A stretch of DNA of 64,000 bases from Rubricella aquisinus (GTDB lineage Bacteria; Pseudomonadota; Alphaproteobacteria; Rhodobacterales; Rhodobacteraceae). The stretch is taken from positions 214,130-278,129 of the forward strand of contig NZ_JACIJS010000007.1 of NCBI RefSeq assembly GCF_014199445.1, written 5' to 3'. The stretch's first letter is position 1. Each line of letters begins with the position of its first letter. Below are positions 1-64,000 of the stretch, piece by piece. The notes beneath the pieces are model-generated. The model saw only the letters and a program-made list of their open reading frames with translations, had not been told where the DNA came from and made no database searches. The translations under genes and the position numbers were made by a program.

Positions 1-267
1 TTCAAGCGGCCCAAGCGGTGCGGCATAGGCATTCAGTCCCGCATCAATCGCCATCTGGTAGTGGTAATGCGGATCATACGCTGCCGGATTGGGGGCAAAG
101 CTGCGCGCGGGTCCGTGCTCGAACCCCTGATCGACGGGGAGGATGATCATCTTGCCAGTGCCAGCCAGCTTGCCTTGCATCATCATGCGGCAAAGCTGTG
201 CTTTCACGCCGGGTGTTTCGCCTTCGTAATTCGCAAGGATATTGCGAACGGTACGGGTCGCTTTCAT
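1..267 (-). CDS. Class I fructose-bisphosphate aldolase, N-terminal part (cut by window edge)
   Basis: The first 89 residues of a glycolytic/gluconeogenic aldolase, which splits fructose-1,6-bisphosphate in the cytoplasm. The sequence has the N-terminal signature of the DhnA/FbaB-type class I family: a short helical start, then IILPVDQGFEHGP and AAYDPHYHYQMAIDAG. The Schiff-base lysine would lie outside the window. The ATG at 267 follows an AAGGA ribosome site. It lies downstream of pgk on the same strand, but a strong terminator separates them, so it probably has its own promoter. Family assignment is confident. Subtype (archaeal-type class I) is recalled from motif similarity. Confidence 0.85.
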   Translation of the reverse strand, partial: MKATRTVRNILANYEGETPGVKAQLCRMMMQGKLAGTGKMIILPVDQGFEHGPARSFAPNPAAYDPHYHYQMAIDAGLNAYAAPLGPLE

Positions 268-402
268 GGTTTTATGTCCTTTGGGCCAAAAAGGGATAAG
301 TGCCGTTGGGGTACCGTGTGGGCTTGTGAGCGGTCAACCCACCTGACGGAATGCAACCGGTTTGGAAGCGCAGGAAAAAGCGTCGCAGGCAAGGATTTGC
401 CG

Positions 403-441
403 CAAAAACGCAAAACGCGCCGCGAGGGTGCGCGGCGCGTT
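403..441 (-). terminator. Rho-independent terminator of pgk
   Basis: An 11-bp perfect stem (414-424 with 431-441, six-base loop) is followed on the minus strand by T-rich sequence with runs of four and five T. It lies 20 bases past the pgk stop and separates pgk from the aldolase gene. Confidence 0.8.
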
Positions 442-460
442 GCAGAAATCTGGGTTTCGA

Positions 461-1639
461 TCACCGGGTCAGGACTGCCACACCGGGCAGGGTTTTGCCT
501 TCCAGCCATTCAAGGAACGCGCCCCCGGCGGAACTGATATAGCTGAACTGATCCGCCACCCCGGCCATGTTGAGCGCAGACACCGTATCGCCGCCCCCCG
601 CAACGGATGTGAGCTTGCCCGCTTCGGTCAGCTTGCCTGCTGCCCGCGCCGCCGCGAAGGTCGCGGTGCCAAAGGGTTCGATCTCGAACGCGCCAAGGGG
701 GCCGTTCCAGACCAGCGCCTTGCATGTGCCAAACAGAGCCTCGATATGGGCGACAGCCTCCGGCCCCGCGTCAAGGATCATCATATCCTCGGGGCAGGCA
801 TCGGCAGGCACCACACGGTTTTCAGCGCCCGCCTTGAACTCCGCCGCGATGACCACGTCTTTCGGCAGATGCAGGGTGCATCCCGCACCTTCAGCCTTTG
901 CCATCACATCCCGCGCGGTGTCGAGCATGTCGTATTCACAAAGCGATTTGCCAACCCCGATGCCCTGCGCGGCAAGGAACGTGTTGGCCATGCCGCCCCC
1001 GATCACGATGTGATCCATCCGGGTGATGAGATTGCCCAAAAGATCAAGCTTGGTCGAAACCTTGGCCCCGCCGACCACGGCGCAAACGGGCGGGGTCGGG
1101 TTGGCGAGCACAGCTTCAAGCGCGCCCAACTCCTCCGCCATCAAGAGACCGGCGAAAGAGGGCAGGTGGTGGCCGACCCCTTCGGTGGAGGCGTGGGCCC
1201 GATGCGCGGCGGAGAATGCATCATTGCAAAACACATCCCCAAGAGAGGCGAGAAAGCCCGCCATCTGCGGATCATTCGCCTCTTCCATCGCGGAAAACCG
1301 GGTGTTTTCAACGAGGATGACGGTGCCGTCGGGTGTCGCGTCAATCGCGTCGCGGCTTGGCCGCTCCATGAAGGTGACGGAGTGGCCCGTGTGCCGCTCC
1401 AGTGCGGGCACCAGAAAGCGCAGCGACATCTCCGGTACGACCTTGCCCTTGGGCCGCCCGAAATGGGACAGGATCACGGGCTTCCCGCCTGCCGCGACGA
1501 TCGCCTTTACCGTGGGGGCGGCGCGAATGATCCGCGTCTCATCGGTGATCCGATCGCCATCAGTGGGCACGTTCAGATCAAGCCGGGTCAATACGACCTT
1601 TCCCGCCAGATCCATATCGCTCAGGGTTTTCCAGCTCAT
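461..1639 (-). CDS. pgk: Phosphoglycerate kinase
   Basis: Transfers phosphate between 1,3-bisphosphoglycerate and ADP in the cytoplasm (glycolysis, or the reverse step in gluconeogenesis). The 392 residues match the usual bacterial length. Visible motifs are LTRLDLNVP near the N-terminus, SHFGRPKG, the hinge region GGAKVSTKL and the nucleotide-binding GGGDT near the C-terminus. The ATG at 1639 has an AAGGA ribosome site eight bases upstream. A 47-residue membrane protein gene ends 18 bases upstream on the same strand, so the two are probably co-transcribed. A terminator follows. Confidence 0.97.
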
Positions 1640-1657
1640 GCGCTTATCCTTTTTCGG

Positions 1658-1801
1658 TTACCGCCAAAAGGCGAGCCAGTTCATCAGAAGGATGAGTTGC
1701 TTCATGAACCAGATGACCAAATCCCATTCGAAATAGAAATGATCCGCCGCGAGAACGGCGAGGATGATCCCTCCGATCCAAAGCGCGGCTGAGGTGTTCA
1801 T
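1658..1801 (-). CDS. Small membrane protein (47 aa) upstream of pgk
   Basis: A short gene that standard length cut-offs would miss. The ATG at 1801 has an AGGAG ribosome site six bases upstream, and the TAA at 1658 lies 18 bases before pgk. The product is strongly hydrophobic: residues 5-20 (AALWIGGIILAVLAAD) form one membrane segment and residues 28-46 (tryptophan-, leucine- and methionine-rich) a second or amphipathic one. I recognise no function. Good ribosome site, hydrophobic organisation and tight spacing to pgk argue that it is real. It could be a small inner-membrane protein co-expressed with glycolysis. Confidence 0.65.
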   Translation of the reverse strand: MNTSAALWIGGIILAVLAADHFYFEWDLVIWFMKQLILLMNWLAFWR

Positions 1802-1867
1802 GATGGCTCCTGCGATCCAAAACTCAGCCCGTCTATAACGGGGCTTGCCGGGTTTTGGTAGCGCGGA

Positions 1868-2440
1868 TCAGCAGTCCGGCGGCAGATCGGCAAGGTGACC
1901 GATCAGGTCATAGCTGAGCGTCACCGTGTCGCCCACGGCGATCAGGCGCGACACCCCGCCCTGACCAATGCCGAATTCCTTGAACGCCATTTCCATCTGC
2001 CCAATGGCGCGCAGGCAGGTGCCGGTCTGCTCCAGCGTGAATTCAGGGGTGAAGGCAAATGCGTTGCCCTTGATCGTGAGGATACCATCGGCCTGCATGG
2101 TCTGCCCGTCGATCACGCGCAGCGCGTTGAGCGTGAAGGTGGCCTGCGGATGGGCCTGCGTGTGGAACCAATCCTCGGTCTTGGCAAAGGCCGTGCGCAC
2201 GAAATCCTGCAACACAACGGTTTCGGTGCGAACCGCTACTTCCACATCGGAGCCGTCCTCGGGGCTTGCGGGATCGAAAAACGCGCGGCCAGTAATATCC
2301 GGGAAATGCCCGTCAAACGGCACGTTGTTCTCCGTGTAGGTAAAAGTGATCGTGCTGCGCGCAGGGTCAAGCCGCCATTCGGCTGCCGTCGTGGGCAGGG
2401 TGGTCAGCAGAAAGAGAAGTGCCGTGAATAGCCGTGTCAT
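1868..2440 (-). CDS. YceI family periplasmic protein
   Basis: A 190-residue exported protein of the YceI family, lipocalin-like beta-barrels that bind polyisoprenoid or amphiphilic ligands in the periplasm. Residues 1-20 are a signal peptide ending in TTAA before EWRLD. The mature start (WRLDPARSTITFTYTENNVPFDGHF) and the later NALRVIDG and GILTIKGN segments are typical of the fold. The physiological ligand is unknown for most members. The ATG has an AAAGGGG ribosome site. It stands alone between pgk and tkt on the minus strand. Confidence 0.88.
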   Translation of the reverse strand: MTRLFTALLFLLTTLPTTAAEWRLDPARSTITFTYTENNVPFDGHFPDITGRAFFDPASPEDGSDVEVAVRTETVVLQDFVRTAFAKTEDWFHTQAHPQATFTLNALRVIDGQTMQADGILTIKGNAFAFTPEFTLEQTGTCLRAIGQMEMAFKEFGIGQGGVSRLIAVGDTVTLSYDLIGHLADLPPDC

Positions 2441-2531
2441 GTCGTGCCCCTTTCGAAGGAATGTAGGGCAATAACGGGTCAGGGCATGGTTTTATTCACT
2501 CATTTCCGCGTGAGCCGCATGGGGCGCCTCA

Positions 2532-2563
2532 AACAAAACGCGCCCGCGGATCAGGCGGGCGCG
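2532..2563 (-). terminator. Terminator of transketolase gene
   Basis: A nine-base-pair GC-only stem (2539-2547 with 2555-2563, seven-base loop) is followed on the minus strand by TTTTGTTT, 27 bases past the tkt stop. Confidence 0.75.
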
Positions 2564-2589
2564 GTCTGGTGTTCGGGATAGATCAGGCG

Positions 2590-4602
2590 TCAGAGCAGGC
2601 TCTTGACCTTGGCCGCGACGGCTTCTGCCGTGATGCCAAAATGCTGGTAGAGTTCCTGATAGGGGGCGGACGCGCCGAAGCTGTCCATGCCCACGAACCC
2701 GGCCTTTTTCCAGTTGCCCCGCTCCGCGCAAAGCCAGCGATCCCAGCCCTGCTGCACGGCGGCTTCAACGCCCACACGCACCGGCCCTGCGGGCAGCACG
2801 CGGCGGCGATAGGCTTCGTCTTGGGCGGCAAACAACTCCATCGACGGCATGGACACGACGCGGGTGCCGATCCCTTCGGCTTCCAAGAGGGCTTTCGCGG
2901 CCATCGCGATTTCAACTTCGGAGCCAGTGGCGATCAGGATCGCGCGGCGCTTGCCATCCGCATCGGCCAGCACATAAGCCCCCTGTTCGCAGAGGTTCTT
3001 CGTCTTATGCTCGGTCCGCACGGTGGCGAGGTTTTGCCGGGTCAGCGCCAATACCGTCGGCCCCTCCGACGTCACCGCGATTTCCCAGGCTTCTGCCGTC
3101 TCCACCGCATCAGCGGGGCGGATGACGCGCAGGTTCGGGATCGCGCGCAGCGCGGCCAGATGCTCGACGGGCTGGTGGGTCGGGCCATCTTCGCCAAGCC
3201 CGATGGAATCGTGGGTCATCACATACACAACCCGCTGGTTCATCAGCGCAGACAGGCGGATCGCCGGGCGCGCGTAATCGGTGAACACCATGAACGTCCC
3301 ACCATAGGGCAGCACACCGCCATGCAGCGCCATGCCGTTCATCGCGGAGGCCATGCCATGCTCACGAATACCGTAAGAGACGTGGCGGCCCGCGCGATTG
3401 TCCGCGTCAAACGTGCCCAAATCCTTGGTCAGCGTGTTGTTGGACCCGGTCAGATCGGCAGACCCACCCAGCGTTTCTGGCATGATCGGATTGATCACGG
3501 CGAGCGTGTTCTCGGACGCTTTGCGCGTGGCCACGCTCGGCGCGGCTTCGGAGATGGATTTCTTCAGCGCCTTGATCGTGGCGGAAAGCTTCTTCGGGGC
3601 GTCTCCGGCGATCTGACGGGCAAATTCGGCCTGCTTTGCGCCCGAAAGGGTGGCAAGGCGTGCTTCCCATGCTTCACGCTCCGCCGCGCCGCGCGCACCA
3701 GTGGCGCGCCAGCTCTCCACGATGTCGGCGGGGATGTCGAACGGACCATTCTCCCAGCCATAGGCCGCGCGGGTATCCGCGATCAGTTGATCATCCGTCA
3801 GCGCACCATGACCTTTGGACGTGTCCTGCGCGCTGGAACCGATTGCGATATGGGTGGAGCAGGCGATCATCGAGGGCAGCGGAGATTTCTTTGCCGCCGT
3901 GATCGCCGCGTCAACCGCCTCCGGGTCATGCCCGTCGCAGGAGAACACGGACCAGCCAGATGCCTCGAACCGCGCCATCTGATCGGTCACGTCGGAGATG
4001 CTGACCTTCCCGTCGATGGTGATGCCGTTATTGTCCCACAGGACGATCAGCTTGCCCAACTGCTGTTTGCCGGCAAGTCCGATGGCCTCTTGGCTCACGC
4101 CTTCCATCAGGCAGCCATCGCCCGCGATGACATAGGTGTGGTGATCCACGACCTTCTTGCCGAACCGCGCCTGCAAGGACTGCTCCGCCATCGCAAAGCC
4201 GACCGCGTTGGCGATGCCCTGACCAAGCGGGCCGGTGGTCGTCTCGATCCCTTTGGCGTGGCCGAATTCAGGGTGACCCGCCGTTTTCGCGCCAAGCTGG
4301 CGGAAGTTGCGGATCTGATCCATCGTCATGTCCTGATAGCCCGTAAGGTGCAAAAGGCCATAGATCAGCATGGAGCCGTGACCGGCACTCAGGATGAACC
4401 GGTCGCGATCGGCCCAATCGGGGGTGCTTGCATCGAATTTGAGATGCTTTTCAAACAGCACCGTCGCCACATCCGCCATGCCCATCGGCATGCCCGAATG
4501 CCCGGAATTTGCCGCCTTCACCGCATCAAGGGCGAGCACGCGCAGGGCGGTCGCTTTGCGGAAATGGTCAGGATGACGGGTGCGGAGATCGGCGATATTC
4601 AT
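2590..4602 (-). CDS. tkt: Transketolase
   Basis: A thiamine-diphosphate enzyme moving two-carbon ketol units between sugar phosphates in the pentose phosphate pathway. At 670 residues it has full family length. Seen in order: [15 protein letters not shown] near the N-terminus, the ThDP/metal motif [13 protein letters not shown] followed by DNNGITIDG, the pyrimidine-domain [18 protein letters not shown], and [15 protein letters not shown] chose the ATG at 4602 because [11 protein letters not shown] matches the usual start and an AAGGGA ribosome site lies ahead; an upstream ATG at 4683 would add 27 poorly coded residues. A sigma70-like promoter is visible upstream. Confidence 0.96.
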
Positions 4603-4655
4603 GAAGACGTCCCTTTGTGAGGCGGTGAGATGCCCGTTTGCGGCCATTTGCGCCC

Positions 4656-4683
4656 TCAATACCCGCTCAGGACCGCTCGTCAA
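4656..4683 (-). promoter_or_regulatory. Candidate sigma70-type promoter of tkt
   Basis: On the minus strand TTGACG (4683-4678) is followed after 16 bases by TATTGA (4661-4656). This predicts a leader of about 45 bases before the tkt ATG at 4602. Position and fit are reasonable, but transcription data are absent. Confidence 0.45.
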
Positions 4684-4820
4684 GCATATGTGGCTTGATT
4701 AGCACCTCTTCTCGGGCGACACTGCGCCGGAGCAGAGGGTGAGGGGAAAATCCCGCGTGCCACAGACGCACAACCCGACAAAACGAGGCAACCCGACTGT
4801 ATGAGAAGGGGATAACAGGC

Positions 4821-5066
4821 ATGAGTGATCTCGACGCATTGGAAGAGCGGATCGGTGCGGCCATGGGCCGGATCAAGGCCGCCGTGGATGAGGCCCGCGC
4901 GGCCCCGAAAGAAGACCCAGCCGCCCTGCGCCGGGCCGAGCGGATCAATGAGGCGCTTCGCAATCGCTTGAAAGAGGCCGAGCGCAAGCGCGAGGCCGAT
5001 GTCGCACAGCTCGACGATCTGATTTCGCAATTGCGCCCATTGGTCGAGGAGGGCGAACATGCCTGA
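4821..5066 (+). CDS. Small coiled-coil protein upstream of zapA
   Basis: An 81-residue, highly charged, all-helical protein. Almost the whole length (about residues 4-75) is predicted coiled coil by its heptad-like spacing of Leu, Ile and Ala between Glu, Arg and Lys. It overlaps zapA by eight bases (ATG of zapA at 5059), so the two are translationally coupled. The coupling suggests a cell-division role, perhaps pairing with ZapA. It may belong to the alphaproteobacterial DUF4164 type, but this is from memory only. Ribosome site AAGGGG upstream. Confidence 0.75.
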   Translation: MSDLDALEERIGAAMGRIKAAVDEARAAPKEDPAALRRAERINEALRNRLKEAERKREADVAQLDDLISQLRPLVEEGEHA

Positions 5067-5484
5067 GAAGGAAATCACAATCGGCGGGCGCGGCTATCGT
5101 GTGGCGTTTGACGATGGGCAAGAGGCCGCGCTTGATACGGCGGCTGGATATCTCGACGGTCAGGCCCGCACGCTTTTGGCCGCGGTCGGGCAAATTCCTG
5201 AAAGCCGGATGCTCCTGATGTCGGGGCTGATGCTGGCCGATCAGATGCTCGAACACGCCAAAGAGATGAAGGCGCTGGAGGAGAAAATCCGCGCCACCGA
5301 ATTGCGCGCCGAACGGGCCGAAGCCGAAGCCGCGAAAATTACCCCGGCCGCCGCCGCACCCTCAGAGCCGGAGCCGCAATCTGCCCTGTTTGACGAGGAA
5401 GGGGAGCGCAGCGCGCGCGAGCTATTGGAGCAGATGGTGCTGGAGCTTGAAGCGCTGGCCGACGATCTGGAAGCGGTGGATTAA
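5059..5484 (+). CDS. zapA: Cell division protein ZapA
   Basis: ZapA binds FtsZ and bundles its filaments at the division site. The 141-residue product has the N-terminal ZapA domain (about residues 3-95): the beta hairpin EITIGGRGYRVAFDDGQE, then a long helix with MLLMSGLMLADQMLE and a coiled coil. The C-terminal 45 residues are an Ala/Glu-rich extension beyond the usual roughly 100-residue length. It is coupled to the coiled-coil gene upstream and ends before a bidirectional terminator. Confidence 0.9.
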   Translation: MPEKEITIGGRGYRVAFDDGQEAALDTAAGYLDGQARTLLAAVGQIPESRMLLMSGLMLADQMLEHAKEMKALEEKIRATELRAERAEAEAAKITPAAAAPSEPEPQSALFDEEGERSARELLEQMVLELEALADDLEAVD

Positions 5485-5513
5485 GCGTTCAAGGCAAACA
5501 TCGTGCACGACGT

Positions 5514-5543
5514 AAAAAGGCAGGGCCATGGCCCTGCCTTTTT
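5514..5543. terminator. Bidirectional terminator between zapA and grxD
   Basis: A perfect 30-base palindrome: two 15-base arms meeting at 5528/5529, with five A on the left and five T on the right flanking a GGCAGGGCC stem. It would act as an intrinsic terminator for zapA on the plus strand and grxD on the minus strand, which converge here. Confidence 0.88.
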
Positions 5544-5564
5544 GGTTCCGACCGGGGTCACGGC

Positions 5565-5930
5565 TTACTTGTTCGACTCACGGATTTTGTCTGCAGCTTC
5601 CTTGCTGAACGCCACGCCGTTTTCTTCAAGCAGCGTGTCAAGCTCACCCGAGAGCGTCATTTCCGTGATGATATCGCAGCCGCCCACGAACTCCCCCTTC
5701 ACATAAAGCTGCGGGATGGTCGGCCAGTCGGAGAATTCCTTGATCCCGTTGCGGATCGCCTCATCGGCCAGCACGTTCACGTCCTTATACTCCACACCCA
5801 TATAGTTGAGCACACCCGCCACGCGGGAGGAAAAGCCGCATTGCGGCATGGAGGACGTGCCCTTCATGAACAGCACGACGTCGTTATTGGTGATGTCGGA
5901 TTTGATCGCGTCAAATGCGGGATTGGTCAT
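5565..5930 (-). CDS. grxD: Monothiol glutaredoxin (Grx4/GrxD type)
   Basis: A 121-residue CGFS-type glutaredoxin that carries and transfers 2Fe-2S clusters and works with BolA proteins. The active site CGFS is at residues 31-34 (MPQCGFSS); the [20 protein letters not shown] block that binds glutathione follows. The ATG at 5930 was chosen over an upstream one at 6014 because [10 protein letters not shown] matches the family start. A bolA gene lies in the same operon, separated by one membrane-protein gene, which supports a shared iron-sulfur role. Confidence 0.95.
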
Positions 5931-5967
5931 TGGTTCTATCCTTTTCGTATCGGGCGATGGCCCGGCG

Positions 5968-6291
5968 TTATTTCTGGCTGTTTTTGGGTACGAACAGCTT
6001 GTTATAGGCGTCACGGTCGCGGGTGATGCGTGAGGGGATCACCTGCCAGCGGCCACCCACACCATGCATCATGCCCTGAACGCCGCCCTGTGCGGTGGCG
6101 CGCATCTGCCGCTCCATTGCTTCCTGCATTTCGTCAGACAGGTTCTGATCGGTCGCATCGCGGCCATTGTCGCCGCCGAACTGCTGCCCGAGTGTTTTGC
6201 GCGGCGCGTTGCGTTTGAGGACCATCTCCACGGTGATGCCAGCAGCAAAAAGCGCGCCAATCGTCAGGAGCACGATCCAAAGGGTGCTCAT
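5968..6291 (-). CDS. Hypothetical single-pass membrane protein between bolA and grxD
   Basis: A 107-residue protein with one N-terminal membrane segment (about residues 4-24, [20 protein letters not shown]) and a hydrophilic tail rich in Met, Gln and Gly ([15 protein letters not shown]; then [16 protein letters not shown]). The tail probably faces the cytoplasm. It overlaps bolA by four bases (ATGA) and grxD starts 37 bases further on, so it is embedded in the BolA-Grx operon. I recognise no family. Confidence 0.8.
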
Positions 6292-6530
6292 CCCGGCACC
6301 CGTGTGGTCAGTGCCAGCGCGTGAAGTTCGCCGTGCGAGCCGTCCATCCGGCCCTTGAGGGCGGCATAGACCATCTGGTGTTGCTTGACCCGGCTCAGGC
6401 CGCGAAACTCTTCGGCAACCACGGTGGCCGCGTAATGGTTTCCGTCCCCGGCAAGGTCGCGGATTTCCACCACCGCGCCCGGAAAGGATTCGCGGATCAG
6501 GGTTTCAATCTCGGCTGCCTGCATTGCCAT
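6288..6530 (-). CDS. BolA family protein
   Basis: An 80-residue BolA-fold protein; BolA proteins bind a 2Fe-2S cluster jointly with monothiol glutaredoxins. Visible are the N-terminal helix IETLIRESFPGAVVEIRDLAGDGNHYAATVVAEEF and the conserved GLSRVKQHQMVYAALKG helix and SHGELHALAL end. Short length and the GDGNHY loop resemble the IbaG/BolA2 subgroup. An ATG two codons in is an alternative start. It sits downstream of purL and in the same operon as grxD. Confidence 0.92.
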   Translation of the reverse strand: MAMQAAEIETLIRESFPGAVVEIRDLAGDGNHYAATVVAEEFRGLSRVKQHQMVYAALKGRMDGSHGELHALALTTRVPG

Positions 6531-6604
6531 CGGGTGCGCTCCTTACCAAAGTCATTGACTCAGAAATAGAGCGGCGCGGCCCGGGCTGCAAGGGCAAGCG
6601 GTGG

Positions 6605-6628
6605 AAAGGGGGCAGTGCTGCCCCCTTT
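6605..6628 (-). terminator. Hairpin after purL
   Basis: An 11-bp perfect stem (6605-6615 with 6618-6628) lies four bases past the purL stop on the minus strand. The T tail is weak (TTT inside the stem, then CC), so it may pause or only partly terminate before bolA. Confidence 0.5.
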
Positions 6629-6632
6629 GCGA

Positions 6633-8795
6633 TCAGGCCATCAGCCGGGGCAGGGCCGTTTGGTATGCCTCGCGCATGGCAGAGACCGGGAGAGATGCGC
6701 CGCCAATGGACAGCGCGTCGCCCTCCACAACGCCAAGCACTTCGGCGGTAATGCCATGCTCCGCCGCGCGGGCGCACAGGAGGGCTGCGTCTTGCGTGGC
6801 GACCAGATACCGCCCCTGATCCTCCCCAAACAGCGCCGCTGTCCCCGTGATGTCCAGCGCAAGGCCTGCATCCGCTGCAATCAGCATCTCCGCCAATCCC
6901 AGCGCCAACCCGCCATCGCCCAGATCGTGACACGCCGCCACAAGGCCCGCGTCGCGCGCGGCCAGCACGAAGGCGCCATTGCGCCGCTCTGTCTCAAGGT
7001 CCACGGCAGGCGCGTCGCCCTCCGCTCGGCCCAGCACTTCAGCGAGCAGCGCGGACTGGCCCAAATGGGTGCCCGCCCCGCCGATCAGGACAAGCGTTTG
7101 CCCCGCTTGCGCGCGCATCGTGATCCGGTCGCTCACGTCCTCAAGGAGACCTACAGCACCGATGGTCGGGGTGGGCAGGATGCCGCTGCCATCGGTCTCA
7201 TTATAAAGGCTGACATTGCCCGACACGATCGGCATGTCGAGCGCGGAGCAGGCCGCCCCGATCCCTTTGATACAGCCGACAAGCTGGCCCATGATCTCCG
7301 GCTTTTCAGGATTGCCGAAATTGAGGTTATCCGTGGTCGCCAGCGGCTTTGCGCCAGTGGCAATGAGGTTCCGGTACGCTTCGGCCACGGCCTGTTTGCC
7401 ACCCTCAACCGGATTGGCAAAGCAATAGCGCGGGGTCACATCAGCGGTGAAAGCGAGTGCCTTGTCGGTGCCATGCACCCGCACCACACCCGCGTCAGAG
7501 CCAGGGCGCACGACCGTATCGGCCATGACCATGGTGTCATACTGCTCCCACACCCATGCGCGGGAGCCGTAGTTGGGGGAGGCAAGGAGGGTCAAAAGGG
7601 CGGCACCTGCATCCACCTCCGCCACGTCGCCCAGCGGCGCGGCTGCGGGTGTTTCCACCCATGGGCGGTCATATTCAGGTGCGGTGCCAGAAAGTGCCTT
7701 GAGCGGCAGATCGGCCTTCACCTCCCCATGATGCATGATGAGGAAGCGGTCCTCGGCAATCGTCTCCCCGACGATCGCGAAATCAAGGTCCCATTTGTCG
7801 AATACCGCTTTCGCCTCCGCCTCTTTTTCGGGACGCAAGACCATGAGCATGCGTTCCTGAGATTCGGAGAGCATCATCTCATAGGCGGTCATGCCCTCTT
7901 CCCGCACGGGCACGTTTTCAAGGTCAAGCCGCACGCCCAGATCGCCCTTATCGCCCATCTCGACGGCGGAGCAGGTGAGGCCAGCGGCCCCCATATCCTG
8001 AATGGAGATCACCGCCCCCGTGGCCATCAATTCAAGCGTGGCTTCCATCAGGCGCTTTTCGGTGAAGGGATCGCCGACCTGCACGGTGGGGCGCTTATCC
8101 TCAATCGTGTCGTCAAACTCGGCGGAGGCCATGGTGGCCCCGCCCACACCGTCACGCCCGGTCTTGGCCCCGAGATAGACAACCGGCATACCGACGCCGG
8201 ATGCGGCGGAATAGAAAATCTTGTCCGTGTCAGCGAGGCCCGCGGCAAACGCATTCACGAGGCAGTTGCCATTGTAGGCGGAATGAAAGCGCAACTCGCC
8301 GCCCACATTTGGCACCCCGAAACAATTGCCATAGCCGCCAATGCCCTCGACCACACCAGCGAGCAGGCGTTTCGTCTTGGGGTGATCAGGCGCGCCGAAG
8401 CTCAGCGCATTCATCGTGGCAATCGGGCGCGCGCCCATGGTGAACACATCGCGCAGGATGCCGCCGACGCCGGTCGCAGCGCCCTGATAGGGCTCGATAT
8501 AGGAGGGGTGGTTGTGGCTTTCCATCTTGAACACCACGGCCTGACCGTCCCCGATATCGACGATGCCCGCGTTCTCACCGGGGCCGCAGATCACTTGCGG
8601 GCCTTCGGTCGGCAGGGTGCGCAGCCACTTCTTGGAGGATTTGTAGGAGCAATGCTCGTTCCACATCGCGGAGAATATCCCAAGCTCCGTAAAGGTCGGC
8701 TCCCGCCCTATGATTTCGAGGATGCGCGCGTATTCATCAGGCTTCAGCCCATGGGCGGCGATCAGGTCATCGGTGAGGGCGGGCTCTTGGATCAT
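6633..8795 (-). CDS. purL: Phosphoribosylformylglycinamidine synthase subunit PurL
   Basis: Synthetase subunit of FGAM synthase, step four of purine synthesis, using ATP and ammonia from the separate PurQ glutaminase. The 720 residues match the small PurL type of alphaproteobacteria. Seen: [15 protein letters not shown] near the N-terminus, [32 protein letters not shown], the central [10 protein letters not shown] and C-terminal [15 protein letters not shown]. Its ATG has an upstream GGAGA site. The divergent neighbour is a LysR regulator 290 bases away. Confidence 0.96.
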
Positions 8796-9085
8796 GAGGT
8801 GTCTCCGGGCACGAAAGTTGCCGCTTTGTAGTGGCGAGCATACCCGGAGAGCAAGTCATCTGTGCTTACGCCGCAGCCAAAGCGGCGCGGGCCAGCCCGC
8901 GCGCCGTATCTCGCGCGCATGAGAGACCGCTGGCCCATCGTCCATCCGGGTGGCTGCTTTGAAGGTTTGGGAATAAAGATATAACATTTGATTTCCTCAT
9001 TCTGTTCGTTGATGTTCAATATATGAGGGGTTTTCGTGCCATTAGCGAGAAAACGGAATTTCCATATTGTTAGGTGAGGTTTCAA

Positions 9086-9964
9086 TTGAATTGGTCGCAA
9101 CTGCCCCCTTTGGCCGCCCTGCGCGCGTTTGAAGCGACGGCGCGGCATGGCTCGTTTTCCGCCGCCGCGCGGGAGCAGAACGTGACCCCTGCGGCGATAA
9201 ATCAGCAGGTCCGCGCGCTGGAGCGGCATCTAAACGCGCCGCTCGTCCAGCGACAGGGCCGGGGCGTGGCGCTGACGGAGGCGGGCCATAGCCTGTCCCG
9301 CGATCTGGGGCAGGCGTTTTCCCTGATTCAGGACGGGGTGGAGCGGGTGGCGGAGGCCAGTGCTGCGCGCCCTGTGCGCATCACTACGACGCCCACATTT
9401 GCGGCCTATTGGTTCATGCCGCGCTATGGCGCGTTTCGGGCACAACATCCCGACATGGAATTGATGGTGCATCCTACGGGTGCTGTGATCGACATGACCG
9501 ATGGCACCTATGATTTCGCGATCCGGTTCAACGGCAAACAGACACCGGGTCTGGAGAGCGTGCCGCTGGTCGCGACGCCCATCGTCGTGGTCGGCACGCC
9601 AGACCTGATTGCCTCAACGCCTTATAAGGGGCTGGAGGCATTGGCCCATCTGCCATGGTTCGTCGAAAGCGGCTCGGACGAAATGTCCACGTGGCAGGCG
9701 GCGTTCCGGCAGATGACCGCGCGCCCGGATAATGTGACGTGGTTGCCGGGAACGATGATCCTCGATGCGGTACGCGGTGGGCATGGCGTGGCCACGGTGG
9801 CGGAGATGTTCGTGACGGATGAGATCGCCGCCGGACGGCTCATCCCGATCTGGCGGACGGAGGAGGTTGCCGCAGGCTATAGCCTGATTCACCGCAGCGG
9901 GGTCTTGCGCCCCGCCGCGAAAGCCTTCGCCACTTGGATCAAGCGGGAGGCGACGGGAGCCTAG
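9086..9964 (+). CDS. LysR-type transcriptional regulator, GcvA-like
   Basis: A 292-residue DNA-binding regulator. An N-terminal winged helix-turn-helix (LRAFEATARHGSFSAAAREQNVTPAAINQQVRALE) is followed by a substrate-binding domain from about residue 90 (RITTTPTFAAYWFMPRYGAF). The pattern of conserved residues is that of GcvA-type members. I prefer the TTG at 9086, because an AGGTGAGG ribosome site sits six bases upstream and NWSQLPPLAALRAFEA is a typical start; a GTG at 9074 is the alternative. It is divergent from purL. The target is not clear. Confidence 0.88.
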   Translation: MNWSQLPPLAALRAFEATARHGSFSAAAREQNVTPAAINQQVRALERHLNAPLVQRQGRGVALTEAGHSLSRDLGQAFSLIQDGVERVAEASAARPVRITTTPTFAAYWFMPRYGAFRAQHPDMELMVHPTGAVIDMTDGTYDFAIRFNGKQTPGLESVPLVATPIVVVGTPDLIASTPYKGLEALAHLPWFVESGSDEMSTWQAAFRQMTARPDNVTWLPGTMILDAVRGGHGVATVAEMFVTDEIAAGRLIPIWRTEEVAAGYSLIHRSGVLRPAAKAFATWIKREATGA

Positions 9965-10584
9965 AGCCCGGGGACTTTTTCCAACCGTTCAATGGCCTTG
10001 TCCAAGGCCTGAATGGTCCGATCATAATAGGGCCGATTTGCACTGCCCGCTTTCGGCTTTGGTAAGCCTGCCTTCATCGCCTTGAGTTTTTTGAGGAGTG
10101 CCCTGATCTGGTTCCAGTCAAGGTCGGCAAGCGCCTTTCCGATGACCGGGCCTATCTTGTCTAAGGTGTCATTGAGGCTCTTTTTCTTTTTTGCCAGCTT
10201 GGCTTTTTTGATGAGGCTAAACAATGCAAGCATCAAATTGATGAGAGCCAATGCGCTCTCATTCTTAGCCGATTTGTTTTTGTTGTAGGCTTTGAGCGCA
10301 GCGGCTTGCTTTTTCTTTAGGTTCTTTTCTGCCGCATCGGCTGCTTTGGCCTTCCCCGTCACGGCGGTATCAAAGTCGGCCAGTGTTAATGCGACGGGCG
10401 TTTGTTGATCGTCGTCATCCGGTTCGCCTCCCGCACCAGATGTCAGCAACTGCAAAAGATCGGATGTGCCATTGATCACGATGTCGAGGTGGATGGTTCC
10501 ACGGATCAAGAGGCCGCCATCGCTGGCCAGTTGGATTGACAGGCCTTCTGCTGTTTCGATCACTTCATCAGAATTCTGTTTCAT
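9961..10584 (-). CDS. Hypothetical lysine-rich protein with hydrophobic helix
   Basis: A 207-residue protein I do not recognise. Residues 1-50 look beta-rich and neutral (GLSIQLASDGGLLIRG, HLDIVINGTSDLLQLL), then an acidic DDDDQQ stretch near 56-61. A strongly basic, Ala/Lys-rich helical segment follows (78-107), then a hydrophobic helix (111-125, LALINLMLALFSLI) and a second lysine block (126-136). There is no signal peptide. A good promoter and an AGGAG ribosome site precede the ATG at 10584. It overlaps the convergent LysR gene by four bases. The upstream neighbour is the candidate small RNA, whose terminator lies against this promoter. Confidence 0.75.
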   Translation of the reverse strand: MKQNSDEVIETAEGLSIQLASDGGLLIRGTIHLDIVINGTSDLLQLLTSGAGGEPDDDDQQTPVALTLADFDTAVTGKAKAADAAEKNLKKKQAAALKAYNKNKSAKNESALALINLMLALFSLIKKAKLAKKKKSLNDTLDKIGPVIGKALADLDWNQIRALLKKLKAMKAGLPKPKAGSANRPYYDRTIQALDKAIERLEKVPGL

Positions 10585-10617
10585 TGGGTACTCCTACGCA
10601 AAATATGTGGGAGCAGG

Positions 10618-10647
10618 AGTATAGGCGCGCAGCAGGCAAACGCGCAA
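10618..10647 (-). promoter_or_regulatory. Promoter of the lysine-rich protein gene
   Basis: On the minus strand TTGCGC (10647-10642) and TATACT (10623-10618) are 18 bases apart, placing a start near 10611 and a leader of about 27 bases to the ATG at 10584. The -35 box overlaps the T tract that ends the upstream small RNA. Confidence 0.6.
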
Positions 10648-10738
10648 AAAAAAGGCCGAGCATCAAGCTCGGCCCAAGTCCAACAGGGAGGTAAGACCGG
10701 CAGGGAAGCAACACAGTGTTGCGCGTCTGCCTGTCTTG
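10646..10738 (-). ncRNA. Candidate trans-acting small RNA with anti-Shine-Dalgarno motif
   Basis: A free-standing transcription unit of about 93 bases on the minus strand. A 17-base-spaced promoter ends at 10745, giving a start near 10737-10739. The 5' part folds into a long stem (10693-10703 with 10727-10737, one mismatch) holding an inner hairpin of GCAACA and TGTTGC around CTG. An unpaired linker carries CCUCCC (10691-10686), complementary to ribosome-binding sites. The 3' end is a perfect eight-base-pair stem (10654-10661 with 10667-10674) followed by eight T, a textbook intrinsic terminator. No convincing reading frame fits. It lies just downstream of a LysR gene on the same strand. Anti-SD loops are known in other alphaproteobacterial sRNAs; I cannot assign it to a named family. 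Confidence 0.72.
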
Positions 10739-10744
10739 ATGGTG

Positions 10745-10773
10745 TATCTAGGGATTAGACTTCTACCGATCAA
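10745..10773 (-). promoter_or_regulatory. Sigma70-type promoter of the candidate small RNA
   Basis: On the minus strand TTGATC (10773-10768), a spacer of exactly 17 bases, and TAGATA (10750-10745). It lies in the gap after the LysR stop at 10842, and no coding region starts downstream before the terminator. Confidence 0.7.
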
Positions 10774-10841
10774 GGAAAATCATGTCGCACCTCGTGCATA
10801 ACCGTTAGTCGCTGCGTGCATAACTCGCGCTGAGCTATGCA

Positions 10842-11747
10842 TCAGGTTTCCTCCCGATCCTTGAGGGACCGGCGATAGAGTGCGATTTCCTCAAGGATGA
10901 AATCCCGAAACGCGGCGACCCGTTTGGAGTGGCGCAACTCCTCCGGATAGGCGAGGTAGACCGGCACGACGCCGCTGGCCTGCGACGGGACAACATTGAC
11001 AAGCTCCGTTGCCTCCGCCGCCACATAATCCGGCAGCGCGCCGATGCCCAGCCCATGCAATGTGGCCTGAAGCACACCATAATAATTGTTCATGGTCAGA
11101 TGCGACGGCGTGTCGGCGGACAGGAACGGCCTGAGCCATGCCTGTCCAGCAGAGACCTGATTCGCATTCGGGCTATAGCCGACGATCCGGTGGCGCATCA
11201 GATCATCCGACGTTTCCGGCATCCCATGACGGTCGATATAGGCTTTGCTCGCGAAAAAGCGCATCCGCACATCCATCAGGCGCCGGCGGATCAGATCGGC
11301 TTGGCTCGGCTCCTTCATGCGCACCGCGACATCGGCCTCCCGCATCGGCAGATCAACGATGCGTTCATCAAGCATCAGGTCGATCTTCAGATTGGGGAAT
11401 TGATCGTAGAGTTTGGTCAACCGTGGGGCGAGCCACAGGGTGCCGAACCCGGTGGTGGTGGTCACTCGCAATTCGCCGAAAACGGCATCTTCCGAGTCGC
11501 GTATGCGGGCCGTCGCGGCAGCCAGTCGTTTGGCCATGTCGCGGGTCGCGGAATACAGAAGCTCCCCCTGTTCGGTCAGAATCAATCCGCGCGCATGTCG
11601 GTGAAAAAGCGTGACCTTGAGTCCCTCCTCCAGCGACCTAATTTGTCTGCTGACGGCAGATTGGCTCAAATGAAGGCTATCACCGGCATGAGTAAGGCTA
11701 CCCGCATCTGCGACAGCATGAAAAATTCTGAGTTTGTCCCAATCCAT
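10842..11747 (-). CDS. LysR-type transcriptional regulator
   Basis: A 301-residue LysR regulator. The N-terminal helix-turn-helix (LRIFHAVADAGSLTHAGDSLHLSQSAVSRQIRSLE, residues 5-40) is followed by an effector domain beginning near residue 93 (LRVTTTTGFGTLWLAPRLTKL). The effector is unknown. The gene is divergent from a small exported protein gene at 11818; the gap holds a 17-base palindrome that may be its operator. A candidate small RNA is encoded directly downstream on the same strand. Confidence 0.92.
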   Translation of the reverse strand: MDWDKLRIFHAVADAGSLTHAGDSLHLSQSAVSRQIRSLEEGLKVTLFHRHARGLILTEQGELLYSATRDMAKRLAAATARIRDSEDAVFGELRVTTTTGFGTLWLAPRLTKLYDQFPNLKIDLMLDERIVDLPMREADVAVRMKEPSQADLIRRRLMDVRMRFFASKAYIDRHGMPETSDDLMRHRIVGYSPNANQVSAGQAWLRPFLSADTPSHLTMNNYYGVLQATLHGLGIGALPDYVAAEATELVNVVPSQASGVVPVYLAYPEELRHSKRVAAFRDFILEEIALYRRSLKDREET

Positions 11748-11792
11748 GCGATAGCTTCCTCAAAGTGCGTTGACGTCAGATTAGCTTACAGG

Positions 11793-11809
11793 CACTTTCT
11801 AGGAAAGTG
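11793..11809. promoter_or_regulatory. Palindrome between LysR and exported-protein genes
   Basis: CACTTTC and GAAAGTG, seven-base perfect arms around TAG, in the divergent gap. It could be a regulator operator. The right arm overlaps the AGGAAAG ribosome site of the plus-strand gene, so it could also act as an RNA hairpin. Confidence 0.4.
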
Positions 11810-11817
11810 AGTGGGCA

Positions 11818-12234
11818 GTGGGAAAAATTGGGGTCGTGAATCTCCGTAATTTCATAGGATTAGGACTGTTGTTGACAGCCCTCTTTCTGACTGCACCCGC
11901 AGTTTCAGCACAATCTGCTGCGCGCGATGGTACGTTTCGCGGGATTGGTTTGGCCGAAGGGATGGAGCTAAAGCTTTCAACCTTGGATGGAATTGTGCAA
12001 GGCACATTTACCGAAAGCAACGGCGCGCAATCTGTCGTGCGACTGCGCCAGACAGACCCCGGGAATGCCATCGGAACGGTCCGTGTGCAGGGCGTTCCTG
12101 TGTTCATGCTTCTTGAGTTTCGTGAGGATGGGAATGTCGGGCTGGGCACAGTGCCACTCAATTCCGCAGGCCAGCCGATCACGGGCGCGGCCCAAGGGTT
12201 CGATTTCGTACCGGAGCGCGTGGGTCGGTTCTAA
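11818..12234 (+). CDS. Hypothetical exported protein
   Basis: Up to 138 residues with a clear signal peptide (NLRNFIGLGLLLTALFLTAP, cut after VSAQ). The mature part of about 105 residues is beta-rich (GTFRGIGLAEGMELKLSTLDG, GTFTESNGAQSVVRLRQTDPG) and ends in PERVGRF. I recognise no family. The GTG at 11818 has an AGGAAAG site ten bases upstream; a GTG at 11836 would give a more standard signal peptide start. It is divergent from the LysR gene, which may control it. Confidence 0.72.
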   Translation: MGKIGVVNLRNFIGLGLLLTALFLTAPAVSAQSAARDGTFRGIGLAEGMELKLSTLDGIVQGTFTESNGAQSVVRLRQTDPGNAIGTVRVQGVPVFMLLEFREDGNVGLGTVPLNSAGQPITGAAQGFDFVPERVGRF

Positions 12235-12249
12235 TTCAGGCCGCCGGTA

Positions 12250-12573
12250 TCAGACAGACGGCCCGTTCCATTTGGCACCCCAACGCTCAATCTCTGTCAG
12301 TGCGATGCGCAGGTCCGCGCCCTTTGGTGTGATCCGGTATTCCAGCCGCCGCGCGCCCTCATGGACCGGGCGTTTGACCAGAATGCCTTGCTCCACCAAT
12401 CGGGACAGGCGGGTCGAGAGGATGTTGCGCGCAACACCAAGGTGCCGTTGATAGTCATCGAACCGGGTCACGCCGTTCAGCGATGCCCAGATGATGAGCA
12501 GCGTCCAACGGTCCCCGATGCTTTCCAGCGCCGGAGCTTCGGCAAGCTTTTCAGTGGTTCGAGTTTCAAACAC
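12250..12573 (-). CDS. HxlR-family transcriptional regulator
   Basis: A 107-residue winged helix regulator of the HxlR (MarR-like) family. Seen: ALESIGDRWTLLIIWASLNGVTRFDDYQRHLGVARNILSTRLSRLVEQGIL, then the wing RLEYRITPKGADL. I chose the GTG at 12573 because a TAAGGA ribosome site lies eight bases upstream; an upstream TTG at 12603 would fall inside the repeated operator-like sequence. It is divergent from the indolepyruvate oxidoreductase gene, which it may regulate together with itself. Confidence 0.85.
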   Translation of the reverse strand: MFETRTTEKLAEAPALESIGDRWTLLIIWASLNGVTRFDDYQRHLGVARNILSTRLSRLVEQGILVKRPVHEGARRLEYRITPKGADLRIALTEIERWGAKWNGPSV

Positions 12574-12590
12574 GGTTTTGATCCTTAATG

Positions 12591-12626
12591 GGTGTAAACC
12601 CAACGTTACACTATCTCGGTGTAAAC
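12591..12626. promoter_or_regulatory. Repeated operator-like sequences upstream of HxlR
   Basis: GGTGTAAAC occurs twice in the same orientation (12591-12599 and 12618-12626) with an inverted half, GTTACAC (12605-12611), between. The spacing of 27 bases and position just upstream of the HxlR start suggest binding sites for autoregulation. Confidence 0.45.
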
Positions 12627-12810
12627 TCCAAATGATCCTTACGGATCGCGGCCTTCATTCCATTAAGTGGGGGTGTTGCTAGCATAATGCAACCAAATCC
12701 CGGAATGCGCTGCGCGAAACTGGCTTGAAAGGTCACAAAAACTGACCTATATTCGTTGCAAATGAGCCGAAATCGGCCAGTATTTTTAGCCATCAGGGAG
12801 ACGGGATGTC

Positions 12811-15800
12811 ATGTCCTTGCAGGATGTATCACTGAACGATCGGTTCGACCTTTCCAAAGAACAGGTGCTTTTGAGCGGTATTCAGGCGCTGGTGCGCGCG
12901 CCAATGATGCAGCAGGTCCGCGACGCAGGCGCGGGGCTGAACACCGCAGGGCTGGTCACGGGCTATCGCGGCTCCCCCCTTGGCGGTGTGGATCAGCAGA
13001 TGATGCGCGCGGAAAAGCAGCTCACCGCGCATAACGTCGTGTTCCAGCCCGGCCTGAACGAAGACCTCGCCGCAACCGCCCTTTGGGGCGCGCAGCAGGC
13101 GGAATTGCGGGGTGAGGGCAAATATGATGGCGTCTTTGGCCTGTGGTACGGCAAGGGGCCGGGTGTGGACCGGACCGGAGATGTGTTCCGGCACGCCAAT
13201 ATGGCTGGCACCTCTGCCAATGGCGGTGTGCTGGTCGCGATGGGCGATGACCATACGGGCGAATCCTCCACCGTGCTGCACCATTCCGAATTTGCGCTGA
13301 TGGATGCGCTGATCCCGATCCTGGCCCCCGCAGGCGTGCAGGAGGTGCTGGATTACGCGATCCATGGATGGGCCTTGAGCCGCTATTCGGGCTGCTGGGT
13401 GGGCATCAAATGCCTCAAGGACACGATCGAAGTGACGGAGGTCGTCGATGGCCGCCCCGACAGGGTTCAGGTCAAGCTGCCCACCGATTTCCAGATGCCC
13501 GCCGATGGCATCAACATCCGCCTTCAGGACACCCCCGCCGCACAGGAGGCGCGGCTTCATGACTACAAACGCTTCGCCGCTGAAGCCTATGGCCGCGCCA
13601 ATAAACTGAACCACCGTGTCTATGGCAAAAAGGGCGCGCGGATCGGTATTGTCGCCAATGGCAAAAGCTGGCTTGATCTGACCCATGCGCTCGATCTCCT
13701 AGGCATCACGGAGGCAGAGGCCGAACGGCTCGGCATCACCACCTATAAGGTCGGCATGGTCTGGCCGATGGATATGCAAGGGATGCGCGAATGGGCCGAA
13801 GGGCTGGACCTGATCATTTGCGTCGAGGAAAAGCGCAAACTCATCGAGGTGCAGATCAAGGAAGCCATCTTTGATGATCGGCGCGGTCGCCGGGTGATCG
13901 GCTGGAAGCATGAGAATGGCGATCTGCTGTTCACCGTCAAAGGGGCGCTTGATCCTGTGATGATCGCGCGCAAACTCGGCGGTATCTTTACCGCCGAAGG
14001 CGTGCAGAGCGAACGATTGAGCAAGGCGATCAGCGTCCTCGACGAGGCTGCAAAAGCCGACAATGCAGAGGAAATCATGGCCCGCTTGCCGTGGTTCTGC
14101 TCCGGCTGTCCGCACAATTCCTCCACCAAAGTGCCCGAAGGCTCCCGCGCTTATGCGGGCATCGGCTGTCACTATATGGTGCAATGGATGGATCGGGAGA
14201 CCACGGGCTTCACCCATATGGGTGGGGAGGGTGCCAACTGGATCGGGGAGGCGCCGTTCTCGAACACCAATCATGTGTTCCAGAACCTTGGCGACGGCAC
14301 CTATAACCATTCGGGCGTGCAGGCGATCCGTGCCGCTTTGGCGTCAAAGGCCAATATCACCTACAAAATCCTCTATAACGACGCGGTCGCGATGACCGGC
14401 GGGCAGGGGAATGAGGGCGATCTGAGCGCGCTCCAGATCGTGCGCGAGCTTGTCGCGATGGGCGTGAAACGGGTGGTTGGCGTCTATGATCCGAAAGAAG
14501 ATGTGGACCCCAGCGCCTTTCCGGTGGAAATGCGCCCCCGTGACGACTTGGACACTGTGCAAAAGGAATTGCGCGATGTGCCGGGTGTCACCGCAATCGT
14601 CTATATCCAGACTTGTGCCGCCGAAAAACGCCGCCGCCGCAAGCGGGGCAAATTCCCCGACCCGGATCGCCGCGTGATGATCAACCCGGCGGTCTGTGAG
14701 GGCTGTGGCGATTGCGGCGTGCAATCAAACTGCGTCTCGATCCTGCCATTGGAAACGGAACTGGGCCGCAAACGCCAGATCGACCAATCCTCCTGCAACA
14801 AGGATTTCAGCTGCATCAAGGGCTTCTGCCCGTCCTTCGTGACGGTCGAAGGGGCAAAGGTGAAGAAGGCCGCGACGGTCGATGTAAACCTGCCCGACAT
14901 GCCCGCGCCGACGCTGCCCACGATCAACGGCACGCATAACGTGGTCATTACAGGCGTCGGCGGAACCGGCGTCGTGACGGTTGGCGCGCTTTTGGCCATG
15001 GCCGCACATCTGGAAGGCAAGGGCGCGGGCGTCATGGAAATGGCGGGCCTCGCGCAAAAGGGCGGTGCGGTGCATATCCATTGCCGCCTTGCCGAAAAAC
15101 CACAGGACATCTCTGCCATCCGCGTGGCGACGGGGGAGGCCGACGCGGTGATTGGCGGCGATATGGTCACGACCTCTGGCGCGAAAACGCTGGGCCTGAT
15201 GACCCGTGGCCGCACCCGCGCGGTGTGCAACGGGTTTGAGATCATCACGGGGGCGTTCACCCGCGACACGGAATTCAAACTGCCCTCCGACCGCATGTCC
15301 CTCTCCCTGCGCGCGCGGTTGGGGGAGGAGGCGGTCAGCTTCCTGAATGCCACCGATCTTGCGACGAAACTCTTGGGCGATGCGATCTACGCCAACGTGC
15401 TGATGCTGGGGGCGGCGTGGCAGGCGGGGCTGGTGCCGCTCAGCCATGAGGCCATCATGCGCGCGATTGAACTGAACAAAGCCGGGATCGAGGGCAACAA
15501 GCGGGCGTTTGAGATTGGCCGCTGGGCAATCTTTGCACCCGCAGATGCCGCACGCGCGACCCTGCCGGAGCAGGCAGAGGCGCGCAGCATCGCGGAGCGG
15601 ATCGCGTTCCGCGAAGAGGCGCTGGTGAAATACCAGAACACGGCCCTCGCGCGCCGGTTCCGTGCGCTGGTGGATCGCGCATTGGCGGTGGATGAGGGGT
15701 TCGGCTTTGCGGTGGCGCAGGGCTATCACAAGCTTTTGGCCTATAAGGACGAATATGAGGTCGCGCGCCTCCACGCAGAAACGGTGGAGCAGGCGGTCGC

Positions 15801-16221
15801 GGATCGGTTCGAGGCGCATAACAGCCTGCGCTTCCACCTCGCCCCGCCGATCCTTGGCCGAAAGGATGCGCAAGGGCACCCCAAGAAAACCGAGTTTGGC
15901 CCGTGGATTCTGCCGGCCTTCCGCCTGTTGGCGAAGGGCAAGGTGCTGCGCGGGACCGCGTTTGATCCGTTTGGCCGGACGGCTGAGCGGCGGATGGAGC
16001 GTGCTCTGATCGCTGAGTTTGAGGCGGATATGGAGGAGATTCTGTCTGCTCTGACACCGGACCGGCAGGACGCGGCCACCGCGCGGGCGCTGTTGCCCCT
16101 TCAGATCCGTGGTTTCGGCCATGTGAAGGAGGCAAACGCCGAAGCAGCAGCGAAACGCCGGGTCGAGATCATGGATGCCTTCCGCGCTGGCGGCACCCCA
16201 ACGGCCCAAGCGGCGGAGTAG
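12811..16221 (+). CDS. Fused indolepyruvate ferredoxin oxidoreductase
   Basis: A 1136-residue fusion of the alpha (IorA) and gamma (IorB) parts; it oxidatively decarboxylates aryl-pyruvates to aryl-acetyl-CoA with thiamine diphosphate and iron-sulfur clusters. The N-terminal part (RGSPLGGVDQQM, NEDLAATALWGAQQAEL) and the central ThDP part (GIGCHYMVQWMDR, GGEGANWIGEAPF, TGGQGNEGDL) precede a ferredoxin-like cluster site near residue 629 (CEGCGDCGVQSNC) and the gamma domain from about 714 (GVGGTGVVTVGALL, MAGLAQKGGAVH). Probable role: catabolism of phenylalanine, tyrosine and tryptophan keto acids. It stands alone, divergent from an HxlR regulator. Confidence 0.93.
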   Translation: MSLQDVSLNDRFDLSKEQVLLSGIQALVRAPMMQQVRDAGAGLNTAGLVTGYRGSPLGGVDQQMMRAEKQLTAHNVVFQPGLNEDLAATALWGAQQAELRGEGKYDGVFGLWYGKGPGVDRTGDVFRHANMAGTSANGGVLVAMGDDHTGESSTVLHHSEFALMDALIPILAPAGVQEVLDYAIHGWALSRYSGCWVGIKCLKDTIEVTEVVDGRPDRVQVKLPTDFQMPADGINIRLQDTPAAQEARLHDYKRFAAEAYGRANKLNHRVYGKKGARIGIVANGKSWLDLTHALDLLGITEAEAERLGITTYKVGMVWPMDMQGMREWAEGLDLIICVEEKRKLIEVQIKEAIFDDRRGRRVIGWKHENGDLLFTVKGALDPVMIARKLGGIFTAEGVQSERLSKAISVLDEAAKADNAEEIMARLPWFCSGCPHNSSTKVPEGSRAYAGIGCHYMVQWMDRETTGFTHMGGEGANWIGEAPFSNTNHVFQNLGDGTYNHSGVQAIRAALASKANITYKILYNDAVAMTGGQGNEGDLSALQIVRELVAMGVKRVVGVYDPKEDVDPSAFPVEMRPRDDLDTVQKELRDVPGVTAIVYIQTCAAEKRRRRKRGKFPDPDRRVMINPAVCEGCGDCGVQSNCVSILPLETELGRKRQIDQSSCNKDFSCIKGFCPSFVTVEGAKVKKAATVDVNLPDMPAPTLPTINGTHNVVITGVGGTGVVTVGALLAMAAHLEGKGAGVMEMAGLAQKGGAVHIHCRLAEKPQDISAIRVATGEADAVIGGDMVTTSGAKTLGLMTRGRTRAVCNGFEIITGAFTRDTEFKLPSDRMSLSLRARLGEEAVSFLNATDLATKLLGDAIYANVLMLGAAWQAGLVPLSHEAIMRAIELNKAGIEGNKRAFEIGRWAIFAPADAARATLPEQAEARSIAERIAFREEALVKYQNTALARRFRALVDRALAVDEGFGFAVAQGYHKLLAYKDEYEVARLHAETVEQAVADRFEAHNSLRFHLAPPILGRKDAQGHPKKTEFGPWILPAFRLLAKGKVLRGTAFDPFGRTAERRMERALIAEFEADMEEILSALTPDRQDAATARALLPLQIRGFGHVKEANAEAAAKRRVEIMDAFRAGGTPTAQAAE

Positions 16222-16275
16222 CGCTCCCGCACGCTTGTGCTGCATCATAGATGCATCAAAACCCCTTGGGCCGGG

Positions 16276-16292
16276 CCGGCGCTGCGCGCCGG
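16276..16292. terminator. Weak hairpin between convergent genes
   Basis: Seven-base-pair GC stem (CCGGCGC with GCGCCGG, three-base loop) between the oxidoreductase and the glycosyltransferase gene. No T run follows on either strand, so termination is uncertain. Confidence 0.3.
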
Positions 16293-16333
16293 TTCAGGAT
16301 GTGCATTGAGGGATTTGGCAAACGGGTGCGTTG

Positions 16334-17530
16334 TCAGAATGACCGCCCGGCGGCCTGTTCATAGACCCGCAATGTCGCGTCTTGCAGCATCCGTATCGTG
16401 AAGCGGGAGCGGATGCGCGCGCGCCCCGCCAGCCCCATATGCGCCCGCCCCGACGGATCGAGCCTGAGCGCATCGCAAATCGCTTGCGCCAGCGCCTCGG
16501 TATTGCCGGGCGGGTAGAGCCAGCCTGTCTTGCCGTGATCCACTGTCTCGACACTGCCGCCATGGGCCGACGCGATCACCGGGCGGCCCATGGCCTGCGC
16601 CTCGACACTGACCCGGCCAAACGCCTCCGGATCGGTGGAGGCGCTGACCACAACAGCGGCCAGTTTGTAGGCCGCTTCCATGTCGGTGCAATGCCCCACC
16701 ATGCGGATTTGCCCGGTCAGCCCGGCCTCCACCACCTCTTTTTCCAGCGTGCGGCCAAAGCCGGAGCCGCCATCATCGCCCGCAAACACAACCTGAAAAT
16801 CGGTCTCGCCCATGGCGACCACTTTCGCCGTGGCCGCGATCATGTCGCGATGTCCTTTCCATCCGGTCAGCCGACCGGGCAAGAGCACGATGGGGCGGGG
16901 GTCTTCGATCACGCCCCACGATTGGGCAAGCGCGATCGTCCGCTCCGTGGACACCATCTCTTCGGCAAAGGTGTCGATATCCGCGCCGCGGGGGATCACG
17001 ACGATATCCTCATCGGACAGGCCGTAGCGCTGTTGCACCAGCCCTTTGATAAACTCAGAGATTGCGATTGTGGGCCGGCCTTTGGCCATCACCGAATTAT
17101 ACCGCTTTTTCAACCAGTTCGGCTCCGAATAGGTGCCGTGATAGGTGGTGACAAAGGGCGTGCCGGTGGCTTGTGCCGCCTTCCATCCGGCCCATGCGGG
17201 CGCGCGGCTGCGGGCATGGATCACGTCCACCTGATGGGTGCGGATGATCTCGGCAATCGCCTTGGCGTTGCGGGCAATGGCAAAGGGGGATTTCGCACCC
17301 ACATCAAGGGCGATCTGCTCCCCACCTGCGCGGCGCAACAGGGGCTCAAGCCGCCCGCCATTGGAGGCCACCAGCGCACGCCCACCCGCCGCCGTGATCG
17401 CTTGCGCGACCTCCACGGTGCCCCGCTCCACCCCGCCAGACTCCAGCCCCGGCACGAGTTGCAGAACGGTGAGCGGTCGGGCAGTGTCAACACCGACCGC
17501 ATCCTCAATGACAAGGGCATCAGAAGACAT
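16334..17530 (-). CDS. Glycosyltransferase, GT4 type
   Basis: A 398-residue GT-B glycosyltransferase. The N-terminal domain opens with TVLQLVPGLESGGVERGTVE (binding of a sugar acceptor); the C-terminal domain has LLPGRLTGWKGHRDMIAA and the nucleotide-sugar EX7E motif (EAFGRVSVEAQAMGRPVIA). It has no membrane segment. Likely role: transfer of a sugar to a lipopolysaccharide or exopolysaccharide precursor on the cytoplasmic side; acceptor and donor are unknown. The ATG at 17530 lacks a ribosome site and overlaps the start codon of the divergent hydrolase; a start at an internal GTG a few codons in is possible. Confidence 0.88.
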   Translation of the reverse strand: MSSDALVIEDAVGVDTARPLTVLQLVPGLESGGVERGTVEVAQAITAAGGRALVASNGGRLEPLLRRAGGEQIALDVGAKSPFAIARNAKAIAEIIRTHQVDVIHARSRAPAWAGWKAAQATGTPFVTTYHGTYSEPNWLKKRYNSVMAKGRPTIAISEFIKGLVQQRYGLSDEDIVVIPRGADIDTFAEEMVSTERTIALAQSWGVIEDPRPIVLLPGRLTGWKGHRDMIAATAKVVAMGETDFQVVFAGDDGGSGFGRTLEKEVVEAGLTGQIRMVGHCTDMEAAYKLAAVVVSASTDPEAFGRVSVEAQAMGRPVIASAHGGSVETVDHGKTGWLYPPGNTEALAQAICDALRLDPSGRAHMGLAGRARIRSRFTIRMLQDATLRVYEQAAGRSF

Positions 17531-18314
17531 GAAAACTCATGAAGTATTTGAACCCGGCGACGGGCGGAAAATTGCTTACCACAACCTGCCTGCGCGCGGG
17601 GCCGGGGTCAATGCTCCGGGTGTCGTTTTCCTTGGCGGTTTCAAATCCGACATGGCCGGGACAAAGGCGATCTATCTGGAGGACTGGGCCCGGTCCACGG
17701 GCCGCGCTTTTTTGCGGTTTGACTATACCGGGCATGGCATCAGTTCGGGCGATTTTCTGGACGGGTGCATCGGCGAATGGGCGCAGGATGCCTATGACGC
17801 GATCACGGCGCTGACGAACGGGCCGCAGATCCTTGTCGGCTCCTCCATGGGGGGATGGATATCGCTGTTGCTCGCCCGGCGGATGCCCGAGCGGATCGCG
17901 GGGCTTATCGGCATCGCCGCTGCGCCTGATTTCACCGAGAATGGCATGTGGGCAGGCTTTTCTGACGCGGAGCGCGCAGCACTCATGCGCGACGGGCGGG
18001 TGGAGCAGCCATCGGAGTATTCCGACGATCCTTATGTGATCACGCGCAAATTGATTGAGGATGGGCGGCAGCAGCTTGTCCTTGATGCGCCGCTGCATCT
18101 GCCGTTCCCGGTGCGGCTGTTGCATGGGACGGCGGATGCGGATGTGCCGATGGATTGGACATTGCGGCTTTTGGATCACGCGACCGGCCCGGACATTCGG
18201 GCGATATTCGTGCAAAGGGCCGATCACCGGATGAGCACGGATGACGATCTGACCCTGCTCACCGAAACGGTTGAAGAGGTGATCAGACGGGATGCGGCCG
18301 CCCGTCCCAGTTAA
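17529..18314 (+). CDS. Alpha/beta hydrolase
   Basis: A 261-residue cytoplasmic serine hydrolase. Seen: the oxyanion-hole region VVFLGGFKSDMAG, RFDYTGHGISSGDF, the nucleophile elbow GSSMGG with Ser106, an acid region LLHGTADADVPMDW and the catalytic His in RADHRMS. This pattern resembles the peptidase S9-like hydrolases and acyl-thioesterases; the substrate is unknown. The ATG at 17529 has AAGGG about 12 bases upstream, within the divergent glycosyltransferase gene. Its C-terminus overlaps the convergent SDR gene by 32 bases. Confidence 0.88.
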   Translation: MKTHEVFEPGDGRKIAYHNLPARGAGVNAPGVVFLGGFKSDMAGTKAIYLEDWARSTGRAFLRFDYTGHGISSGDFLDGCIGEWAQDAYDAITALTNGPQILVGSSMGGWISLLLARRMPERIAGLIGIAAAPDFTENGMWAGFSDAERAALMRDGRVEQPSEYSDDPYVITRKLIEDGRQQLVLDAPLHLPFPVRLLHGTADADVPMDWTLRLLDHATGPDIRAIFVQRADHRMSTDDDLTLLTETVEEVIRRDAAARPS

Positions 18315-18957
18315 AGAACCCACCGGTCTGATCAAGGGTGAGTGCCTCAAGGCAGGACAGCAACCCCACCGCACTTTCCTCTGCACTCAGATCGGCGCGC
18401 GTGCCCCCCATATCCGTGCGCACCCAGCCCGGATGGTAGATGCCCACCGCGATGCCTTCCGCTTTCAGATCAGCGGCGAGGGTCATGCCGATATTGAGCG
18501 CCGCTGCCTTGGACGCGCGATAGGCATACGCCCCACCTGCGGCAAGTGTGCTCGATCCCATCTGGGAGGAGATGATGCTGATCTTGGCCCCGTTTGCACG
18601 GCGCAAGGCGGGCAGGGCTGCGCTGATGGTCATGAACACGCCAGTGACATTCGCGGCCATCACCGCCTGCCATTCCGCAATCGTCCCGGTATCGCCACCG
18701 ATCCGATCCTTGCGAAAGCCAAGCCCGGCATTGCACATCAACCGATCCAGTGGCTGGGATGCCAGCGCGTGCTCCATCGCGTCAAGATCGCCTTGCGCTG
18801 TGACATCGAGCTTCAGGCGCGTGATCCCTTGGGGTAGGTCCGTGGCGGTGGCCGGATCTCGCATGGCTGCGATCACCTTGTGGCCCTCGGCATGGGCCAA
18901 TTCGGCAAGGGCGCGGCCAATGCCGCGATTGGCGCCTGTGATCAAGGTGCGGGTCAT
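18283..18957 (-). CDS. Short-chain dehydrogenase/reductase
   Basis: A 224-residue classical SDR oxidoreductase using NAD(P)H. The cofactor motif TGANRGIG is at residues 7-14, CNAGLG follows in the middle, Ser is in SIISSQMGS and the catalytic pair is in YRASK. It resembles C-factor/CsgA-like SDRs of similar short length. The substrate is not predictable. It overlaps the convergent hydrolase gene by 32 bases, and a GGGAGAG ribosome site precedes the ATG. Confidence 0.88.
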   Translation of the reverse strand: MTRTLITGANRGIGRALAELAHAEGHKVIAAMRDPATATDLPQGITRLKLDVTAQGDLDAMEHALASQPLDRLMCNAGLGFRKDRIGGDTGTIAEWQAVMAANVTGVFMTISAALPALRRANGAKISIISSQMGSSTLAAGGAYAYRASKAAALNIGMTLAADLKAEGIAVGIYHPGWVRTDMGGTRADLSAEESAVGLLSCLEALTLDQTGGFFNWDGRPHPV

Positions 18958-19055
18958 GGTCTGGTCTCTCTCCCATTTACGTCGGGTTTATCTTGCCCTT
19001 GCAGGACCGCGCTGACTAGGGTTGCGGAAAAAATCAGACCCGTGGGGAGTCAGGG

Positions 19056-20027
19056 ATGAAGATGGTGCTCAAAATCGTGATTGGCGTGCTGGCCGTGTTG
19101 ATCCTTGTGCTATTGTTTGGGCCGCGAGAGCCTGATGACGGCGATCTGAGCTTTTCGCCCGACAGCATTGGCGCGGATGTGGATGAATACCTCATCTGGG
19201 CGGAAACCCCGTTTAACGACATCACGGAAGGTGTTGAAAAACAGGTGATTTGGGCCAATCCTGAGACGCGGGAAAAGACCGATCTCGCCCTTGTTTATGT
19301 GCATGGCTTCTCCGCAACCGCGCAGGAAATTCGCCCGGTCCCGGATCGGGTGGCGGAGGCGCTTGGCGCGAACCTCTATTTCACGCGGCTCACAGGGCAT
19401 GGCCGCGACGGCGATGCGCTGGCCGCGGCAAGTGTGCTGGACTGGCGCAATGATCTGGCCGAAGCGATGGAGATTGGCCGCCGCATCGGGGAGCGGGTGG
19501 TGCTGATCGGCACCTCCTCTGGTGGTACGATGGCGACCCTCGCGGCGGATGATCCACGGATGAATGCGGACCTTGCGGGCGTGATCCTCGTCTCCCCGAA
19601 TTTCAAGGTGGCCAATCCGGCCGCAGCCCTTCTGACCCTGCCATTCGCCCGCCAATGGGTGCCCATCGTGGCCGGGGCGGAGCGCAGCTGGGAAGGGTAT
19701 AACGACGATCACCGCCGCTATTGGACGCAGCGCTATCCGACCGTTGCGACCCTGCCGATGGCGGCGAGTGTGCGGGCGGCGAATGCTGTCGCTTTCGCGG
19801 CGATTGAGGAGCCGGTGCTGATGATCTTTTCCGAGGATGATACGGTCATCGACCATAGCCGCACGGTCGAGGTTGCGGGTGAGTGGGGCGGGGAGGTGAC
19901 GCTCGTGCGGGTCGATCCGACCGAGCTTGATGACCCGGACGCGCATGTGATCGCGGGCGATATCCTCAGCCCCTCGCAGACGGATGGGGTCGTGGCGACC
20001 ATGGTTGCGTGGCTGGAGCGGCTCTAG
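19056..20027 (+). CDS. Membrane-anchored alpha/beta hydrolase
   Basis: A 323-residue hydrolase with an N-terminal membrane anchor (residues 3-22, MVLKIVIGVLAVLILVLLFG), so the catalytic domain is likely periplasmic. Seen: YVHGFSATAQEIRPVPDRVAEALG, RLTGHGRDG, nucleophile elbow GTSSGG with Ser154, an acid segment FSEDDTVID, and a C-terminal His in DAHVIAG. It resembles carboxylesterase/monoacylglycerol lipase-like proteins. The physiological ester is unknown. It is a stand-alone gene, convergent with the DMT transporter gene, whose stop lies one base away. Confidence 0.85.
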   Translation: MKMVLKIVIGVLAVLILVLLFGPREPDDGDLSFSPDSIGADVDEYLIWAETPFNDITEGVEKQVIWANPETREKTDLALVYVHGFSATAQEIRPVPDRVAEALGANLYFTRLTGHGRDGDALAAASVLDWRNDLAEAMEIGRRIGERVVLIGTSSGGTMATLAADDPRMNADLAGVILVSPNFKVANPAAALLTLPFARQWVPIVAGAERSWEGYNDDHRRYWTQRYPTVATLPMAASVRAANAVAFAAIEEPVLMIFSEDDTVIDHSRTVEVAGEWGGEVTLVRVDPTELDDPDAHVIAGDILSPSQTDGVVATMVAWLERL

Positions 20028-20028
20028 G

Positions 20029-20919
20029 TTACAACGCCACGATAACGCCTGTGCCCAGCACCGCCAACAGGGCGCCGATCCAGCCCATCAGGCGCGGGCG
20101 CTTGCCATCCACCCACCACAGGATCGGCAGGATGAGCACGGGCGACAGGGAGCCAAGCGCAGAGGCAACCCCCGCATCGAGCACCGCAAACGCGTAGAGT
20201 AGCAGCGAAGAGGACAGGATATACCCGATCACGCCGGGCAGGATCGTGCGCCCCAGAAGCGCCGGCGTCATGTCCGGTGCGGGGCGCGTCACGGGTGACG
20301 GCCAAAGCCCGATCACGGACATGACAAAGGCCGCAAGCATCAGCCGGATCGCGGTCACCGCCAGCGGATCGGTCCCGGCAAGCATCGCGGGCTTCATCAC
20401 CAGAAATCCAAAACCAATGGCGCTCGCGGCCAACAGGCCCAGCCCGATCACCGGCCAAAGCGGGCCATCCATCCGGTCACTTTCCGCCCCCTCCGCACTG
20501 CCATAAAGGATGGCAAGGATGATCCCGGCCATGACGATCAGCGCACCAAGCAGATCCGTCCCCGTTGGCACCTCACCCAGCCATATGAAGGCCATCGCCG
20601 CGACGATCACCGGTTTCGCGGTCAGCAGAAGTTCCGTCCGACGCGGCCCACCCCGGCGCAGGCAGGCCACCATGGCAAGGTTCGCGGGGATGATCCCGAT
20701 CACCACGCTTGCGACGAAATGGGGCCAATAGCTCCATGTCACACCCGCCCACAGCCCAAGCAAGCTGCACAACAGGGCCATCAACGCCGCGCAGGCAATA
20801 AGCTGCACCCGCGCAAATTCGAACGCGCCGAGACGCCGCGCGGGCCCGGTTGCCATCACAATCGCGCTAGCCCAACCAAGTGACGCGGTGAGGGCCGCAA
20901 GAACGGGAAAAATCAACAT
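20029..20919 (-). CDS. EamA/DMT family transporter
   Basis: A 296-residue inner-membrane protein with about ten hydrophobic segments in two repeats of five (first near LTASLGWASAIVMATGPARR; repeats end in GEVPTGTDLLGALIVMAGIIL and GKRPRLMGWIGALLAVLGTGV). DMT proteins usually export metabolites or amino acids. The gene is divergent from a small HxlR regulator with paired palindromes between them, so its expression is probably controlled by that regulator and an inducing compound. Confidence 0.9.
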   Translation of the reverse strand: MLIFPVLAALTASLGWASAIVMATGPARRLGAFEFARVQLIACAALMALLCSLLGLWAGVTWSYWPHFVASVVIGIIPANLAMVACLRRGGPRRTELLLTAKPVIVAAMAFIWLGEVPTGTDLLGALIVMAGIILAILYGSAEGAESDRMDGPLWPVIGLGLLAASAIGFGFLVMKPAMLAGTDPLAVTAIRLMLAAFVMSVIGLWPSPVTRPAPDMTPALLGRTILPGVIGYILSSSLLLYAFAVLDAGVASALGSLSPVLILPILWWVDGKRPRLMGWIGALLAVLGTGVIVAL

Positions 20920-20939
20920 GGAGAGGGTGCCTGATATGT

Positions 20940-20969
20940 GCTACGATTTCGGTAGCGATAATACGCTAC
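20940..20969. promoter_or_regulatory. Overlapping palindromes between eamA and hxlR genes
   Basis: Two interlocked inverted repeats: GCTAC-N7-GTAGC (20940-20956) and GTAGCG-ATAATA-CGCTAC (20952-20969). They fill the 74-base divergent gap and are the likely binding sites of the HxlR regulator. Confidence 0.55.
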
Positions 20970-20993
20970 GAATTAAATAGCAAGAGGTCAGCG

Positions 20994-21332
20994 ATGCGAT
21001 ATGCCCGACCGGGCCAGCCTGTGCGCGGCTCCAAAACCGGTAAGCCGATTATGGCGCTCTTTGACCTTCTCGGGCGCAATTGGGCGCTTGGGATCATCTG
21101 GCAATTGTCGGCAGGGGCGATGACCTTTCGCGCGCTGCAAGAGCGGTGCGAGGGCGTGTCGCCCAGTGTGCTGAACACCCGGATCAAGGAATTGACCGCC
21201 AGCGGCCTGATCACGCGGGGGGAGGCGGGCTATTGCCTGACGGAGATGGGGGAGGAGCTTTTCGCGCTGATCCGGCCCTTGGGCGCGTGGTCAATGGATT
21301 GGGCCGCGCGACTCGATGCGCCTGACGCCTGA
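20994..21332 (+). CDS. HxlR-family transcriptional regulator
   Basis: A 112-residue winged helix regulator: LFDLLGRNWALGIIWQLSAGAMTFRALQERCEGVSPSVLNTRIKELTASGLI, then the wing GYCLTEMGEEL. The family usually has a Cys near the N-terminus (CP motif); none is seen here. AGAGGT ribosome site upstream of the ATG. It is divergent from a DMT exporter with palindromes between. The stop codon lies in a threefold repeat of CGCCTGA. Confidence 0.88.
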   Translation: MRYARPGQPVRGSKTGKPIMALFDLLGRNWALGIIWQLSAGAMTFRALQERCEGVSPSVLNTRIKELTASGLITRGEAGYCLTEMGEELFALIRPLGAWSMDWAARLDAPDA

Positions 21333-21339
21333 CGCCTGA
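21319..21339 (+). repeat. Threefold 7-base tandem repeat at the hxlR stop
   Basis: CGCCTGA is repeated three times in tandem without mismatches; the stop codon of the HxlR gene is the TGA of the second unit. Loss or gain of a unit would shift the reading frame around the C-terminus. Confidence 0.6.
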
Positions 21340-21356
21340 CACTTGAGGCCGGACGC

Positions 21357-21386
21357 AAAAGGCGCGGAGGTTTCCCGCCGCGCCTT
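21357..21386. terminator. Terminator after tsf
   Basis: Nine-base-pair stem (21359-21367 with 21378-21386, ten-base loop) ending in TTTT on the minus strand, 26 bases past the tsf stop. On the plus strand it is followed by CTCT, so it may also serve the convergent hxlR gene. Confidence 0.75.
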
Positions 21387-21412
21387 CTCTATTCACGAGT
21401 GAAGGGGGGCTG

Positions 21413-22288
21413 TTAGCCGCCCATGGTTTTCGCAACTTCTGCCGCGAAATCCTCTTCAACCTTCTCAATCCCTTCACCGACGGCAAAGCGCGCGTATCCG
21501 GTGACGGTGACGCCTGCCTCTTTCGCGGCCTGCGCCACGGTGAGGTCGGGGTTCATCACGAATTTCTGGTTCAGAAGGGTCACTTCCTCATAGAATTTGC
21601 GCATCCGGCCAACGATCATTTTTTCGATCACGGCGTCGGGCTTGCCGCTTTCTTTCGCCTGATCGGTCAGAACCTGCTTTTCACGCTCCACAAGCGCGGG
21701 GTCGAGGTCATTTTCGGACAGGGACGCGGGCGAGGTCGCGGCGACATGCATCGCGATCTGGCGCGCGATATCTTCGTTGTCGCCATCCACGGCCACCAGC
21801 ACGCCGATCTGGCCCATGCCAGCGGTGGCTGCGTTGTGGACATAGGCCGCCACGGTCTTGCCCTCGACATAGCCCATGCGACGCAGGGACATGTTTTCAC
21901 CGATCGTGCCGACCTTGGCCGTGATTGTTTCAGCGACGGTTTTGCCGCCCATATCTGCAGCCGCGAGTTCCTCGGTGGAGGAGGTGCCGAGCGCCACTTT
22001 CGCGATGCCTGCGACCATCTCTTGGAATTCGGCGTTGCGCGCCACGAAATCGGTCTCGGAGTTCACTTCGACGACGACGCCCTTGCCGCCCTCGACCGCA
22101 ACCGCGACAAGACCCTCTGCCGCGGTCCGGCCGGATTTCTTGGCCGCTTTCGCAAGGCCCTTGGCGCGCAGCCAGTCAACAGCGGCTTCCATATCGCCGT
22201 CATTTTCGGTGAGCGCTTTTTTCGCGTCCATCATGCCTGCGCCGGTCGTGTCGCGCAGTTCTTTCACCTGAGCAGCCGTAATAGCCAT
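21413..22288 (-). CDS. tsf: Elongation factor Ts
   Basis: Nucleotide exchange factor for EF-Tu. The 291 residues are typical. The N-terminal domain ([34 protein letters not shown]) and the core motif [10 protein letters not shown] are unmistakable. It is the second gene of the conserved rpsB-tsf operon, 113 bases after rpsB, with a GAGGAA ribosome site and a terminator behind. Confidence 0.98.
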
Positions 22289-22401
22289 GTCTCATATTCC
22301 TCATCTCATCGGGGTCGCGGCCCAAAGCGGCGCGGTGTCCCGGTTGAATATCAAGTGGTCTGTGTCGGTCCCGTGACACAAGCCACGGAACCGGGGAGGG
22401 A

Positions 22402-23181
22402 TCAGCCTTCGGCGGGGGCTTCTGCGCCCTCGGCTGCGATCTCTTCTTCGAGACCGGCTTCCATTTCGCCCAGATCGACGCCAGCGGCACCCATCTGCTC
22501 TGCCATGCCGTCAAGTGCGGAGCGCGCGATCAGGTCGCAGTAAAGTGCGATGGCGCGGGCCGCGTCGTCATTGCCCGGGATCGGGTAGTCGATGCCGACC
22601 GGATCGGAGTTGGTGTCGACGACGGCTACAACCGGAATGCCCAGCTTTTTCGCTTCGGCAATGGCAAGCTGCTCTTTGTTGGTGTCGATGACAAAGATCA
22701 GGTCCGGCACGCCGCCCATTTCGCGGATACCGCCAAGGGACAGGGTCAGCTTTTCGCGCTCGCGCTCCAGCTTCAGGCGCTCTTTCTTGGTGAAGCCTTC
22801 GGCCCCGCCATCCAGACGCTCATCCAGCTCCTTGAGGCGGGAGATGGAGTTCGACACGGTTTTCCAGTTGGTCAGCGTGCCGCCAAGCCAGCGGTGGTTC
22901 ATGTAGTATTGCGCGCACTGGCCAGCCGCATCGGCAACGGCCTTCTGCGCCTGCCGCTTCGTGCCGACGAACAGGATGCGCCCGCCCTTGGACACGGTCT
23001 GCTGTACGGCATGGAGGGCCGCGTCGAGCATCGGGACAGTTTGGGTGAGGTCCATGATATGGATGCCGTTGCGGTCGCCGTAGATATAGCGACCCATGCG
23101 CGGGTTCCAACGGTGGGTCTGGTGACCAAAGTGGACGCCAGCTTCCAAAAGCTGACGCAGCGTGAACTCAGGAAGAGCCAT
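22402..23181 (-). CDS. rpsB: 30S ribosomal protein S2
   Basis: Small-subunit ribosomal protein S2, 259 residues. Seen: [26 protein letters not shown]-like [47 protein letters not shown] and the C-terminal acidic, Ala/Glu-rich tail common in alphaproteobacteria. The ATG at 23181 was chosen over an in-frame ATG at 23265 because MALPEFTLR is the conserved start. It is first in the rpsB-tsf operon. Confidence 0.98.
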
Positions 23182-23520
23182 GCGAGTTTTCCTTTCCGGT
23201 TTCGCCTCGGCGGGGACAGGGCCATTTGGCCCAACCGGGGGACGATGCGGGGATGTCTCCCCCATACCGCCACAATCCCGCCTGCGGGTTTCAGTGCGCG
23301 CGCTTTAGCGTGGTTTTGCGGGAAGCGCAAGGTGGGTGTGCGACCTTGGCCCGGAATCAAGCCGAAGGCGCCGGGCCAGCGGCCGTCCGCCCCTCAGGCG
23401 GCCGCTTTTGCAGCGATTGGCCTCGCTCCGGCGATGTGCGATCTTGCGCGATAAAGTGAGAAGCACATCCGGTTCAGCGGCCACATCGGACGGCCGCTGA
23501 CCCGGCTCAGGGCATTGCAT
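23182..23520. other. Intergenic region with rpsB leader and GC-rich inverted repeats
   Basis: No gene is seen. On the minus strand it holds the rpsB promoter and a leader of about 115 bases containing GGGCCAAATGGCCC. Further right are two GC-rich inverted repeats: one around 23382-23409 (GCGG...CCGC enclosing CCGCC/GGCGG) and one with CAGCGGCC/GGCCGCTG arms around 23476-23500. They may be weak terminators or fold in the transcript reading from the alcohol dehydrogenase gene. Confidence 0.5.
23302..23330 (-). promoter_or_regulatory. Candidate rpsB promoter
   Basis: On the minus strand TTGCGC (23330-23325) and TAAAGC (23307-23302) with a 17-base spacer, about 120 bases before the rpsB ATG. The -10 box is GC-rich, as in many strong alphaproteobacterial promoters. 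Confidence 0.45.
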
Positions 23521-24636
23521 TTACGCCAATCCCAGAACAGCCCCAAGCAGCCGCTCCACATCCCCATCGGTGACATCGCGGTCCGTGGCCACCCGCATCG
23601 GCATGTTGCCGGGCAGCCGCGCCTGCGTCATGGCCTGCGCCACGGTCACGCCCTGAAACGCCGCGGGCAGCGCGCGGTTGATCCCGCAGGCGTCCATCAG
23701 CCCGCTGACTTTCGCGGGCAAGTCAGCAGCGGCACAATCGAGCGCGCGGGCAGCGGCCTCCATCTTCGGGGTTGGGGTTTCTATGAGCCACGGCAGGCTC
23801 GCCTCAAACGCCAATGCCGTGGCCAGCCCGTGCTGCACCGGCGCGCATCCCGCCAGCGCATGGGACAGGTGATGCGCCATCGCCGTACCGCTCAGGTCAA
23901 TCGCAGCGCCCGCAAGGGCGGACGCCCATAGCATCTCCCCCCGTGCGGTCAGGTTCCCCGGTTCGGCCACCGCGACGGGCAGCGCGCGCCAGATCAGCCG
24001 CATCGCGTGTTCGGAAAAGAGCGCGGTTGCGGGCGTGCCATTGCGGTTCGTCATCGCCTCGAACGCATGAACGAAAGCATCCATCCCACACCATGCCGTA
24101 AGTGCTGCGGGCAGGCTGGTGGTTAATTCCGGGTCGAGCACCACTAGATCGGGTCGGGTCTCCACGCCCCAGATCCAAAGCTTCTCTCCCGTATCGCCGC
24201 TGAAAATATTGGTGGCCGACAATTCCGATCCGGTGCCAGCCGTTGTGGGGATCATGACAGTGAAGGCCGCGCGCGGCGGCAAGGGGGCGGCGGCAAGCGC
24301 ATAGTCCATCGGCTCCCCGCTGCCTGCCGCGATATTCGCGGTGATCTTTGCCACATCAAGCGCGGACCCGCCGCCCAGCCCGATCACCACATCCGCGCGC
24401 GCCGCGTGATAGGCGGCAACGGCGGCGCGCAGGGTCGCGGCTTTCGGCTCCCCGGGAATGTCGCTGAAGATCGTGCAGGGGCAGGGCAGACTGGCTGCGA
24501 TCCGCTCCGCCATCCCCAGATCGCGCATCACCGGATCGGCGATCAACAGGACAGAGCGGGGCGTGCCCGGCAGGGCCAATGTCATGGCTTGGCCCGCGCC
24601 AAAGGTGATCGGGGGAAGGGGGGCAAGATGGAACAT
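23521..24636 (-). CDS. Iron-containing alcohol dehydrogenase
   Basis: A 371-residue group III (iron-dependent) alcohol dehydrogenase, NAD(P)-linked. Seen: the dinucleotide-binding GLGGGSALDVAK, PTTAGTGSELSATNIF, metal-ligand regions DPELTTSLPAALTAWCGMDAFVHAFEAM and GTAMAHHLSHALAG, and VQHGLATAL. The substrate is an unidentified alcohol or aldehyde. I chose ATG 24636 (MFHLAPLPPITFGAG), which matches the usual start; upstream in-frame sequence to 24714 looks non-coding. It stands alone between rpsB and tRNA-Thr. Confidence 0.9.
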   Translation of the reverse strand: MFHLAPLPPITFGAGQAMTLALPGTPRSVLLIADPVMRDLGMAERIAASLPCPCTIFSDIPGEPKAATLRAAVAAYHAARADVVIGLGGGSALDVAKITANIAAGSGEPMDYALAAAPLPPRAAFTVMIPTTAGTGSELSATNIFSGDTGEKLWIWGVETRPDLVVLDPELTTSLPAALTAWCGMDAFVHAFEAMTNRNGTPATALFSEHAMRLIWRALPVAVAEPGNLTARGEMLWASALAGAAIDLSGTAMAHHLSHALAGCAPVQHGLATALAFEASLPWLIETPTPKMEAAARALDCAAADLPAKVSGLMDACGINRALPAAFQGVTVAQAMTQARLPGNMPMRVATDRDVTDGDVERLLGAVLGLA

Positions 24637-24854
24637 GAGACACCGGATCGTGAGTTGCGGGGGCGACAATGGCAAACCCGGACCAGCCCGGTCTTTCCCG
24701 TTCGCGCCACGCAATGGCCTGCCAGCGTCAGGATGCTGCGGAAACCTGCCGACATGGCGCGCCGCCCCGCGCCGATTATCCGAAATGACGGAGCCTCATG
24801 CAAAAACGGCGCACCGCACCATTGCCAGCCGGATATTCTCACTGTGTATGGAGA

Positions 24855-24929
24855 TGGTGCTGCAGGGGAGGATTGAACTCCCGACCTCGTCATTACCAAT
24901 GACGCGCTCTACCACTGAGCTACTGCAGC
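24855..24929 (-). tRNA. tRNA-Thr (anticodon GGT)
   Basis: Full cloverleaf on the minus strand with encoded CCA. Acceptor GCTGCAG pairs with CTGCAGC, D-arm GCTCAGTGGTAGAGC, anticodon stem CGTCA/TGACG around TTGGTAA, and T-arm GGGAGTTCAATCCTCCC. Confidence 0.96.
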
Positions 24930-25014
24930 GCCTTGGCCGCGGGTTTTAGCGAAAACAAAACCGAGCGCAAGCAGAAACTGGACGCCCGTCGTCACGCACT
25001 TTAGAGAAGGGGTC

Positions 25015-25188
25015 ATGGCACCACAAAAAGACACAAAATCGAACGGGACAGAGCTGTCAGACGCGCGCGAAGAGCGCCTGCGCGCTGCGTTGCGGGCCAA
25101 TCTGCAACGCCGCAAGGTGCAAAAACGCGCCCGCGCCACCGAATCTCAAACCGACGAGCAGACAGAGCGCACAGAAAAACCGGAATGA
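25015..25188 (+). CDS. Small basic protein (57 aa) upstream of murA
   Basis: The ATG at 25015 follows a GAGAAGGGG ribosome site, and the frame stays open to TGA at 25188, 27 bases before murA. The product is hydrophilic: a polar N-terminus, a basic helix at about residues 18-41 (REERLRAALRANLQRRKVQK) and a Glu/Thr/Gln-rich tail. I recognise no named family. The strong ribosome site and position at the head of the murA operon suggest a real co-expressed gene. Arginine-rich helix could bind nucleic acid or ribosomes, but that is speculation. Confidence 0.7.
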   Translation: MAPQKDTKSNGTELSDAREERLRAALRANLQRRKVQKRARATESQTDEQTERTEKPE

Positions 25189-25215
25189 CCGGGGCGCCGA
25201 AATCAGGAGCAGGCA

Positions 25216-26490
25216 ATGGATCAGATCAGGGTCACGGGCGGTAACGCGCTGAACGGGGATATTCCCATCGCGGGGGCAAAGAATGCCTGCCTTACGCTAA
25301 TGCCAGCGGCATTGTTGAGCGAGGAGCCGTTGACGCTGACCAACGCGCCGCGCCTGTCGGATATCCGCACCATGTCAAAGCTGCTTGAAAGCCTCGGTTG
25401 TGAGGTGGCCCCTTTGCAGGACGGCAAGGTGCTCGCGCTGGGATGTGGGGAGATCACGAACCACACCGCGCATTACGACATCGTGCGTAAGATGCGGGCC
25501 TCCATTCTGGTGCTTGGCCCGATGCTGGCGCGGGACGGCCATGCGGTGGTGTCTTTGCCCGGTGGCTGCGCGATTGGCGCGCGGCCCGTGGATCTGCACC
25601 TCAAGGCGCTTGAGGCTTTGGGGGCCGAACTGGACCTAAGGGACGGGTATGTCCATGCCAAGGCCCCGGCGGGCGGCCTGCAGGGCGGGAAGGTCAGCTT
25701 TCCTTTCGTCTCTGTCGGGGCGACGGAGAATATCCTGATGGCCGCCACCCTCGCTAAGGGCACCACCGTGATCGAGAATGCCGCGCGTGAGCCGGAGATT
25801 GTGGACCTCGCCCAATGCCTTCGCGCGATGGGCGCGCGGATCGAGGGCGAAGGCACCAGCACCATCACTGTCGAAGGTGTCGACCGCCTGCACGGGGCCA
25901 CCCACCGTGTCCTGACCGACCGGATCGAGCTTGGCACCTACATGCTCGCACCTGCGATTGCGGGGGGAGAAGTGACGCTCCTTGGGGGGCGGCGTGATCT
26001 TTTGGGGGCGTTTTGCGAAAAGCTGGAACAGGCGGGTATGCGGATCACCGAAAGCCCGCGCGGCCTTACTGTGGCGCGCATTGCCGATACGATCCTGCCG
26101 ACGGATGTGACGACCGAACCCTATCCGGGCTTCCCGACGGATTTGCAGGCGCAGATGATGGCCCTCCTGACCCTTGCACAGGGGGAGAGCGTGTTGGAGG
26201 AGACGATATTCGAGAATCGCTTCATGCACGCGCCCGAACTGATCCGTATGGGCGCGCGGATTGATGTGCATGGCGGCACCGCCAAGGTAACGGGCGTGTC
26301 GAAGCTGCGCGGCGCGCCAGTGATGGCAACGGATTTGCGCGCCTCCGTGTCGCTGGTGCTGGCGGGGCTCGCCGCGGAAGGGGAGACGGTGGTGTCCCGC
26401 GTGTACCACCTTGACCGTGGCTATGAGCGGCTGGAGGAGAAACTCTCCGCCGTGGGTGCGCAGATCAGACGCGAAAAGGAAGACGCATGA
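25216..26490 (+). CDS. murA: UDP-N-acetylglucosamine 1-carboxyvinyltransferase
   Basis: First committed enzyme of peptidoglycan synthesis: adds enolpyruvate from PEP to UDP-GlcNAc; it is the target of fosfomycin. The 424 residues are typical. Lys22-Asn23 lie in AGAKNA, the catalytic loop [15 protein letters not shown] holds Cys118, and [16 protein letters not shown] and [15 protein letters not shown] follow. The retained Cys predicts fosfomycin sensitivity at the enzyme level. It overlaps the DUF2948 gene by four bases. Confidence 0.97.
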
Positions 26491-26960
26491 CCGACGCTAC
26501 ATTCGAGGATGGGGCCGAGCGCCCGGTGCGCCTGATCGCGGCGGAGGCGGATGACCTCAAGGTTATCTCCGCGCTGGTGCAGGATGCTGTCCTGACCGGG
26601 GGTGACATCACATGGTCGCGCAAACGGCGGCAATTCGCACTTTTGATCAACCGCTTTCGCTGGGAGGATCGGGATGCTGCCGCGCGCATGAACCGCCCCG
26701 TGGAGCGGGTGCGCGCCATGCTCGTTATCGACGATGCGCTTGCCGTGCGCGCGGCCGGGATCACACCGGGCGAAAAGGATGTGGTCCTGTCGCTCCTGTC
26801 GATTGAACACACGGGCGGGGAGGACGGCTCCGCCACGTTAACGCTGATCTTTGCCGGAGACGGGGAAATTGCAATTGACGTTGAGGCAATTAACCTCACA
26901 CTGGCGGATGTGACCAAGCCCTACAGGGCGCCATCCGGTAAAACGCCATCGCATGATTAA
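26487..26960 (+). CDS. DUF2948 family protein
   Basis: A 157-residue cytoplasmic protein of unknown function, apparently of the alphaproteobacterial DUF2948 type. Features: [46 protein letters not shown] near the N-terminus and [23 protein letters not shown] near the end. It starts with ATGA overlap on murA, and in related genomes the gene normally sits between murA and hisD. Here an outer-membrane protein gene separates it from hisD. Confidence 0.85.
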
Positions 26961-27011
26961 CCCTGATGCACCCGGATCGGCCCGTTTTTGGGGGCGAGAC
27001 GGGGGATGGGT

Positions 27012-27923
27012 ATGCGGTTTACGGGATTTCTGACAGTTTGTGTGATCGGCGCGATGGCGGCGGGCGCGGCACAGGCACAAAACGTGCTGATCGGGCGCTC
27101 CGCTGCACTAAACAACGACTATCTGGGGGATAACGAGGACCGCTGGCAGACCGCGAGCTATTCGTCATCCTGGCTTTTTTCCAGTTCGCTTGAATTGCGG
27201 GAGATCGGCATTGGTCCCCGATTTGAGCTGCGCGCGCGCGGCCAGATCGTCACACCGGAAAAGCTGAACGGTGCGCCGCCCGCGGGCAGCCGGCCCTATG
27301 CCGGATATATCGGTGCGGGCGCGTTCAGCCATTATACCTTCGCCGGATGGGACGTAGCCGCCGGGGCGGAGCTTGGCCTGCTCGGTCCATCCAGCGGGAT
27401 CAGCGACCTTCATACCGCGCTCCATGACCTCCTCTCGGAGAATGAGCCGCAGGGATGGTCGACGCAGGTGGCCGATCAATTCGTTTTCACACCCGTTGTG
27501 GAGGCGGGCTACAAAATCGGCGGGGAGGGCGGCGCGCCGATGCTGCGCCCCTTTGTGACGGCACAAATGGGGTTGGAGGATATTCTGCGCGCGGGCGTCG
27601 ATATCTCCATCGGGATTGACCGCGACCTCACCCAACCGATCCGCGACATGATCACCGGCCAGCAGTTTCCCGTGCGATATGACAGGCTCGATCAGATACA
27701 ACTGACAGTCGGCATGGATGTGGCAAGCGTGCAGGGCTCCGAATTCTTCCCCTCAAGCCACACCGCGATGGCCGAGAATACCCGGACGCGGGTGCGCGGC
27801 TCGATCTTTGCTCCTGTGGGGGCGGCGGATGTGAATTATGGGGTGACATGGATGTCGGAGGAGTTCACGACACAGGGTGCTCCGCAGGTGCTTGGCTCTA
27901 TCGGGGTCGAATTTCGCTTCTGA
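27012..27923 (+). CDS. LpxR-like outer-membrane lipid A deacylase family protein
   Basis: A 303-residue exported protein with a signal peptide (FTGFLTVCVIGAMAAGAAQA, residues 3-22). The mature part looks like a 12-stranded barrel ending in a C-terminal Phe (GVEFRF). LpxR-type motifs are present: ALNNDYLGDNEDRWQTASYS near the N-terminus, SRPYAGYIGAG, and GPSSGISDLHTALHDLL with the His expected in the active site. Known LpxR enzymes remove the 3'-acyloxyacyl group from lipid A. The ATG at 27012 follows GGGGGA; 27006 is an alternative. Activity here is inferred. Confidence 0.75.
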   Translation: MRFTGFLTVCVIGAMAAGAAQAQNVLIGRSAALNNDYLGDNEDRWQTASYSSSWLFSSSLELREIGIGPRFELRARGQIVTPEKLNGAPPAGSRPYAGYIGAGAFSHYTFAGWDVAAGAELGLLGPSSGISDLHTALHDLLSENEPQGWSTQVADQFVFTPVVEAGYKIGGEGGAPMLRPFVTAQMGLEDILRAGVDISIGIDRDLTQPIRDMITGQQFPVRYDRLDQIQLTVGMDVASVQGSEFFPSSHTAMAENTRTRVRGSIFAPVGAADVNYGVTWMSEEFTTQGAPQVLGSIGVEFRF

Positions 27924-28019
27924 TCGTCGCAGGCTGGTGCGTTGAAGCGGGCTTGAGGCACGGGGCAGGGCGCGGTAAGCCCGACAGATCAGTGACCCTC
28001 TTTCGGGACGGAGACCGAA

Positions 28020-29330
28020 ATGCCCCTTTTCCTCGACAGCCGCGCGGCTGGATTTGACCGCAGCTTCACCGAATTTCTTGGCGCCAAGCGGGAATCGAGC
28101 GCGGATGTGGACGGCATCGTGGCCGACATCATCGCGGATGTGGCCCACCGGGGCGATGAGGCGGTGATCGAACTGACCGAACGGTTCGACAATCTCAAAC
28201 TCACGCCGCAAACCATGGCCTTCTCCCAAGGGGAGATCGACACCGCCGTCAAGACCGTGCCGAAAGAGGAGCGCGCCGCCCTCGAACTCGCCGCAGAGCG
28301 CATCCGCGCCTATCACGAACGGCAACTGCCCGAGGATGCCCGCTGGACCGATGACACCGGCGCCGAACTTGGTTGGCGCTGGTCGGCGGTGGATGCGGCG
28401 GGGCTATATGTGCCCGGTGGTCTTGCCTCCTATCCGTCCTCCGTTTTGATGAACGCGATCCCGGCGGCGGTGGCGGGGGTCGAGCGGTTGGTGATCTGTG
28501 CGCCCACGCCGAATGGTGCGGTCAACCCGCTGGTGCTTTGCGCGGCCCGTCTGGCGGGGGTGGAGACGATCTACCGGATCGGCGGGGCACAGGCCGTGGC
28601 GGCCCTCGCCTATGGCACCAACACCATCGCGAAGGTGGATAAGATCACCGGGCCGGGCAATGCCTATGTCGCGGCGGCCAAACGGCGGGTGTTTGGCCGG
28701 GTGGGGATCGACATGATCGCAGGACCATCCGAGATTCTGGTTATCGCGGACAAGGACAACAATCCTGATTGGATTGCAGTCGATATGCTCAGTCAGGCCG
28801 AACATGACGAAAGCGCGCAGGCGATCCTGATCACCGATGATCCCGATTTCGGGGAGGCCGTGGCCCGCGCCATCGACAAGCGGCTCGAAACGCTGGAGCG
28901 CGCCGCCATCGCGGGGCCAAGCTGGCGCGACAATGGCGCGGTGATCACGGTGCGCGACATGGAAGAGGCAATCGAGTTGAGCGACCGCATCGCCCCTGAG
29001 CATCTGGAGATCGCCTGCGCCGGGGCCGAGGACGTGGCCGGGCGCATCCGCCACGCGGGCGCGATCTTCATCGGGCAATGGACGCCGGAGGCAATCGGCG
29101 ACTATGTCGGCGGTCCGAACCATGTGCTGCCCACGGCGCGGTCGGCGCGGTTCTCCTCGGGGCTGTCGGTGCTTGATTTCATGAAACGCACGACGCTTGC
29201 CCGGATGACACCTGCGGCCCTGCGCGCCATTGGCCCTGCGGCGGAAACACTCGCCATCTCCGAAAGTCTGGAGGCCCATGGCCTGAGCGTGCGCGCGCGC
29301 CTTGATGCGCTGAATGAGGGAGAGGATTGA
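28020..29330 (+). CDS. hisD: Histidinol dehydrogenase
   Basis: Catalyses the last two oxidations of histidine synthesis (histidinol to histidine), zinc-dependent. The 436 residues are the usual length. Seen: VPGGLASYPSSVLMNAIPA, GPGNAYVAAAKRRVFG, GPSEILVIAD, the zinc/substrate region LSQAEHDESAQAILIT and RIAPEHLEIAC. CGGAG ribosome site. The stop overlaps the next start by one base (TGATG), so it is the head of a tightly coupled operon. Confidence 0.97.
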   Translation: MPLFLDSRAAGFDRSFTEFLGAKRESSADVDGIVADIIADVAHRGDEAVIELTERFDNLKLTPQTMAFSQGEIDTAVKTVPKEERAALELAAERIRAYHERQLPEDARWTDDTGAELGWRWSAVDAAGLYVPGGLASYPSSVLMNAIPAAVAGVERLVICAPTPNGAVNPLVLCAARLAGVETIYRIGGAQAVAALAYGTNTIAKVDKITGPGNAYVAAAKRRVFGRVGIDMIAGPSEILVIADKDNNPDWIAVDMLSQAEHDESAQAILITDDPDFGEAVARAIDKRLETLERAAIAGPSWRDNGAVITVRDMEEAIELSDRIAPEHLEIACAGAEDVAGRIRHAGAIFIGQWTPEAIGDYVGGPNHVLPTARSARFSSGLSVLDFMKRTTLARMTPAALRAIGPAAETLAISESLEAHGLSVRARLDALNEGED

Positions 29331-30235
29331 TGAGCCGTGGCCGGTCGTTGGAACTGTTCTTTGTGGACGGAACGCCGGATGGCATCCTGACGGCGGAGAT
29401 TTTTGGCTGGACCGGCCATGTCCTCAAAGCGCCCCGCACGCGCATTGCTGAGGCTCTGCGGCGCCGTCAGGCCCAATTTACTGGCATATATCTGCTGATC
29501 GGAGAGCAAGAAGGCCAGCCTGCGCTTTATGTCGGGGAAGGCGAGGATGTTGCCGCGCGCATTCGCTCTCACGATGTGAAGAAAGACTGGTGGCAAGATG
29601 TCATCATCCTCACCACGGGGGCGGATAGCCTGCATAAGGCGCATGTGCGCTATCTCGAAGCCCGGCTAGTGGATCTTGCCCGCCGAGCAGGGCGGGTGCG
29701 GCTCGACAATGGCAACACGCCGGGCGGTGCGAGCCTGTCTGAGGCGGCGCAGGCCAATATGGAAGAATTCATCGAAACACTTGGGATAGTGTTGCCCGCG
29801 ATCGGTGTTGACCTTTTGCAATCTGGAACGCGCCCGGATGTTGGGCCGTCGGTCGAACTGACCGAACAAGTTGAACGCTTCCGGCTGACCACGCCGCGTC
29901 ATGGCATTGACGCGCTTGCTGAATTGCGTGGGGCGGAATTTGTGGTCCTGAAAGGCGCGAAAGTGCGCGGCGAATGGGCGGGGAAAGGAAACTGGGACTT
30001 TGGATATGCGGCCATCGCGACAGACCTTTGTGCGCGCGGGGTGATTGACACCAGTCGCACGCCACCTGAATTCACCGATAACTATGCGTTCAACAGCCCG
30101 AGTGCAGCGGCGAGTGTTGTAAATGGACGTCCGGCCAATGGCAGGCAGGAATGGAAACATCACCAAACCGGCCAATCCTTCGCGGATTGGGAAGAAGCCC
30201 GGCTAGGCGTTATGGAAAGTGAGGAGCCGTCATGA
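29330..30235 (+). CDS. GIY-YIG nuclease-like protein with C-terminal DUF4357
   Basis: A 301-residue two-domain protein. The N-terminal GIY-YIG domain has GIY at residues 52-54 and YVG at 67-69 with downstream Arg and His (VAARIRSHDVKKDWW), the layout of the nuclease fold. The C-terminal part (about 220-290: FVVLKGAKVRGEWAGK, DNYAFNSPSAAASVVNGRPANG, EWKHHQTGQSF) is a DUF4357 domain. A nucleic-acid function, perhaps in restriction or defence, is plausible but unproven. It is inserted between hisD and the UPF0262 gene with TGATG and ATGA overlaps on both sides. Confidence 0.82.
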   Translation: MSRGRSLELFFVDGTPDGILTAEIFGWTGHVLKAPRTRIAEALRRRQAQFTGIYLLIGEQEGQPALYVGEGEDVAARIRSHDVKKDWWQDVIILTTGADSLHKAHVRYLEARLVDLARRAGRVRLDNGNTPGGASLSEAAQANMEEFIETLGIVLPAIGVDLLQSGTRPDVGPSVELTEQVERFRLTTPRHGIDALAELRGAEFVVLKGAKVRGEWAGKGNWDFGYAAIATDLCARGVIDTSRTPPEFTDNYAFNSPSAAASVVNGRPANGRQEWKHHQTGQSFADWEEARLGVMESEEPS

Positions 30236-30708
30236 CCACGCAAAAACTGGTCCATATCGAGTTGGACGATGCAGGCCTGCCCGCGCCCACACCGGAGATT
30301 GAGCAGGAGCGGCGGGTCGCTCTGTTTGACCTTCTGGAGGCCAATAACTTCGCGCCAGCGGGTGAGGGCGTGCCGGAGGGGCCGTATCACCTTGGCCTTG
30401 CGATCCGGGAACGGCGGCTAGTGTTTTCGGTCACCACGGAGGATGCCACCCCCGCCGGGGAATTCCACTTGTCCCTCTCGCCGTTCCGGCAGGTGATCAA
30501 GGATTATTTCCAGATTTGCGCGGCCTATTTCGATGCGGTCAAACGCCTGCCCGCTGCCCAGATCGAGGCCATCGACATGGGAAGGCGCGGCATCCATGAT
30601 GAGGGTTCCCGCATCCTGATGGAGCGGCTGGACGGCAAGGTGATCACCGATCATGACACCGCCCGCCGCCTGTTCACCTTGATTTGTGTTCTGCACTTCA
30701 AGGGCTGA
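30232..30708 (+). CDS. UPF0262 family protein
   Basis: A 158-residue cytoplasmic protein of the conserved UPF0262 family, function unknown. Seen: IEQERRVALFDLLEANNFAP, GPYHLGLAIRERRLVFSV, LSPFRQVIKDYFQICAAYFDAVKR and IDMGRRGIHDEGSRILMERL. It normally follows hisD directly; here it overlaps the GIY-YIG gene by four bases (ATGA). The phosphatase-like gene starts three bases past its stop. Confidence 0.88.
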   Translation: MTTQKLVHIELDDAGLPAPTPEIEQERRVALFDLLEANNFAPAGEGVPEGPYHLGLAIRERRLVFSVTTEDATPAGEFHLSLSPFRQVIKDYFQICAAYFDAVKRLPAAQIEAIDMGRRGIHDEGSRILMERLDGKVITDHDTARRLFTLICVLHFKG

Positions 30709-30711
30709 TCC

Positions 30712-31155
30712 TTGAGCGATCTGCCCACATCCGTCCTGTTTTGCTGCGATCACAACGCGGTCCGCTCCCCCATGGCGGAGGGGCTGATGAAAAAGGCGCA
30801 TGGCAAGGACATCTATGTGCAATCGGCCGGTGTGTTCCATGATCTGGAGATCGACGGCTTCGCGATTTCCGTTTGTGATGAGATCGACGTGACGCTGAGC
30901 CAGCATCGCGCCCGATCCTTTGAGGAGATGGAGGAATGGGGGGATGATATTGGCGGCTATGACCTGATCGTGGCCCTGACCCCCGCGAGCCTGCGCCACG
31001 CACAGGAATACACGCGCTCTTACGCGGTGGAGGTTGAATATTGGCCGATCCTTGATCCCACGGGGATCGGCGACAGCCGGGAGGACAAGCTCGCCGCCTA
31101 TCGCCAGACCCGCGATCAGATTGCCGCCCGGATTGCGGATCGTTTTAAGCGTTGA
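30712..31155 (+). CDS. Low-molecular-weight protein tyrosine phosphatase / arsenate reductase-like
   Basis: A 147-residue protein of the LMW-PTP fold. The phosphate-binding loop CX5R is at residues 12-18 (CDHNAVRSPMAEG) and the general-acid region is WPILDPTG. The start appears to be TTG at 30712, three bases after the UPF0262 stop, so translation is probably coupled. Whether it is a tyrosine phosphatase, arsenate reductase or something else cannot be told; the conserved his-operon position suggests a housekeeping role. Confidence 0.82.
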   Translation: MSDLPTSVLFCCDHNAVRSPMAEGLMKKAHGKDIYVQSAGVFHDLEIDGFAISVCDEIDVTLSQHRARSFEEMEEWGDDIGGYDLIVALTPASLRHAQEYTRSYAVEVEYWPILDPTGIGDSREDKLAAYRQTRDQIAARIADRFKR

Positions 31156-31204
31156 CGCCCTGATAGTCTGCTGTCTTTGCTGCATCAAAAGACAGGAGCG
31201 CGCG

Positions 31205-31819
31205 ATGGCATTGGAGCTATGGATCACTTTCGCATTGGCAAGCACCGTGCTGCTGGCCCTACCCGGCCCCACGGTGATGCTGGTGGTGGCCGAAGGGATC
31301 GGCGCGGGCAAACGCGCGGCTCTCGCGATGGTGCCCGGTGTGGCGCTGGGCGATCTGACAGCGATGAGCATTTCCCTTGCGGGTGCGGGCGCGCTTTTGG
31401 CAACCTCCGCCACGGCCTTTACCGTTTTGAAGTTTGTGGGCGCGGCCTATCTGATCTGGCTTGGCATCAAGCTGTGGCGCAACCCGCCCGAAAAACTCGA
31501 CACGCCACGCCCGCGCAGTGCGGCGCGTGGATTTCGCGATGCGTATGTCGTCACGGCGCTCAATCCCAAGAGCATCGTGTTTTTCGTGGCATTCGTGCCG
31601 CAATTCATTGATCCCGCCGCTGCCTTTCTGCCGCAGGTGGTGATCCTTGTTGCGACTTTCGTGGTGCTGGCGTCGATCAATGTCGCCCTTTGGGCGCTCT
31701 TGGCTGGGGAGATGCGGGCGCGGATCGGGCGGCCCACTGTCCTCAAATGGATGAGCCGGGCGGGCGCGAGCTTTATGATCGGGGCAGGTATCCTGACGGC
31801 ATTGGCCCGGCGCACTTGA
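31205..31819 (+). CDS. LysE/RhtB family exporter
   Basis: A 204-residue inner-membrane exporter with about six hydrophobic segments and the family start LWITFALASTVLLALPGPTVMLVV. The signature G-x-(G/A) region AYLIWLGIKLWRNPP and NPKSIVFFVAFVPQF are clear. Likely exports an amino acid such as homoserine, threonine or lysine. The ATG at 31205 follows AGGAGCGCG. It lies between the phosphatase-like gene and infA, a place without a transporter in many relatives. Confidence 0.9.
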   Translation: MALELWITFALASTVLLALPGPTVMLVVAEGIGAGKRAALAMVPGVALGDLTAMSISLAGAGALLATSATAFTVLKFVGAAYLIWLGIKLWRNPPEKLDTPRPRSAARGFRDAYVVTALNPKSIVFFVAFVPQFIDPAAAFLPQVVILVATFVVLASINVALWALLAGEMRARIGRPTVLKWMSRAGASFMIGAGILTALARRT

Positions 31820-31903
31820 TCTTTCGCGCAATTCATCGCATATGCTGCAACGCGTCAGGGCAGGTTTGCGTTGACGCTTGTGTAAATCCACGATGGAGAC
31901 GGC

Positions 31904-32122
31904 ATGGCCAAGGAAGAGCTTATCGAATTTCCGGGGACCGTGGTTGAGCTTTTGCCGAACGCGACGTTCCGGGTGAAGCTCGAAAACGGCCACGAAATCA
32001 TCGCCCACACAGCGGGCAAGATGCGCAAGAACCGCATCCGTGTGCTGGCCGGGGACAAGGTGCAGGTCGAAATGACCCCCTATGACCTGACCAAGGGCCG
32101 CATCAACTACCGCTTCAAGTAA
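31904..32122 (+). CDS. infA: Translation initiation factor IF-1
   Basis: A 72-residue S1/OB-fold protein that binds the ribosomal A site with IF-2 and IF-3. Sequence [53 protein letters not shown] and the end GRINYRFK are almost invariant. GGAG ribosome site. Its TAA overlaps the maf ATG by one base. Confidence 0.98.
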
Positions 32123-32703
32123 TGCGCCTCGTGCTTGGCTCCGGCTCGCCCCGGCGGCGGGAGCTGTTGGCGCAGATCGGGGTGGTGCCGGACGCGATCC
32201 TGCCACCCGATATCGACGAAACACCGTTCAAGTCCGAAGCACCGCGTGCCTATGCGGAGCGGCTGGCGCGTGAAAAGGCGCTGGCGGTCAACGCGCCGGA
32301 TGCTCTCATTCTGTGTGCCGATACGGTTGTGTCTGTTGGCACGCGCATCTTGGGCAAACCCGATGACGCGGCGGAGGCCGTTGCCTTCCTCACGCTCCTG
32401 TCAGGGCGGCGACACCGTGTCATGACAGCGGTGGCCCTGCGACAGGGAGAGACGCTCCGGACCAGGATCGTGACCACGCAGGTGCGGATGAAGCCGCTCT
32501 CTGACGCTGAAATCTCCGCCTATATCCGCTCCGGCGAATGGCAGGGTAAGGCGGGCGGATATGCCATTCAGGGTATAGGCGCGGCTTTTGTGCCATGGAT
32601 TTCAGGATCCTATAGCAATGTGGTGGGCCTGCCGCTCACGGAAACAGCCAATTTGCTGACCAGTGCTGGCTATCAGGTCAGCTATGAGGGAGTGCCGGCA
32701 TGA
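32122..32703 (+). CDS. maf: Maf-like nucleotide pyrophosphatase
   Basis: A 193-residue house-cleaning pyrophosphatase. Seen: [47 protein letters not shown] and [33 protein letters not shown]. These features fit the YhdE type, which hydrolyses dTTP and UTP (and modified bases), rather than the YceF type. Coupled at both ends, with infA upstream and the RNase E/G gene downstream (ATGA). Confidence 0.93.
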
Positions 32704-33731
32704 AAGGGCGCGTGATCGCGATTGACCAGCGCCCGGACGGGCAGGGCAGCATGGCCGCGCTGATCGAGGATGGCATTGTCGAGGATCTCATCATTGATCC
32801 TGCCGCGCCGGGCATCCATCCCGGCCAAATCTGGCGCGGGCAACCCGACCGCCCGATGAAAGGGATGGGCGGCCTGATGGTCCGCCTTGATGCAGGCAAC
32901 GGTTTTTTGAAAGAGGGAAAGGGCGTTGCCCCTGGTGAGCCGCTTTTGGTACAGGTGAGCACCCATGCCGAACCCGGGAAGGCGCCCCCGGTGACCCGGC
33001 GCCTTTTGTTCAAATCCCGCTATGCGATTGCCACCCCGATGGCACCGGGGCTGAATATCTCCCGCTCGATCCGCGATCCAGAAGAACGCGACGTGCTCGA
33101 AGCGGCCGTGGCCCCGCTGATGCAGCCGGGGGAGGGCATGATCATCCGCACCGCCGCGCGGGGCGTGGTGCTTGAGGATGTGGCGGAGGATGCCGCCGCG
33201 ATGCTGGAGCTTTCGCGCGCTGTGATGGCGGATTTGACCGGCCCGCCGGAACTGCTGGTCGATACCCCGGATGCCGGGATGCTCGCATGGCGCGATTGGC
33301 CGGAGCCGGATATCCTTGACGATGCGCCGGGCGCGTTTGAGCGGCACAATGTCTGGGACACGATCGACGGGTTGCGCAGCCCGCGCGTGCCGTTGGGGCA
33401 GGGGGCGTATATGTTTATCGAGCCTGTGCGCGCACTCGTGGCGGTGGATGTGAACACGGGCAAGGACATGTCGCCTGCGGGAAGTCTGACGACGAATATC
33501 GCGGCCCTGCGCGCCTTGCCCCGGCAATTGCGCCTGCGTGGGCTTGGCGGGCAGATCGTGCTGGACCTCGCCCCGATGACCAAGCGGGATCGCCCGCAAC
33601 TGGAATCGACCCTGAAGTCAGCGTTTCGGGGCGATGTGGAAACCTCGCTTGCCGGATGGACGCCGCTTGGCCATATGGAGTTGCTGCGCAAACGGGAACG
33701 TTTGCCCTTGGCGGAGGTTTTACCCGCATGA
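32700..33731 (+). CDS. Short RNase E/G family protein
   Basis: A 343-residue relative of ribonucleases E and G. It keeps the catalytic core region: [35 protein letters not shown], the metal-binding AVDVNTGKD and the second acidic site LDLAPM. The N-terminal S1 part is reduced, and the CPxCxG zinc-link motif expected after the core is absent. It may still cut RNA, or may be a regulatory relative; a full-length RNase E is presumably encoded elsewhere. It overlaps maf and yacG by four bases each. Confidence 0.82.
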
Positions 33732-33886
33732 GTTGCCCGATCTGCAAGAAAGAACCGGTGGAAAAATACCGCCCCTTTTGCTCCAAACGCTGCGCGGATG
33801 TGGACTTGGGCCGTTGGTTCAATGGCCAGTACGCAATACCGGTGCAAGAGGAAGAAGCCCCCGATCCCGACACCTCGGATCACTGA
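33728..33886 (+). CDS. yacG: YacG-type zinc ribbon protein
   Basis: A 52-residue zinc-binding protein of the YacG/DUF329 family; the E. coli homologue inhibits DNA gyrase. Cys3, Cys6, Cys18 and Cys22 form the four-cysteine site (MSCPICK, FCSKRC), followed by the characteristic DLGRWFNGQYAIP. It overlaps the RNase E/G gene (ATGA) and is the last gene before tRNA-Phe. Confidence 0.93.
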   Translation: MSCPICKKEPVEKYRPFCSKRCADVDLGRWFNGQYAIPVQEEEAPDPDTSDH

Positions 33887-33979
33887 TCTGGTTTTCCGCC
33901 AGTCAGGCAAAAAATCCGCTGGACACCCCCGCGCGCATTGCCTAAACACCCGCTCACGGTGCGGATGCACCCCTCTGAT

Positions 33980-34054
33980 GCCCGGGTAGCTCAGGGGTAG
34001 AGCAGCGGATTGAAAATCCGCGTGTCGGTGGTTCAAATCCGCCCCCGGGCACCA
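33980..34054 (+). tRNA. tRNA-Phe (anticodon GAA)
   Basis: Cloverleaf with encoded CCA: acceptor GCCCGGG/CCCGGGC, D-arm GCTCAGGGGTAGAGC, anticodon stem GCGGA/TCCGC around TTGAAAA, and T-arm GGTGGTTCAAATCCGCC. Confidence 0.96.
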
Positions 34055-34062
34055 TTTTCTCC

Positions 34063-35115
34063 TTACTGGTTCTCAATCTCGAGCAGCGTGATCTCTCCCA
34101 TTTTGGCGAGACGCTGGATTTCCTCCACGATTTTACTTTGCGCCTGTTCTCCGTCCTTCTGTTTGACGTCTGGCATCTGTTCGATCTCTTCGCGGTATCG
34201 TTCGCTGAGGCGTTTGGAGAGGTTGTTGAGGATGAAATCGGCGCTTTCGATTTTGCGCGCGATGGCATGTTTCAGCGCGATTTTGAGATCTTCTTCCTCG
34301 ACCCCTCGAACAATGGCGGAGATGTCGCGGGCTTCGACGCGGATCGCCACGTCGGAGAAGGTAAACATCACCTTCTGCACATCCTGCGCCAAGGCCGGTT
34401 TGCGCTCCTCCAGATGGCTCATCAGGCGGTCGCGCGCGTCGGAGGACACGTTGTTCATCAGGCTGCCGATCACCTCGGCCGGTTTGCGGGTCGCCATTTC
34501 CTGTTGCAGGGCGGAAAGGAAGTCAGACACGATCACGTCCTCGATCAGGGAGATCACGCTGTCCTCAAGCCGTGGCACCCGCGACAGGCGCAGGACGATG
34601 TTCTGCGCCAATTCCTCGTCTAGCCGTTCTAGCACTGCCGCGGCCTTTGCCGCGGAGAGCTCGGCCAGCACGACCGCGGCGGTTTGCGGGTGTTCGCCTT
34701 GCAAAAACCGGGCAATGGAGCTGTCCGCGCAGGCGCCCAACTGCTCCCAGATGGAGCGGCGCATATGGCCATCCACGTCCGACATGATGCGCGATACGGT
34801 GTTTTGGTCAACGATGTTGGACAGGATGCGGCGGGCTTCTTCCATGCCGCCGACAATGCCTTGCTCCTCGCTCAATTCGGCGCGGAATTCGGATACGATG
34901 GTGTCGAGATCATGGGGCGGGATGCGTTTGATCTTGGAAATCGCGTGGGCGAACCGGCGCAAGACCTGCTCGCTCATACCAGCCAAAAGCCCCGCCGCCT
35001 CATCCGGGCCAAGGGCTGCGAGGATGATCGCGGCCTTGTCGATCCGGGACATGCGGCTGTTTGCCCGTGGTGTTTCCGGCACCGTGAGTTGTCGATTTTG
35101 CGCAATCCCGTCCAT
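34063..35115 (-). CDS. fliG: Flagellar motor switch protein FliG
   Basis: FliG of the cytoplasmic switch ring, where torque is made against MotA. At 350 residues it is typical. Seen: DKAAIILAALGPDEAAGLLAGMSEQVLRRFAHAI, EHPQTAAVVLAELSAAKAAAVLERLDEEL in the middle domain and the C-terminal charged torque helix region (FSDVAIRVEARDISAIVRGVEEEDLKIALKHA). The ATG at 35115 overlaps the fliP stop by one codon (ATGA). It is the last gene of the fliF-H-N-P-G operon. Confidence 0.96.
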   Translation of the reverse strand: MDGIAQNRQLTVPETPRANSRMSRIDKAAIILAALGPDEAAGLLAGMSEQVLRRFAHAISKIKRIPPHDLDTIVSEFRAELSEEQGIVGGMEEARRILSNIVDQNTVSRIMSDVDGHMRRSIWEQLGACADSSIARFLQGEHPQTAAVVLAELSAAKAAAVLERLDEELAQNIVLRLSRVPRLEDSVISLIEDVIVSDFLSALQQEMATRKPAEVIGSLMNNVSSDARDRLMSHLEERKPALAQDVQKVMFTFSDVAIRVEARDISAIVRGVEEEDLKIALKHAIARKIESADFILNNLSKRLSERYREEIEQMPDVKQKDGEQAQSKIVEEIQRLAKMGEITLLEIENQ

Positions 35116-35834
35116 CAGCCGCCATAGCTCCGCACCAATGCACCCGCGAGCAGCGCCCATCCATCAGCCAGCACAAAAAAGGCCAGCTTGAAGGGGAGGG
35201 CGACGATGGCAGGCGGCACCATCATCATGCCCATCGACATCAGGATCGCCGCAATCACCAGATCAATCACCAGAAAGGGGAGGAAGATCAGAAAACCGAC
35301 CTCAAACCCCCGCTGAATCTCACTCAACAGAAAGGTCGGCACCAATAGGGACAATGGCGTGCGCGCGTCATCGGCGGGCGGGCGCGGGATCGCGTCGCTC
35401 AGGATGGCAAGGAATTCTGGGTTGACCCGCCCCTCCATAAAGATGCGAAACGGCTCGATCCCCGCGCGGAAAGCCATTTCGGGGGCAAGGCTGCCGTCGG
35501 TCATCGGGCGGATGCCCGCCTCCCATGCTGCGCGAAACACCGGCTCCATCACAAACCATGTGAGGAACAGCGCGAGGCTGACGATCAACATATTGGGTGG
35601 CGCCTGTTGCACCCCGATGGCCTGCCGAAGGATCGACAGAACCGTGACCATAAAGGGAAAACAGGTCACCATAATCGCAAGACCAGGTGCCAGGCTAAGC
35701 ACCGTGACCAGCGCGAACAACTGCACCGCCCGCAAGGACAGCGACCCCTCATCGCCAAGGCTCAGGGTCACGTCCTGCGCGCTGGCCGGGGCCGCCATCA
35801 GCAGGCAAAGCAGGAGGAAGGCGGACAGCCGCAT
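35115..35834 (-). CDS. fliP: Flagellar export apparatus protein FliP
   Basis: Core membrane protein of the flagellar type III export gate. A signal peptide (about residues 1-19, ending ASAQ) precedes the mature protein with four membrane segments. The conserved MVTCFPFMVTVLSILRQAIGVQQAPPNMLIVSLALFLTWFVM block and SLLVPTFLLSEIQRGFEVGFLIFLPFLVIDLVIAAILMSMGMMMVPP are unmistakable. It starts three bases after fliN. Confidence 0.96.
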   Translation of the reverse strand: MRLSAFLLLCLLMAAPASAQDVTLSLGDEGSLSLRAVQLFALVTVLSLAPGLAIMVTCFPFMVTVLSILRQAIGVQQAPPNMLIVSLALFLTWFVMEPVFRAAWEAGIRPMTDGSLAPEMAFRAGIEPFRIFMEGRVNPEFLAILSDAIPRPPADDARTPLSLLVPTFLLSEIQRGFEVGFLIFLPFLVIDLVIAAILMSMGMMMVPPAIVALPFKLAFFVLADGWALLAGALVRSYGG

Positions 35835-35837
35835 GGC

Positions 35838-36152
35838 TCAGGCTCCGTCGCTCATGTCAGCGACCTCCGTCAGGCGCACGCCCAAGAGGCCGGACCCGTC
35901 GTCCATTTCCTGCAATTCGCCCCGCGCGATCAGCCGGTCGCCAATATAGAGTTCGACCGGATCATCCACGCGGCTATCGAGCGGTAGTACGGAATCGCGG
36001 TGCAACTTCACCAGATCGCTGACAAGCGGACGCGCCCGCCCAACAGAGATCATGACCTCAATCGGAACACCCATAAAGGCGCGGGCACGGCGGGACTTTT
36101 CCTCGGCCTGCTCATCCGGCTTCGGATCGGTCGGCTGGTCTGTCTCGGTCAT
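35838..36152 (-). CDS. fliN: Flagellar motor switch protein FliN
   Basis: A 104-residue C-ring protein with one SpoA/FliN domain (about residues 27-100): VPIEVMISVGRARPLVSDLVKLHRDSVLPLDSRVDDPVELYIGDRLIARGELQEMD. The charged N-terminal extension is typical. A GAGGA ribosome site nine bases before the ATG supports this start even though it overlaps the upstream fliH by 41 bases. Confidence 0.94.
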   Translation of the reverse strand: MTETDQPTDPKPDEQAEEKSRRARAFMGVPIEVMISVGRARPLVSDLVKLHRDSVLPLDSRVDDPVELYIGDRLIARGELQEMDDGSGLLGVRLTEVADMSDGA

Positions 36153-36768
36153 GGATTTGATCCTCGGTCATTGGGACAAGTGTCTCGAAATAGGAGCGGC
36201 AGGCGGTTTCAATCGCTGCTATCGCGGCGGTCAGGTCGATGCGGGTCTGTGCGTCGCCCTGCTCAAACCGGGCTTCCAGCGGGCCAAGCGCCGGGTCGTC
36301 CCGGATCCCGATGGTAAGGTCGGCGCGGGCAAAGGCTGCGCGCAAGGCGGGGCTATTGTCGGGGTGCAGAAAGAGTGTCGGCACCGGGCTGGGTGTGCGG
36401 GCTAGTGCTGCCGTGATTTCGTCGGTCAACAGGCGGGCAAATCCGTTGCGCGCCACCTCGGGCAGGATCGCGCGGGCAATGGCATCACAGAGCGGGGCAA
36501 TCTGGGCAAGGATGGCGGATTCCGCCTCGGCCCGGGTGAAAAGGCCGTCTGAGATCGTCTCTTGTATCGCCGCGTCCAGTTTGCGCTCCTTGCTGGCGTA
36601 AGCCTCCTCGGCGCGGGCCACGCCAGCCTGAAATCCTTCAGCATAGCCCGCATCGCGGGCAGCCTTGAGCTGCTCTTGCAGGGTCAGGACGGGTGTTTCC
36701 TCCTTGGGCGTTTCAACAGCGCGGAAGGACGGGCTGAATTCCTCCAGTCTCAGGCGGGTGACGGTCAT
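36112..36768 (-). CDS. fliH: FliH-like flagellar assembly protein
   Basis: A 218-residue cytoplasmic protein. Its N-terminus (residues 1-45) is variable; a long charged helix follows (EQLKAARDAGYAEGFQAGVARAEEAYASKERKLDAAI) with the glycine-rich heptads of FliH, and a C-terminal domain resembles the V-ATPase E-like fold of FliH. FliH controls the FliI ATPase at the export gate. No fliI gene is in the window. The assignment rests on the operon position between fliF and fliN and the helix pattern; sequence alone is weakly diagnostic. Confidence 0.75.
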   Translation of the reverse strand: MTVTRLRLEEFSPSFRAVETPKEETPVLTLQEQLKAARDAGYAEGFQAGVARAEEAYASKERKLDAAIQETISDGLFTRAEAESAILAQIAPLCDAIARAILPEVARNGFARLLTDEITAALARTPSPVPTLFLHPDNSPALRAAFARADLTIGIRDDPALGPLEARFEQGDAQTRIDLTAAIAAIETACRSYFETLVPMTEDQIHDRDRPADRSEAG

Positions 36769-38333
36769 GCTTTCGACTCCTCGGATTCGATCCAATCATG
36801 GAGCAAGGATTTTGCCGCCTCCCGCTCCGTCTGGATCAGACCGCGCAATTCCTCGATCCCCGACGGTTTGCGCTCCTCCAGCGCGCGCGCCTCCGGGTTT
36901 TCCTCAATCGCCTTGACGACCTGACCCGAGCCGGAGAGCACCTCGCCCTCAATCTCCAGCGGGTTGGGGAGCAAATCGGCCTCCCGCGGTTTGAGCAAGG
37001 GGCGCAACACGAACAGGCCGATCAACAGCGCGACAAAGCCCAGCACCGCAATCTCCGCCAGCGACCAAAGCCGCGCGCCAATGGCACCAATCGGGTCCGA
37101 GCGAACCTCCGTCCCTGCGATTTCTTGTGCGGGAAACTCAAGGCTTCGGATCGTGACCACATCGCCGCGCGCGGCGTCAAACCCAATCGCGGAACGGACG
37201 AGTTCGGCCAGCGCTGACATCTCATCCTCGCCGCGCGCGGTCCATTCGCGGGCGCCATCCTCCCCGATGGTGCGAATGCCATCGACCAGCACCGCGACGG
37301 TGATGCGCCGGATTTGGCCTGCAGGCCGGACCCGTTCGCGCATGACCTCGGACACCTCGTAATTGATCAATTCACGCGTGCGGGAGGATTGTTCCGACCG
37401 GCCGGAGGACGCGCCGCCCTCCCCATCGGGCAGGTTCGAGGCAACCGTGACACCGCCCCCGGTCGAGCCGCTGGCGCTGTCCCGCTCCTCTTCCAGATCG
37501 GAATGAATGGCCACGCGGGTATCAGGGTCAATGCGCCGCTCCGTGATGGTCTCGCTGTCCATGTCGGCGTCGATCATCACTTCCACGATGGCGCGGCCCC
37601 CCCCCACGCGCGCGGCCAAAAGCCGCTCGATATTGGCCTTGAGCATGGCGGCGCGATCATCGAACGGATTGCTCGCATCGCCCATGCCGCCAATATCGCC
37701 GGGGGTCAGGATCACGCCCGCCTCCGCATCAATGACGGAGACATCGCGTGCGGCAAGGCCACTGACGGCGGAAGACACCAGAAACCGGATCGATTCCGCC
37801 TGTGCGCGGGGCAGGGGCGGCGCATCATAGGTGACGGTCACGGCCGCGCTGACCTGCGTGTTGCGCGCAAAGGCCGTGCCTTCCTCCCGCGCGATATGGA
37901 CCCGCGCCGCGCGCACGCCGGGCGAGGCGAGGATCGTGCGGGCAAGCTCGCCCTCCTTCGCGCGCCAATAGGCCGCGTCAAACATCTGCGACGTAGTGCC
38001 AAACCCGCTAAGCCCTTCAAGCAATTCGTATCCGGCCCCGCCTGATTGCGGCAGTCCTTGCCCGGCGAGCCGCAGGCGCAGCCGGTCCCGCTCCGCGATG
38101 GGCACAAAGATCGAATCGCCACGCACCTCATAGAACGTGCCCTCACCCTCCAGCACCGTCACGATCTGATCCGCCGAAGCCGGGTCCAGCCCGGAATATA
38201 ACAGCGCGGTTTGCGGGCTTGAGGCCATGCGCGCCATCCCGACGATCAGCGCAAAAACGGCCACTGCCGCCAGTACCGCAACGATTCGACGCTGCTGGCC
38301 CATACTCGCCCAAAGAGTGCTCAACCTTTCCAC
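36765..38333 (-). CDS. fliF: Flagellar MS-ring protein FliF
   Basis: MS-ring subunit in the inner membrane. Two membrane segments: near the N-terminus (about residues 13-35, RRIVAVLAAVAVFALIVGMARM) and near the C-terminus (LAEIAVLGFVALLIGLFVLRPLL). Between lie SGLDPASADQIVTVLEGEGTFYEVR, GQGLPQSGGAGYELLEG and RILASPGVRAARVHIA-like text (ARTILASPGVRAARVHIARE), all family signatures. I chose the GTG at 38333 (VERLSTLWASMGQQRR); an ATG at 38405 and a GTG at 38354 are alternatives, and the frame is open to 38471. Divergent from fliL. Confidence 0.93.
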   Translation of the reverse strand: MERLSTLWASMGQQRRIVAVLAAVAVFALIVGMARMASSPQTALLYSGLDPASADQIVTVLEGEGTFYEVRGDSIFVPIAERDRLRLRLAGQGLPQSGGAGYELLEGLSGFGTTSQMFDAAYWRAKEGELARTILASPGVRAARVHIAREEGTAFARNTQVSAAVTVTYDAPPLPRAQAESIRFLVSSAVSGLAARDVSVIDAEAGVILTPGDIGGMGDASNPFDDRAAMLKANIERLLAARVGGGRAIVEVMIDADMDSETITERRIDPDTRVAIHSDLEEERDSASGSTGGGVTVASNLPDGEGGASSGRSEQSSRTRELINYEVSEVMRERVRPAGQIRRITVAVLVDGIRTIGEDGAREWTARGEDEMSALAELVRSAIGFDAARGDVVTIRSLEFPAQEIAGTEVRSDPIGAIGARLWSLAEIAVLGFVALLIGLFVLRPLLKPREADLLPNPLEIEGEVLSGSGQVVKAIEENPEARALEERKPSGIEELRGLIQTEREAAKSLLHDWIESEESKA

Positions 38334-38404
38334 GGTGATGTTTTCCCCATCCACACGAGGCGCGTTCTGCGCTCGCCATCCCCGTCTGCATATCTTGAGG
38401 AGCA

Positions 38405-38419
38405 TTAAGAAAACGTTAG
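38405..38419. promoter_or_regulatory. CtrA-like binding site between fliF and fliL
   Basis: TTAA-N7-TTAG, one base from the CtrA consensus TTAA-N7-TTAA, in the divergent gap upstream of both flagellar operons. CtrA controls flagellar genes in many alphaproteobacteria. One mismatch and no expression data leave it as a candidate. Confidence 0.45.
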
Positions 38420-38471
38420 TGCCGATCTGCGAAATCAAACGGGACACAAGGTGAACATCGGGATTGACCAA

Positions 38472-38963
38472 ATGAGCGACGACGCGGACAGCACGGGTGA
38501 GGACACAGGCGGGAAAGGCGGCCTGAAATCCATCATCATTGGTGTTTTGGCCGCCGTTGTGCTGGGCGGGGCGGGCTTTTATGTGTCCTATTCCGGGCTG
38601 ATTGGCGGCGCGACTGCGGGAAGTGCGGCGACAGAATCAAAGGTCGCTCTTAGCCCCGGAGACCGCCCTGTTTTTGTCCCGATCCCGCAATTAACCATCA
38701 CCTTTCCCCCTGACGGGCGCACCAGAATGTTGCGCTTCACGGCCGAGCTTGAAGTGGATCGGGCCTATCGGGACGAGGTGGAGGCGCTGCTGCCGCGCAT
38801 CAACGACGTGTTCAACACCTATCTGCGCGCCGTCGATCTGGCGGAATTGGAAGCACCCTCAAGCATGTTGCGCCTGCGCGCGCAAATGCTGCGCCGGGTG
38901 CAGATCGTGACCGGGCCGGGCCGTGTGCAGGATCTGCTGATTACAGAATTCATCCTCAGCTAG
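38472..38963 (+). CDS. fliL: FliL family flagellar basal body protein
   Basis: A 163-residue single-pass inner-membrane protein that stabilises the stators around the motor. Acidic N-terminal tail, membrane segment at about residues 18-40 (SIIIGVLAAVVLGGAGFYV), then a periplasmic domain with PVFVPIPQLTITFPPDGRTRMLRFTAELEVD. The ATG at 38472 has GGGA upstream; a GTG at 38451 is the alternative. First gene of an operon with motA. Confidence 0.9.
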   Translation: MSDDADSTGEDTGGKGGLKSIIIGVLAAVVLGGAGFYVSYSGLIGGATAGSAATESKVALSPGDRPVFVPIPQLTITFPPDGRTRMLRFTAELEVDRAYRDEVEALLPRINDVFNTYLRAVDLAELEAPSSMLRLRAQMLRRVQIVTGPGRVQDLLITEFILS

Positions 38964-38976
38964 AAAGGACGAGGCT

Positions 38977-39354
38977 ATGACATTGATTTCAGACGGTTTG
39001 TTGATCATCGGGGCGCTTGCCGCATCACTCTATTGCTTTGTGCTCGCGGGGCGGTTGAAGCGGCTTATGGCGCTTGATCGCGGGCTTGGCGCGTCGATTG
39101 CCGGGTTGTCGCGTCAGGTCGATGAGATGCACAAATCCCTCGCGATGACGCGAACGGCTGCGGGGGAATCGAGTAGGGATCTCGCGAAATTGACCTCCCG
39201 CGCCGAAATCGCCGCGGGTCGGTTGGAGTTGTTGCTCGCAACCGTGCATGAGCGCAAGGCAACCCCGGTGGCAAAGCCGGTCCCGGCGCCGCGGATCGAC
39301 CCGCGGGCTGAGCTTTTACAGTCCTTGCGCGATGTGAAGCGGGCGATGCGCTGA
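38977..39354 (+). CDS. Single-pass membrane coiled-coil protein in the fliL-motA operon
   Basis: A 125-residue protein with an N-terminal membrane segment (residues 6-26, DGLLIIGALAASLYCFVLAG) and a helical region of coiled-coil character (GLSRQVDEMHKSLAMTRTAAG through ATVHERK), then a Pro-rich stretch (PVAKPVPAPRIDP) and a short C-terminal helix. The layout fits the DUF6468 type found in alphaproteobacterial flagellar loci, which includes the Caulobacter flagellar positioning protein PflI; that link is from memory. Coupled to motE by a TGATG overlap. Confidence 0.8.
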   Translation: MTLISDGLLIIGALAASLYCFVLAGRLKRLMALDRGLGASIAGLSRQVDEMHKSLAMTRTAAGESSRDLAKLTSRAEIAAGRLELLLATVHERKATPVAKPVPAPRIDPRAELLQSLRDVKRAMR

Positions 39355-39911
39355 TGGCAAAAGCACGCAAATTACCGATGCGCAGTGGGGCGCTTATTCT
39401 GTTGGCGCTCTGCCTTGCGGCATCCGGGCTGGTCCGGCTCAGCGCTGTTGCCTCGGAGCATGGTGTCACCATGGCCGCGCAGGCCCGCCCATCGGCAGAC
39501 GCACCCGACACCGACGCGCTCTTGGCCGAAATCGTGGCGGAGCGGGCCGCGTTGGAGGCCCGCGCGGCGGAGATTGACGCGCGCGCGGATGCATTGGCCA
39601 AGGTCGAGGAGGATTTACGCGCCCAGATGCGCGCCTTGGAAGAGGCCCGAAGCGAGCTTCAGGCGCTCGTGACACTCGTTGAAACCTCGGCGGAGGAGGA
39701 TCTCGACCGTCTCACGTTGATTTACCAGAACATGAAACCGGATCAGGCCGCTGCCCTGTTTGAGGAAATGCGTGTCGATTTCGCAGCGGGCTTTCTGGCA
39801 CGGATGGATCCGATCAGCGCGGGGGCGATCCTGGCCGGGCTGCCCCCCGATATCGGCTATGCGGTGTCGGTGGCGCTTGCCGGGCGGAATGCTCAGACGG
39901 CCTCCCGTTAA
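39354..39911 (+). CDS. motE: MotE-like flagellar chaperone protein
   Basis: A 185-residue protein, one N-terminal membrane segment (residues 12-30), then a long Ala/Glu-rich coiled coil (about 50-120) and a C-terminal MgtE-N-like helical domain (LDRLTLIYQNMKPDQAAALFEEM, FAAGFLARMDPISAGAILAGL). MotE is known in rhizobia as a periplasmic chaperone for MotC; here it lies directly before motA. The predicted orientation is N-in with a periplasmic bulk. No motC homologue is certain, but the gene after motA is a candidate. Confidence 0.83.
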   Translation: MAKARKLPMRSGALILLALCLAASGLVRLSAVASEHGVTMAAQARPSADAPDTDALLAEIVAERAALEARAAEIDARADALAKVEEDLRAQMRALEEARSELQALVTLVETSAEEDLDRLTLIYQNMKPDQAAALFEEMRVDFAAGFLARMDPISAGAILAGLPPDIGYAVSVALAGRNAQTASR

Positions 39912-39984
39912 CCCTGATTTCGGGCGTCTGGTGACGTGTTGTTAAGGCTTTCGTCGCCATAGCTAGCGTGAGGAGGGGCGCAAA

Positions 39985-40860
39985 ATGCTTGGTATTATCG
40001 GTATCGTGATCGTTTTCGTGATGGTCTTTGGCGGGTACATGCTCGCCGGGGGCAGTTTTGGTATCATTCTTAAGGCTCTGCCCTATGAAATGATGATGAT
40101 CGCGGGCGCTGCGGTCGGGGCGTTTGCGATTGCCAATGATGGGCACGGGGTCAAGCAGACGCTGGGCGCCTTGGGGATGGTGTTCAAGGGGCCGAAATGG
40201 AAGGCGGCGGATTACCGCGACCTTCTGGTCATGCTGCATGATCTGCTGCGCATCGGAAAGCAAAACCCCGTAGCACTCGAAGAACATATCGAAAAGCCGG
40301 AGGAGTCCTCGATTTTCACCGCATATCCGAGGATTCTTGCGGATAAGGAGACCGTTGCCACGATCTGCGACACATTGCGATCAGCCTCCATGAATTATGA
40401 TGACCCGCATCAGGTGGAGGAGGTGCTCGATAAGCGGACGGAGGCGCGGCTTCACCACGCGATGCATTCCAGCCATGCCCTTCAGACGGTTGCCGATGGT
40501 CTGCCAGCCCTCGGGATCGTCGCGGCCGTTCTGGGGGTGATCAAGACGATGTCATCCATCGACCAGCCCCCGGCCATTTTGGGGAAGATGATCGGCGGCG
40601 CGCTTGTGGGGACGTTTCTTGGCGTGTTTTTGGCCTATGCGTTCGTCGGTCCCTTCGCGACGAAAGTGAAACTGATCGTGGAGGAAGACCACCATTTCAA
40701 CCTTTTGGTGAAGGAGGTTCTGGTCGCCTATCTGCACAAGCACGCGCCCAATATTTGTATCGAAGTGGGGCGCCAAAATACTCCGCTCGGATTGCGCCCC
40801 TCTTTTGATGAGATGGAGGAAGCGATGCGCGGCTCCACCCTGTCGGCCGTGGCGGCATGA
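39985..40860 (+). CDS. motA: Flagellar stator protein MotA
   Basis: Proton-channel stator subunit, 291 residues with four membrane segments. Seen: IGIVIVFVMVFGGYMLAGGSFGIILKALPYEMMMIAGAAVGAFAIAND, the cytoplasmic loop with conserved charged residues, and MHSSHALQTVADGLPALGIVAAVLGVIKTMSSIDQPPAILGKMIGGALVGTFLGVFLAYAFV. No motB is present in the window, so its partner lies elsewhere. The stop overlaps the next start (ATGA). Confidence 0.96.
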   Translation: MLGIIGIVIVFVMVFGGYMLAGGSFGIILKALPYEMMMIAGAAVGAFAIANDGHGVKQTLGALGMVFKGPKWKAADYRDLLVMLHDLLRIGKQNPVALEEHIEKPEESSIFTAYPRILADKETVATICDTLRSASMNYDDPHQVEEVLDKRTEARLHHAMHSSHALQTVADGLPALGIVAAVLGVIKTMSSIDQPPAILGKMIGGALVGTFLGVFLAYAFVGPFATKVKLIVEEDHHFNLLVKEVLVAYLHKHAPNICIEVGRQNTPLGLRPSFDEMEEAMRGSTLSAVAA

Positions 40861-42806
40861 TCCGCTGGGCCATCCTCTTATGGGTCGTGATGGCCACGGG
40901 CGTGTCCGCGCAAATCGCCATACGGGGCGGGGAGCATGCCAATTTCACTCGGCTCGTCCTGCAACTTGGGCCAAACGACCCGGTGCGCCTTCTTGAGACG
41001 GGCTCGGGGCTGACATTGCGGGTGGACCGGGCCGGGGCATCACTGACCGCCGCGCAAACCTTTGACCGAATCCCAAGGACGCGGATCAGTGACGTGCGCA
41101 TATCGCCATCCGGCACGGGTGCAGCCGCAGATATTCGGCTGGCTTGTGAGTGTGACGTGATGGCGGCCCGTTTGGGCGGCGATCTTCTTGTCCTAGACGT
41201 GTATGAAGCCGGGCGCAGCGCGGCACTTCCGCCCGGTGGAACAATGGTGCCGATTAAGGCTTCGATCCCCCAGTCCGACCCGCCAGAACCAGTTTCGCCG
41301 TCCAATGCCGACATAGAAACCGCACAGCGCACATTGCTGCGGCAACTCACACGCGCGGTCGATCAGGGTTTCCTGACGCTAGACGCGACGCCGATGGCGG
41401 ATAGTCCCGACGCCAGTTCCCGCAATGACACGACGATGGAGGAATTGGCCGGCCTTCTGGCAAACAGCGCGGGCGTCGAAGCGAGGACGGCTCTGGACCG
41501 CCCGCAAGGCACTCCACCCCTGCAGCCCACCGCGGATGTGGCGCAATACTGTCTCCCCCCGGAGGACCTCGCGATCGCTGAATGGGCGGGTGAACAGCCC
41601 TTCCTTCAAGAGCTGTCTTCCTTGCGGCAATCGGTTGTGGGCGAATTCGACCGTGTTGATGCGGATGCTTTAGAGCGCGTGGTAAAGCTTTATATTCATT
41701 ATGGATTTGGCGTGGAAGCACGTGCCATGATGCAAACATTTGCAGCAGATCTGCCAAACGCGGCGCTATTGACGGACCTCTCCCAGATTGTCGAAGGCGG
41801 CATGCCCGCACAGGATGGGCCGATAGAAACCATGGTCGGGTGTGGCGGTGCGGCGGGTCTGTGGGCGCTGGCCGGGGCAGCAAATCCCGCGCCACCACAG
41901 CCGGATTTGTGGCCGTCGGTGCTGGAAAGCCTTGCGCAATTGCCGGGCGGTTTGCGCGCCACACCCGGTGACCGCGCCGTGGCAAAGCTCATTGATCTGG
42001 GCCGGGCGGACTTGGCGCGGGAGATGCAGTCCCTTTTGCTGCGGACGGGCACGGCGCTCACACCCCTTGCCGAACTCAACGCCGCGCGCCTGATGCGCGA
42101 GGAAGGACGCGTTGGGGAGGCAGAGCGGGCCTTCGCTCAATTGTCAAAGGAGCCAAACGACGTCGGCGTGATTGCCAAGATCACATTGCTAAACAGCCGC
42201 TTGGATCGCGGCGCGGTGGTCACAGATGCCAGCCTGACGGAAATCCGCAGCTTTGAGACACTGTTTCGCGGCACGCCACTGGAACGCCGCATCGCGGAAA
42301 CCCTTGTGAGGGTAGAGGCTGCGCAAGGAAACCTCCTTGCGGCGTTGGCTCGGATAGATGGCCTGTTGCCCAATGAGGACCAAGAGGAGCGGCGTTATCT
42401 GGCCAAGCAGCGCCTTCTCGCTGTGTCCACGGCCGAACTCGTCGGCCCAAGTGACTTTGCCCGCGCCGTCATCAGCCATTATGACGATATTCTTGCCATG
42501 GAAGGGTCTGGTGCCGTGCGCGAACACCTCGCGGCGGAGTTGCGGCGCATTGGCCTTGGTCAGTTGGCAGCTGATTTGATCGCGGGCCGCCCCCTTGTCG
42601 AGCCGGTATTGGTGGCGGATGCGGTCCTCCCGGACGACAGTGAGGAAAAAAGGACCGAACCGGTTGCTGCCCCGTCACCCCCACCTGAGGCACCGGTTGT
42701 GGAACCTGCGCCGGACAATCCCGCGCTCGACCGTGCGCGACAGGCGCTTGAGCTGACGGGAGAGGCGCGCGCGCAGTTGGAACAGTTGCTCGCACCCCGC
42801 CAATGA
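40857..42806 (+). CDS. Large periplasmic protein coupled to motA (unknown function)
   Basis: A 649-residue exported protein. Signal peptide at residues 1-19 (MIRWAILLWVVMATGVSAQ). About residues 20-118 look like an AMIN-like beta domain (FTRLVLQLGPND, LTLRVDR, RIPRTRISDVRI, DIRLACECDV, LLVLDVYEAG). The remaining 500 residues are mostly helical and TPR-like, with repeats of Ala/Leu-rich helix pairs and a Pro-rich segment near 605-620 (APSPPPEAPVVEPAP). It is translationally coupled to motA by ATGA. The position suggests a motor or stator accessory role, in analogy to rhizobial MotC, but this is inference only. Confidence 0.82.
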   Translation: MIRWAILLWVVMATGVSAQIAIRGGEHANFTRLVLQLGPNDPVRLLETGSGLTLRVDRAGASLTAAQTFDRIPRTRISDVRISPSGTGAAADIRLACECDVMAARLGGDLLVLDVYEAGRSAALPPGGTMVPIKASIPQSDPPEPVSPSNADIETAQRTLLRQLTRAVDQGFLTLDATPMADSPDASSRNDTTMEELAGLLANSAGVEARTALDRPQGTPPLQPTADVAQYCLPPEDLAIAEWAGEQPFLQELSSLRQSVVGEFDRVDADALERVVKLYIHYGFGVEARAMMQTFAADLPNAALLTDLSQIVEGGMPAQDGPIETMVGCGGAAGLWALAGAANPAPPQPDLWPSVLESLAQLPGGLRATPGDRAVAKLIDLGRADLAREMQSLLLRTGTALTPLAELNAARLMREEGRVGEAERAFAQLSKEPNDVGVIAKITLLNSRLDRGAVVTDASLTEIRSFETLFRGTPLERRIAETLVRVEAAQGNLLAALARIDGLLPNEDQEERRYLAKQRLLAVSTAELVGPSDFARAVISHYDDILAMEGSGAVREHLAAELRRIGLGQLAADLIAGRPLVEPVLVADAVLPDDSEEKRTEPVAAPSPPPEAPVVEPAPDNPALDRARQALELTGEARAQLEQLLAPRQ

Positions 42807-42873
42807 CCCTTTCCGACCGGCATCGTCGCCCTAGGTGAACGGCGCGGGGCAGGTATCCGCTGATGGGGAGATC

Positions 42874-44073
42874 ATGGAACAAACACAATTTCAGCCAAGC
42901 CGGCAGGCGGGGCTTACCCGGCTTCAGGCATTCGCGGATCAGGCGGGTGCTGCCTATGCAAAGGGTCGCAACCACGATCACGGGCCGATGGCGCACAATT
43001 CCGTGTCGCACCTCTCCCCATGGATCACTCGGCGCCTGGTGACCGAGCGGGAGGTTCTGGATCATGTCCTGACCCGGCATAGCCTCGCCACGTCAGAAAA
43101 ATTCGTTCAGGAGGTGTTCTGGCGCGGATACTTTAAAGGCTGGCTTGAGCAACGCCCGGATATCTGGCGGTGGTATGTGGCGGACCGGGATCGGTATAGC
43201 CGAACCCATGCCGACGATCAGGCGCTCACGCGCGTTTTGCAGGCAAACTCAGATATTCCATGCATGAATGCTTGGGTCGCGGAACTGATTGAGACGGGGT
43301 ATCTGCACAACCACGCGCGCATGTGGTTTGCCTCCATCTGGATTTTCACGCTGCGGCTGCCTTGGCAATTGGGTGCGGATTTCTTTCTGCGGCATCTGTT
43401 GGATGGGGATGCGGCCTCCAACACGCTGAGTTGGCGCTGGGTGGCGGGCTTGCACACTGTGGGCAAGCATTACGTCGCGCGCGCCTCGAATATCGAGGCG
43501 TTTTCAGGGGCACGGTTCGGCACGGTGGAGGATGTGTTCGCGCAAGACCCGGTGCCGCTGACCGAGCCACATGACCGACCGCCCGCAGCCGGGATCGCGC
43601 CCACAGCACGGGTGCCGGACGCGCCCTTTGCGCTTCTCGTGACGGAGGCGGATTGCACGCCCGATTGGATCGCAGGGGCGCGGGACGCGGCGGGTGTTGT
43701 CACGGTGGCCACCTCCCGCTGGCGCAGTCCATCGCAGGTGTCTGAACGGATTGTGGCGTTTGAACGCGCTGCATTGGCGGAGGCCACGCATTGGTGCCCG
43801 GCGGCCATGACGCTGGATCATCCGGAACCGGGCGCGTTGACGGAGTGGGTGAAGGGGACGGGCTGCCGTCACCTCATCACGCCATATATTCCGGCGGGGT
43901 GGCAACGCGACTGGATCGCGCGGGAGCGCCCGCGCTTGAGCGAGGCAGGGATCACGCTTCACATGCCGCGCCGGGATTATGATACGCTTGTTTGGCCCCA
44001 CGCCACGGCAGGGTTTTTCAAGGTTAAGAAAAAGATACCGGGTATTTTGGCGCAGCTTGGCCTTACGAATTAG
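42874..44073 (+). CDS. Photolyase/cryptochrome-like FAD protein with apparently permuted domains
   Basis: A 399-residue protein whose N-terminal 210 residues match the FAD-binding domain of DNA photolyases: NSVSHLSPWI, FVQEVFWRGYFKGWLEQRP, TGYLHNHARMWFASIWIFTLRLPW, FFLRHLLDGDAASNTLSWRWVAGLH. In normal photolyases an alpha/beta antenna domain precedes this. Here it is absent at the N-terminus, and about residues 250-399 form an alpha/beta-like domain (FALLVTEADCTPDWIAG, CRHLITPYIPAGWQRD, ERPRLSEAGITLHMPRRDYD). Start chosen at ATG 42874 with GGGGAG upstream. Likely light-dependent DNA repair or blue-light sensing. Confidence 0.83.
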   Translation: MEQTQFQPSRQAGLTRLQAFADQAGAAYAKGRNHDHGPMAHNSVSHLSPWITRRLVTEREVLDHVLTRHSLATSEKFVQEVFWRGYFKGWLEQRPDIWRWYVADRDRYSRTHADDQALTRVLQANSDIPCMNAWVAELIETGYLHNHARMWFASIWIFTLRLPWQLGADFFLRHLLDGDAASNTLSWRWVAGLHTVGKHYVARASNIEAFSGARFGTVEDVFAQDPVPLTEPHDRPPAAGIAPTARVPDAPFALLVTEADCTPDWIAGARDAAGVVTVATSRWRSPSQVSERIVAFERAALAEATHWCPAAMTLDHPEPGALTEWVKGTGCRHLITPYIPAGWQRDWIARERPRLSEAGITLHMPRRDYDTLVWPHATAGFFKVKKKIPGILAQLGLTN

Positions 44074-44857
44074 GGCTGGCACCCACGTCATAGGTGAGCG
44101 ACGCCCAGAGGCTGTGCCAGACATGGGGATCGCCCGCGCGCGGCTCCATATGCACAGCGCTGAGCAGGGATAACCCCGCGCCCCGCCGTGGGATCACGGC
44201 TTGCCCCGCCGCGTCGGTGCGAAACAACTCGCGCGAAACGGTCCCGTCCGGCGCCCGGTGGAACAGCGCGATCTGCGTGCCTGCCTTTGGCGCCCCGCGA
44301 TAGAGCAGCAACACGGGCAGGGGGCCGTCAAACGCATATGGGTTTTCGAGCGCGACCAGTTCAAAGGTTAATCCGGTCACCTGATCCTGCCCGATTGGCG
44401 TGCCGACAGAGATCAGCGCCTTGGCATAGCGGGTGTAGGATTCCGAAAACCCCTCCGCCGGTAGCCCGCGATCCCGATGTACTGCGGCGACCCATTCCAA
44501 CCCGTCATAGTCAAGGAAAGCCTGAAATGTCTCCGCCTCCGACCAAGTGAGGGAGGATGGCGTCGTCTCCAATGCGGCAATCGTCAATCCGGGCGCAAGG
44601 TCACTGGCGGACAGGGCAGGGCGATCCCCAATCCGCCCCTCAACCGGGCGCGCCCCGGCGTTGTCATAAAGGTCGAACCGCACGAAACCGGGTGGGAAAT
44701 AGGACAGCCGATTGCCAGATAGATCCTGCCCGACCTTCAAATCCGCTTTGAGCGCCGCGCCGGGGGCGAGCGCGAAATCCTCCGCCTCGATCCAGTATTC
44801 ATGGGCCGTCGCCGTGGAGGCGAACAGCATGAGACAAATCGAGTATATCAGGCGCAT
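44063..44857 (-). CDS. DUF4198 domain periplasmic protein
   Basis: A 264-residue exported protein. Signal peptide at residues 1-18 (MRLIYSICLMLFASTATA) before HEYWIEAEDFALAPGAAL, the classic start of DUF4198 proteins, which are often linked to metal uptake. The domain contains DLKVGQDLSGNRLSYFPPGFVRFDL and ends with HMEPRAGDPHVWHSLWASLTY. The C-terminal end overlaps the convergent photolyase-like gene by 11 bases. No TonB or metal-transport gene lies next to it, so a role is uncertain. Confidence 0.85.
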   Translation of the reverse strand: MRLIYSICLMLFASTATAHEYWIEAEDFALAPGAALKADLKVGQDLSGNRLSYFPPGFVRFDLYDNAGARPVEGRIGDRPALSASDLAPGLTIAALETTPSSLTWSEAETFQAFLDYDGLEWVAAVHRDRGLPAEGFSESYTRYAKALISVGTPIGQDQVTGLTFELVALENPYAFDGPLPVLLLYRGAPKAGTQIALFHRAPDGTVSRELFRTDAAGQAVIPRRGAGLSLLSAVHMEPRAGDPHVWHSLWASLTYDVGASPNS

Positions 44858-44930
44858 GGTCGGCTCCGTTCATCGCTTTGATCGGAGCATAGCGCCCCGA
44901 TCCCGCCTGACCAGCCGAAAGCGGCGCAAA

Positions 44931-46421
44931 TCAGCTCGTCTTTGCTTGTCCCAATTCGCGGAACAGGGCCAATTCGGCCTGCGTCCAGCTTTCGATATCC
45001 CAGCGGGCAGCGGATTGGCGCAACCGCTTCATCCGGTCGAGTGCCTCTGTCTCCTGCATGGCGAGTGCCTGATCCAAGGCGCTGTCCATCGACGCATGGC
45101 TGAACGGATTGACCGGGATCGCCCCGTCCAGCAACACCGCGCACCCCGCAAATTCCGACAGGATCAGCGCGCCGGGGGCTTGCCCCTTTGCGGCACAAAA
45201 TTCGCTCGCCACAAGGTTCAGCCCATCGGCCAGCGGCGTGATGGAGGCAACATCGGCGGCCCGGTAATAGGCAACCAAATCCTTCAGCGGAATGGCAGAG
45301 GAAATGAGCGAGACGGGCTGCCATTCAAAGCTGCCAAAGGTGCCGTTGATCCGGCCCGTCAATTCTTCGATCTTTTGCTGCACTTCCTCATAGGCGGTCA
45401 TGTTCCGGTTCGCCCCGACAGAGACGAGCATCAGGCGCACCTTGCCCTTCAACTCTGGCCGCCGCTGCAACAGCCGCTCAAAGGTTTCAAGCTGTTCGAT
45501 ATTGCCCTTGGTGTAGTCGGTGCGGGACACGGACAGGACCAGCTGACAATCCCCCAATTCCGCGCGCACGGATTTGACCTTTTCCGCGACCTCATCGGTG
45601 CTGGCCAGCGTTTCGATATAGTTGAAATTCACGCCCACCGGATTGGTGTCCATCCGCACTTCACGCCCCTCATGCGCGATGGCCACGGGCGTGACCAGAT
45701 CGGCAAGGGCCGCTCCTTTGCGCGCCATGGCCGGATCGGTCGGCATGTCCCGACTGACTTTCGACCCTTTCAGGGAGCGCACGGCGGCCGCGAAATTTTG
45801 CGAATAACGCGGGATGTGAAACCCGACCGCGTCACAGGCCAGAAGGCTGTCAATGATCTCCTCCCGCCATGGCAGCACGTTGAACATATCGGCAGAGGGG
45901 AATGGCGTGTGGTGATAAAACGCGATGCGCACATTCGGCTTCAACTGGCGCAAGTAGCCGGGCACGAGCCACAGATTATAGTCATGGATCCAGACCACCG
46001 CATCGTCGGATGCCTCCGCGGCAGCAGCCTCGGCAAAGGCCCAATTTACTTCGCGGAACGTGGACCAATCGACGGGATCGTAATTATACCGTTCCTTAAA
46101 GCCATGCAGGATAGGCCAGAACGCCTCTTTCGAGCTGACATGATAGAAGCTTTTGACCTGCGCATCGGTCAGCGGCAGGCGGCTGACACGATAGCTGCCA
46201 AAACTGTCATTGATGTCGATCTGCCGCTCAAATCCGGGGTTCGAGGGATCCTCCGCCAGTTTCCACGCGACCCAAGCGGCCTGATCGACCTGCCCGAAAA
46301 ATCCTTTCAGCGTTGGCACGATCCCGTTCGGGCTTTTGTTTTCGCGAAAGACCGTTTTCCCGTTTTCCTCAACCTCCTCATAGGGTTGGCGGTGATACAC
46401 GATGACCAGATCGGATTTCAT
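44931..46421 (-). CDS. ggpS: Glucosylglycerol-phosphate synthase
   Basis: A 496-residue GT20 enzyme that should join ADP-glucose to sn-glycerol-3-phosphate to give glucosylglycerol phosphate, the osmolyte precursor. The N-terminus LVIVYHRQPYEEVEENGKT and KSPNGIVPTLKGFF match recalled cyanobacterial GgpS and not OtsA, which starts with RLVVVSNR. Also seen: WIHDYNLWLVPGYLRQLKPN, FYHHTPFPSADMFNVLPWREEI and LILSEFAGCAVLLDGAI. It overlaps the HAD gene by four bases (ATGA), behind gpsA. Annotation pipelines may label it trehalose-6-phosphate synthase. Confidence 0.9.
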   Translation of the reverse strand: MKSDLVIVYHRQPYEEVEENGKTVFRENKSPNGIVPTLKGFFGQVDQAAWVAWKLAEDPSNPGFERQIDINDSFGSYRVSRLPLTDAQVKSFYHVSSKEAFWPILHGFKERYNYDPVDWSTFREVNWAFAEAAAAEASDDAVVWIHDYNLWLVPGYLRQLKPNVRIAFYHHTPFPSADMFNVLPWREEIIDSLLACDAVGFHIPRYSQNFAAAVRSLKGSKVSRDMPTDPAMARKGAALADLVTPVAIAHEGREVRMDTNPVGVNFNYIETLASTDEVAEKVKSVRAELGDCQLVLSVSRTDYTKGNIEQLETFERLLQRRPELKGKVRLMLVSVGANRNMTAYEEVQQKIEELTGRINGTFGSFEWQPVSLISSAIPLKDLVAYYRAADVASITPLADGLNLVASEFCAAKGQAPGALILSEFAGCAVLLDGAIPVNPFSHASMDSALDQALAMQETEALDRMKRLRQSAARWDIESWTQAELALFRELGQAKTS

Positions 46422-47218
46422 TCTGTGGCTCCGGGGGGTGTTGGGTGAAGGTTCATGGTGCGGATCGCCTCTGAGATGCCAGCAGCACCGATGGCGGTGC
46501 AATGGCGGGCGGTCGGGATTTGTTCGGTCCGTTCCAGAAGTGGTGCCTCTGCCCCGCCGACAACCGCCCCTTTGAGGCCCGTTTCAAACATCGACAGATC
46601 ATTGAGCGTGTCACCGGCAACCAGCACCCGCTGTTTCGCGATGCCAAGGTGATCCATGAGGCGCAACAGGGACGGCCCTTTGCTGACGCCCTTGGGCAGG
46701 ACATCGAAATACATATTGTCCGACATCAGCACGTCATAACCCAAAGCCTCGATCGTGCGGATCGCTTCGGGATCGAACGTGGCCGGGTCATAGTGATAGG
46801 ACATGCGGTAGCGGAATTCGGTTGGCTGCGGGGTCAAGCCCGGCGCGTCCTTCAAAACGCGCTGCACGGTCTGTGTGCCATCCGCCCAAAGTGCGGCGAT
46901 TTCCGCCTCTAGGTCGTGCAGGATGTGGAGTTTGCGCGTGTCCCCGGCGGGTTTGACCGCGCCAATGGTCGTGCCCACATCCCCCACGACGAAATCGGGC
47001 CATGGCAACACGCCTTCCGCACAACTTTTCAAGATGAACTCAGGATCGCGCCCCGTGACGAAGATCAGGCCGACGCTGCTGCGTTGCGCCTCGATCCAAT
47101 CATAGAGCGCGCGCCGGTCAGCCGCACTCCCACCAAGGAAAGTGCCGTCCAGATCGGTTGCAAGCACGAAATGCCACGCGGCCACGCGCTCGGCGGCGTT
47201 GGGTGTCATGTCGGTCAT
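46418..47218 (-). CDS. HAD phosphatase, probable glucosylglycerol-phosphate phosphatase
   Basis: A 266-residue HAD-superfamily IIB protein. The nucleophile motif DLDGTFLGG has Asp22 and Asp24; RPSVGLIFVTGRDP-like text (SVGLIFVTGRDPEFI) and the lysine/acidic pair in KGPSLLRLMDHLG and VLVAGDTLNDLSMFE complete the catalytic set. Between ggpS and gpsA with ATGA overlaps on both sides, it most likely dephosphorylates glucosylglycerol phosphate. In some other bacteria such a domain is fused to the synthase. The exact substrate is inferred from context. Confidence 0.82.
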   Translation of the reverse strand: MTDMTPNAAERVAAWHFVLATDLDGTFLGGSAADRRALYDWIEAQRSSVGLIFVTGRDPEFILKSCAEGVLPWPDFVVGDVGTTIGAVKPAGDTRKLHILHDLEAEIAALWADGTQTVQRVLKDAPGLTPQPTEFRYRMSYHYDPATFDPEAIRTIEALGYDVLMSDNMYFDVLPKGVSKGPSLLRLMDHLGIAKQRVLVAGDTLNDLSMFETGLKGAVVGGAEAPLLERTEQIPTARHCTAIGAAGISEAIRTMNLHPTPPGATE

Positions 47219-48318
47219 GGAAGTAGGTCCTCAAATCGTTTTGCGGCGGCGTCTTCCGCCGGGTGGGCGATGGCGATATCGAGCGCGCGAGGCTCGGCCT
47301 CAATCGGGGCGGCCCAATAGGCGGCGAATGCCTCTCCAATCGGGTGGTCCTCCACCACAATGGCGCGCACCATCTCACAAATCGGCATATGCAAGCCCAG
47401 CGAGCGGGCAAGGTCCGTGACAGTGCGGGCATTGTCGCGCCCCTCAACCACCACGGGCCGACCGTCAAACACGTCACCTTCGGCAACACCCGCGCCCCGC
47501 TGCGCCCCGTAGGAGAAATTTCGGGATTTCGTGCTGGAGCAGGTGAGCATCAGATCGCCAATGCCCCCCAAACCAGTCACCGTTTCGCGTGTCCCGCCGA
47601 GCTTGACCGCAAGTTCCTTCATCTCGCCAAGGCCACGGGTGATGATTGCGGCGCGTGTATTCTCCCCAAATCCAGCGCCGGCGAGGATGCCACAGGCAAT
47701 CGCGATCACGTTCTTGACCGCGCCGCCGATCTCCACCCCCGTGATGTCATTGGACACATAAGGGCGGAACGTATCGGTCGTCAGGGTCAGCGCCATGCGC
47801 GCGGCGGGCAGCGCCTCAGACGGATCACCATTGCAGGCGACGGTCACGGCGGTGGGGTGGTCCTGCACCGTTTCAATCGCAAAGGTGGGGCCGGAGATGA
47901 CGCCGACAGCGTGGCCCGGGATTTCTTCCGCGACGACTTGCGCCATCAGAAGGCCGGTATCGGCCTCAATCCCCTTCGCGCAGACGAAAACGGGCACGCC
48001 GGGCGACATATGCGGGCGGGTTTGCGCCGCGATGGTGCGGATGGATTTGGAAGGCGTGACGATCAGCACCGCGTCGGCATTCTTGAGAGCGGCGGCCATA
48101 TCGGTGGTGGCGCGCAAACCATCGGGCAAGGTGGTGTCGGGCAGATAACGGCTGTTGGTGCGATGATTGTTGATCTCAGCCGCCAAATCATCCCGCCGCG
48201 CCCAGAGCGTCACGTCATGCCCGCCGCGCCGTGCGACCGTCGCCAATGCCGTGCCCCATGCACCTGCTCCGATGACGGCCAATCGCTGATAGGGCCGCAC
48301 CCCGCTTTGATCTGTCAT
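47215..48318 (-). CDS. gpsA: NAD(P)H-dependent glycerol-3-phosphate dehydrogenase
   Basis: A 367-residue enzyme that reduces dihydroxyacetone phosphate to sn-glycerol-3-phosphate. The Rossmann motif GAGAWG is at residues 17-22; VFVCAKGIE, GPTFA, EIGGAVKNVIAIACGILAG and GLGGIGDLMLTCSS follow. The C-terminus extends about 30 residues beyond the usual end. It is the first gene of the operon with HAD and ggpS, and its product is the acceptor substrate of GgpS. Whether a second gpsA exists elsewhere for lipid synthesis cannot be seen. Confidence 0.95.
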   Translation of the reverse strand: MTDQSGVRPYQRLAVIGAGAWGTALATVARRGGHDVTLWARRDDLAAEINNHRTNSRYLPDTTLPDGLRATTDMAAALKNADAVLIVTPSKSIRTIAAQTRPHMSPGVPVFVCAKGIEADTGLLMAQVVAEEIPGHAVGVISGPTFAIETVQDHPTAVTVACNGDPSEALPAARMALTLTTDTFRPYVSNDITGVEIGGAVKNVIAIACGILAGAGFGENTRAAIITRGLGEMKELAVKLGGTRETVTGLGGIGDLMLTCSSTKSRNFSYGAQRGAGVAEGDVFDGRPVVVEGRDNARTVTDLARSLGLHMPICEMVRAIVVEDHPIGEAFAAYWAAPIEAEPRALDIAIAHPAEDAAAKRFEDLLP

Positions 48319-48572
48319 TGGATGGCTGCTCCGCCTTAGTGGTCCGTTAACTGATGGATAAAGCGTGAAAGGTCAGGATTGGTTCCGCACTTTCGGCGGT
48401 TTTTTCGCAGGTGCAGTATAAAGCCTTGCGGGTTGGCCCCTGACACGCGTGCAAAAAGAGGGAGCAAGAGAATTTCAGAAATTTACCCATGAAGGTTGAT
48501 TTATAACGCGCGGCAAGAAATTATCTTCACACACAACATCCGTTTTTTCGGATTACGACGGAAGGCAGGAAG

Positions 48573-49598
48573 ATGAGCGACTCAAAGATCCGCAACATGG
48601 ATGAATTCGCGCGGGTCAGCGGCGTGTCGCGCCCCACATTGTCCAAATATTTCAATGAGCCGGAAAGCGTGCGCCAGACCACACGCCGCAAAATTGACGC
48701 GGCGCTCAAGAAATATGACTACCGGCCCAACATTTATGCGATGAACCAAAATCGCAAACTGACAAAGAGCATCGGCATCGTCGTGCCGCTTTTGTCAGAC
48801 CCGTATTTTGCGGAGATTGCGCGCAATCTGGAACAACGTTGCATTGCAGCAGGCTACCGCCCGACATTGTTCAGCTCGCATGGTGATCCGGCCTTTGAGG
48901 TGGAGGTGCTCGATACCCTGCGCTCCATGAAACCTGCGGGGGTATTGTTCGCACCTTTGGGGCGCGCGTCGGACCGGGCGGCCCTTGAGCGGTTCTGTGC
49001 AGATGTGCCGACCCTGATTTTTGACAGCAGTGTCGATGAGATAGGCCTCGCTTTTGTCGGGTCTGACAATTTCCAGTTTACCTCCCATATCACCGATTAT
49101 TTGTGCCGGACTGGGGAGGCACCCTGTTTTTTCGAGATGAAGACCCCCGCCAACCCCAATGCGCATCGGCGGCGGCAAAGTTATGTTGATGCGATGCAAT
49201 CCTTTGGCTTTACGCCCCATGTCATCTCGGTCGATGGGGAAGGGTGGGGATTTGAAGAGATCGGGCGGGTTGGCGGCCATGCAGCCTTCGATCAGAACCA
49301 GTTTTCCACCAACACGATCCTGTGCAGCAATGACCGGCTGGCCATCGGATTGCTGACTGCCTGCTATGAAAAAGGCATCCGCGTGGGGCGCGGGGCGGAG
49401 TGTACGATTCGTGTCGCGGGGCAGGATGGGCACCCCCATTCGCGCTATACCTGCCCACCGCTCACCACGATTTCGCACAATTATGATGCGGTGTCTCAGA
49501 CCGCGGCAGAGGCATTGTTCGCCGCCATTGATGGTCATGTAACACCTTGGCAAAGCACGCGATTGGAAGGAAAGCTCATTATGAGAGCATCCGCGTGA
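48573..49598 (+). CDS. LacI-family transcriptional regulator
   Basis: A 341-residue repressor. Helix-turn-helix at about residues 8-30 (NMDEFARVSGVSRPTLSKYFN), hinge helix region ending in KYDYRPNIYAMNQNRKLTKSIGIVVPLLSDPYF, and a sugar-binding periplasmic-binding-protein-like domain (RPTLFSSHGDPAFE, TILCSNDRLAIGLLTACYEKG). It is followed by the polyol operon on the same strand and faces the gpsA-ggpS operon. The likely inducer is a polyol or sugar. Confidence 0.92.
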   Translation: MSDSKIRNMDEFARVSGVSRPTLSKYFNEPESVRQTTRRKIDAALKKYDYRPNIYAMNQNRKLTKSIGIVVPLLSDPYFAEIARNLEQRCIAAGYRPTLFSSHGDPAFEVEVLDTLRSMKPAGVLFAPLGRASDRAALERFCADVPTLIFDSSVDEIGLAFVGSDNFQFTSHITDYLCRTGEAPCFFEMKTPANPNAHRRRQSYVDAMQSFGFTPHVISVDGEGWGFEEIGRVGGHAAFDQNQFSTNTILCSNDRLAIGLLTACYEKGIRVGRGAECTIRVAGQDGHPHSRYTCPPLTTISHNYDAVSQTAAEALFAAIDGHVTPWQSTRLEGKLIMRASA

Positions 49599-49606
49599 CG
49601 GAATTT

Positions 49607-49626
49607 AAATTTGCGCGCGTAAATTT
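49607..49626. promoter_or_regulatory. 20-base palindrome, probable LacI-type operator
   Basis: AAATTT arms flank a GCGCGCGT centre; only one base pair (G:T position) breaks perfect symmetry. It lies in the gap between the lacI-type gene and the substrate-binding protein gene, the usual place for a LacI-family operator. A weaker related core, ACGCGCG flanked by AT-rich sequence, is at 48506-48512 upstream of the regulator gene. Confidence 0.6.
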
Positions 49627-49697
49627 TTAGTTGACTGCGCGATAGGAAATGCGTTCTCTCAGAGGGCACCAAACAAAAACCTTTGGGAGGAAACAGG

Positions 49698-51014
49698 ATG
49701 CACCTTAAGAACGCACTTCGTGCGGCGTCGGCGCTTACGCTGGTCGCAGCTACTGGCGCAATCGCGGCAGGCCACAGCCCCACCATCACCATCGCGACCG
49801 TAAACAACGGCGACATGATCCGGATGCAGGGCTACACGGATCAGTTCACCGCTGAGACGGGCATCAATGTCGAGTGGGTGACGCTGGAAGAGAACGTGTT
49901 GCGTCAGCGTGTGACCACCGACATCACCACCCGTGGCGGCCAGTTCGACATCATGACCATCGGCATGTACGAAACCCCGATCTGGGGGTCCAATGGCTGG
50001 CTCGTCCCGCTCGATGATCTGTCTGCCGAATATGATGTGGACGACATTTTGCCCGCCATGCGCAACGGTCTGTCCCATGACGGCACGCTCTACGCGGCAC
50101 CCTTCTATGGCGAAAGCTCCATGGTGATGTACCGCACCGACCTGATGGAGAAAGCGGGTCTGGAAATGCCTGTCGCACCGACATGGCAGTTCATTCGCGA
50201 AGCCGCAGCCGCGATGGATGATCCGGCCAACGACATCAACGGTATCTGCCTGCGCGGCAAGGCCGGTTGGGGTGAGGGCGGGGCTTTCATCACTGTGACG
50301 GGCAATTCCTTCGGCGCGCGCTGGTTCGATGAAGGCTGGAATGCGCAGTTTGATCAGCCGGAATGGGCCGATGCGCTCAATTTCTACGTCAACCTGATGA
50401 ATGATTATGGCCCCGAGGGCTATGCCACCAACGGGTTTAACGAAAACCTGTCGCTGTTCAATCAGGGCAAATGCGGCATGTGGATCGACGCGACCGTTGC
50501 GGCATCCTTCGTGACGGGTGACGATTCCACCGTGGCAGATCATGTTGGGTTCGCGCTTGCACCAAATGCGGAAGGCATTGAGAAGCGGGCAAACTGGCTC
50601 TGGGCATGGGCGCTCGCCATTCCGGCAGGCACCCAGCAGGAAGCGGAAGCCAAGCAGTTCATCGAGTGGGCCACCTCCAAGGACTATATCGAGCTGGTTG
50701 CCGCAAATGAAGGCTGGGCCAACGTCCCGCCGGGTGCACGGACCTCGCTCTATGAGACGCCAGAGTATCAGGACGTGCCGTTCGCGCAGATGACGCTCGA
50801 CTCGATCAATGCCGCAGATCCGACCGACCCGACCGTCGATCCGGTGCCCTATGTCGGCATTCAGTTCGTCGCGATCCCCGAATTTGCGGGCATCGCCACC
50901 GAAGTGAGCCAGGAATTCTCCGCCGCCTATGCTGGACAGCAGTCCATCGAAGAGGCGCTTGAAAAAGCGCAGGCGATCACCAACGAAGCGATGGAAGCCG
51001 CAGGCTACCGCTAA
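49698..51014 (+). CDS. smoE: Polyol ABC transporter, substrate-binding protein
   Basis: A 438-residue periplasmic binding protein. Signal peptide at about residues 1-24 (NALRAASALTLVAATGAIAA), then TITIATVNNGDMIRMQGYTDQFTAETGINVEWVTLEENVLRQR and a C-terminal EEALEKAQAITNEAMEAAGYR typical of SmoE/MalE-like family 1 proteins. It delivers sorbitol, mannitol or a related polyol to the permease. GGAGG ribosome site eight bases upstream. A stable hairpin follows the gene, which may keep its mRNA level above that of the permeases. Symbol by analogy with Rhodobacter smoEFGK. Confidence 0.88.
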   Translation: MHLKNALRAASALTLVAATGAIAAGHSPTITIATVNNGDMIRMQGYTDQFTAETGINVEWVTLEENVLRQRVTTDITTRGGQFDIMTIGMYETPIWGSNGWLVPLDDLSAEYDVDDILPAMRNGLSHDGTLYAAPFYGESSMVMYRTDLMEKAGLEMPVAPTWQFIREAAAAMDDPANDINGICLRGKAGWGEGGAFITVTGNSFGARWFDEGWNAQFDQPEWADALNFYVNLMNDYGPEGYATNGFNENLSLFNQGKCGMWIDATVAASFVTGDDSTVADHVGFALAPNAEGIEKRANWLWAWALAIPAGTQQEAEAKQFIEWATSKDYIELVAANEGWANVPPGARTSLYETPEYQDVPFAQMTLDSINAADPTDPTVDPVPYVGIQFVAIPEFAGIATEVSQEFSAAYAGQQSIEEALEKAQAITNEAMEAAGYR

Positions 51015-51025
51015 GTTTCGTGCCG

Positions 51026-51068
51026 GCAAGGGGCGGTCAGGGCCAAATCGGCCGCCCCTTGCTCTTTT
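51026..51068 (+). terminator. Intercistronic hairpin after the substrate-binding protein gene
   Basis: An 11-bp perfect stem (51026-51036 with 51052-51062) followed by TCTTTT, 12 bases past the stop. It could be a partial terminator or RNA stabiliser that lets the binding protein be made in excess over the membrane proteins. Confidence 0.6.
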
Positions 51069-51134
51069 GCTTTATAATTCGAAATTTTGTTACGATCCCG
51101 GGCAGTTTTCCTGCCCATAGGAGAGGACCATCCA

Positions 51135-52001
51135 ATGGCGACCAAAGCATCCCGATCCGCTGCCCGTGTCATGATGGCACCCGCCGTTATCCTGCTGCTG
51201 GGTTGGATGTTGGTTCCTCTCATGATGACCTTGTGGTTTTCGTTCCGCACCTATCTGCCGCTGCGGGGGGGCGATCTGGGATGGACCGGGTTTGACAATT
51301 ATGTCCGGTTTGTCACCTCAAGCGCGTTCTGGCCCGCTGTTCAGACAACCCTCATCATCGTGTTGAGCGTGTTGGTGATCACTGTGGTTCTTGGCATCTT
51401 TCTCGCGATGCTGCTGGATCAGCCGATGTGGGGGCAGGGCATTGTCCGTATCCTCGTCATTGCACCCTTCTTTGTCATGCCGACCGTGTCCGCACTTGTT
51501 TGGAAAAACATGTTCATGGATCCGGTGAACGGCATCTTTTCCCATATCTGGCGGTTTTTCGGGGCGGATCCGGTAAGCTGGCTGTCAGATGCCGCGATGC
51601 CGTCGATCATCATGATCGTCAGCTGGCAGTGGCTGCCCTTTGCGACGCTGATCCTGTTGACCGCGATCCAGTCGCTCGACAGTGAGCAGTTGGAGGCCGC
51701 CGAAATGGATGGCGCGCCCAAGGTGCAGCGGTTCTTCTATATTATTCTGCCGCATCTGGCGCGTGCGATCACCATCGTGATCCTGATCCAGACGATCTTC
51801 CTCCTTGCGATCTTCGCGGAGATTTTCGTGACCACAGGTGGCGCGTTCGGCACACGGACCCTGTCTTACCTCATTTTCCAGCGTGTGCTGGAAAGCCAGA
51901 ATATCGGGCTTGGGTCCGCCGGTGGCGTCTATGCCATCATCCTTGCAAACATTGTTGCGATCTTCCTGATGCGGATCGTCGGCAAAAATCTGGATAACTG
52001 A
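51135..52001 (+). CDS. smoF: Polyol ABC transporter permease 1
   Basis: A 288-residue inner-membrane permease with about six membrane segments (first: VMMAPAVILLLGWMLVPLMMTLWF). The EAA loop is seen as EQLEAAEMDGAPKVQRFFYIILPHL. It pairs with the next permease. The start at ATG 51135 has AGGAGAGGACC upstream; an in-frame ATP-like start at 51087 lies in the gap and is less likely. Symbol by analogy with smoF. Confidence 0.9.
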   Translation: MATKASRSAARVMMAPAVILLLGWMLVPLMMTLWFSFRTYLPLRGGDLGWTGFDNYVRFVTSSAFWPAVQTTLIIVLSVLVITVVLGIFLAMLLDQPMWGQGIVRILVIAPFFVMPTVSALVWKNMFMDPVNGIFSHIWRFFGADPVSWLSDAAMPSIIMIVSWQWLPFATLILLTAIQSLDSEQLEAAEMDGAPKVQRFFYIILPHLARAITIVILIQTIFLLAIFAEIFVTTGGAFGTRTLSYLIFQRVLESQNIGLGSAGGVYAIILANIVAIFLMRIVGKNLDN

Positions 52002-52003
52002 TC

Positions 52004-52834
52004 ATGGCCCGTGCTGTTACATCCCGCCGCAAGCTGATCAATACAGGTATTGCCTGGGCGATTGGATTGCTGATCTTCTTCCCGATTCTGTGGACCATCC
52101 TCACCAGCTTCAAAACAGAGGCGCAGGCGATCGCCAGCCCGCCCTTGTTCATCAATTTCGATTGGACGCTTGAGAATTACGGCGTGGTGATGGAGCGGTC
52201 GAACTATGCGCGCTTTTTGTGGAATTCGATCATCATCGCGGGCGGCTCGACCATTCTGGGCCTGATCATCGCGGTGCCTGCGGCATGGTCCATGGCCTTC
52301 GTGCCGTCCAAGCGGACCAAGGACATCCTGTTGTGGATGCTTTCCACCAAGATGTTGCCAGCGGTGGGCGTGCTCTATCCGATTTACCTTCTCTTCATCC
52401 AGTTGGGGCTGCTGGACAGCCGCGCGGGCCTTGTCATCGTGATGATGCTGATCAACCTGCCGATCATCATCTGGATGCTCTACACCTATTTTCGGGAAAT
52501 TCCGGGTGAAATCCTTGAGGCCGCGCGGATGGATGGTGCAACGCTGAAAGAGGAGTTGATCTACATCCTCACGCCGATGGCCATTCCCGGCATCGCCTCT
52601 ACGATGCTGCTGAATTTCATCCTCGCGTGGAACGAGGCGTTCTGGACGCTGAACCTCACGGCCGTCGACGCGGCGCCGCTGACCGCGTTTATCGCGAGCT
52701 ATTCCAGCCCCGAAGGCCTGTTTTTCGCGAAACTCAGTGCGGCTTCTACCATGGCGATTGCACCGATCCTGATCCTTGGCTGGTTCAGCCAGAAACAACT
52801 TGTCCGCGGCCTGACATTCGGCGCGGTGAAATAA
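52004..52834 (+). CDS. smoG: Polyol ABC transporter permease 2
   Basis: A 276-residue permease, six membrane segments, starting just two bases after the first permease. Seen: LINTGIAWAIGLLIFFPILWTILTSFKTEAQA and the EAA loop EIPGEILEAARMDGATLKEELIYILTPM. It forms the transport channel with the first permease. Symbol by analogy with smoG. Confidence 0.92.
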   Translation: MARAVTSRRKLINTGIAWAIGLLIFFPILWTILTSFKTEAQAIASPPLFINFDWTLENYGVVMERSNYARFLWNSIIIAGGSTILGLIIAVPAAWSMAFVPSKRTKDILLWMLSTKMLPAVGVLYPIYLLFIQLGLLDSRAGLVIVMMLINLPIIIWMLYTYFREIPGEILEAARMDGATLKEELIYILTPMAIPGIASTMLLNFILAWNEAFWTLNLTAVDAAPLTAFIASYSSPEGLFFAKLSAASTMAIAPILILGWFSQKQLVRGLTFGAVK

Positions 52835-52881
52835 CTCTTCGACGCAGTGGCGCGGTAGGGCATCAAAAAGGAACCTGACCA

Positions 52882-53886
52882 ATGGGACAAATCCAACTGA
52901 AACAGGTCACCAAAAGCTTTGGCGAAGTGCAGGTCATTCCGCCGCTTGATCTGACGATTGAGGACGGGGAGTTCACCGTATTTGTCGGCCCCTCGGGCTG
53001 CGGGAAATCCACGCTGTTGCGCCTGATCGCGGGGCTTGAGGATATCTCCAGCGGGCATATCGAGATTGATGGGAAGGACGCGACCGACCTTGTCCCGGCC
53101 AAGCGGGGGCTGGCGATGGTGTTCCAGTCCTATGCGCTCTATCCGCATATGTCGGTGCGCAAGAACATCGCCTTTCCCTTGCGCATGGCCAAGATGGATC
53201 AGGCGGAGATCACGCGCCGGGTTGAAAGTGCGGCCTCCGTTCTGAACCTCACGGATTACCTCGACCGTCGCCCCGGTCAGTTGTCAGGCGGTCAGCGACA
53301 GCGGGTCGCCATTGGCCGCGCGATCGTGCGTGAGCCTGCGGCCTTCCTGTTTGACGAACCGCTCTCGAACCTGGACGCGGCGCTGCGGGTGGGGATGCGG
53401 CTGGAAATTTCCGAACTGCACAAGCGGCTGGAGACGACGATGATCTACGTCACCCATGATCAGGTCGAAGCGATGACCATGGCGGACAAGATCGTGGTGC
53501 TTCAGGCGGGCGTGATCGAACAGGTCGGCAGCCCGCTGGAGCTTTACCGTGCGCCGCGCAACACCTTTGTCGCGGGCTTCATTGGCTCGCCCAAGATGAA
53601 CCTGCTGACCGGGGCGGAAGCCGCGAAATATGACGCGACCACCATCGGCATCCGGCCCGAGCATATCGACGTTGTGGAGGCGGATGGCGCGTGGCAGGGC
53701 ACCGTTGGCGTGGCCGAACATCTTGGCTCCGACACGTTCTTTCACATTCACAATACCGGCCTTGCAGAAACGATCACCGTGCGCGCCATCGGGGATGTGA
53801 ACCTCAAGCATGGGGACACGATCCATCTGACGCCACGCGCGGAGGAAATCCACCGCTTTGACGGGCAAGGGTTGCGCATCGAATGA
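52882..53886 (+). CDS. smoK: Polyol ABC transporter ATP-binding protein
   Basis: A 334-residue ATPase of the MalK/UgpC type. Walker [10 protein letters not shown] at residues 36-44, signature [17 protein letters not shown], Walker [12 protein letters not shown] and the switch His in [10 protein letters not shown]; the C-terminal regulatory OB domain includes IRPEHIDVV. It powers the two permeases. Its stop overlaps the next gene by four bases (ATGA). Confidence 0.95.
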
Positions 53887-54662
53887 CGAGACTGGCCGGC
53901 AAGACTGCCCTCATCACGGGTGCGGCGCGCGGGATCGGGCGATCCTTTGCCGCCGCGTACTTGCGGGAGGGCGCGCGCGTCATCATCGCGGATATCGACA
54001 TGGACGGTGCCATGGCAACGGCGGGCGATTTGGGCCGGGACAACGCACTTGCCGTCAAACTGGACGTGACCGACACGGCCAGCATTCGAGACGCCATCGC
54101 CATGGCCGGGGGCGAAGGTTTCGGCCCCATCGACATTCTTGTGAACAACGCGGCTCTCTTTACCGCAGCCCCCATCGTCGAGATCACGGAGCAGGATTAT
54201 ACCCGCGTGTTTGATGTCAACGTGAAGGGCACGCTTTTCACCCTTCAGGCGGTCGCTGAGCATATGATCGCGCATGGCGTGCGGGGCAAGATCATCAACA
54301 TGGCCTCACAGGCCGGGCGGCGCGGGGAGGCTCTGGTCGGGGTTTACTGCGCGTCCAAAGCCGCCGTGATCAGCCTGACGCAATCAGCCGGGCTCGACCT
54401 CATAAAGCATGGCATCAACGTGAACGCGATCGCCCCCGGCGTTGTCGATGGAGAGCATTGGGACGGGGTCGATGCGTTTTTTGCGAAATATGAAGGCAAG
54501 GCCCCTGGCCAGAAAAAGGCCGAAGTCGGCGCCGCCGTCCCCTTTGGCCGGATGGGACAGGCGGAGGACCTTACGGGCATGGCCATTTTTCTGGCGACCC
54601 AGGAGGCCGACTATATCGTCGCACAAACCTATAATGTGGATGGCGGAAATTGGATGAGCTGA
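53883..54662 (+). CDS. SDR polyol dehydrogenase (sorbitol/galactitol type)
   Basis: A 259-residue SDR enzyme. Cofactor motif TGAARGIG at residues 13-20, NNAAL, then [37 protein letters not shown] with the catalytic Ser, Tyr and Lys. Resembles SmoS/PolS, the NAD-linked sorbitol and galactitol dehydrogenase of Rhodobacter. Converts a polyol to its keto-sugar (for example sorbitol to fructose). Coupled to the ATPase gene before and to the mannitol dehydrogenase gene after it (TGATG). Confidence 0.9.
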
Positions 54663-56155
54663 TGAAACTCCACGCGCATGAGGCCGCCGCCCGCGCGCTG
54701 CGCAACGACACGCTTGGGAGCCTGCCCGAAGCGGTCGAGGTGCCGCGCTATGACCGGTCGGCGCTGACCCCCGGCATCGTGCATATCGGTGTCGGCAATT
54801 TTCATCGCGCGCATCAGGCGTGGTATCTGCACAAACTGATGCAGCAGGGGCTGGCTCAGGATTGGGCCATCATCGGGGCAGGGGTGCGACCGGGCGATGC
54901 GATGATGCGCGAAAAGCTTTTGGCGCAGGATTGCCTGACCACGCTCATTGAACTTGACCCTGATGGCACCTCCGTTGAGGTCATCGGCTCGATGATCGGT
55001 TTTGTGGAGGTGCATCCCCATAATCAGCCGCTGATCGCGGCCCTGACTGATCCGCGCATTCGCATCGTGTCGCTCACGGTGACGGAAGGCGGGTATTATC
55101 AGACGGCCACGGGCGCGCTTGATACCGATCACCCGGACATCCAGCACGATATCGTCCATCCCGACCGGCCCGTGACCGCATTTGGCGCGATGATCGCGGC
55201 CTATGCGGCGCGCCGTGCGGCAGGGCATCCGGCCTTTACCGGGCAATGCTGTGACAACCTTCAGGAAAACGGCGCGGTGCTGCGCCGGACGATCCTGTCT
55301 TTGGCGGAACGGATTGATCCCGATCTTGCCGCTTGGATTGAGCAGAACGCGTCCTTTCCAAATGCGATGGTCGATTGCATCGTGCCGGCAACCGGGCCGG
55401 CTGAGTTGTCTTTCGTGCAACAACTGGGCATCGCGGACGCGGCCCCTGTCACCCATGAGAACTACCGCAAATGGGTGATTGAGGACGCGTTCTGCGCGGG
55501 CCGCCCCCCATGGGAGGACGCGGGCGTCGTAATCACCGACGATGTGCACACGCATGAAAGCATGAAAATCCGCGTGCTCAATGCCGGGCATCAGGTGCTG
55601 GCCAATGCGGGCGAAATCCTTGGGCTGGAGACGATTGCCGATTGCATGGCCGACCCGCAGATCTCCGCGTTTTTCAACAAGGTGGAGACAGACGGCATCC
55701 TGCCACATGTCGATCCGGTGCCGGGGGTGACGACGCAAGACTACCTCGCTCTGATTGAGAAGCGGTTTGCCAATCCCCTGATCCGCGACACCACGCGGCG
55801 CGTTGCGTTCGATGGCTCGTCCCGGCATCCGGGCTTTCTTCTGCCAATCCTGCGCGAGGCGATTGCAGCCGGGCAATCCATCGACGGGCTTGCCTTGGTC
55901 GAGGCGCTTTGGGCACGGATGTGTGCAGGCACCCGCGAAACAGGCGATGTGATCGCGCCGAATGATCCGATGTGGACAGAGCTTCAGACGGTAGCACACG
56001 CAGCCCGGACGGACCCACAGGCATGGCTTCTTCAGGGCCATATATATGGCGATCTTGGGCAGGATGACCGGTTTGCCGCCTCCTTCGCCCGATGGCTGGA
56101 CATGCTCTGGGCCAAGGGCGTGCGCGCCACCTTGGCGACCTACTTGTCCGGGTGA
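54662..56155 (+). CDS. mtlK: Mannitol 2-dehydrogenase family protein
   Basis: A 497-residue long-chain polyol dehydrogenase. The N-terminal Rossmann region is HIGVGNFHRAHQAWYLHKLM; FTGQCCDNLQENGAVLRR, ENYRKWVIEDAFCAGRPPWEDAGVV and the catalytic-lysine region KIRVLNAGHQVLANAG follow. It oxidises D-mannitol to fructose with NAD. The ATG overlaps the SDR stop by one base. Symbol by analogy with Rhodobacter mtlK; arabitol and sorbitol are other possible substrates. Confidence 0.92.
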   Translation: MKLHAHEAAARALRNDTLGSLPEAVEVPRYDRSALTPGIVHIGVGNFHRAHQAWYLHKLMQQGLAQDWAIIGAGVRPGDAMMREKLLAQDCLTTLIELDPDGTSVEVIGSMIGFVEVHPHNQPLIAALTDPRIRIVSLTVTEGGYYQTATGALDTDHPDIQHDIVHPDRPVTAFGAMIAAYAARRAAGHPAFTGQCCDNLQENGAVLRRTILSLAERIDPDLAAWIEQNASFPNAMVDCIVPATGPAELSFVQQLGIADAAPVTHENYRKWVIEDAFCAGRPPWEDAGVVITDDVHTHESMKIRVLNAGHQVLANAGEILGLETIADCMADPQISAFFNKVETDGILPHVDPVPGVTTQDYLALIEKRFANPLIRDTTRRVAFDGSSRHPGFLLPILREAIAAGQSIDGLALVEALWARMCAGTRETGDVIAPNDPMWTELQTVAHAARTDPQAWLLQGHIYGDLGQDDRFAASFARWLDMLWAKGVRATLATYLSG

Positions 56156-56209
56156 CGCCACGCGCGCCTGCCCGCGAACCTCATACAAGACTTGCAGCAT
56201 CGGGACGGT

Positions 56210-56830
56210 ATGACCGTGACACAGCCATCCATTGAGACACTCCTTCAGGAGATCACCGCCAAGGACACAGGCACAGGCCGGGTGCTCGTGGCGATTGCCG
56301 GGGCGCCCGGCTCTGGCAAGACAACGCTTGCCGACACGTTGGCACAGCGCCTCGGGCCACAGGCGGCGGTCTTGCCGATGGACGGGTTTCACCTCGACAA
56401 CGCGGATTTGATCCCGCGCGGCCTTCTGGAGCGCAAAGGCGCGCCGGAGACATTCGACGCGGACGGGTTCATAGCCCTCATCCAGCGCCTGCGCACTGAG
56501 GATGACGTGTCCTATCCGACCTTCGACCGAAGCGCTGACCGCACCGTACCAAATGGCGGCCATATCGCGGCGGACACGCGGATTGTGGTCATTGAAGGCA
56601 ATTATCTGCTGCTGACCCTGCCGCCATGGCACGCATTGTCCGCGCTGTTCGACTTGACCATCCGGCTCGACGTCGATCACGCGGAACTGGAAAAGCGGCT
56701 GATTGCGCGCTGGCTCAGCTATGGCCTTTCCGCCGAGCAAGCCCGCGCACGGGCGCTTGGCAATGATATGCGGAATGTGCGGGTGGTGGAGGCAAACTCA
56801 TCCGCGCCCGATCTGGTGGTCCGACCATAG
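56210..56830 (+). CDS. Uridine kinase-like P-loop kinase, possibly fructokinase
   Basis: A 206-residue kinase of the uridine/pantothenate/phosphoribulokinase fold. P-loop GAPGSGKTT at residues 31-39, then LPMDGFHLDN with the catalytic Asp, RKGAPETFD, SYPTFDRS and EGNYLLLTLPPW. Last gene of the polyol operon, 54 bases after mtlK, with a GGGACGG ribosome site. Both dehydrogenases would release fructose, so phosphorylation of fructose (as proposed for FrcK-type kinases) is a fair guess. Nucleoside kinase activity is the alternative. Confidence 0.8.
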   Translation: MTVTQPSIETLLQEITAKDTGTGRVLVAIAGAPGSGKTTLADTLAQRLGPQAAVLPMDGFHLDNADLIPRGLLERKGAPETFDADGFIALIQRLRTEDDVSYPTFDRSADRTVPNGGHIAADTRIVVIEGNYLLLTLPPWHALSALFDLTIRLDVDHAELEKRLIARWLSYGLSAEQARARALGNDMRNVRVVEANSSAPDLVVRP

Positions 56831-57089
56831 CCGCGCAGGCGGGAGTTTCTCTTGATGAGGGTTTTGTTGTTGACACAGGCCCAGTCACCTAGTCGACCGC
56901 ACCCCTAGCCGCACCCGGTTTTATCGAAAACACTGTGCTTTGTGCGTTTAAGGTTTTCGTGTGCACCTTTCCTGGGATGGCGCAGCAAGATGGCATTTAC
57001 AAAAGATGCCAAGATGCAACGGCGCATCAACACTGTTCCGTCCAATGTCCAAAACCGGTTGTCACCTATCAGGTCTTCATCGCCGTGAG

Positions 57090-57179
57090 TGGCGGAGACG
57101 AAGGGATTCGAACCCTCGAAACGGTTGCCCGTTTACTCCCTTAGCAGGGGAGCGCCTTCGACCACTCGGCCACGTCTCC
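57090..57179 (-). tRNA. tRNA-Ser (anticodon GCT)
   Basis: Class II tRNA with long variable arm and encoded CCA on the minus strand. Acceptor GGAGACG/CGTCTCC, anticodon stem CTCCC/GGGAG around CTGCTAA, variable arm AACGGGCAACCGTT, T-arm with GGTTCGAATCC. Confidence 0.95.
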
Positions 57180-57249
57180 GCTGACGGGTCTACCGTCGAA
57201 TGGCGGATAAGTTCAAGCAGGTTTTTCGCCGTCGCGCGCGGCCACAGCC

Positions 57250-58527
57250 TTACCTGCTTTCGATGATCCGCGTGCTGGCCCAAAGCGTGCCGAGCTTCAG
57301 CATCAGCGGGATCACGATGACGCTCACAACAAGCGCAGGTTGGGTGAAGGCCGTGCCAGTGCCGCCGGGATCAACCCCGGCCCAATCCAGCAATGGCAAT
57401 CCGATCAGCATCGGGCCAAAGGTCGTCATCTTTTGACTGGCGTTCTTGCAGGCCCGCACGCGCCCGGCGAGGGGAGCGGCGTTGTCCTTTTGCGCCGTCG
57501 TGATCTCATCGGCGAGGAGCGCGTTGGGGATGACCGCATCCGCGGCGAGCGACGCGCCAAACAGGATCATGCCGATGGTAAACGGGATCATCGCGCCCGT
57601 GCCGATACACAAAAGTGCGAGGATCGCGATCCAGAGGCTGATCTGCCAAGTCCGCTTTCGCCCCAGCCGCTTCGCGCCCCACAGCACCAAGGGCAGGGCC
57701 AGCCCGGAGGCCAGAAATCCGATGAGGAAGAAGGGCGCGGCCCCCACCTCCGCCAGCACCCGAAACTCGACATAGAGCACGATCTGCGCACTGACAAAGG
57801 CGTTCGCCCCCATGCTCAACACGAACGCAAAGACAATGCGCCGGATCGGGGCGCGGCGCAGCACGGCGCGATAGGCGCGCAGGAGCCCTTCTGCTTTTGG
57901 CGGGGCGGTGTGGGCGCGCGGGGCGATGGGCAGGAATATCGGCACCAAAAGCACCATCATCAACCCCAGCATCCACGGGATCAGGGGCACAGCGTCGGAC
58001 GTGGTCAGGCCCAGTACCGTCGGGACCAGCGCGACCAGCAACACGCCGATCAACTGGCAAAGTGCCACGCCGGAGGAAAGGCGCACCCGCTCCGTCGCGG
58101 TCCGGCCCGTCTCCAGCGCGATGGAGGCAAAAGGAATGTCCAGCATGGTCCACGAGACATAATGGAGCAGAATCGCGGCAGACAGATAAATGAGGCCAAC
58201 CGGGGCAGGGGGATGGGTCAGCAGAAAGGATGCGATCAGAAGTGGGCCTAACGCTGCCAGCATCCATGGCACACGCGGGCCAAATCGGCTGCGCGTCCGG
58301 TCGCTCAAATGTCCCATCACGGGATCAAGCAGGATATCCACGACCCGCGCCATGGCAAAAACCAGCCCCACGACAGCAAGCCCCAACCCCATATCAAGCC
58401 CGAAATACTTGGGAAGGTAGAGCGCCACCGTCGTGCCCGGTATCGCCAGCAGCACCGCAGGCAGGCCCAGCCGGATGGCGCGCCGCATGGTGATCTCTGC
58501 CGTTTGGGCCTCAGTCTTTTGTGTCAC
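57250..58527 (-). CDS. MFS transporter, GPH sugar-symporter-like
   Basis: A 425-residue major facilitator with about 12 membrane segments. Early motifs (VVDILLDPVMGHLSDRTRSRFGPRVPWML) match the glycoside-pentoside-hexuronide:cation symporter group, which has this DPxxGxxSDRTxSRxGRRxP pattern. Substrate unknown, probably a glycoside or other sugar. I prefer GTG 58527 (VTQKTEAQTAEI); an ATG at 58488 is also possible, and the open frame extends to 58674. It is divergent from rnd. Confidence 0.87.
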   Translation of the reverse strand: MTQKTEAQTAEITMRRAIRLGLPAVLLAIPGTTVALYLPKYFGLDMGLGLAVVGLVFAMARVVDILLDPVMGHLSDRTRSRFGPRVPWMLAALGPLLIASFLLTHPPAPVGLIYLSAAILLHYVSWTMLDIPFASIALETGRTATERVRLSSGVALCQLIGVLLVALVPTVLGLTTSDAVPLIPWMLGLMMVLLVPIFLPIAPRAHTAPPKAEGLLRAYRAVLRRAPIRRIVFAFVLSMGANAFVSAQIVLYVEFRVLAEVGAAPFFLIGFLASGLALPLVLWGAKRLGRKRTWQISLWIAILALLCIGTGAMIPFTIGMILFGASLAADAVIPNALLADEITTAQKDNAAPLAGRVRACKNASQKMTTFGPMLIGLPLLDWAGVDPGGTGTAFTQPALVVSVIVIPLMLKLGTLWASTRIIESR

Positions 58528-58616
58528 GCGGTGCGGCCTGTTAAATGACGCGCAGCGGGCTTTTGCATTCCTTGCGCGGTTTCTGTAAGCGTATCTAAAC
58601 AACAGGGTGAAAGTGA

Positions 58617-59777
58617 ATGCTCGAAATATCGACCACGGACGCGCTTGCCGCGTTTTGTTCCCGTGCAAAGGCACATTCTTTTGTCACTGTTGATACCGAA
58701 TTTCTGAGAGAGCGGACGTATTACGCGCAGCTTTGCCTCGTGCAAATGGCGCTGCCGGAAGAGGGCGATGACGCGGGCGCGCTGATTGATACACTGGCCG
58801 ATGGCCTTGATCTTGGCCCCCTTTTCGATCTGATGGCGGACCCGTCAGTGGTAAAAGTGTTTCACGCCGCGCGTCAGGATCTGGAGATTTTCTGGACCAT
58901 GGGGCGTGTGATCCCGGAGCCATTGTTTGACACGCAAGTCGCCGCGATGGTGTGCGGATACGGGGAGCAGGTCGGCTATGAAACGCTGGTGCGCAAGATT
59001 GCCAAGGCCGATCTTGATAAATCGAGCCGGTTCACTGACTGGTCCCGCCGCCCGCTTTCGGCCAAGCAGAAAACCTATGCGCTCGCGGATGTGACCCATT
59101 TGCGCGACATCTATCTGACGCTGAAAAAGCGGCTGGATGAAACCGGGCGTCAGCCATGGGTGGAGGAGGAGATGAGCATTCTGCGCTCCCCATCCACCTA
59201 CGAGGTCAAGCCCGAGGACGCGTGGCAGCGGCTCAAGACCCGCACCACCTCTGGCCGTTTTCTGGCGATCGTGCGCGAACTTGCGCAGTGGCGGGAGAGT
59301 GAGGCGCAATCACGCGACGTGCCCCGCAATCGCCTGATCAAGGATGATGCGCTCTTGGAGGTTGCCTCCAACCGCCCCCGCAGCGTCGAGGATCTCAACA
59401 AATCGCGCCTGTTGTTGCGCGAAGCCCGTAAAGGTCCGGCGGCGGAGGCGATTCTCGCCGCCGTGCAACGTGGTATCGACTGCCCCGATGACGCGCTGCC
59501 GCGCGTGCAGGCCCAAAAACGCCAAGCCCCGATCAGCCCGGCACTCAGTGATCTGTTGCGGGTGTTGCTCAAGGCCAAATCGGAACGCGCAGGCGTGGCG
59601 CAAAAGCTGATTGCGACCAGTGCCGACCTTGATGCACTCGCGTCAGAGCCTGAGGGCGATCATCTGGTGCTCAAAGGCTGGCGGCGTGACATTTTCGGGG
59701 CGGATGCGCTTGACCTTATCGCGGGGAATATTGCCCTTGGGGTCAAGGGCAACACGATCAAGATCATTCGCAGTTGA
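58617..59777 (+). CDS. rnd: Ribonuclease D
   Basis: A 386-residue 3'-5' exoribonuclease acting on tRNA and other RNA ends. DEDD-type exonuclease motifs: VDTEFLRERTYYAQLCLVQ (exo I), KVFHAARQDLEIF (exo II) and LADVTHLRDIYL (exo III). A HRDC domain follows (about residues 205-280: FLAIVRELAQWRESEAQSRDVPRNRLIKDDALLEVA). Standard length. Stands alone between an MFS gene and a lipoprotein gene. Confidence 0.95.
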   Translation: MLEISTTDALAAFCSRAKAHSFVTVDTEFLRERTYYAQLCLVQMALPEEGDDAGALIDTLADGLDLGPLFDLMADPSVVKVFHAARQDLEIFWTMGRVIPEPLFDTQVAAMVCGYGEQVGYETLVRKIAKADLDKSSRFTDWSRRPLSAKQKTYALADVTHLRDIYLTLKKRLDETGRQPWVEEEMSILRSPSTYEVKPEDAWQRLKTRTTSGRFLAIVRELAQWRESEAQSRDVPRNRLIKDDALLEVASNRPRSVEDLNKSRLLLREARKGPAAEAILAAVQRGIDCPDDALPRVQAQKRQAPISPALSDLLRVLLKAKSERAGVAQKLIATSADLDALASEPEGDHLVLKGWRRDIFGADALDLIAGNIALGVKGNTIKIIRS

Positions 59778-60173
59778 TCAGTTGGCGCCCGGTAGCGTCG
59801 CGCCGGATTGGCCATTCGCGCCCCGCACCAGAACCGAGGACATGCCGAGGATCGTCTGCGGATCCACAATCGTGACACCAGTAATATTGATCGGCCCGCG
59901 ATTGCCCAATGGCTCCCCGCGCCGCTCCACGGTGAAGTCATAGATCAGCGTGTCACCGCGTTGCCCGGCGGGCAGGAGCGTGGGCGAATGGCTGCCATTA
60001 TGCCCGTCGCGCGCGATCGCGGTGATCATCACGCCATCCACCATTTGCCCGACACTGACAGAGAGCACTTCGCCGACCAGCGATGTCTCGATTGTCGGGG
60101 CGGCGCTGACCTCCTCATCGGCGGAACAGGCGGCCACTGTAAGGGCAAGCAGGGCGAGGGCGGCAAAACGCAT
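59778..60173 (-). CDS. Hypothetical lipoprotein
   Basis: A 131-residue lipoprotein: signal peptide MRFAALALLALTVAAC with a lipobox and lipid-anchored Cys16, followed by a beta-rich domain (IETSLVGEVLSVSVGQMVDGVMITAI, GDTLIYDFTVERRGEPLGN). No family recognised. It probably sits in the inner or outer membrane facing the periplasm. Its stop abuts that of rnd. The ATG at 60173 was chosen for the clean signal peptide. Confidence 0.75.
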   Translation of the reverse strand: MRFAALALLALTVAACSADEEVSAAPTIETSLVGEVLSVSVGQMVDGVMITAIARDGHNGSHSPTLLPAGQRGDTLIYDFTVERRGEPLGNRGPINITGVTIVDPQTILGMSSVLVRGANGQSGATLPGAN

Positions 60174-60343
60174 GGGACACTCCATCCTTAATCTGGGCGC
60201 GACGCTACCTTGACGCGCGGGCCACGACAACCACCCAACGCGCAAGCCGTTCGCAATTGCAAACGTATGCAGGCGGACGATGGGTGGACGGCACCCCCTA
60301 ACTGCCATAAATCACACCTAACTCAGCAGATGAGAGCGCAAAA

Positions 60344-60772
60344 ATGCCGTCGGACGCCTTTGAAGACCTCGTAGATACGTTTGAATTTCTCAATGATTGG
60401 GAGGACCGCTATGCCCATGTCATTGAGATGGGAAAAGCTCTGCCGCCGATCAGTGAGGCGGAACGCTCCGCGATGACGAAGGTTGATGGCTGCGCAAGTC
60501 AGGTGTGGCTGGTGCCTGAAGTGTCCGGCTCGGGCGCTGATGCTGTTGTCACATTTCGCGGGGATTCGGATGCGCTGATCGTCAAAGGGCTGATCGCGAT
60601 CCTGATCACGCTGCAATCGGGCCGCCCCGCCGCGGATATTGCCAAGACTGACGCGCAGGCCGAATTCGCGCGGCTTGGCCTTGATAAACATCTCTCTGCG
60701 CAGCGCTCCAACGGGCTGCGCGCCATGATCGACCGCGTCGATCAAATTGCCAAGGCCGCCTTGGCCAACTGA
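60344..60772 (+). CDS. sufE: SufE family sulfur acceptor
   Basis: A 142-residue protein that accepts sulfur from the SufS cysteine desulfurase for iron-sulfur cluster assembly. The active Cys50 lies in KVDGCASQVWLVPE; VTFRGDSDALIVKGLIAILI and LSAQRSNGLRAMIDRVDQIA are typical. The suf gene cluster is not nearby. Followed 18 bases later by the homocysteine methyltransferase gene. Confidence 0.94.
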   Translation: MPSDAFEDLVDTFEFLNDWEDRYAHVIEMGKALPPISEAERSAMTKVDGCASQVWLVPEVSGSGADAVVTFRGDSDALIVKGLIAILITLQSGRPAADIAKTDAQAEFARLGLDKHLSAQRSNGLRAMIDRVDQIAKAALAN

Positions 60773-60790
60773 CCTTAGTAAAGGGCGCAC

Positions 60791-61810
60791 ATGTCGAATG
60801 CTCTGACCGACCTTCTTTCCCAGCGCGATTGGCTGCTTGCCGATGGGGCGACGGGGACCAACCTGTTCAATATGGGTTTGTCGAGCGGCGAGCCGCCCGA
60901 GTTGTGGAATGTGGATGAGCCGGACAAAATCCGCGCGCTCTATCGCGGGGCGGTTGAAGCGGGCTCTGATATTTTCCTGACCAATTCCTTTGGCGGGAAC
61001 GCCTCCCGCCTGAAGCTGCACAATGCCGAATCCCGCGTGCGCGAGCTGAACCGCGTTGCCGCAGAATTGGCGCGCGAAGTGGCCGATGCGTCGGGGCGCA
61101 AAATCATCGTGGCAGGCTCCATGGGTCCAACGGGTGAGATTATGGAGCCGGTCGGCACACTCAGCCATGCCGATGCTGTCGATATGTTCGAGGAGGCAGG
61201 CGCCGGGCTTCTGGAAGGGGGCGCGGACGTTCTGTGGCTCGAAACGATCTCCGCCGAAGAAGAGATGGTTGCCGCCGCCGAGGCCATGCAGCGGCTCAAC
61301 GCCCCATGGTGTGGCACGATGAGCTTTGACACTGCGGGCCGCACCATGATGGGCGTGACCTCCACCCGGCTTGCCGCCTTCATGGAGGGGCTGCCCAACC
61401 CGCCCATAGCCTTTGGCGCGAATTGTGGTGTGGGGGCCTCTGATCTGTTGCGAACGATGATCGGTGTGCGTGAGGCCACCGAAACCGGCACCCTGATCGC
61501 CAAGGGCAATGCGGGCATTCCTAAATATGTCGAAGGTCATATCCATTATGACGGCACGCCGGAATTGATGGCGGTCTACGCCGTGCTGGCCCGCGATTGC
61601 GGGGCGAAGATTATAGGTGGCTGTTGCGGGACGATGCCAGAGCATCTCAGCGCCATGCGCGCCGCGCTGGAGACAACCCCTCCCGGCCCGAAGCCGTCTC
61701 TTGAGGAGATTTCGGAAAAGCTGGGTGGCTTCTCCTCCGCCTCCGATGGGGCCACGGACGCGGAAGGCACCGCCGCACCTCAGCGACAACGCCGCAGGCG
61801 CCGGGGATAG
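60791..61810 (+). CDS. Betaine/homocysteine S-methyltransferase domain protein (split methionine synthase part)
   Basis: A 339-residue pterin-independent homocysteine methyltransferase domain. Seen: DGATGTNLFNMGL at the start, a zinc-binding Cys in GANCGVGASDLL near residue 212 and the Cys pair GGCCGT near 276-281. In its standard form this is the MetH N-terminal half or BHMT. The next gene encodes a corrinoid protein, so the pair probably transfers a methyl group from cobalamin to homocysteine, giving methionine. The C-terminus has a basic tail (RQRRRRRRG). Rhodobacterales are known to split MetH into separate proteins. Confidence 0.87.
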   Translation: MSNALTDLLSQRDWLLADGATGTNLFNMGLSSGEPPELWNVDEPDKIRALYRGAVEAGSDIFLTNSFGGNASRLKLHNAESRVRELNRVAAELAREVADASGRKIIVAGSMGPTGEIMEPVGTLSHADAVDMFEEAGAGLLEGGADVLWLETISAEEEMVAAAEAMQRLNAPWCGTMSFDTAGRTMMGVTSTRLAAFMEGLPNPPIAFGANCGVGASDLLRTMIGVREATETGTLIAKGNAGIPKYVEGHIHYDGTPELMAVYAVLARDCGAKIIGGCCGTMPEHLSAMRAALETTPPGPKPSLEEISEKLGGFSSASDGATDAEGTAAPQRQRRRRRG

Positions 61811-61956
61811 GGCAATTGTGCCGATTTAATCAATTCGGTCGCTGAGCGGCGTAAGCATGTCGCGTTTTGCCGCTTTAATCCCGCTGCAAATTGCGTATCT
61901 GTGAAAGAGTATTGGCTGACTTGGGCAACGCGCCCATAGGGTACAGGGAACACGCT

Positions 61957-62661
61957 ATGGCTGACGAGGACGATGAGATCATCCTGTCCGAACTGAGTGA
62001 TGAGGATCTTGTTCTGCAAATGCAGGACGATCTTTATGACGGTATGAAGGAAGAGATCGAGGAGGGCACGCGCATCCTGCTTGATCGTGGGTGGGAGCCG
62101 TATAGGGTTCTGACCGAGCCGCTGGTTGGCGGCATGACCATCGTTGGCCATGATTTCCGCGATGGCATCCTGTTCGTGCCTGAGGTGTTGCTTGCCGCGA
62201 ATGCGATGAAAGCGGGCATGGCGATCCTCAAGCCGCTGCTTGCCGAAACTGGCGCGCCGCGCATGGGTAAAATGGTGATCGGCACCGTGAAGGGCGATAT
62301 CCATGACATCGGCAAGAACCTCGTGTCGATGATGATGGAAGGCGCGGGCTTTGAGGTTATCGATCTGGGCATCAACAACCCGGTTGAGAACTATATCGAA
62401 GCAATTGAGAAGGAAGAGGCCGATATCCTTGGCATGTCGGCCCTCCTGACCACCACGATGCCCTATATGAAAGTCGTGATCGACACGATGATCGAAAAGG
62501 GGATGCGCGACGATTACGTCGTCCTTGTGGGCGGTGCCCCCCTCAATGAGGAATTCGGCAAAGCAATCGGCGCGGACGCCTATTGCCGCGACGCTGCCGT
62601 GGCAGTGGAAACCGCAAAAAGCTACATGGCGCGAAAGCACAATCAGGTGGCCCACGCCTGA
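61957..62661 (+). CDS. Corrinoid-binding protein (methionine synthase B12 domain type)
   Basis: A 234-residue cobalamin protein: helical cap (about 15-95, with the EEGTRILLDRGWEPYRVLTEPLVGGM segment) and the Rossmann-like B12 domain. The lower-ligand motif DxHxxG is at Asp114-Ile-His116-Asp-Ile-Gly119 (GTVKGDIHDIGKNLV), with GMSALLTTTMPYM and LVGGAPLNEEF after it. It carries a methyl group to the homocysteine methyltransferase encoded upstream. Start chosen at ATG 61957 with AGGG upstream; an in-frame upstream start at 61891 is less likely. A GGGCGCACC hairpin follows the gene. Confidence 0.93.
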   Translation: MADEDDEIILSELSDEDLVLQMQDDLYDGMKEEIEEGTRILLDRGWEPYRVLTEPLVGGMTIVGHDFRDGILFVPEVLLAANAMKAGMAILKPLLAETGAPRMGKMVIGTVKGDIHDIGKNLVSMMMEGAGFEVIDLGINNPVENYIEAIEKEEADILGMSALLTTTMPYMKVVIDTMIEKGMRDDYVVLVGGAPLNEEFGKAIGADAYCRDAAVAVETAKSYMARKHNQVAHA

Positions 62662-62679
62662 TCCTTGAGGATCGGTTTC

Positions 62680-62715
62680 GGGCGCACCACCTGCTAGAGA
62701 AAGGGAGGTGCGCCC
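62680..62715 (+). promoter_or_regulatory. Hairpin enclosing the ribosome site of the next gene
   Basis: GGGCGCACC (62680-62688) pairs perfectly with GGTGCGCCC (62707-62715), nine base pairs with an 18-base loop. The 3' arm contains most of the GGGAGGTG ribosome site of the membrane protein gene starting at 62716. It may lower translation of that gene or act as a weak terminator for the corrinoid gene. Confidence 0.45.
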
Positions 62716-62934
62716 ATGAAACTGGACACTTTCGTGCTGATCGTCGTGGCGGTCGCGGCGGCGCTTATGGCGTGTCTCTACATAATTGGCCTCATGATCG
62801 GTTTTGCTATGGCAGGGCCGGTGATGCTGTTTGTCTTGGTCCCCGTAGGCATCGCGGCCTATGTGATCGCGCGTGTCATCACGGAACGGCTCAATGAAGC
62901 GAAGGACGATCCCTATGACGATGTCGAATATTGA
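62716..62934 (+). CDS. Small membrane protein between corrinoid and YbjQ genes
   Basis: A 72-residue protein with two membrane segments (about 6-27 and 32-53: FVLIVVAVAAALMACLYIIGLM; GPVMLFVLVPVGIAAYVIARVI) and a charged acidic C-terminus (NEAKDDPYDDVEY), probably cytoplasmic. Family unknown. It overlaps the YbjQ gene by 20 bases in a different frame, so their translation may be coupled. Its ribosome site lies in a hairpin. Confidence 0.75.
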   Translation: MKLDTFVLIVVAVAAALMACLYIIGLMIGFAMAGPVMLFVLVPVGIAAYVIARVITERLNEAKDDPYDDVEY

Positions 62935-63259
62935 CCGGGCGCTCGTGGTGACAACGGCCACCATTCCTGGGCGGGAGGTGGTGACGACACTTGGCATCGC
63001 GCGCGGCTCCTCGATCCGCACGAAACATGTTGGCACCGATATCGTCGCCGCGCTGCGGTCCCTCGTGGGCGGGGAGGTCAAAGGGTACTCTGCCATGATG
63101 GGGGCCGCGCGGGAGCAGGCCTTTGACCGGATGTGCGCGGAGGCTGAGGCACTGGGCGCGGATGCGATTGTGGAGGTGCGCTTCGCAACAGCGATGGTGA
63201 TGCAGGGCGCGTCGGAGGTTTTGGCCTATGGCACGGCTGTCCGGCTCAATCCCCGATGA
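62915..63259 (+). CDS. YbjQ family heavy-metal-binding-like protein
   Basis: A 114-residue YbjQ-like (UPF0145/DUF74) protein. Family signatures: ALVVTTATIPGREVVTTLGIARGSSIRTKHVGTDIVAALRSLVGGEVKGYSAMMGAAREQAFDRM, AEALGADAIVEVRFATAMV and GASEVLAYGTAV. Members form pentameric rings of unknown function. Start taken at ATG 62915 in the overlap with the membrane protein gene. The stop overlaps the DUF1638 start (ATGA). Confidence 0.85.
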   Translation: MTMSNIDRALVVTTATIPGREVVTTLGIARGSSIRTKHVGTDIVAALRSLVGGEVKGYSAMMGAAREQAFDRMCAEAEALGADAIVEVRFATAMVMQGASEVLAYGTAVRLNPR

Positions 63260-63894
63260 TGACCGACCCCGATATCCTGACCCATAAGGGCGGCGCTGCG
63301 GGCACGGGTCCGGTCCTGCTGATCGCTTGCGGTGCGCTGGCCCGTGAAGTGCTCGCCATCAATCGCGCCAATGGGGCCGATCATTTCACCCTGCGCTGCC
63401 TGCCTGCTATTCTGCACAACACGCCGGAGAAAATCCCCGAGGTTGTCCGAAACAGCATTCAGCAGGGGCGCGCGGATGGATTTACCCGCATCTTCATCCT
63501 TTATGCCGATTGCGGCACGGGCGGACTGCTGGATGCGGTCTGCGCCGCGGAGGGCGTGGACCGGATCGCTGGCCCGCATTGCTATAGCTTCTTCGATGGA
63601 AATGAGACATTCGCCGCGCGCGGCGATGAGGAGATGCGGGCCTTCTACCTGACCGATTTCCTTGTCCGGCAGTTTGATGCATTTGTTTGGGAGCCATTGG
63701 GGCTCGACCGTCACCCTGACTTGCGAGAGATGTATTTCGGGCATTACGAGCGCCTGATCTACCTCGCTCAAACCCATGATCCTGATCTCGACCGGATTGC
63801 GGAACACTGCGCCGGGCGGCTGGACCTGAGCTATGAGCGGCGCTTCACGGGGTATGGCGATCTTGCGGAAAGCTTGACGCAGATCTCAAAGTAG
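63256..63894 (+). CDS. DUF1638 protein in corrinoid methyltransferase operon
   Basis: A 212-residue cytoplasmic protein of the DUF1638 family. Conserved features: VLLIACGALAREVLAI, LPAILHNTPEKIPEVVR, FILYADCGTGGLLDAV with Cys, GPHCYSFFDGN and YLTDFLVRQFDAFVW. DUF1638 genes are found beside corrinoid methyltransferase genes in bacteria and archaea. The role may be in corrinoid reactivation or methyl transfer, but this is unproven. It is the last gene of the operon, ATGA-overlapped with YbjQ; ATG 63259 is an alternative start. Confidence 0.85.
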   Translation: MMTDPDILTHKGGAAGTGPVLLIACGALAREVLAINRANGADHFTLRCLPAILHNTPEKIPEVVRNSIQQGRADGFTRIFILYADCGTGGLLDAVCAAEGVDRIAGPHCYSFFDGNETFAARGDEEMRAFYLTDFLVRQFDAFVWEPLGLDRHPDLREMYFGHYERLIYLAQTHDPDLDRIAEHCAGRLDLSYERRFTGYGDLAESLTQISK

Positions 63895-63941
63895 CGCTCC
63901 CGCATGTCGGCTTCGCCTCCCTTTGGGGTGAGGGCGAGAGA

Positions 63942-63964
63942 CAAACGCTGCGGGGCAGCGTTTG
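63942..63964 (+). terminator. Hairpin after the DUF1638 gene
   Basis: CAAACGCTGC and GCAGCGTTTG, ten perfect base pairs around GGG, 48 bases past the stop. No T run follows, so it may be a Rho-type site or a weak terminator of the corrinoid operon. Confidence 0.45.
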
Positions 63965-64000
63965 CGCCCGAACGCGCGGAATGAAATGAAGCGCCGGGAA

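Follow-up and report, generated by a model that had tools for sequence, protein, structure and literature searches.

The window, a 64,000-nt stretch of Rubricella aquisinus DNA, carries on its minus strand a gene for a small RNA (sRNA) of about 94 nt (10646–10739) which, judged by its genomic setting, is the locus orthologue of SorY and not a member of the Rfam family RF02651. We consider it very likely that this RNA at the SorY locus acts as a stress-induced, Hfq-dependent repressor, which would pair its linker, CCUCCCUGUU, with GGGAGG sites of solute-transporter mRNAs.

The sRNA gene lies in an intergenic gap of 257 bases, bounded by open reading frames (ORFs) at 9961–10584 and 10842–11747. 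An earlier note on this DNA had described a free-standing sRNA on the minus strand of the gap, preceded by TTGATC (10773–10768), 17 bases and TAGATA (10750–10745). These elements could be read directly, and in agreement with the statement that no reading frame fits, no ORF of at least 60 amino acids was found wholly within the gap. The proposed architecture held as well. A computed 5' two-part hairpin of 16 pairs (10693–10737, minus strand) is followed by the linker (10682–10691, minus strand), a predicted anti-Shine-Dalgarno (anti-SD) seed delimited in an alignment of 32 sequences, with CCUCCC at 10691–10686. Folding and a terminator scan both placed an intrinsic terminator at 10646–10675 (minus strand), where the arms GGCCGAGC and GCUCGGCC form eight perfect pairs and one G-U pair ahead of eight T. 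The fold of 10740–10646 had an energy of -40.9 kcal/mol versus -25.3 ± 3.5 kcal/mol for shuffled sequences (z = -4.42; none of 200 shuffles as good). The claim that CCUCCC is unpaired was borne out in part: the motif is outside both stable stems and largely exposed (mean unpaired probability 0.65), but its last two bases fall in a marginal 2-bp helix.

The promoter reading likewise stood in part. The boxes are present at the spacing described, as a -35 element CTTGATC (10768–10774, minus strand) and a -10 element CCTAGATA (10745–10752, minus strand), both assigned from sequence and alignment; however, a generic sigma-70 promoter scan scored no promoter at the sRNA locus, and the putative promoter is better read as CTTG-N18-CCTANNT (here CTTG-N18-CCTAGAT), with RpoH-type spacing. 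The consensus sequences given for Sinorhizobium meliloti are CTTGAA-N16-CCTATAT for RpoH1 and CTTGAC-N17-CTATAT for sigma-70 (PMC8844928, available passages). Since the two share the same geometry, the sequence could belong to a promoter of either sigma factor. The RNA start at 10739 was set by analogy with the published SorY start, from which the step of 6 nt past the -10 box was borrowed.

The earlier note could not match the RNA to a named sRNA; by locus, it is matched to SorY. Rfam scores on their own mislead here, and it is the locus that decides the identity. Of the sRNA families, only SorX (RF02784) passed its cut-off in the window (48.2 bits against a gathering score of 46.6), while on the same RNA SorY (RF02651) reached 51.4 bits, below its cut-off of 111, and suhB/mmgR (RF00519) 34.7 bits, below its cut-off of 41. 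The SorY cut-off is close to the self-score, because the R. sphaeroides copy reaches 115 bits and the copy in locus L028 only 78.6 bits.

A DNA search with the window sRNA gave matches in 81 of 147 genomes, its own included, of which 79 belong to the same family. Of the 29 best foreign loci, 28 have a LysR gene ahead of the sRNA, the LysR protein being 64–72% identical to that of the window; L028, with no LysR nearby, was the sole exception. In genome G050 (locus L014) the DNA match covers 1632678–1632729, the SorY model spans 1632645–1632727, and the copy follows the same LysR gene. A second model match in this genome, at 2598257–2598301, coincides with published SorX. In R. sphaeroides the published SorY start is 1,632,642, with a promoter of its own, and SorX comprises 75 nt from 2,598,224 (PMC6238624, available passages). 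Both the SorY and the SorX coordinates match the published ones, which makes it very probable that G050 is R. sphaeroides 2.4.1 and that the copy in it is SorY. To read the window RNA as a form of SorX, on the strength of its SorX match and its same-strand position some 100 nt past the LysR stop, seems to us quite improbable: a conserved promoter-like box pair precedes the RNA, a separate start has been mapped for the R. sphaeroides copy of this locus according to the same passages (PMC6238624), and SorX lies elsewhere in the R. sphaeroides genome, behind a response-regulator-like ORF.

The SorY assignment was followed through 100 sampled Rhodobacteraceae genomes. The LysR gene was present in 96 of them (E at most 1e-90), and R1, a covariance model of 32 sRNAs, matched 95 (E at most 0.001), about 30 of the 100 genomes having supplied its training sequences. 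Among the matches listed, 89 of the 96 genomes had the sRNA on the LysR strand, 0–1000 nt downstream of that gene (median gap 115 nt), and in 87 genomes this LysR-adjacent sRNA was also the best match. Hence the LysR neighbor, which had already been pointed out, is a conserved marker of the SorY locus. The seven adjacency misses among the matches listed were G033, in which the sRNA sits away from its LysR gene; G080, in which a pattern site nonetheless lies behind LysR; G008, with one unlisted match; and G014, G028, G053 and G058, with no R1 match. This fixed position beside LysR also bears on whether the RNA could be a member of alpha-r8 (MmgR/Sis) that stands next to lysR by chance. Its linker CCUCCCU and terminator are similar to those of that group, for which the available passages of PMC12559287 give the core UUUCCUCCCU, and the suhB/mmgR model scores 35.1 bits in locus L118, much as in the window; yet the window score is under the suhB cut-off, higher scores are reached there by the SorX and SorY models, and chance placement sits badly with the 89 genomes, so that we regard such a membership as unlikely.

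The 32 sequences behind R1 comprised the window, L010–L038, L125 and L126; L127 and L128, which repeat the genomes G054 and G074, were left out, as was a second core in L013. L010–L038 are the best 29 foreign DNA matches, not a random draw. The R1 match in G050 starts at the published SorY start, but this is not independent, since the R1 alignment was cut by a start rule derived from that publication. The linker ACCUCCCUGUUGGACU was invariant in all 32 aligned sequences, a set chosen by a core that holds most of the linker. The 5' domain folded with z < -1 in every one of the 32 (mean -3.9), with drifting sequence and register. The check for compensatory changes gave a mixed outcome: the 5' fold was kept throughout and two of the eight terminator pairs showed compensation, each in a single sequence, but at fixed register the 5' stem of the 10 equal-length sequences gave no covariation signal (88 of 120 paired cells versus 86.6, maximum 93, with dealt-out partners), and covariation in RNAalifold was close to nil (covariation term only -0.12). 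That the element is a mere terminator or 3' end of the LysR gene, devoid of any function in trans, would accord with the good terminator and the nearby LysR stop; we give this almost no credence, as the linker and terminator stem are conserved past the needs of termination and the R. sphaeroides orthologue has a target and a stress role in the available passages of PMC6238624 and PMC5036791.

Two patterns upstream of the sRNA were read off the same 32 loci before being counted. The promoter-like pattern CTTG-N18-NNTANNT was kept in 26 of the 32 (shuffle mean 0.145, maximum 2), and a perfect palindrome, ATGC-N7-GCAT, was present in 23 (shuffle mean 0.43, maximum 3). The window copy is not among the 23; it has instead a candidate LysR-binding region with three degenerate TGCATA/TATGCA half-sites (10794–10841, minus strand). 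The published LsrB consensus GCAT-N3-TG-N3-T occurred upstream of the sRNA in 4 of the 32 loci, which is at chance level (shuffle mean 1.3, maximum 5). In the majority of these family loci, both a palindrome and RpoH-type boxes stand ahead of a single RNA.

The LysR-type regulator itself (10842–11747, minus strand) appears LsrB/VtlR-like from the synteny with trxB and the sRNA in other families, and its gene lies directly upstream of the window sRNA, as lsrB/vtlR does before AbcR. It is putatively the lsrB/vtlR orthologue, on the grounds of synteny and of 45–54% identity to copies from other families. The window protein holds no cysteine and thus cannot use the cysteine switch that has been described for LsrB. 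Across the 32 family copies, 24 have one cysteine, four have two and four have none; among copies from other families, 35 of 56 are cysteine-free. In S. meliloti, AbcR1 is driven by LsrB and AbcR2 by RpoH1 (PMC8844928); an earlier paper saw neither AbcR of this species respond to LsrB, but reports a VtlR-dependent AbcR1 in Agrobacterium tumefaciens (PMC7486931), both papers as far as their text was available. The adjacent LysR protein is predicted to bind the upstream palindrome region and to supply a second input, comparable to that of LsrB on AbcR1 in Sinorhizobium. LsrB/VtlR-like LysR proteins were also found outside Rhizobiales (L069–L128); if these are LsrB orthologues, they are at odds with the section title 'LsrB is a LTTR unique to Rhizobiales' in the available part of a 2025 paper. 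On the other side of the sRNA, between it and a GcvA-like LysR gene, ORF 9961–10584 (minus strand) encodes a lysine-rich protein of 207 amino acids, which had no Pfam or NCBIfam match and was absent from all 29 foreign loci of about 3 kb.

As to function, SorY of R. sphaeroides is RpoHI/RpoHII-dependent and co-precipitates with Hfq (PMC5036791), and it limits malate import; its target is the mRNA of takP, which encodes part of a malate transporter (PMC6238624; available passages of both). By analogy, we infer RpoH-type transcription and Hfq binding for the window sRNA, whose linker would pair with GGGAGG ribosome-binding sites of transporter mRNAs and block them. GGGAGG was found in 6 of 16 binding-protein leaders of its own genome versus 1 of 60 ORFs, and the median duplex energy between leader and linker was -16.65 kcal/mol for the 16 binding-protein genes versus -11.7 kcal/mol for 49 window ORFs (p = 5e-5). 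The leader set held all 13 DctP matches, three of seven Peripla_BP_6 matches and neither of two SBP_bac_3 matches; the test is rough, with start codons chosen by an automatic rule. The enrichment of GGGAGG may have another cause, namely that binding-protein genes simply have strong ribosome sites.

The best predicted target is a gene for a TRAP-type solute-binding protein (L229, 650–1826; G000:C7, 43449 onward), at whose ribosome site the sequence AAGUCCAAUAGGGAGG forms a 16-base complement to the linker with one G-U. The protein has a Tat-like RRNFLK signal, and its best match in the PDB was 24gc, a dihydroxypropanesulfonate receptor (E = 1.6e-195). Sulfonate uptake would differ from takP, the sole SorY target named in the available passages. 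A search for the complement AAGTCCAAYAGGGAGG with one mismatch allowed gave three sites in the same genome among the matches listed: the sRNA gene, the paralogous sRNA L003 and the TRAP leader. Among 15 other long-complement sites in the matches listed, only L271, in genome G392, begins a recognized TRAP gene; the complement there has one mismatch, and the PDB matches include 2hzk, which bears the entry label SmoM and which we take to be R. sphaeroides TakP. Each of the remaining sites was either marked as sRNA-like or had an ORF start that was weak or absent. In the TakP-like leaders of relatives, GGGAGG was kept in 27 of 30 (30 of the 64 matches listed), and pairing beyond GGGAGG in these 30 was at control level, 158 of 200 shuffled linkers giving an equal or better median. 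Further sRNA-like elements were noticed in the Rubricella genome, namely L003 (G000:C5, about 76500, minus strand), which has a 20-nt exact stretch in common with the window sRNA, and L002 (G000:C6, about 255540, minus strand).

The pairing of LysR gene and sRNA extends beyond the family. The LysR protein matched 184 of 289 genomes of the class (E 1e-40). The TrxB motif CA[TV]CDG, in any frame, was found within the fetched stretch at 51 of 60 LysR loci, with four same-family loci lacking it; this agrees with the layout trxB-vtlR-abcR1-abcR2 of A. tumefaciens (PMC7486931, available passages). Outside the family, 37 of 44 and 43 of 50 R1 matches (E up to 1) in two sets fell within the 700 nt that follow LysR, on its strand; in the first set this slot amounts to about 6% of all sequence searched. 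The class-wide count covered 132 distinct loci, four of the 136 being duplicates; four same-family loci of the 60 fetched were left out. Within 500 nt behind LysR, 75 of these held CCTCCCTGT (CCUCCCUGU-type), 8 held the AbcR-like TTCC[CT]CTCTGGAA and 49 held neither. Shuffles on the 136 loci gave a mean of 0.28 (maximum 3) for CCTCCCTGT, a mean and maximum of 0 for the AbcR-like motif and a mean of 1.7 (maximum 7) for the palindrome, the pattern of which had been taken beforehand from the family loci.

All eight AbcR-like loci belong to Hyphomicrobiales (Kaistia, Stappia, Pleomorphomonas, Tepidamorphus, Tepidamorphaceae, two Pseudorhodoplanes and one Xanthobacteraceae); seven hold the S. meliloti AbcR motif aSD2, UUCCCCUC, and four hold aSD1, CUCCUCCC. 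Among the CCUCCCUGU-type loci, 55 of 75 have CUCCCAGAC just before CCUCCCUG, 54 of them as GUCUCCCAGAC, which is self-complementary around a second anti-SD; none of the 32 Rhodobacteraceae RNAs holds this second stretch. Tandem copies, as for AbcR1/AbcR2, were seen in G001 (L013) and in Sneathiella (L131 and L132), the latter with three tandem SorY-like matches behind the LysR gene. The Rfam cut-offs for SorX and SorY, which mislabel the window copy, left these related loci unlabelled, with no match at gathering score in any of 20 sources. At E 0.01, 7 of 12 sources gave SorY or SorX matches, of which the SorY copy of R. sphaeroides alone exceeded its cut-off. Both strands of L121 3748–3843 drew eukaryotic microRNA models below their cut-offs; this element is probably a long inverted repeat.

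One history that could join these loci is that a single ancient pair, in which an LsrB/VtlR-type LysR drove a transporter-silencing sRNA directly downstream, became both SorY of Rhodobacteraceae and AbcR of Hyphomicrobiales. The ancestor would have had two anti-SD motifs; Rhodobacteraceae would have lost the loop motif and united the LysR input and an RpoH promoter in a single copy, and Sinorhizobium would have split the inputs over AbcR1 and AbcR2. We give this common origin even chances. It counts somewhat against it that the perfect palindrome, present in 64 of the 132 loci, occurs in 48 of 75 CCUCCCUGU-type loci but only in 2 of 8 AbcR-like ones (and in 14 of the 49 with neither motif).

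The sRNA itself is an orthologue of the known SorY, and the wider LysR-sRNA link across Alphaproteobacteria looks new. No paper joining SorY with AbcR or AbcR1 was found in the literature searched; most subscription papers lie outside it, and the link may be in print. Among the matches listed, the only paper with terms of both sides was one on Salmonella, with a single mention of SorY and three of LsrB. The locus ties SorY, studied in the photooxidative stress of phototrophs, to AbcR, which in rhizobia is associated with the uptake of nutrients and interaction with the host. Should a single LysR-sRNA pair lie behind both, what has been learned of LsrB/VtlR control and anti-SD targeting would turn into predictions for much of the class, and SorY would gain a second, testable regulator that is encoded next door.

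Compared with known systems, the window sRNA is like SorY (RSs1543; RF02651) in its place downstream of the same LysR gene, in promoter-like boxes at the same spacing, in the linker ACCUCCCUGUUGGACUUGGGCCGAGC and in the terminator; it differs in the sequence of the 5' hairpin and in scoring under the Rfam cut-off, and its best predicted target is a DHPS-type TRAP leader, whereas the published target of SorY is takP. It resembles SorX (RSs2461; RF02784) in the 3' half, with ACCUCCCUGUUGGA and the terminator, and passes the SorX Rfam score; SorX, however, arises at another locus, where processing with RNase E releases it from the 3' UTR of an OmpR-type gene (PMC6238624, available passages), whereas the window RNA follows a LysR gene. 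MmgR and SisA-D (alpha-r8; RF00519, suhB) likewise have a single-stranded CCUCCCU ahead of the terminator, but their suhB model scores lower here, below its cut-off. The genes for MmgR and SisA-D are at other loci. With AbcR1/AbcR2 (alpha-r15) of Sinorhizobium, Agrobacterium and Brucella, the window sRNA has in common a hairpin, an anti-SD linker and a terminator, and the LysR and RpoH1 inputs and transporter targets reported for AbcR in the available passages (PMC8844928, PMC7486931, PMC3712013) have predicted counterparts for the window sRNA. Both stand directly behind a LysR gene, which for AbcR is lsrB/vtlR in A. tumefaciens and S. meliloti (PMC7486931, available passages). AbcR is described as having aSD1 in a hairpin loop and aSD2 in the linker, whereas in the window sRNA neither motif occurs within 10646–10739 and the linker CCUCCCUGUU is the only such element.
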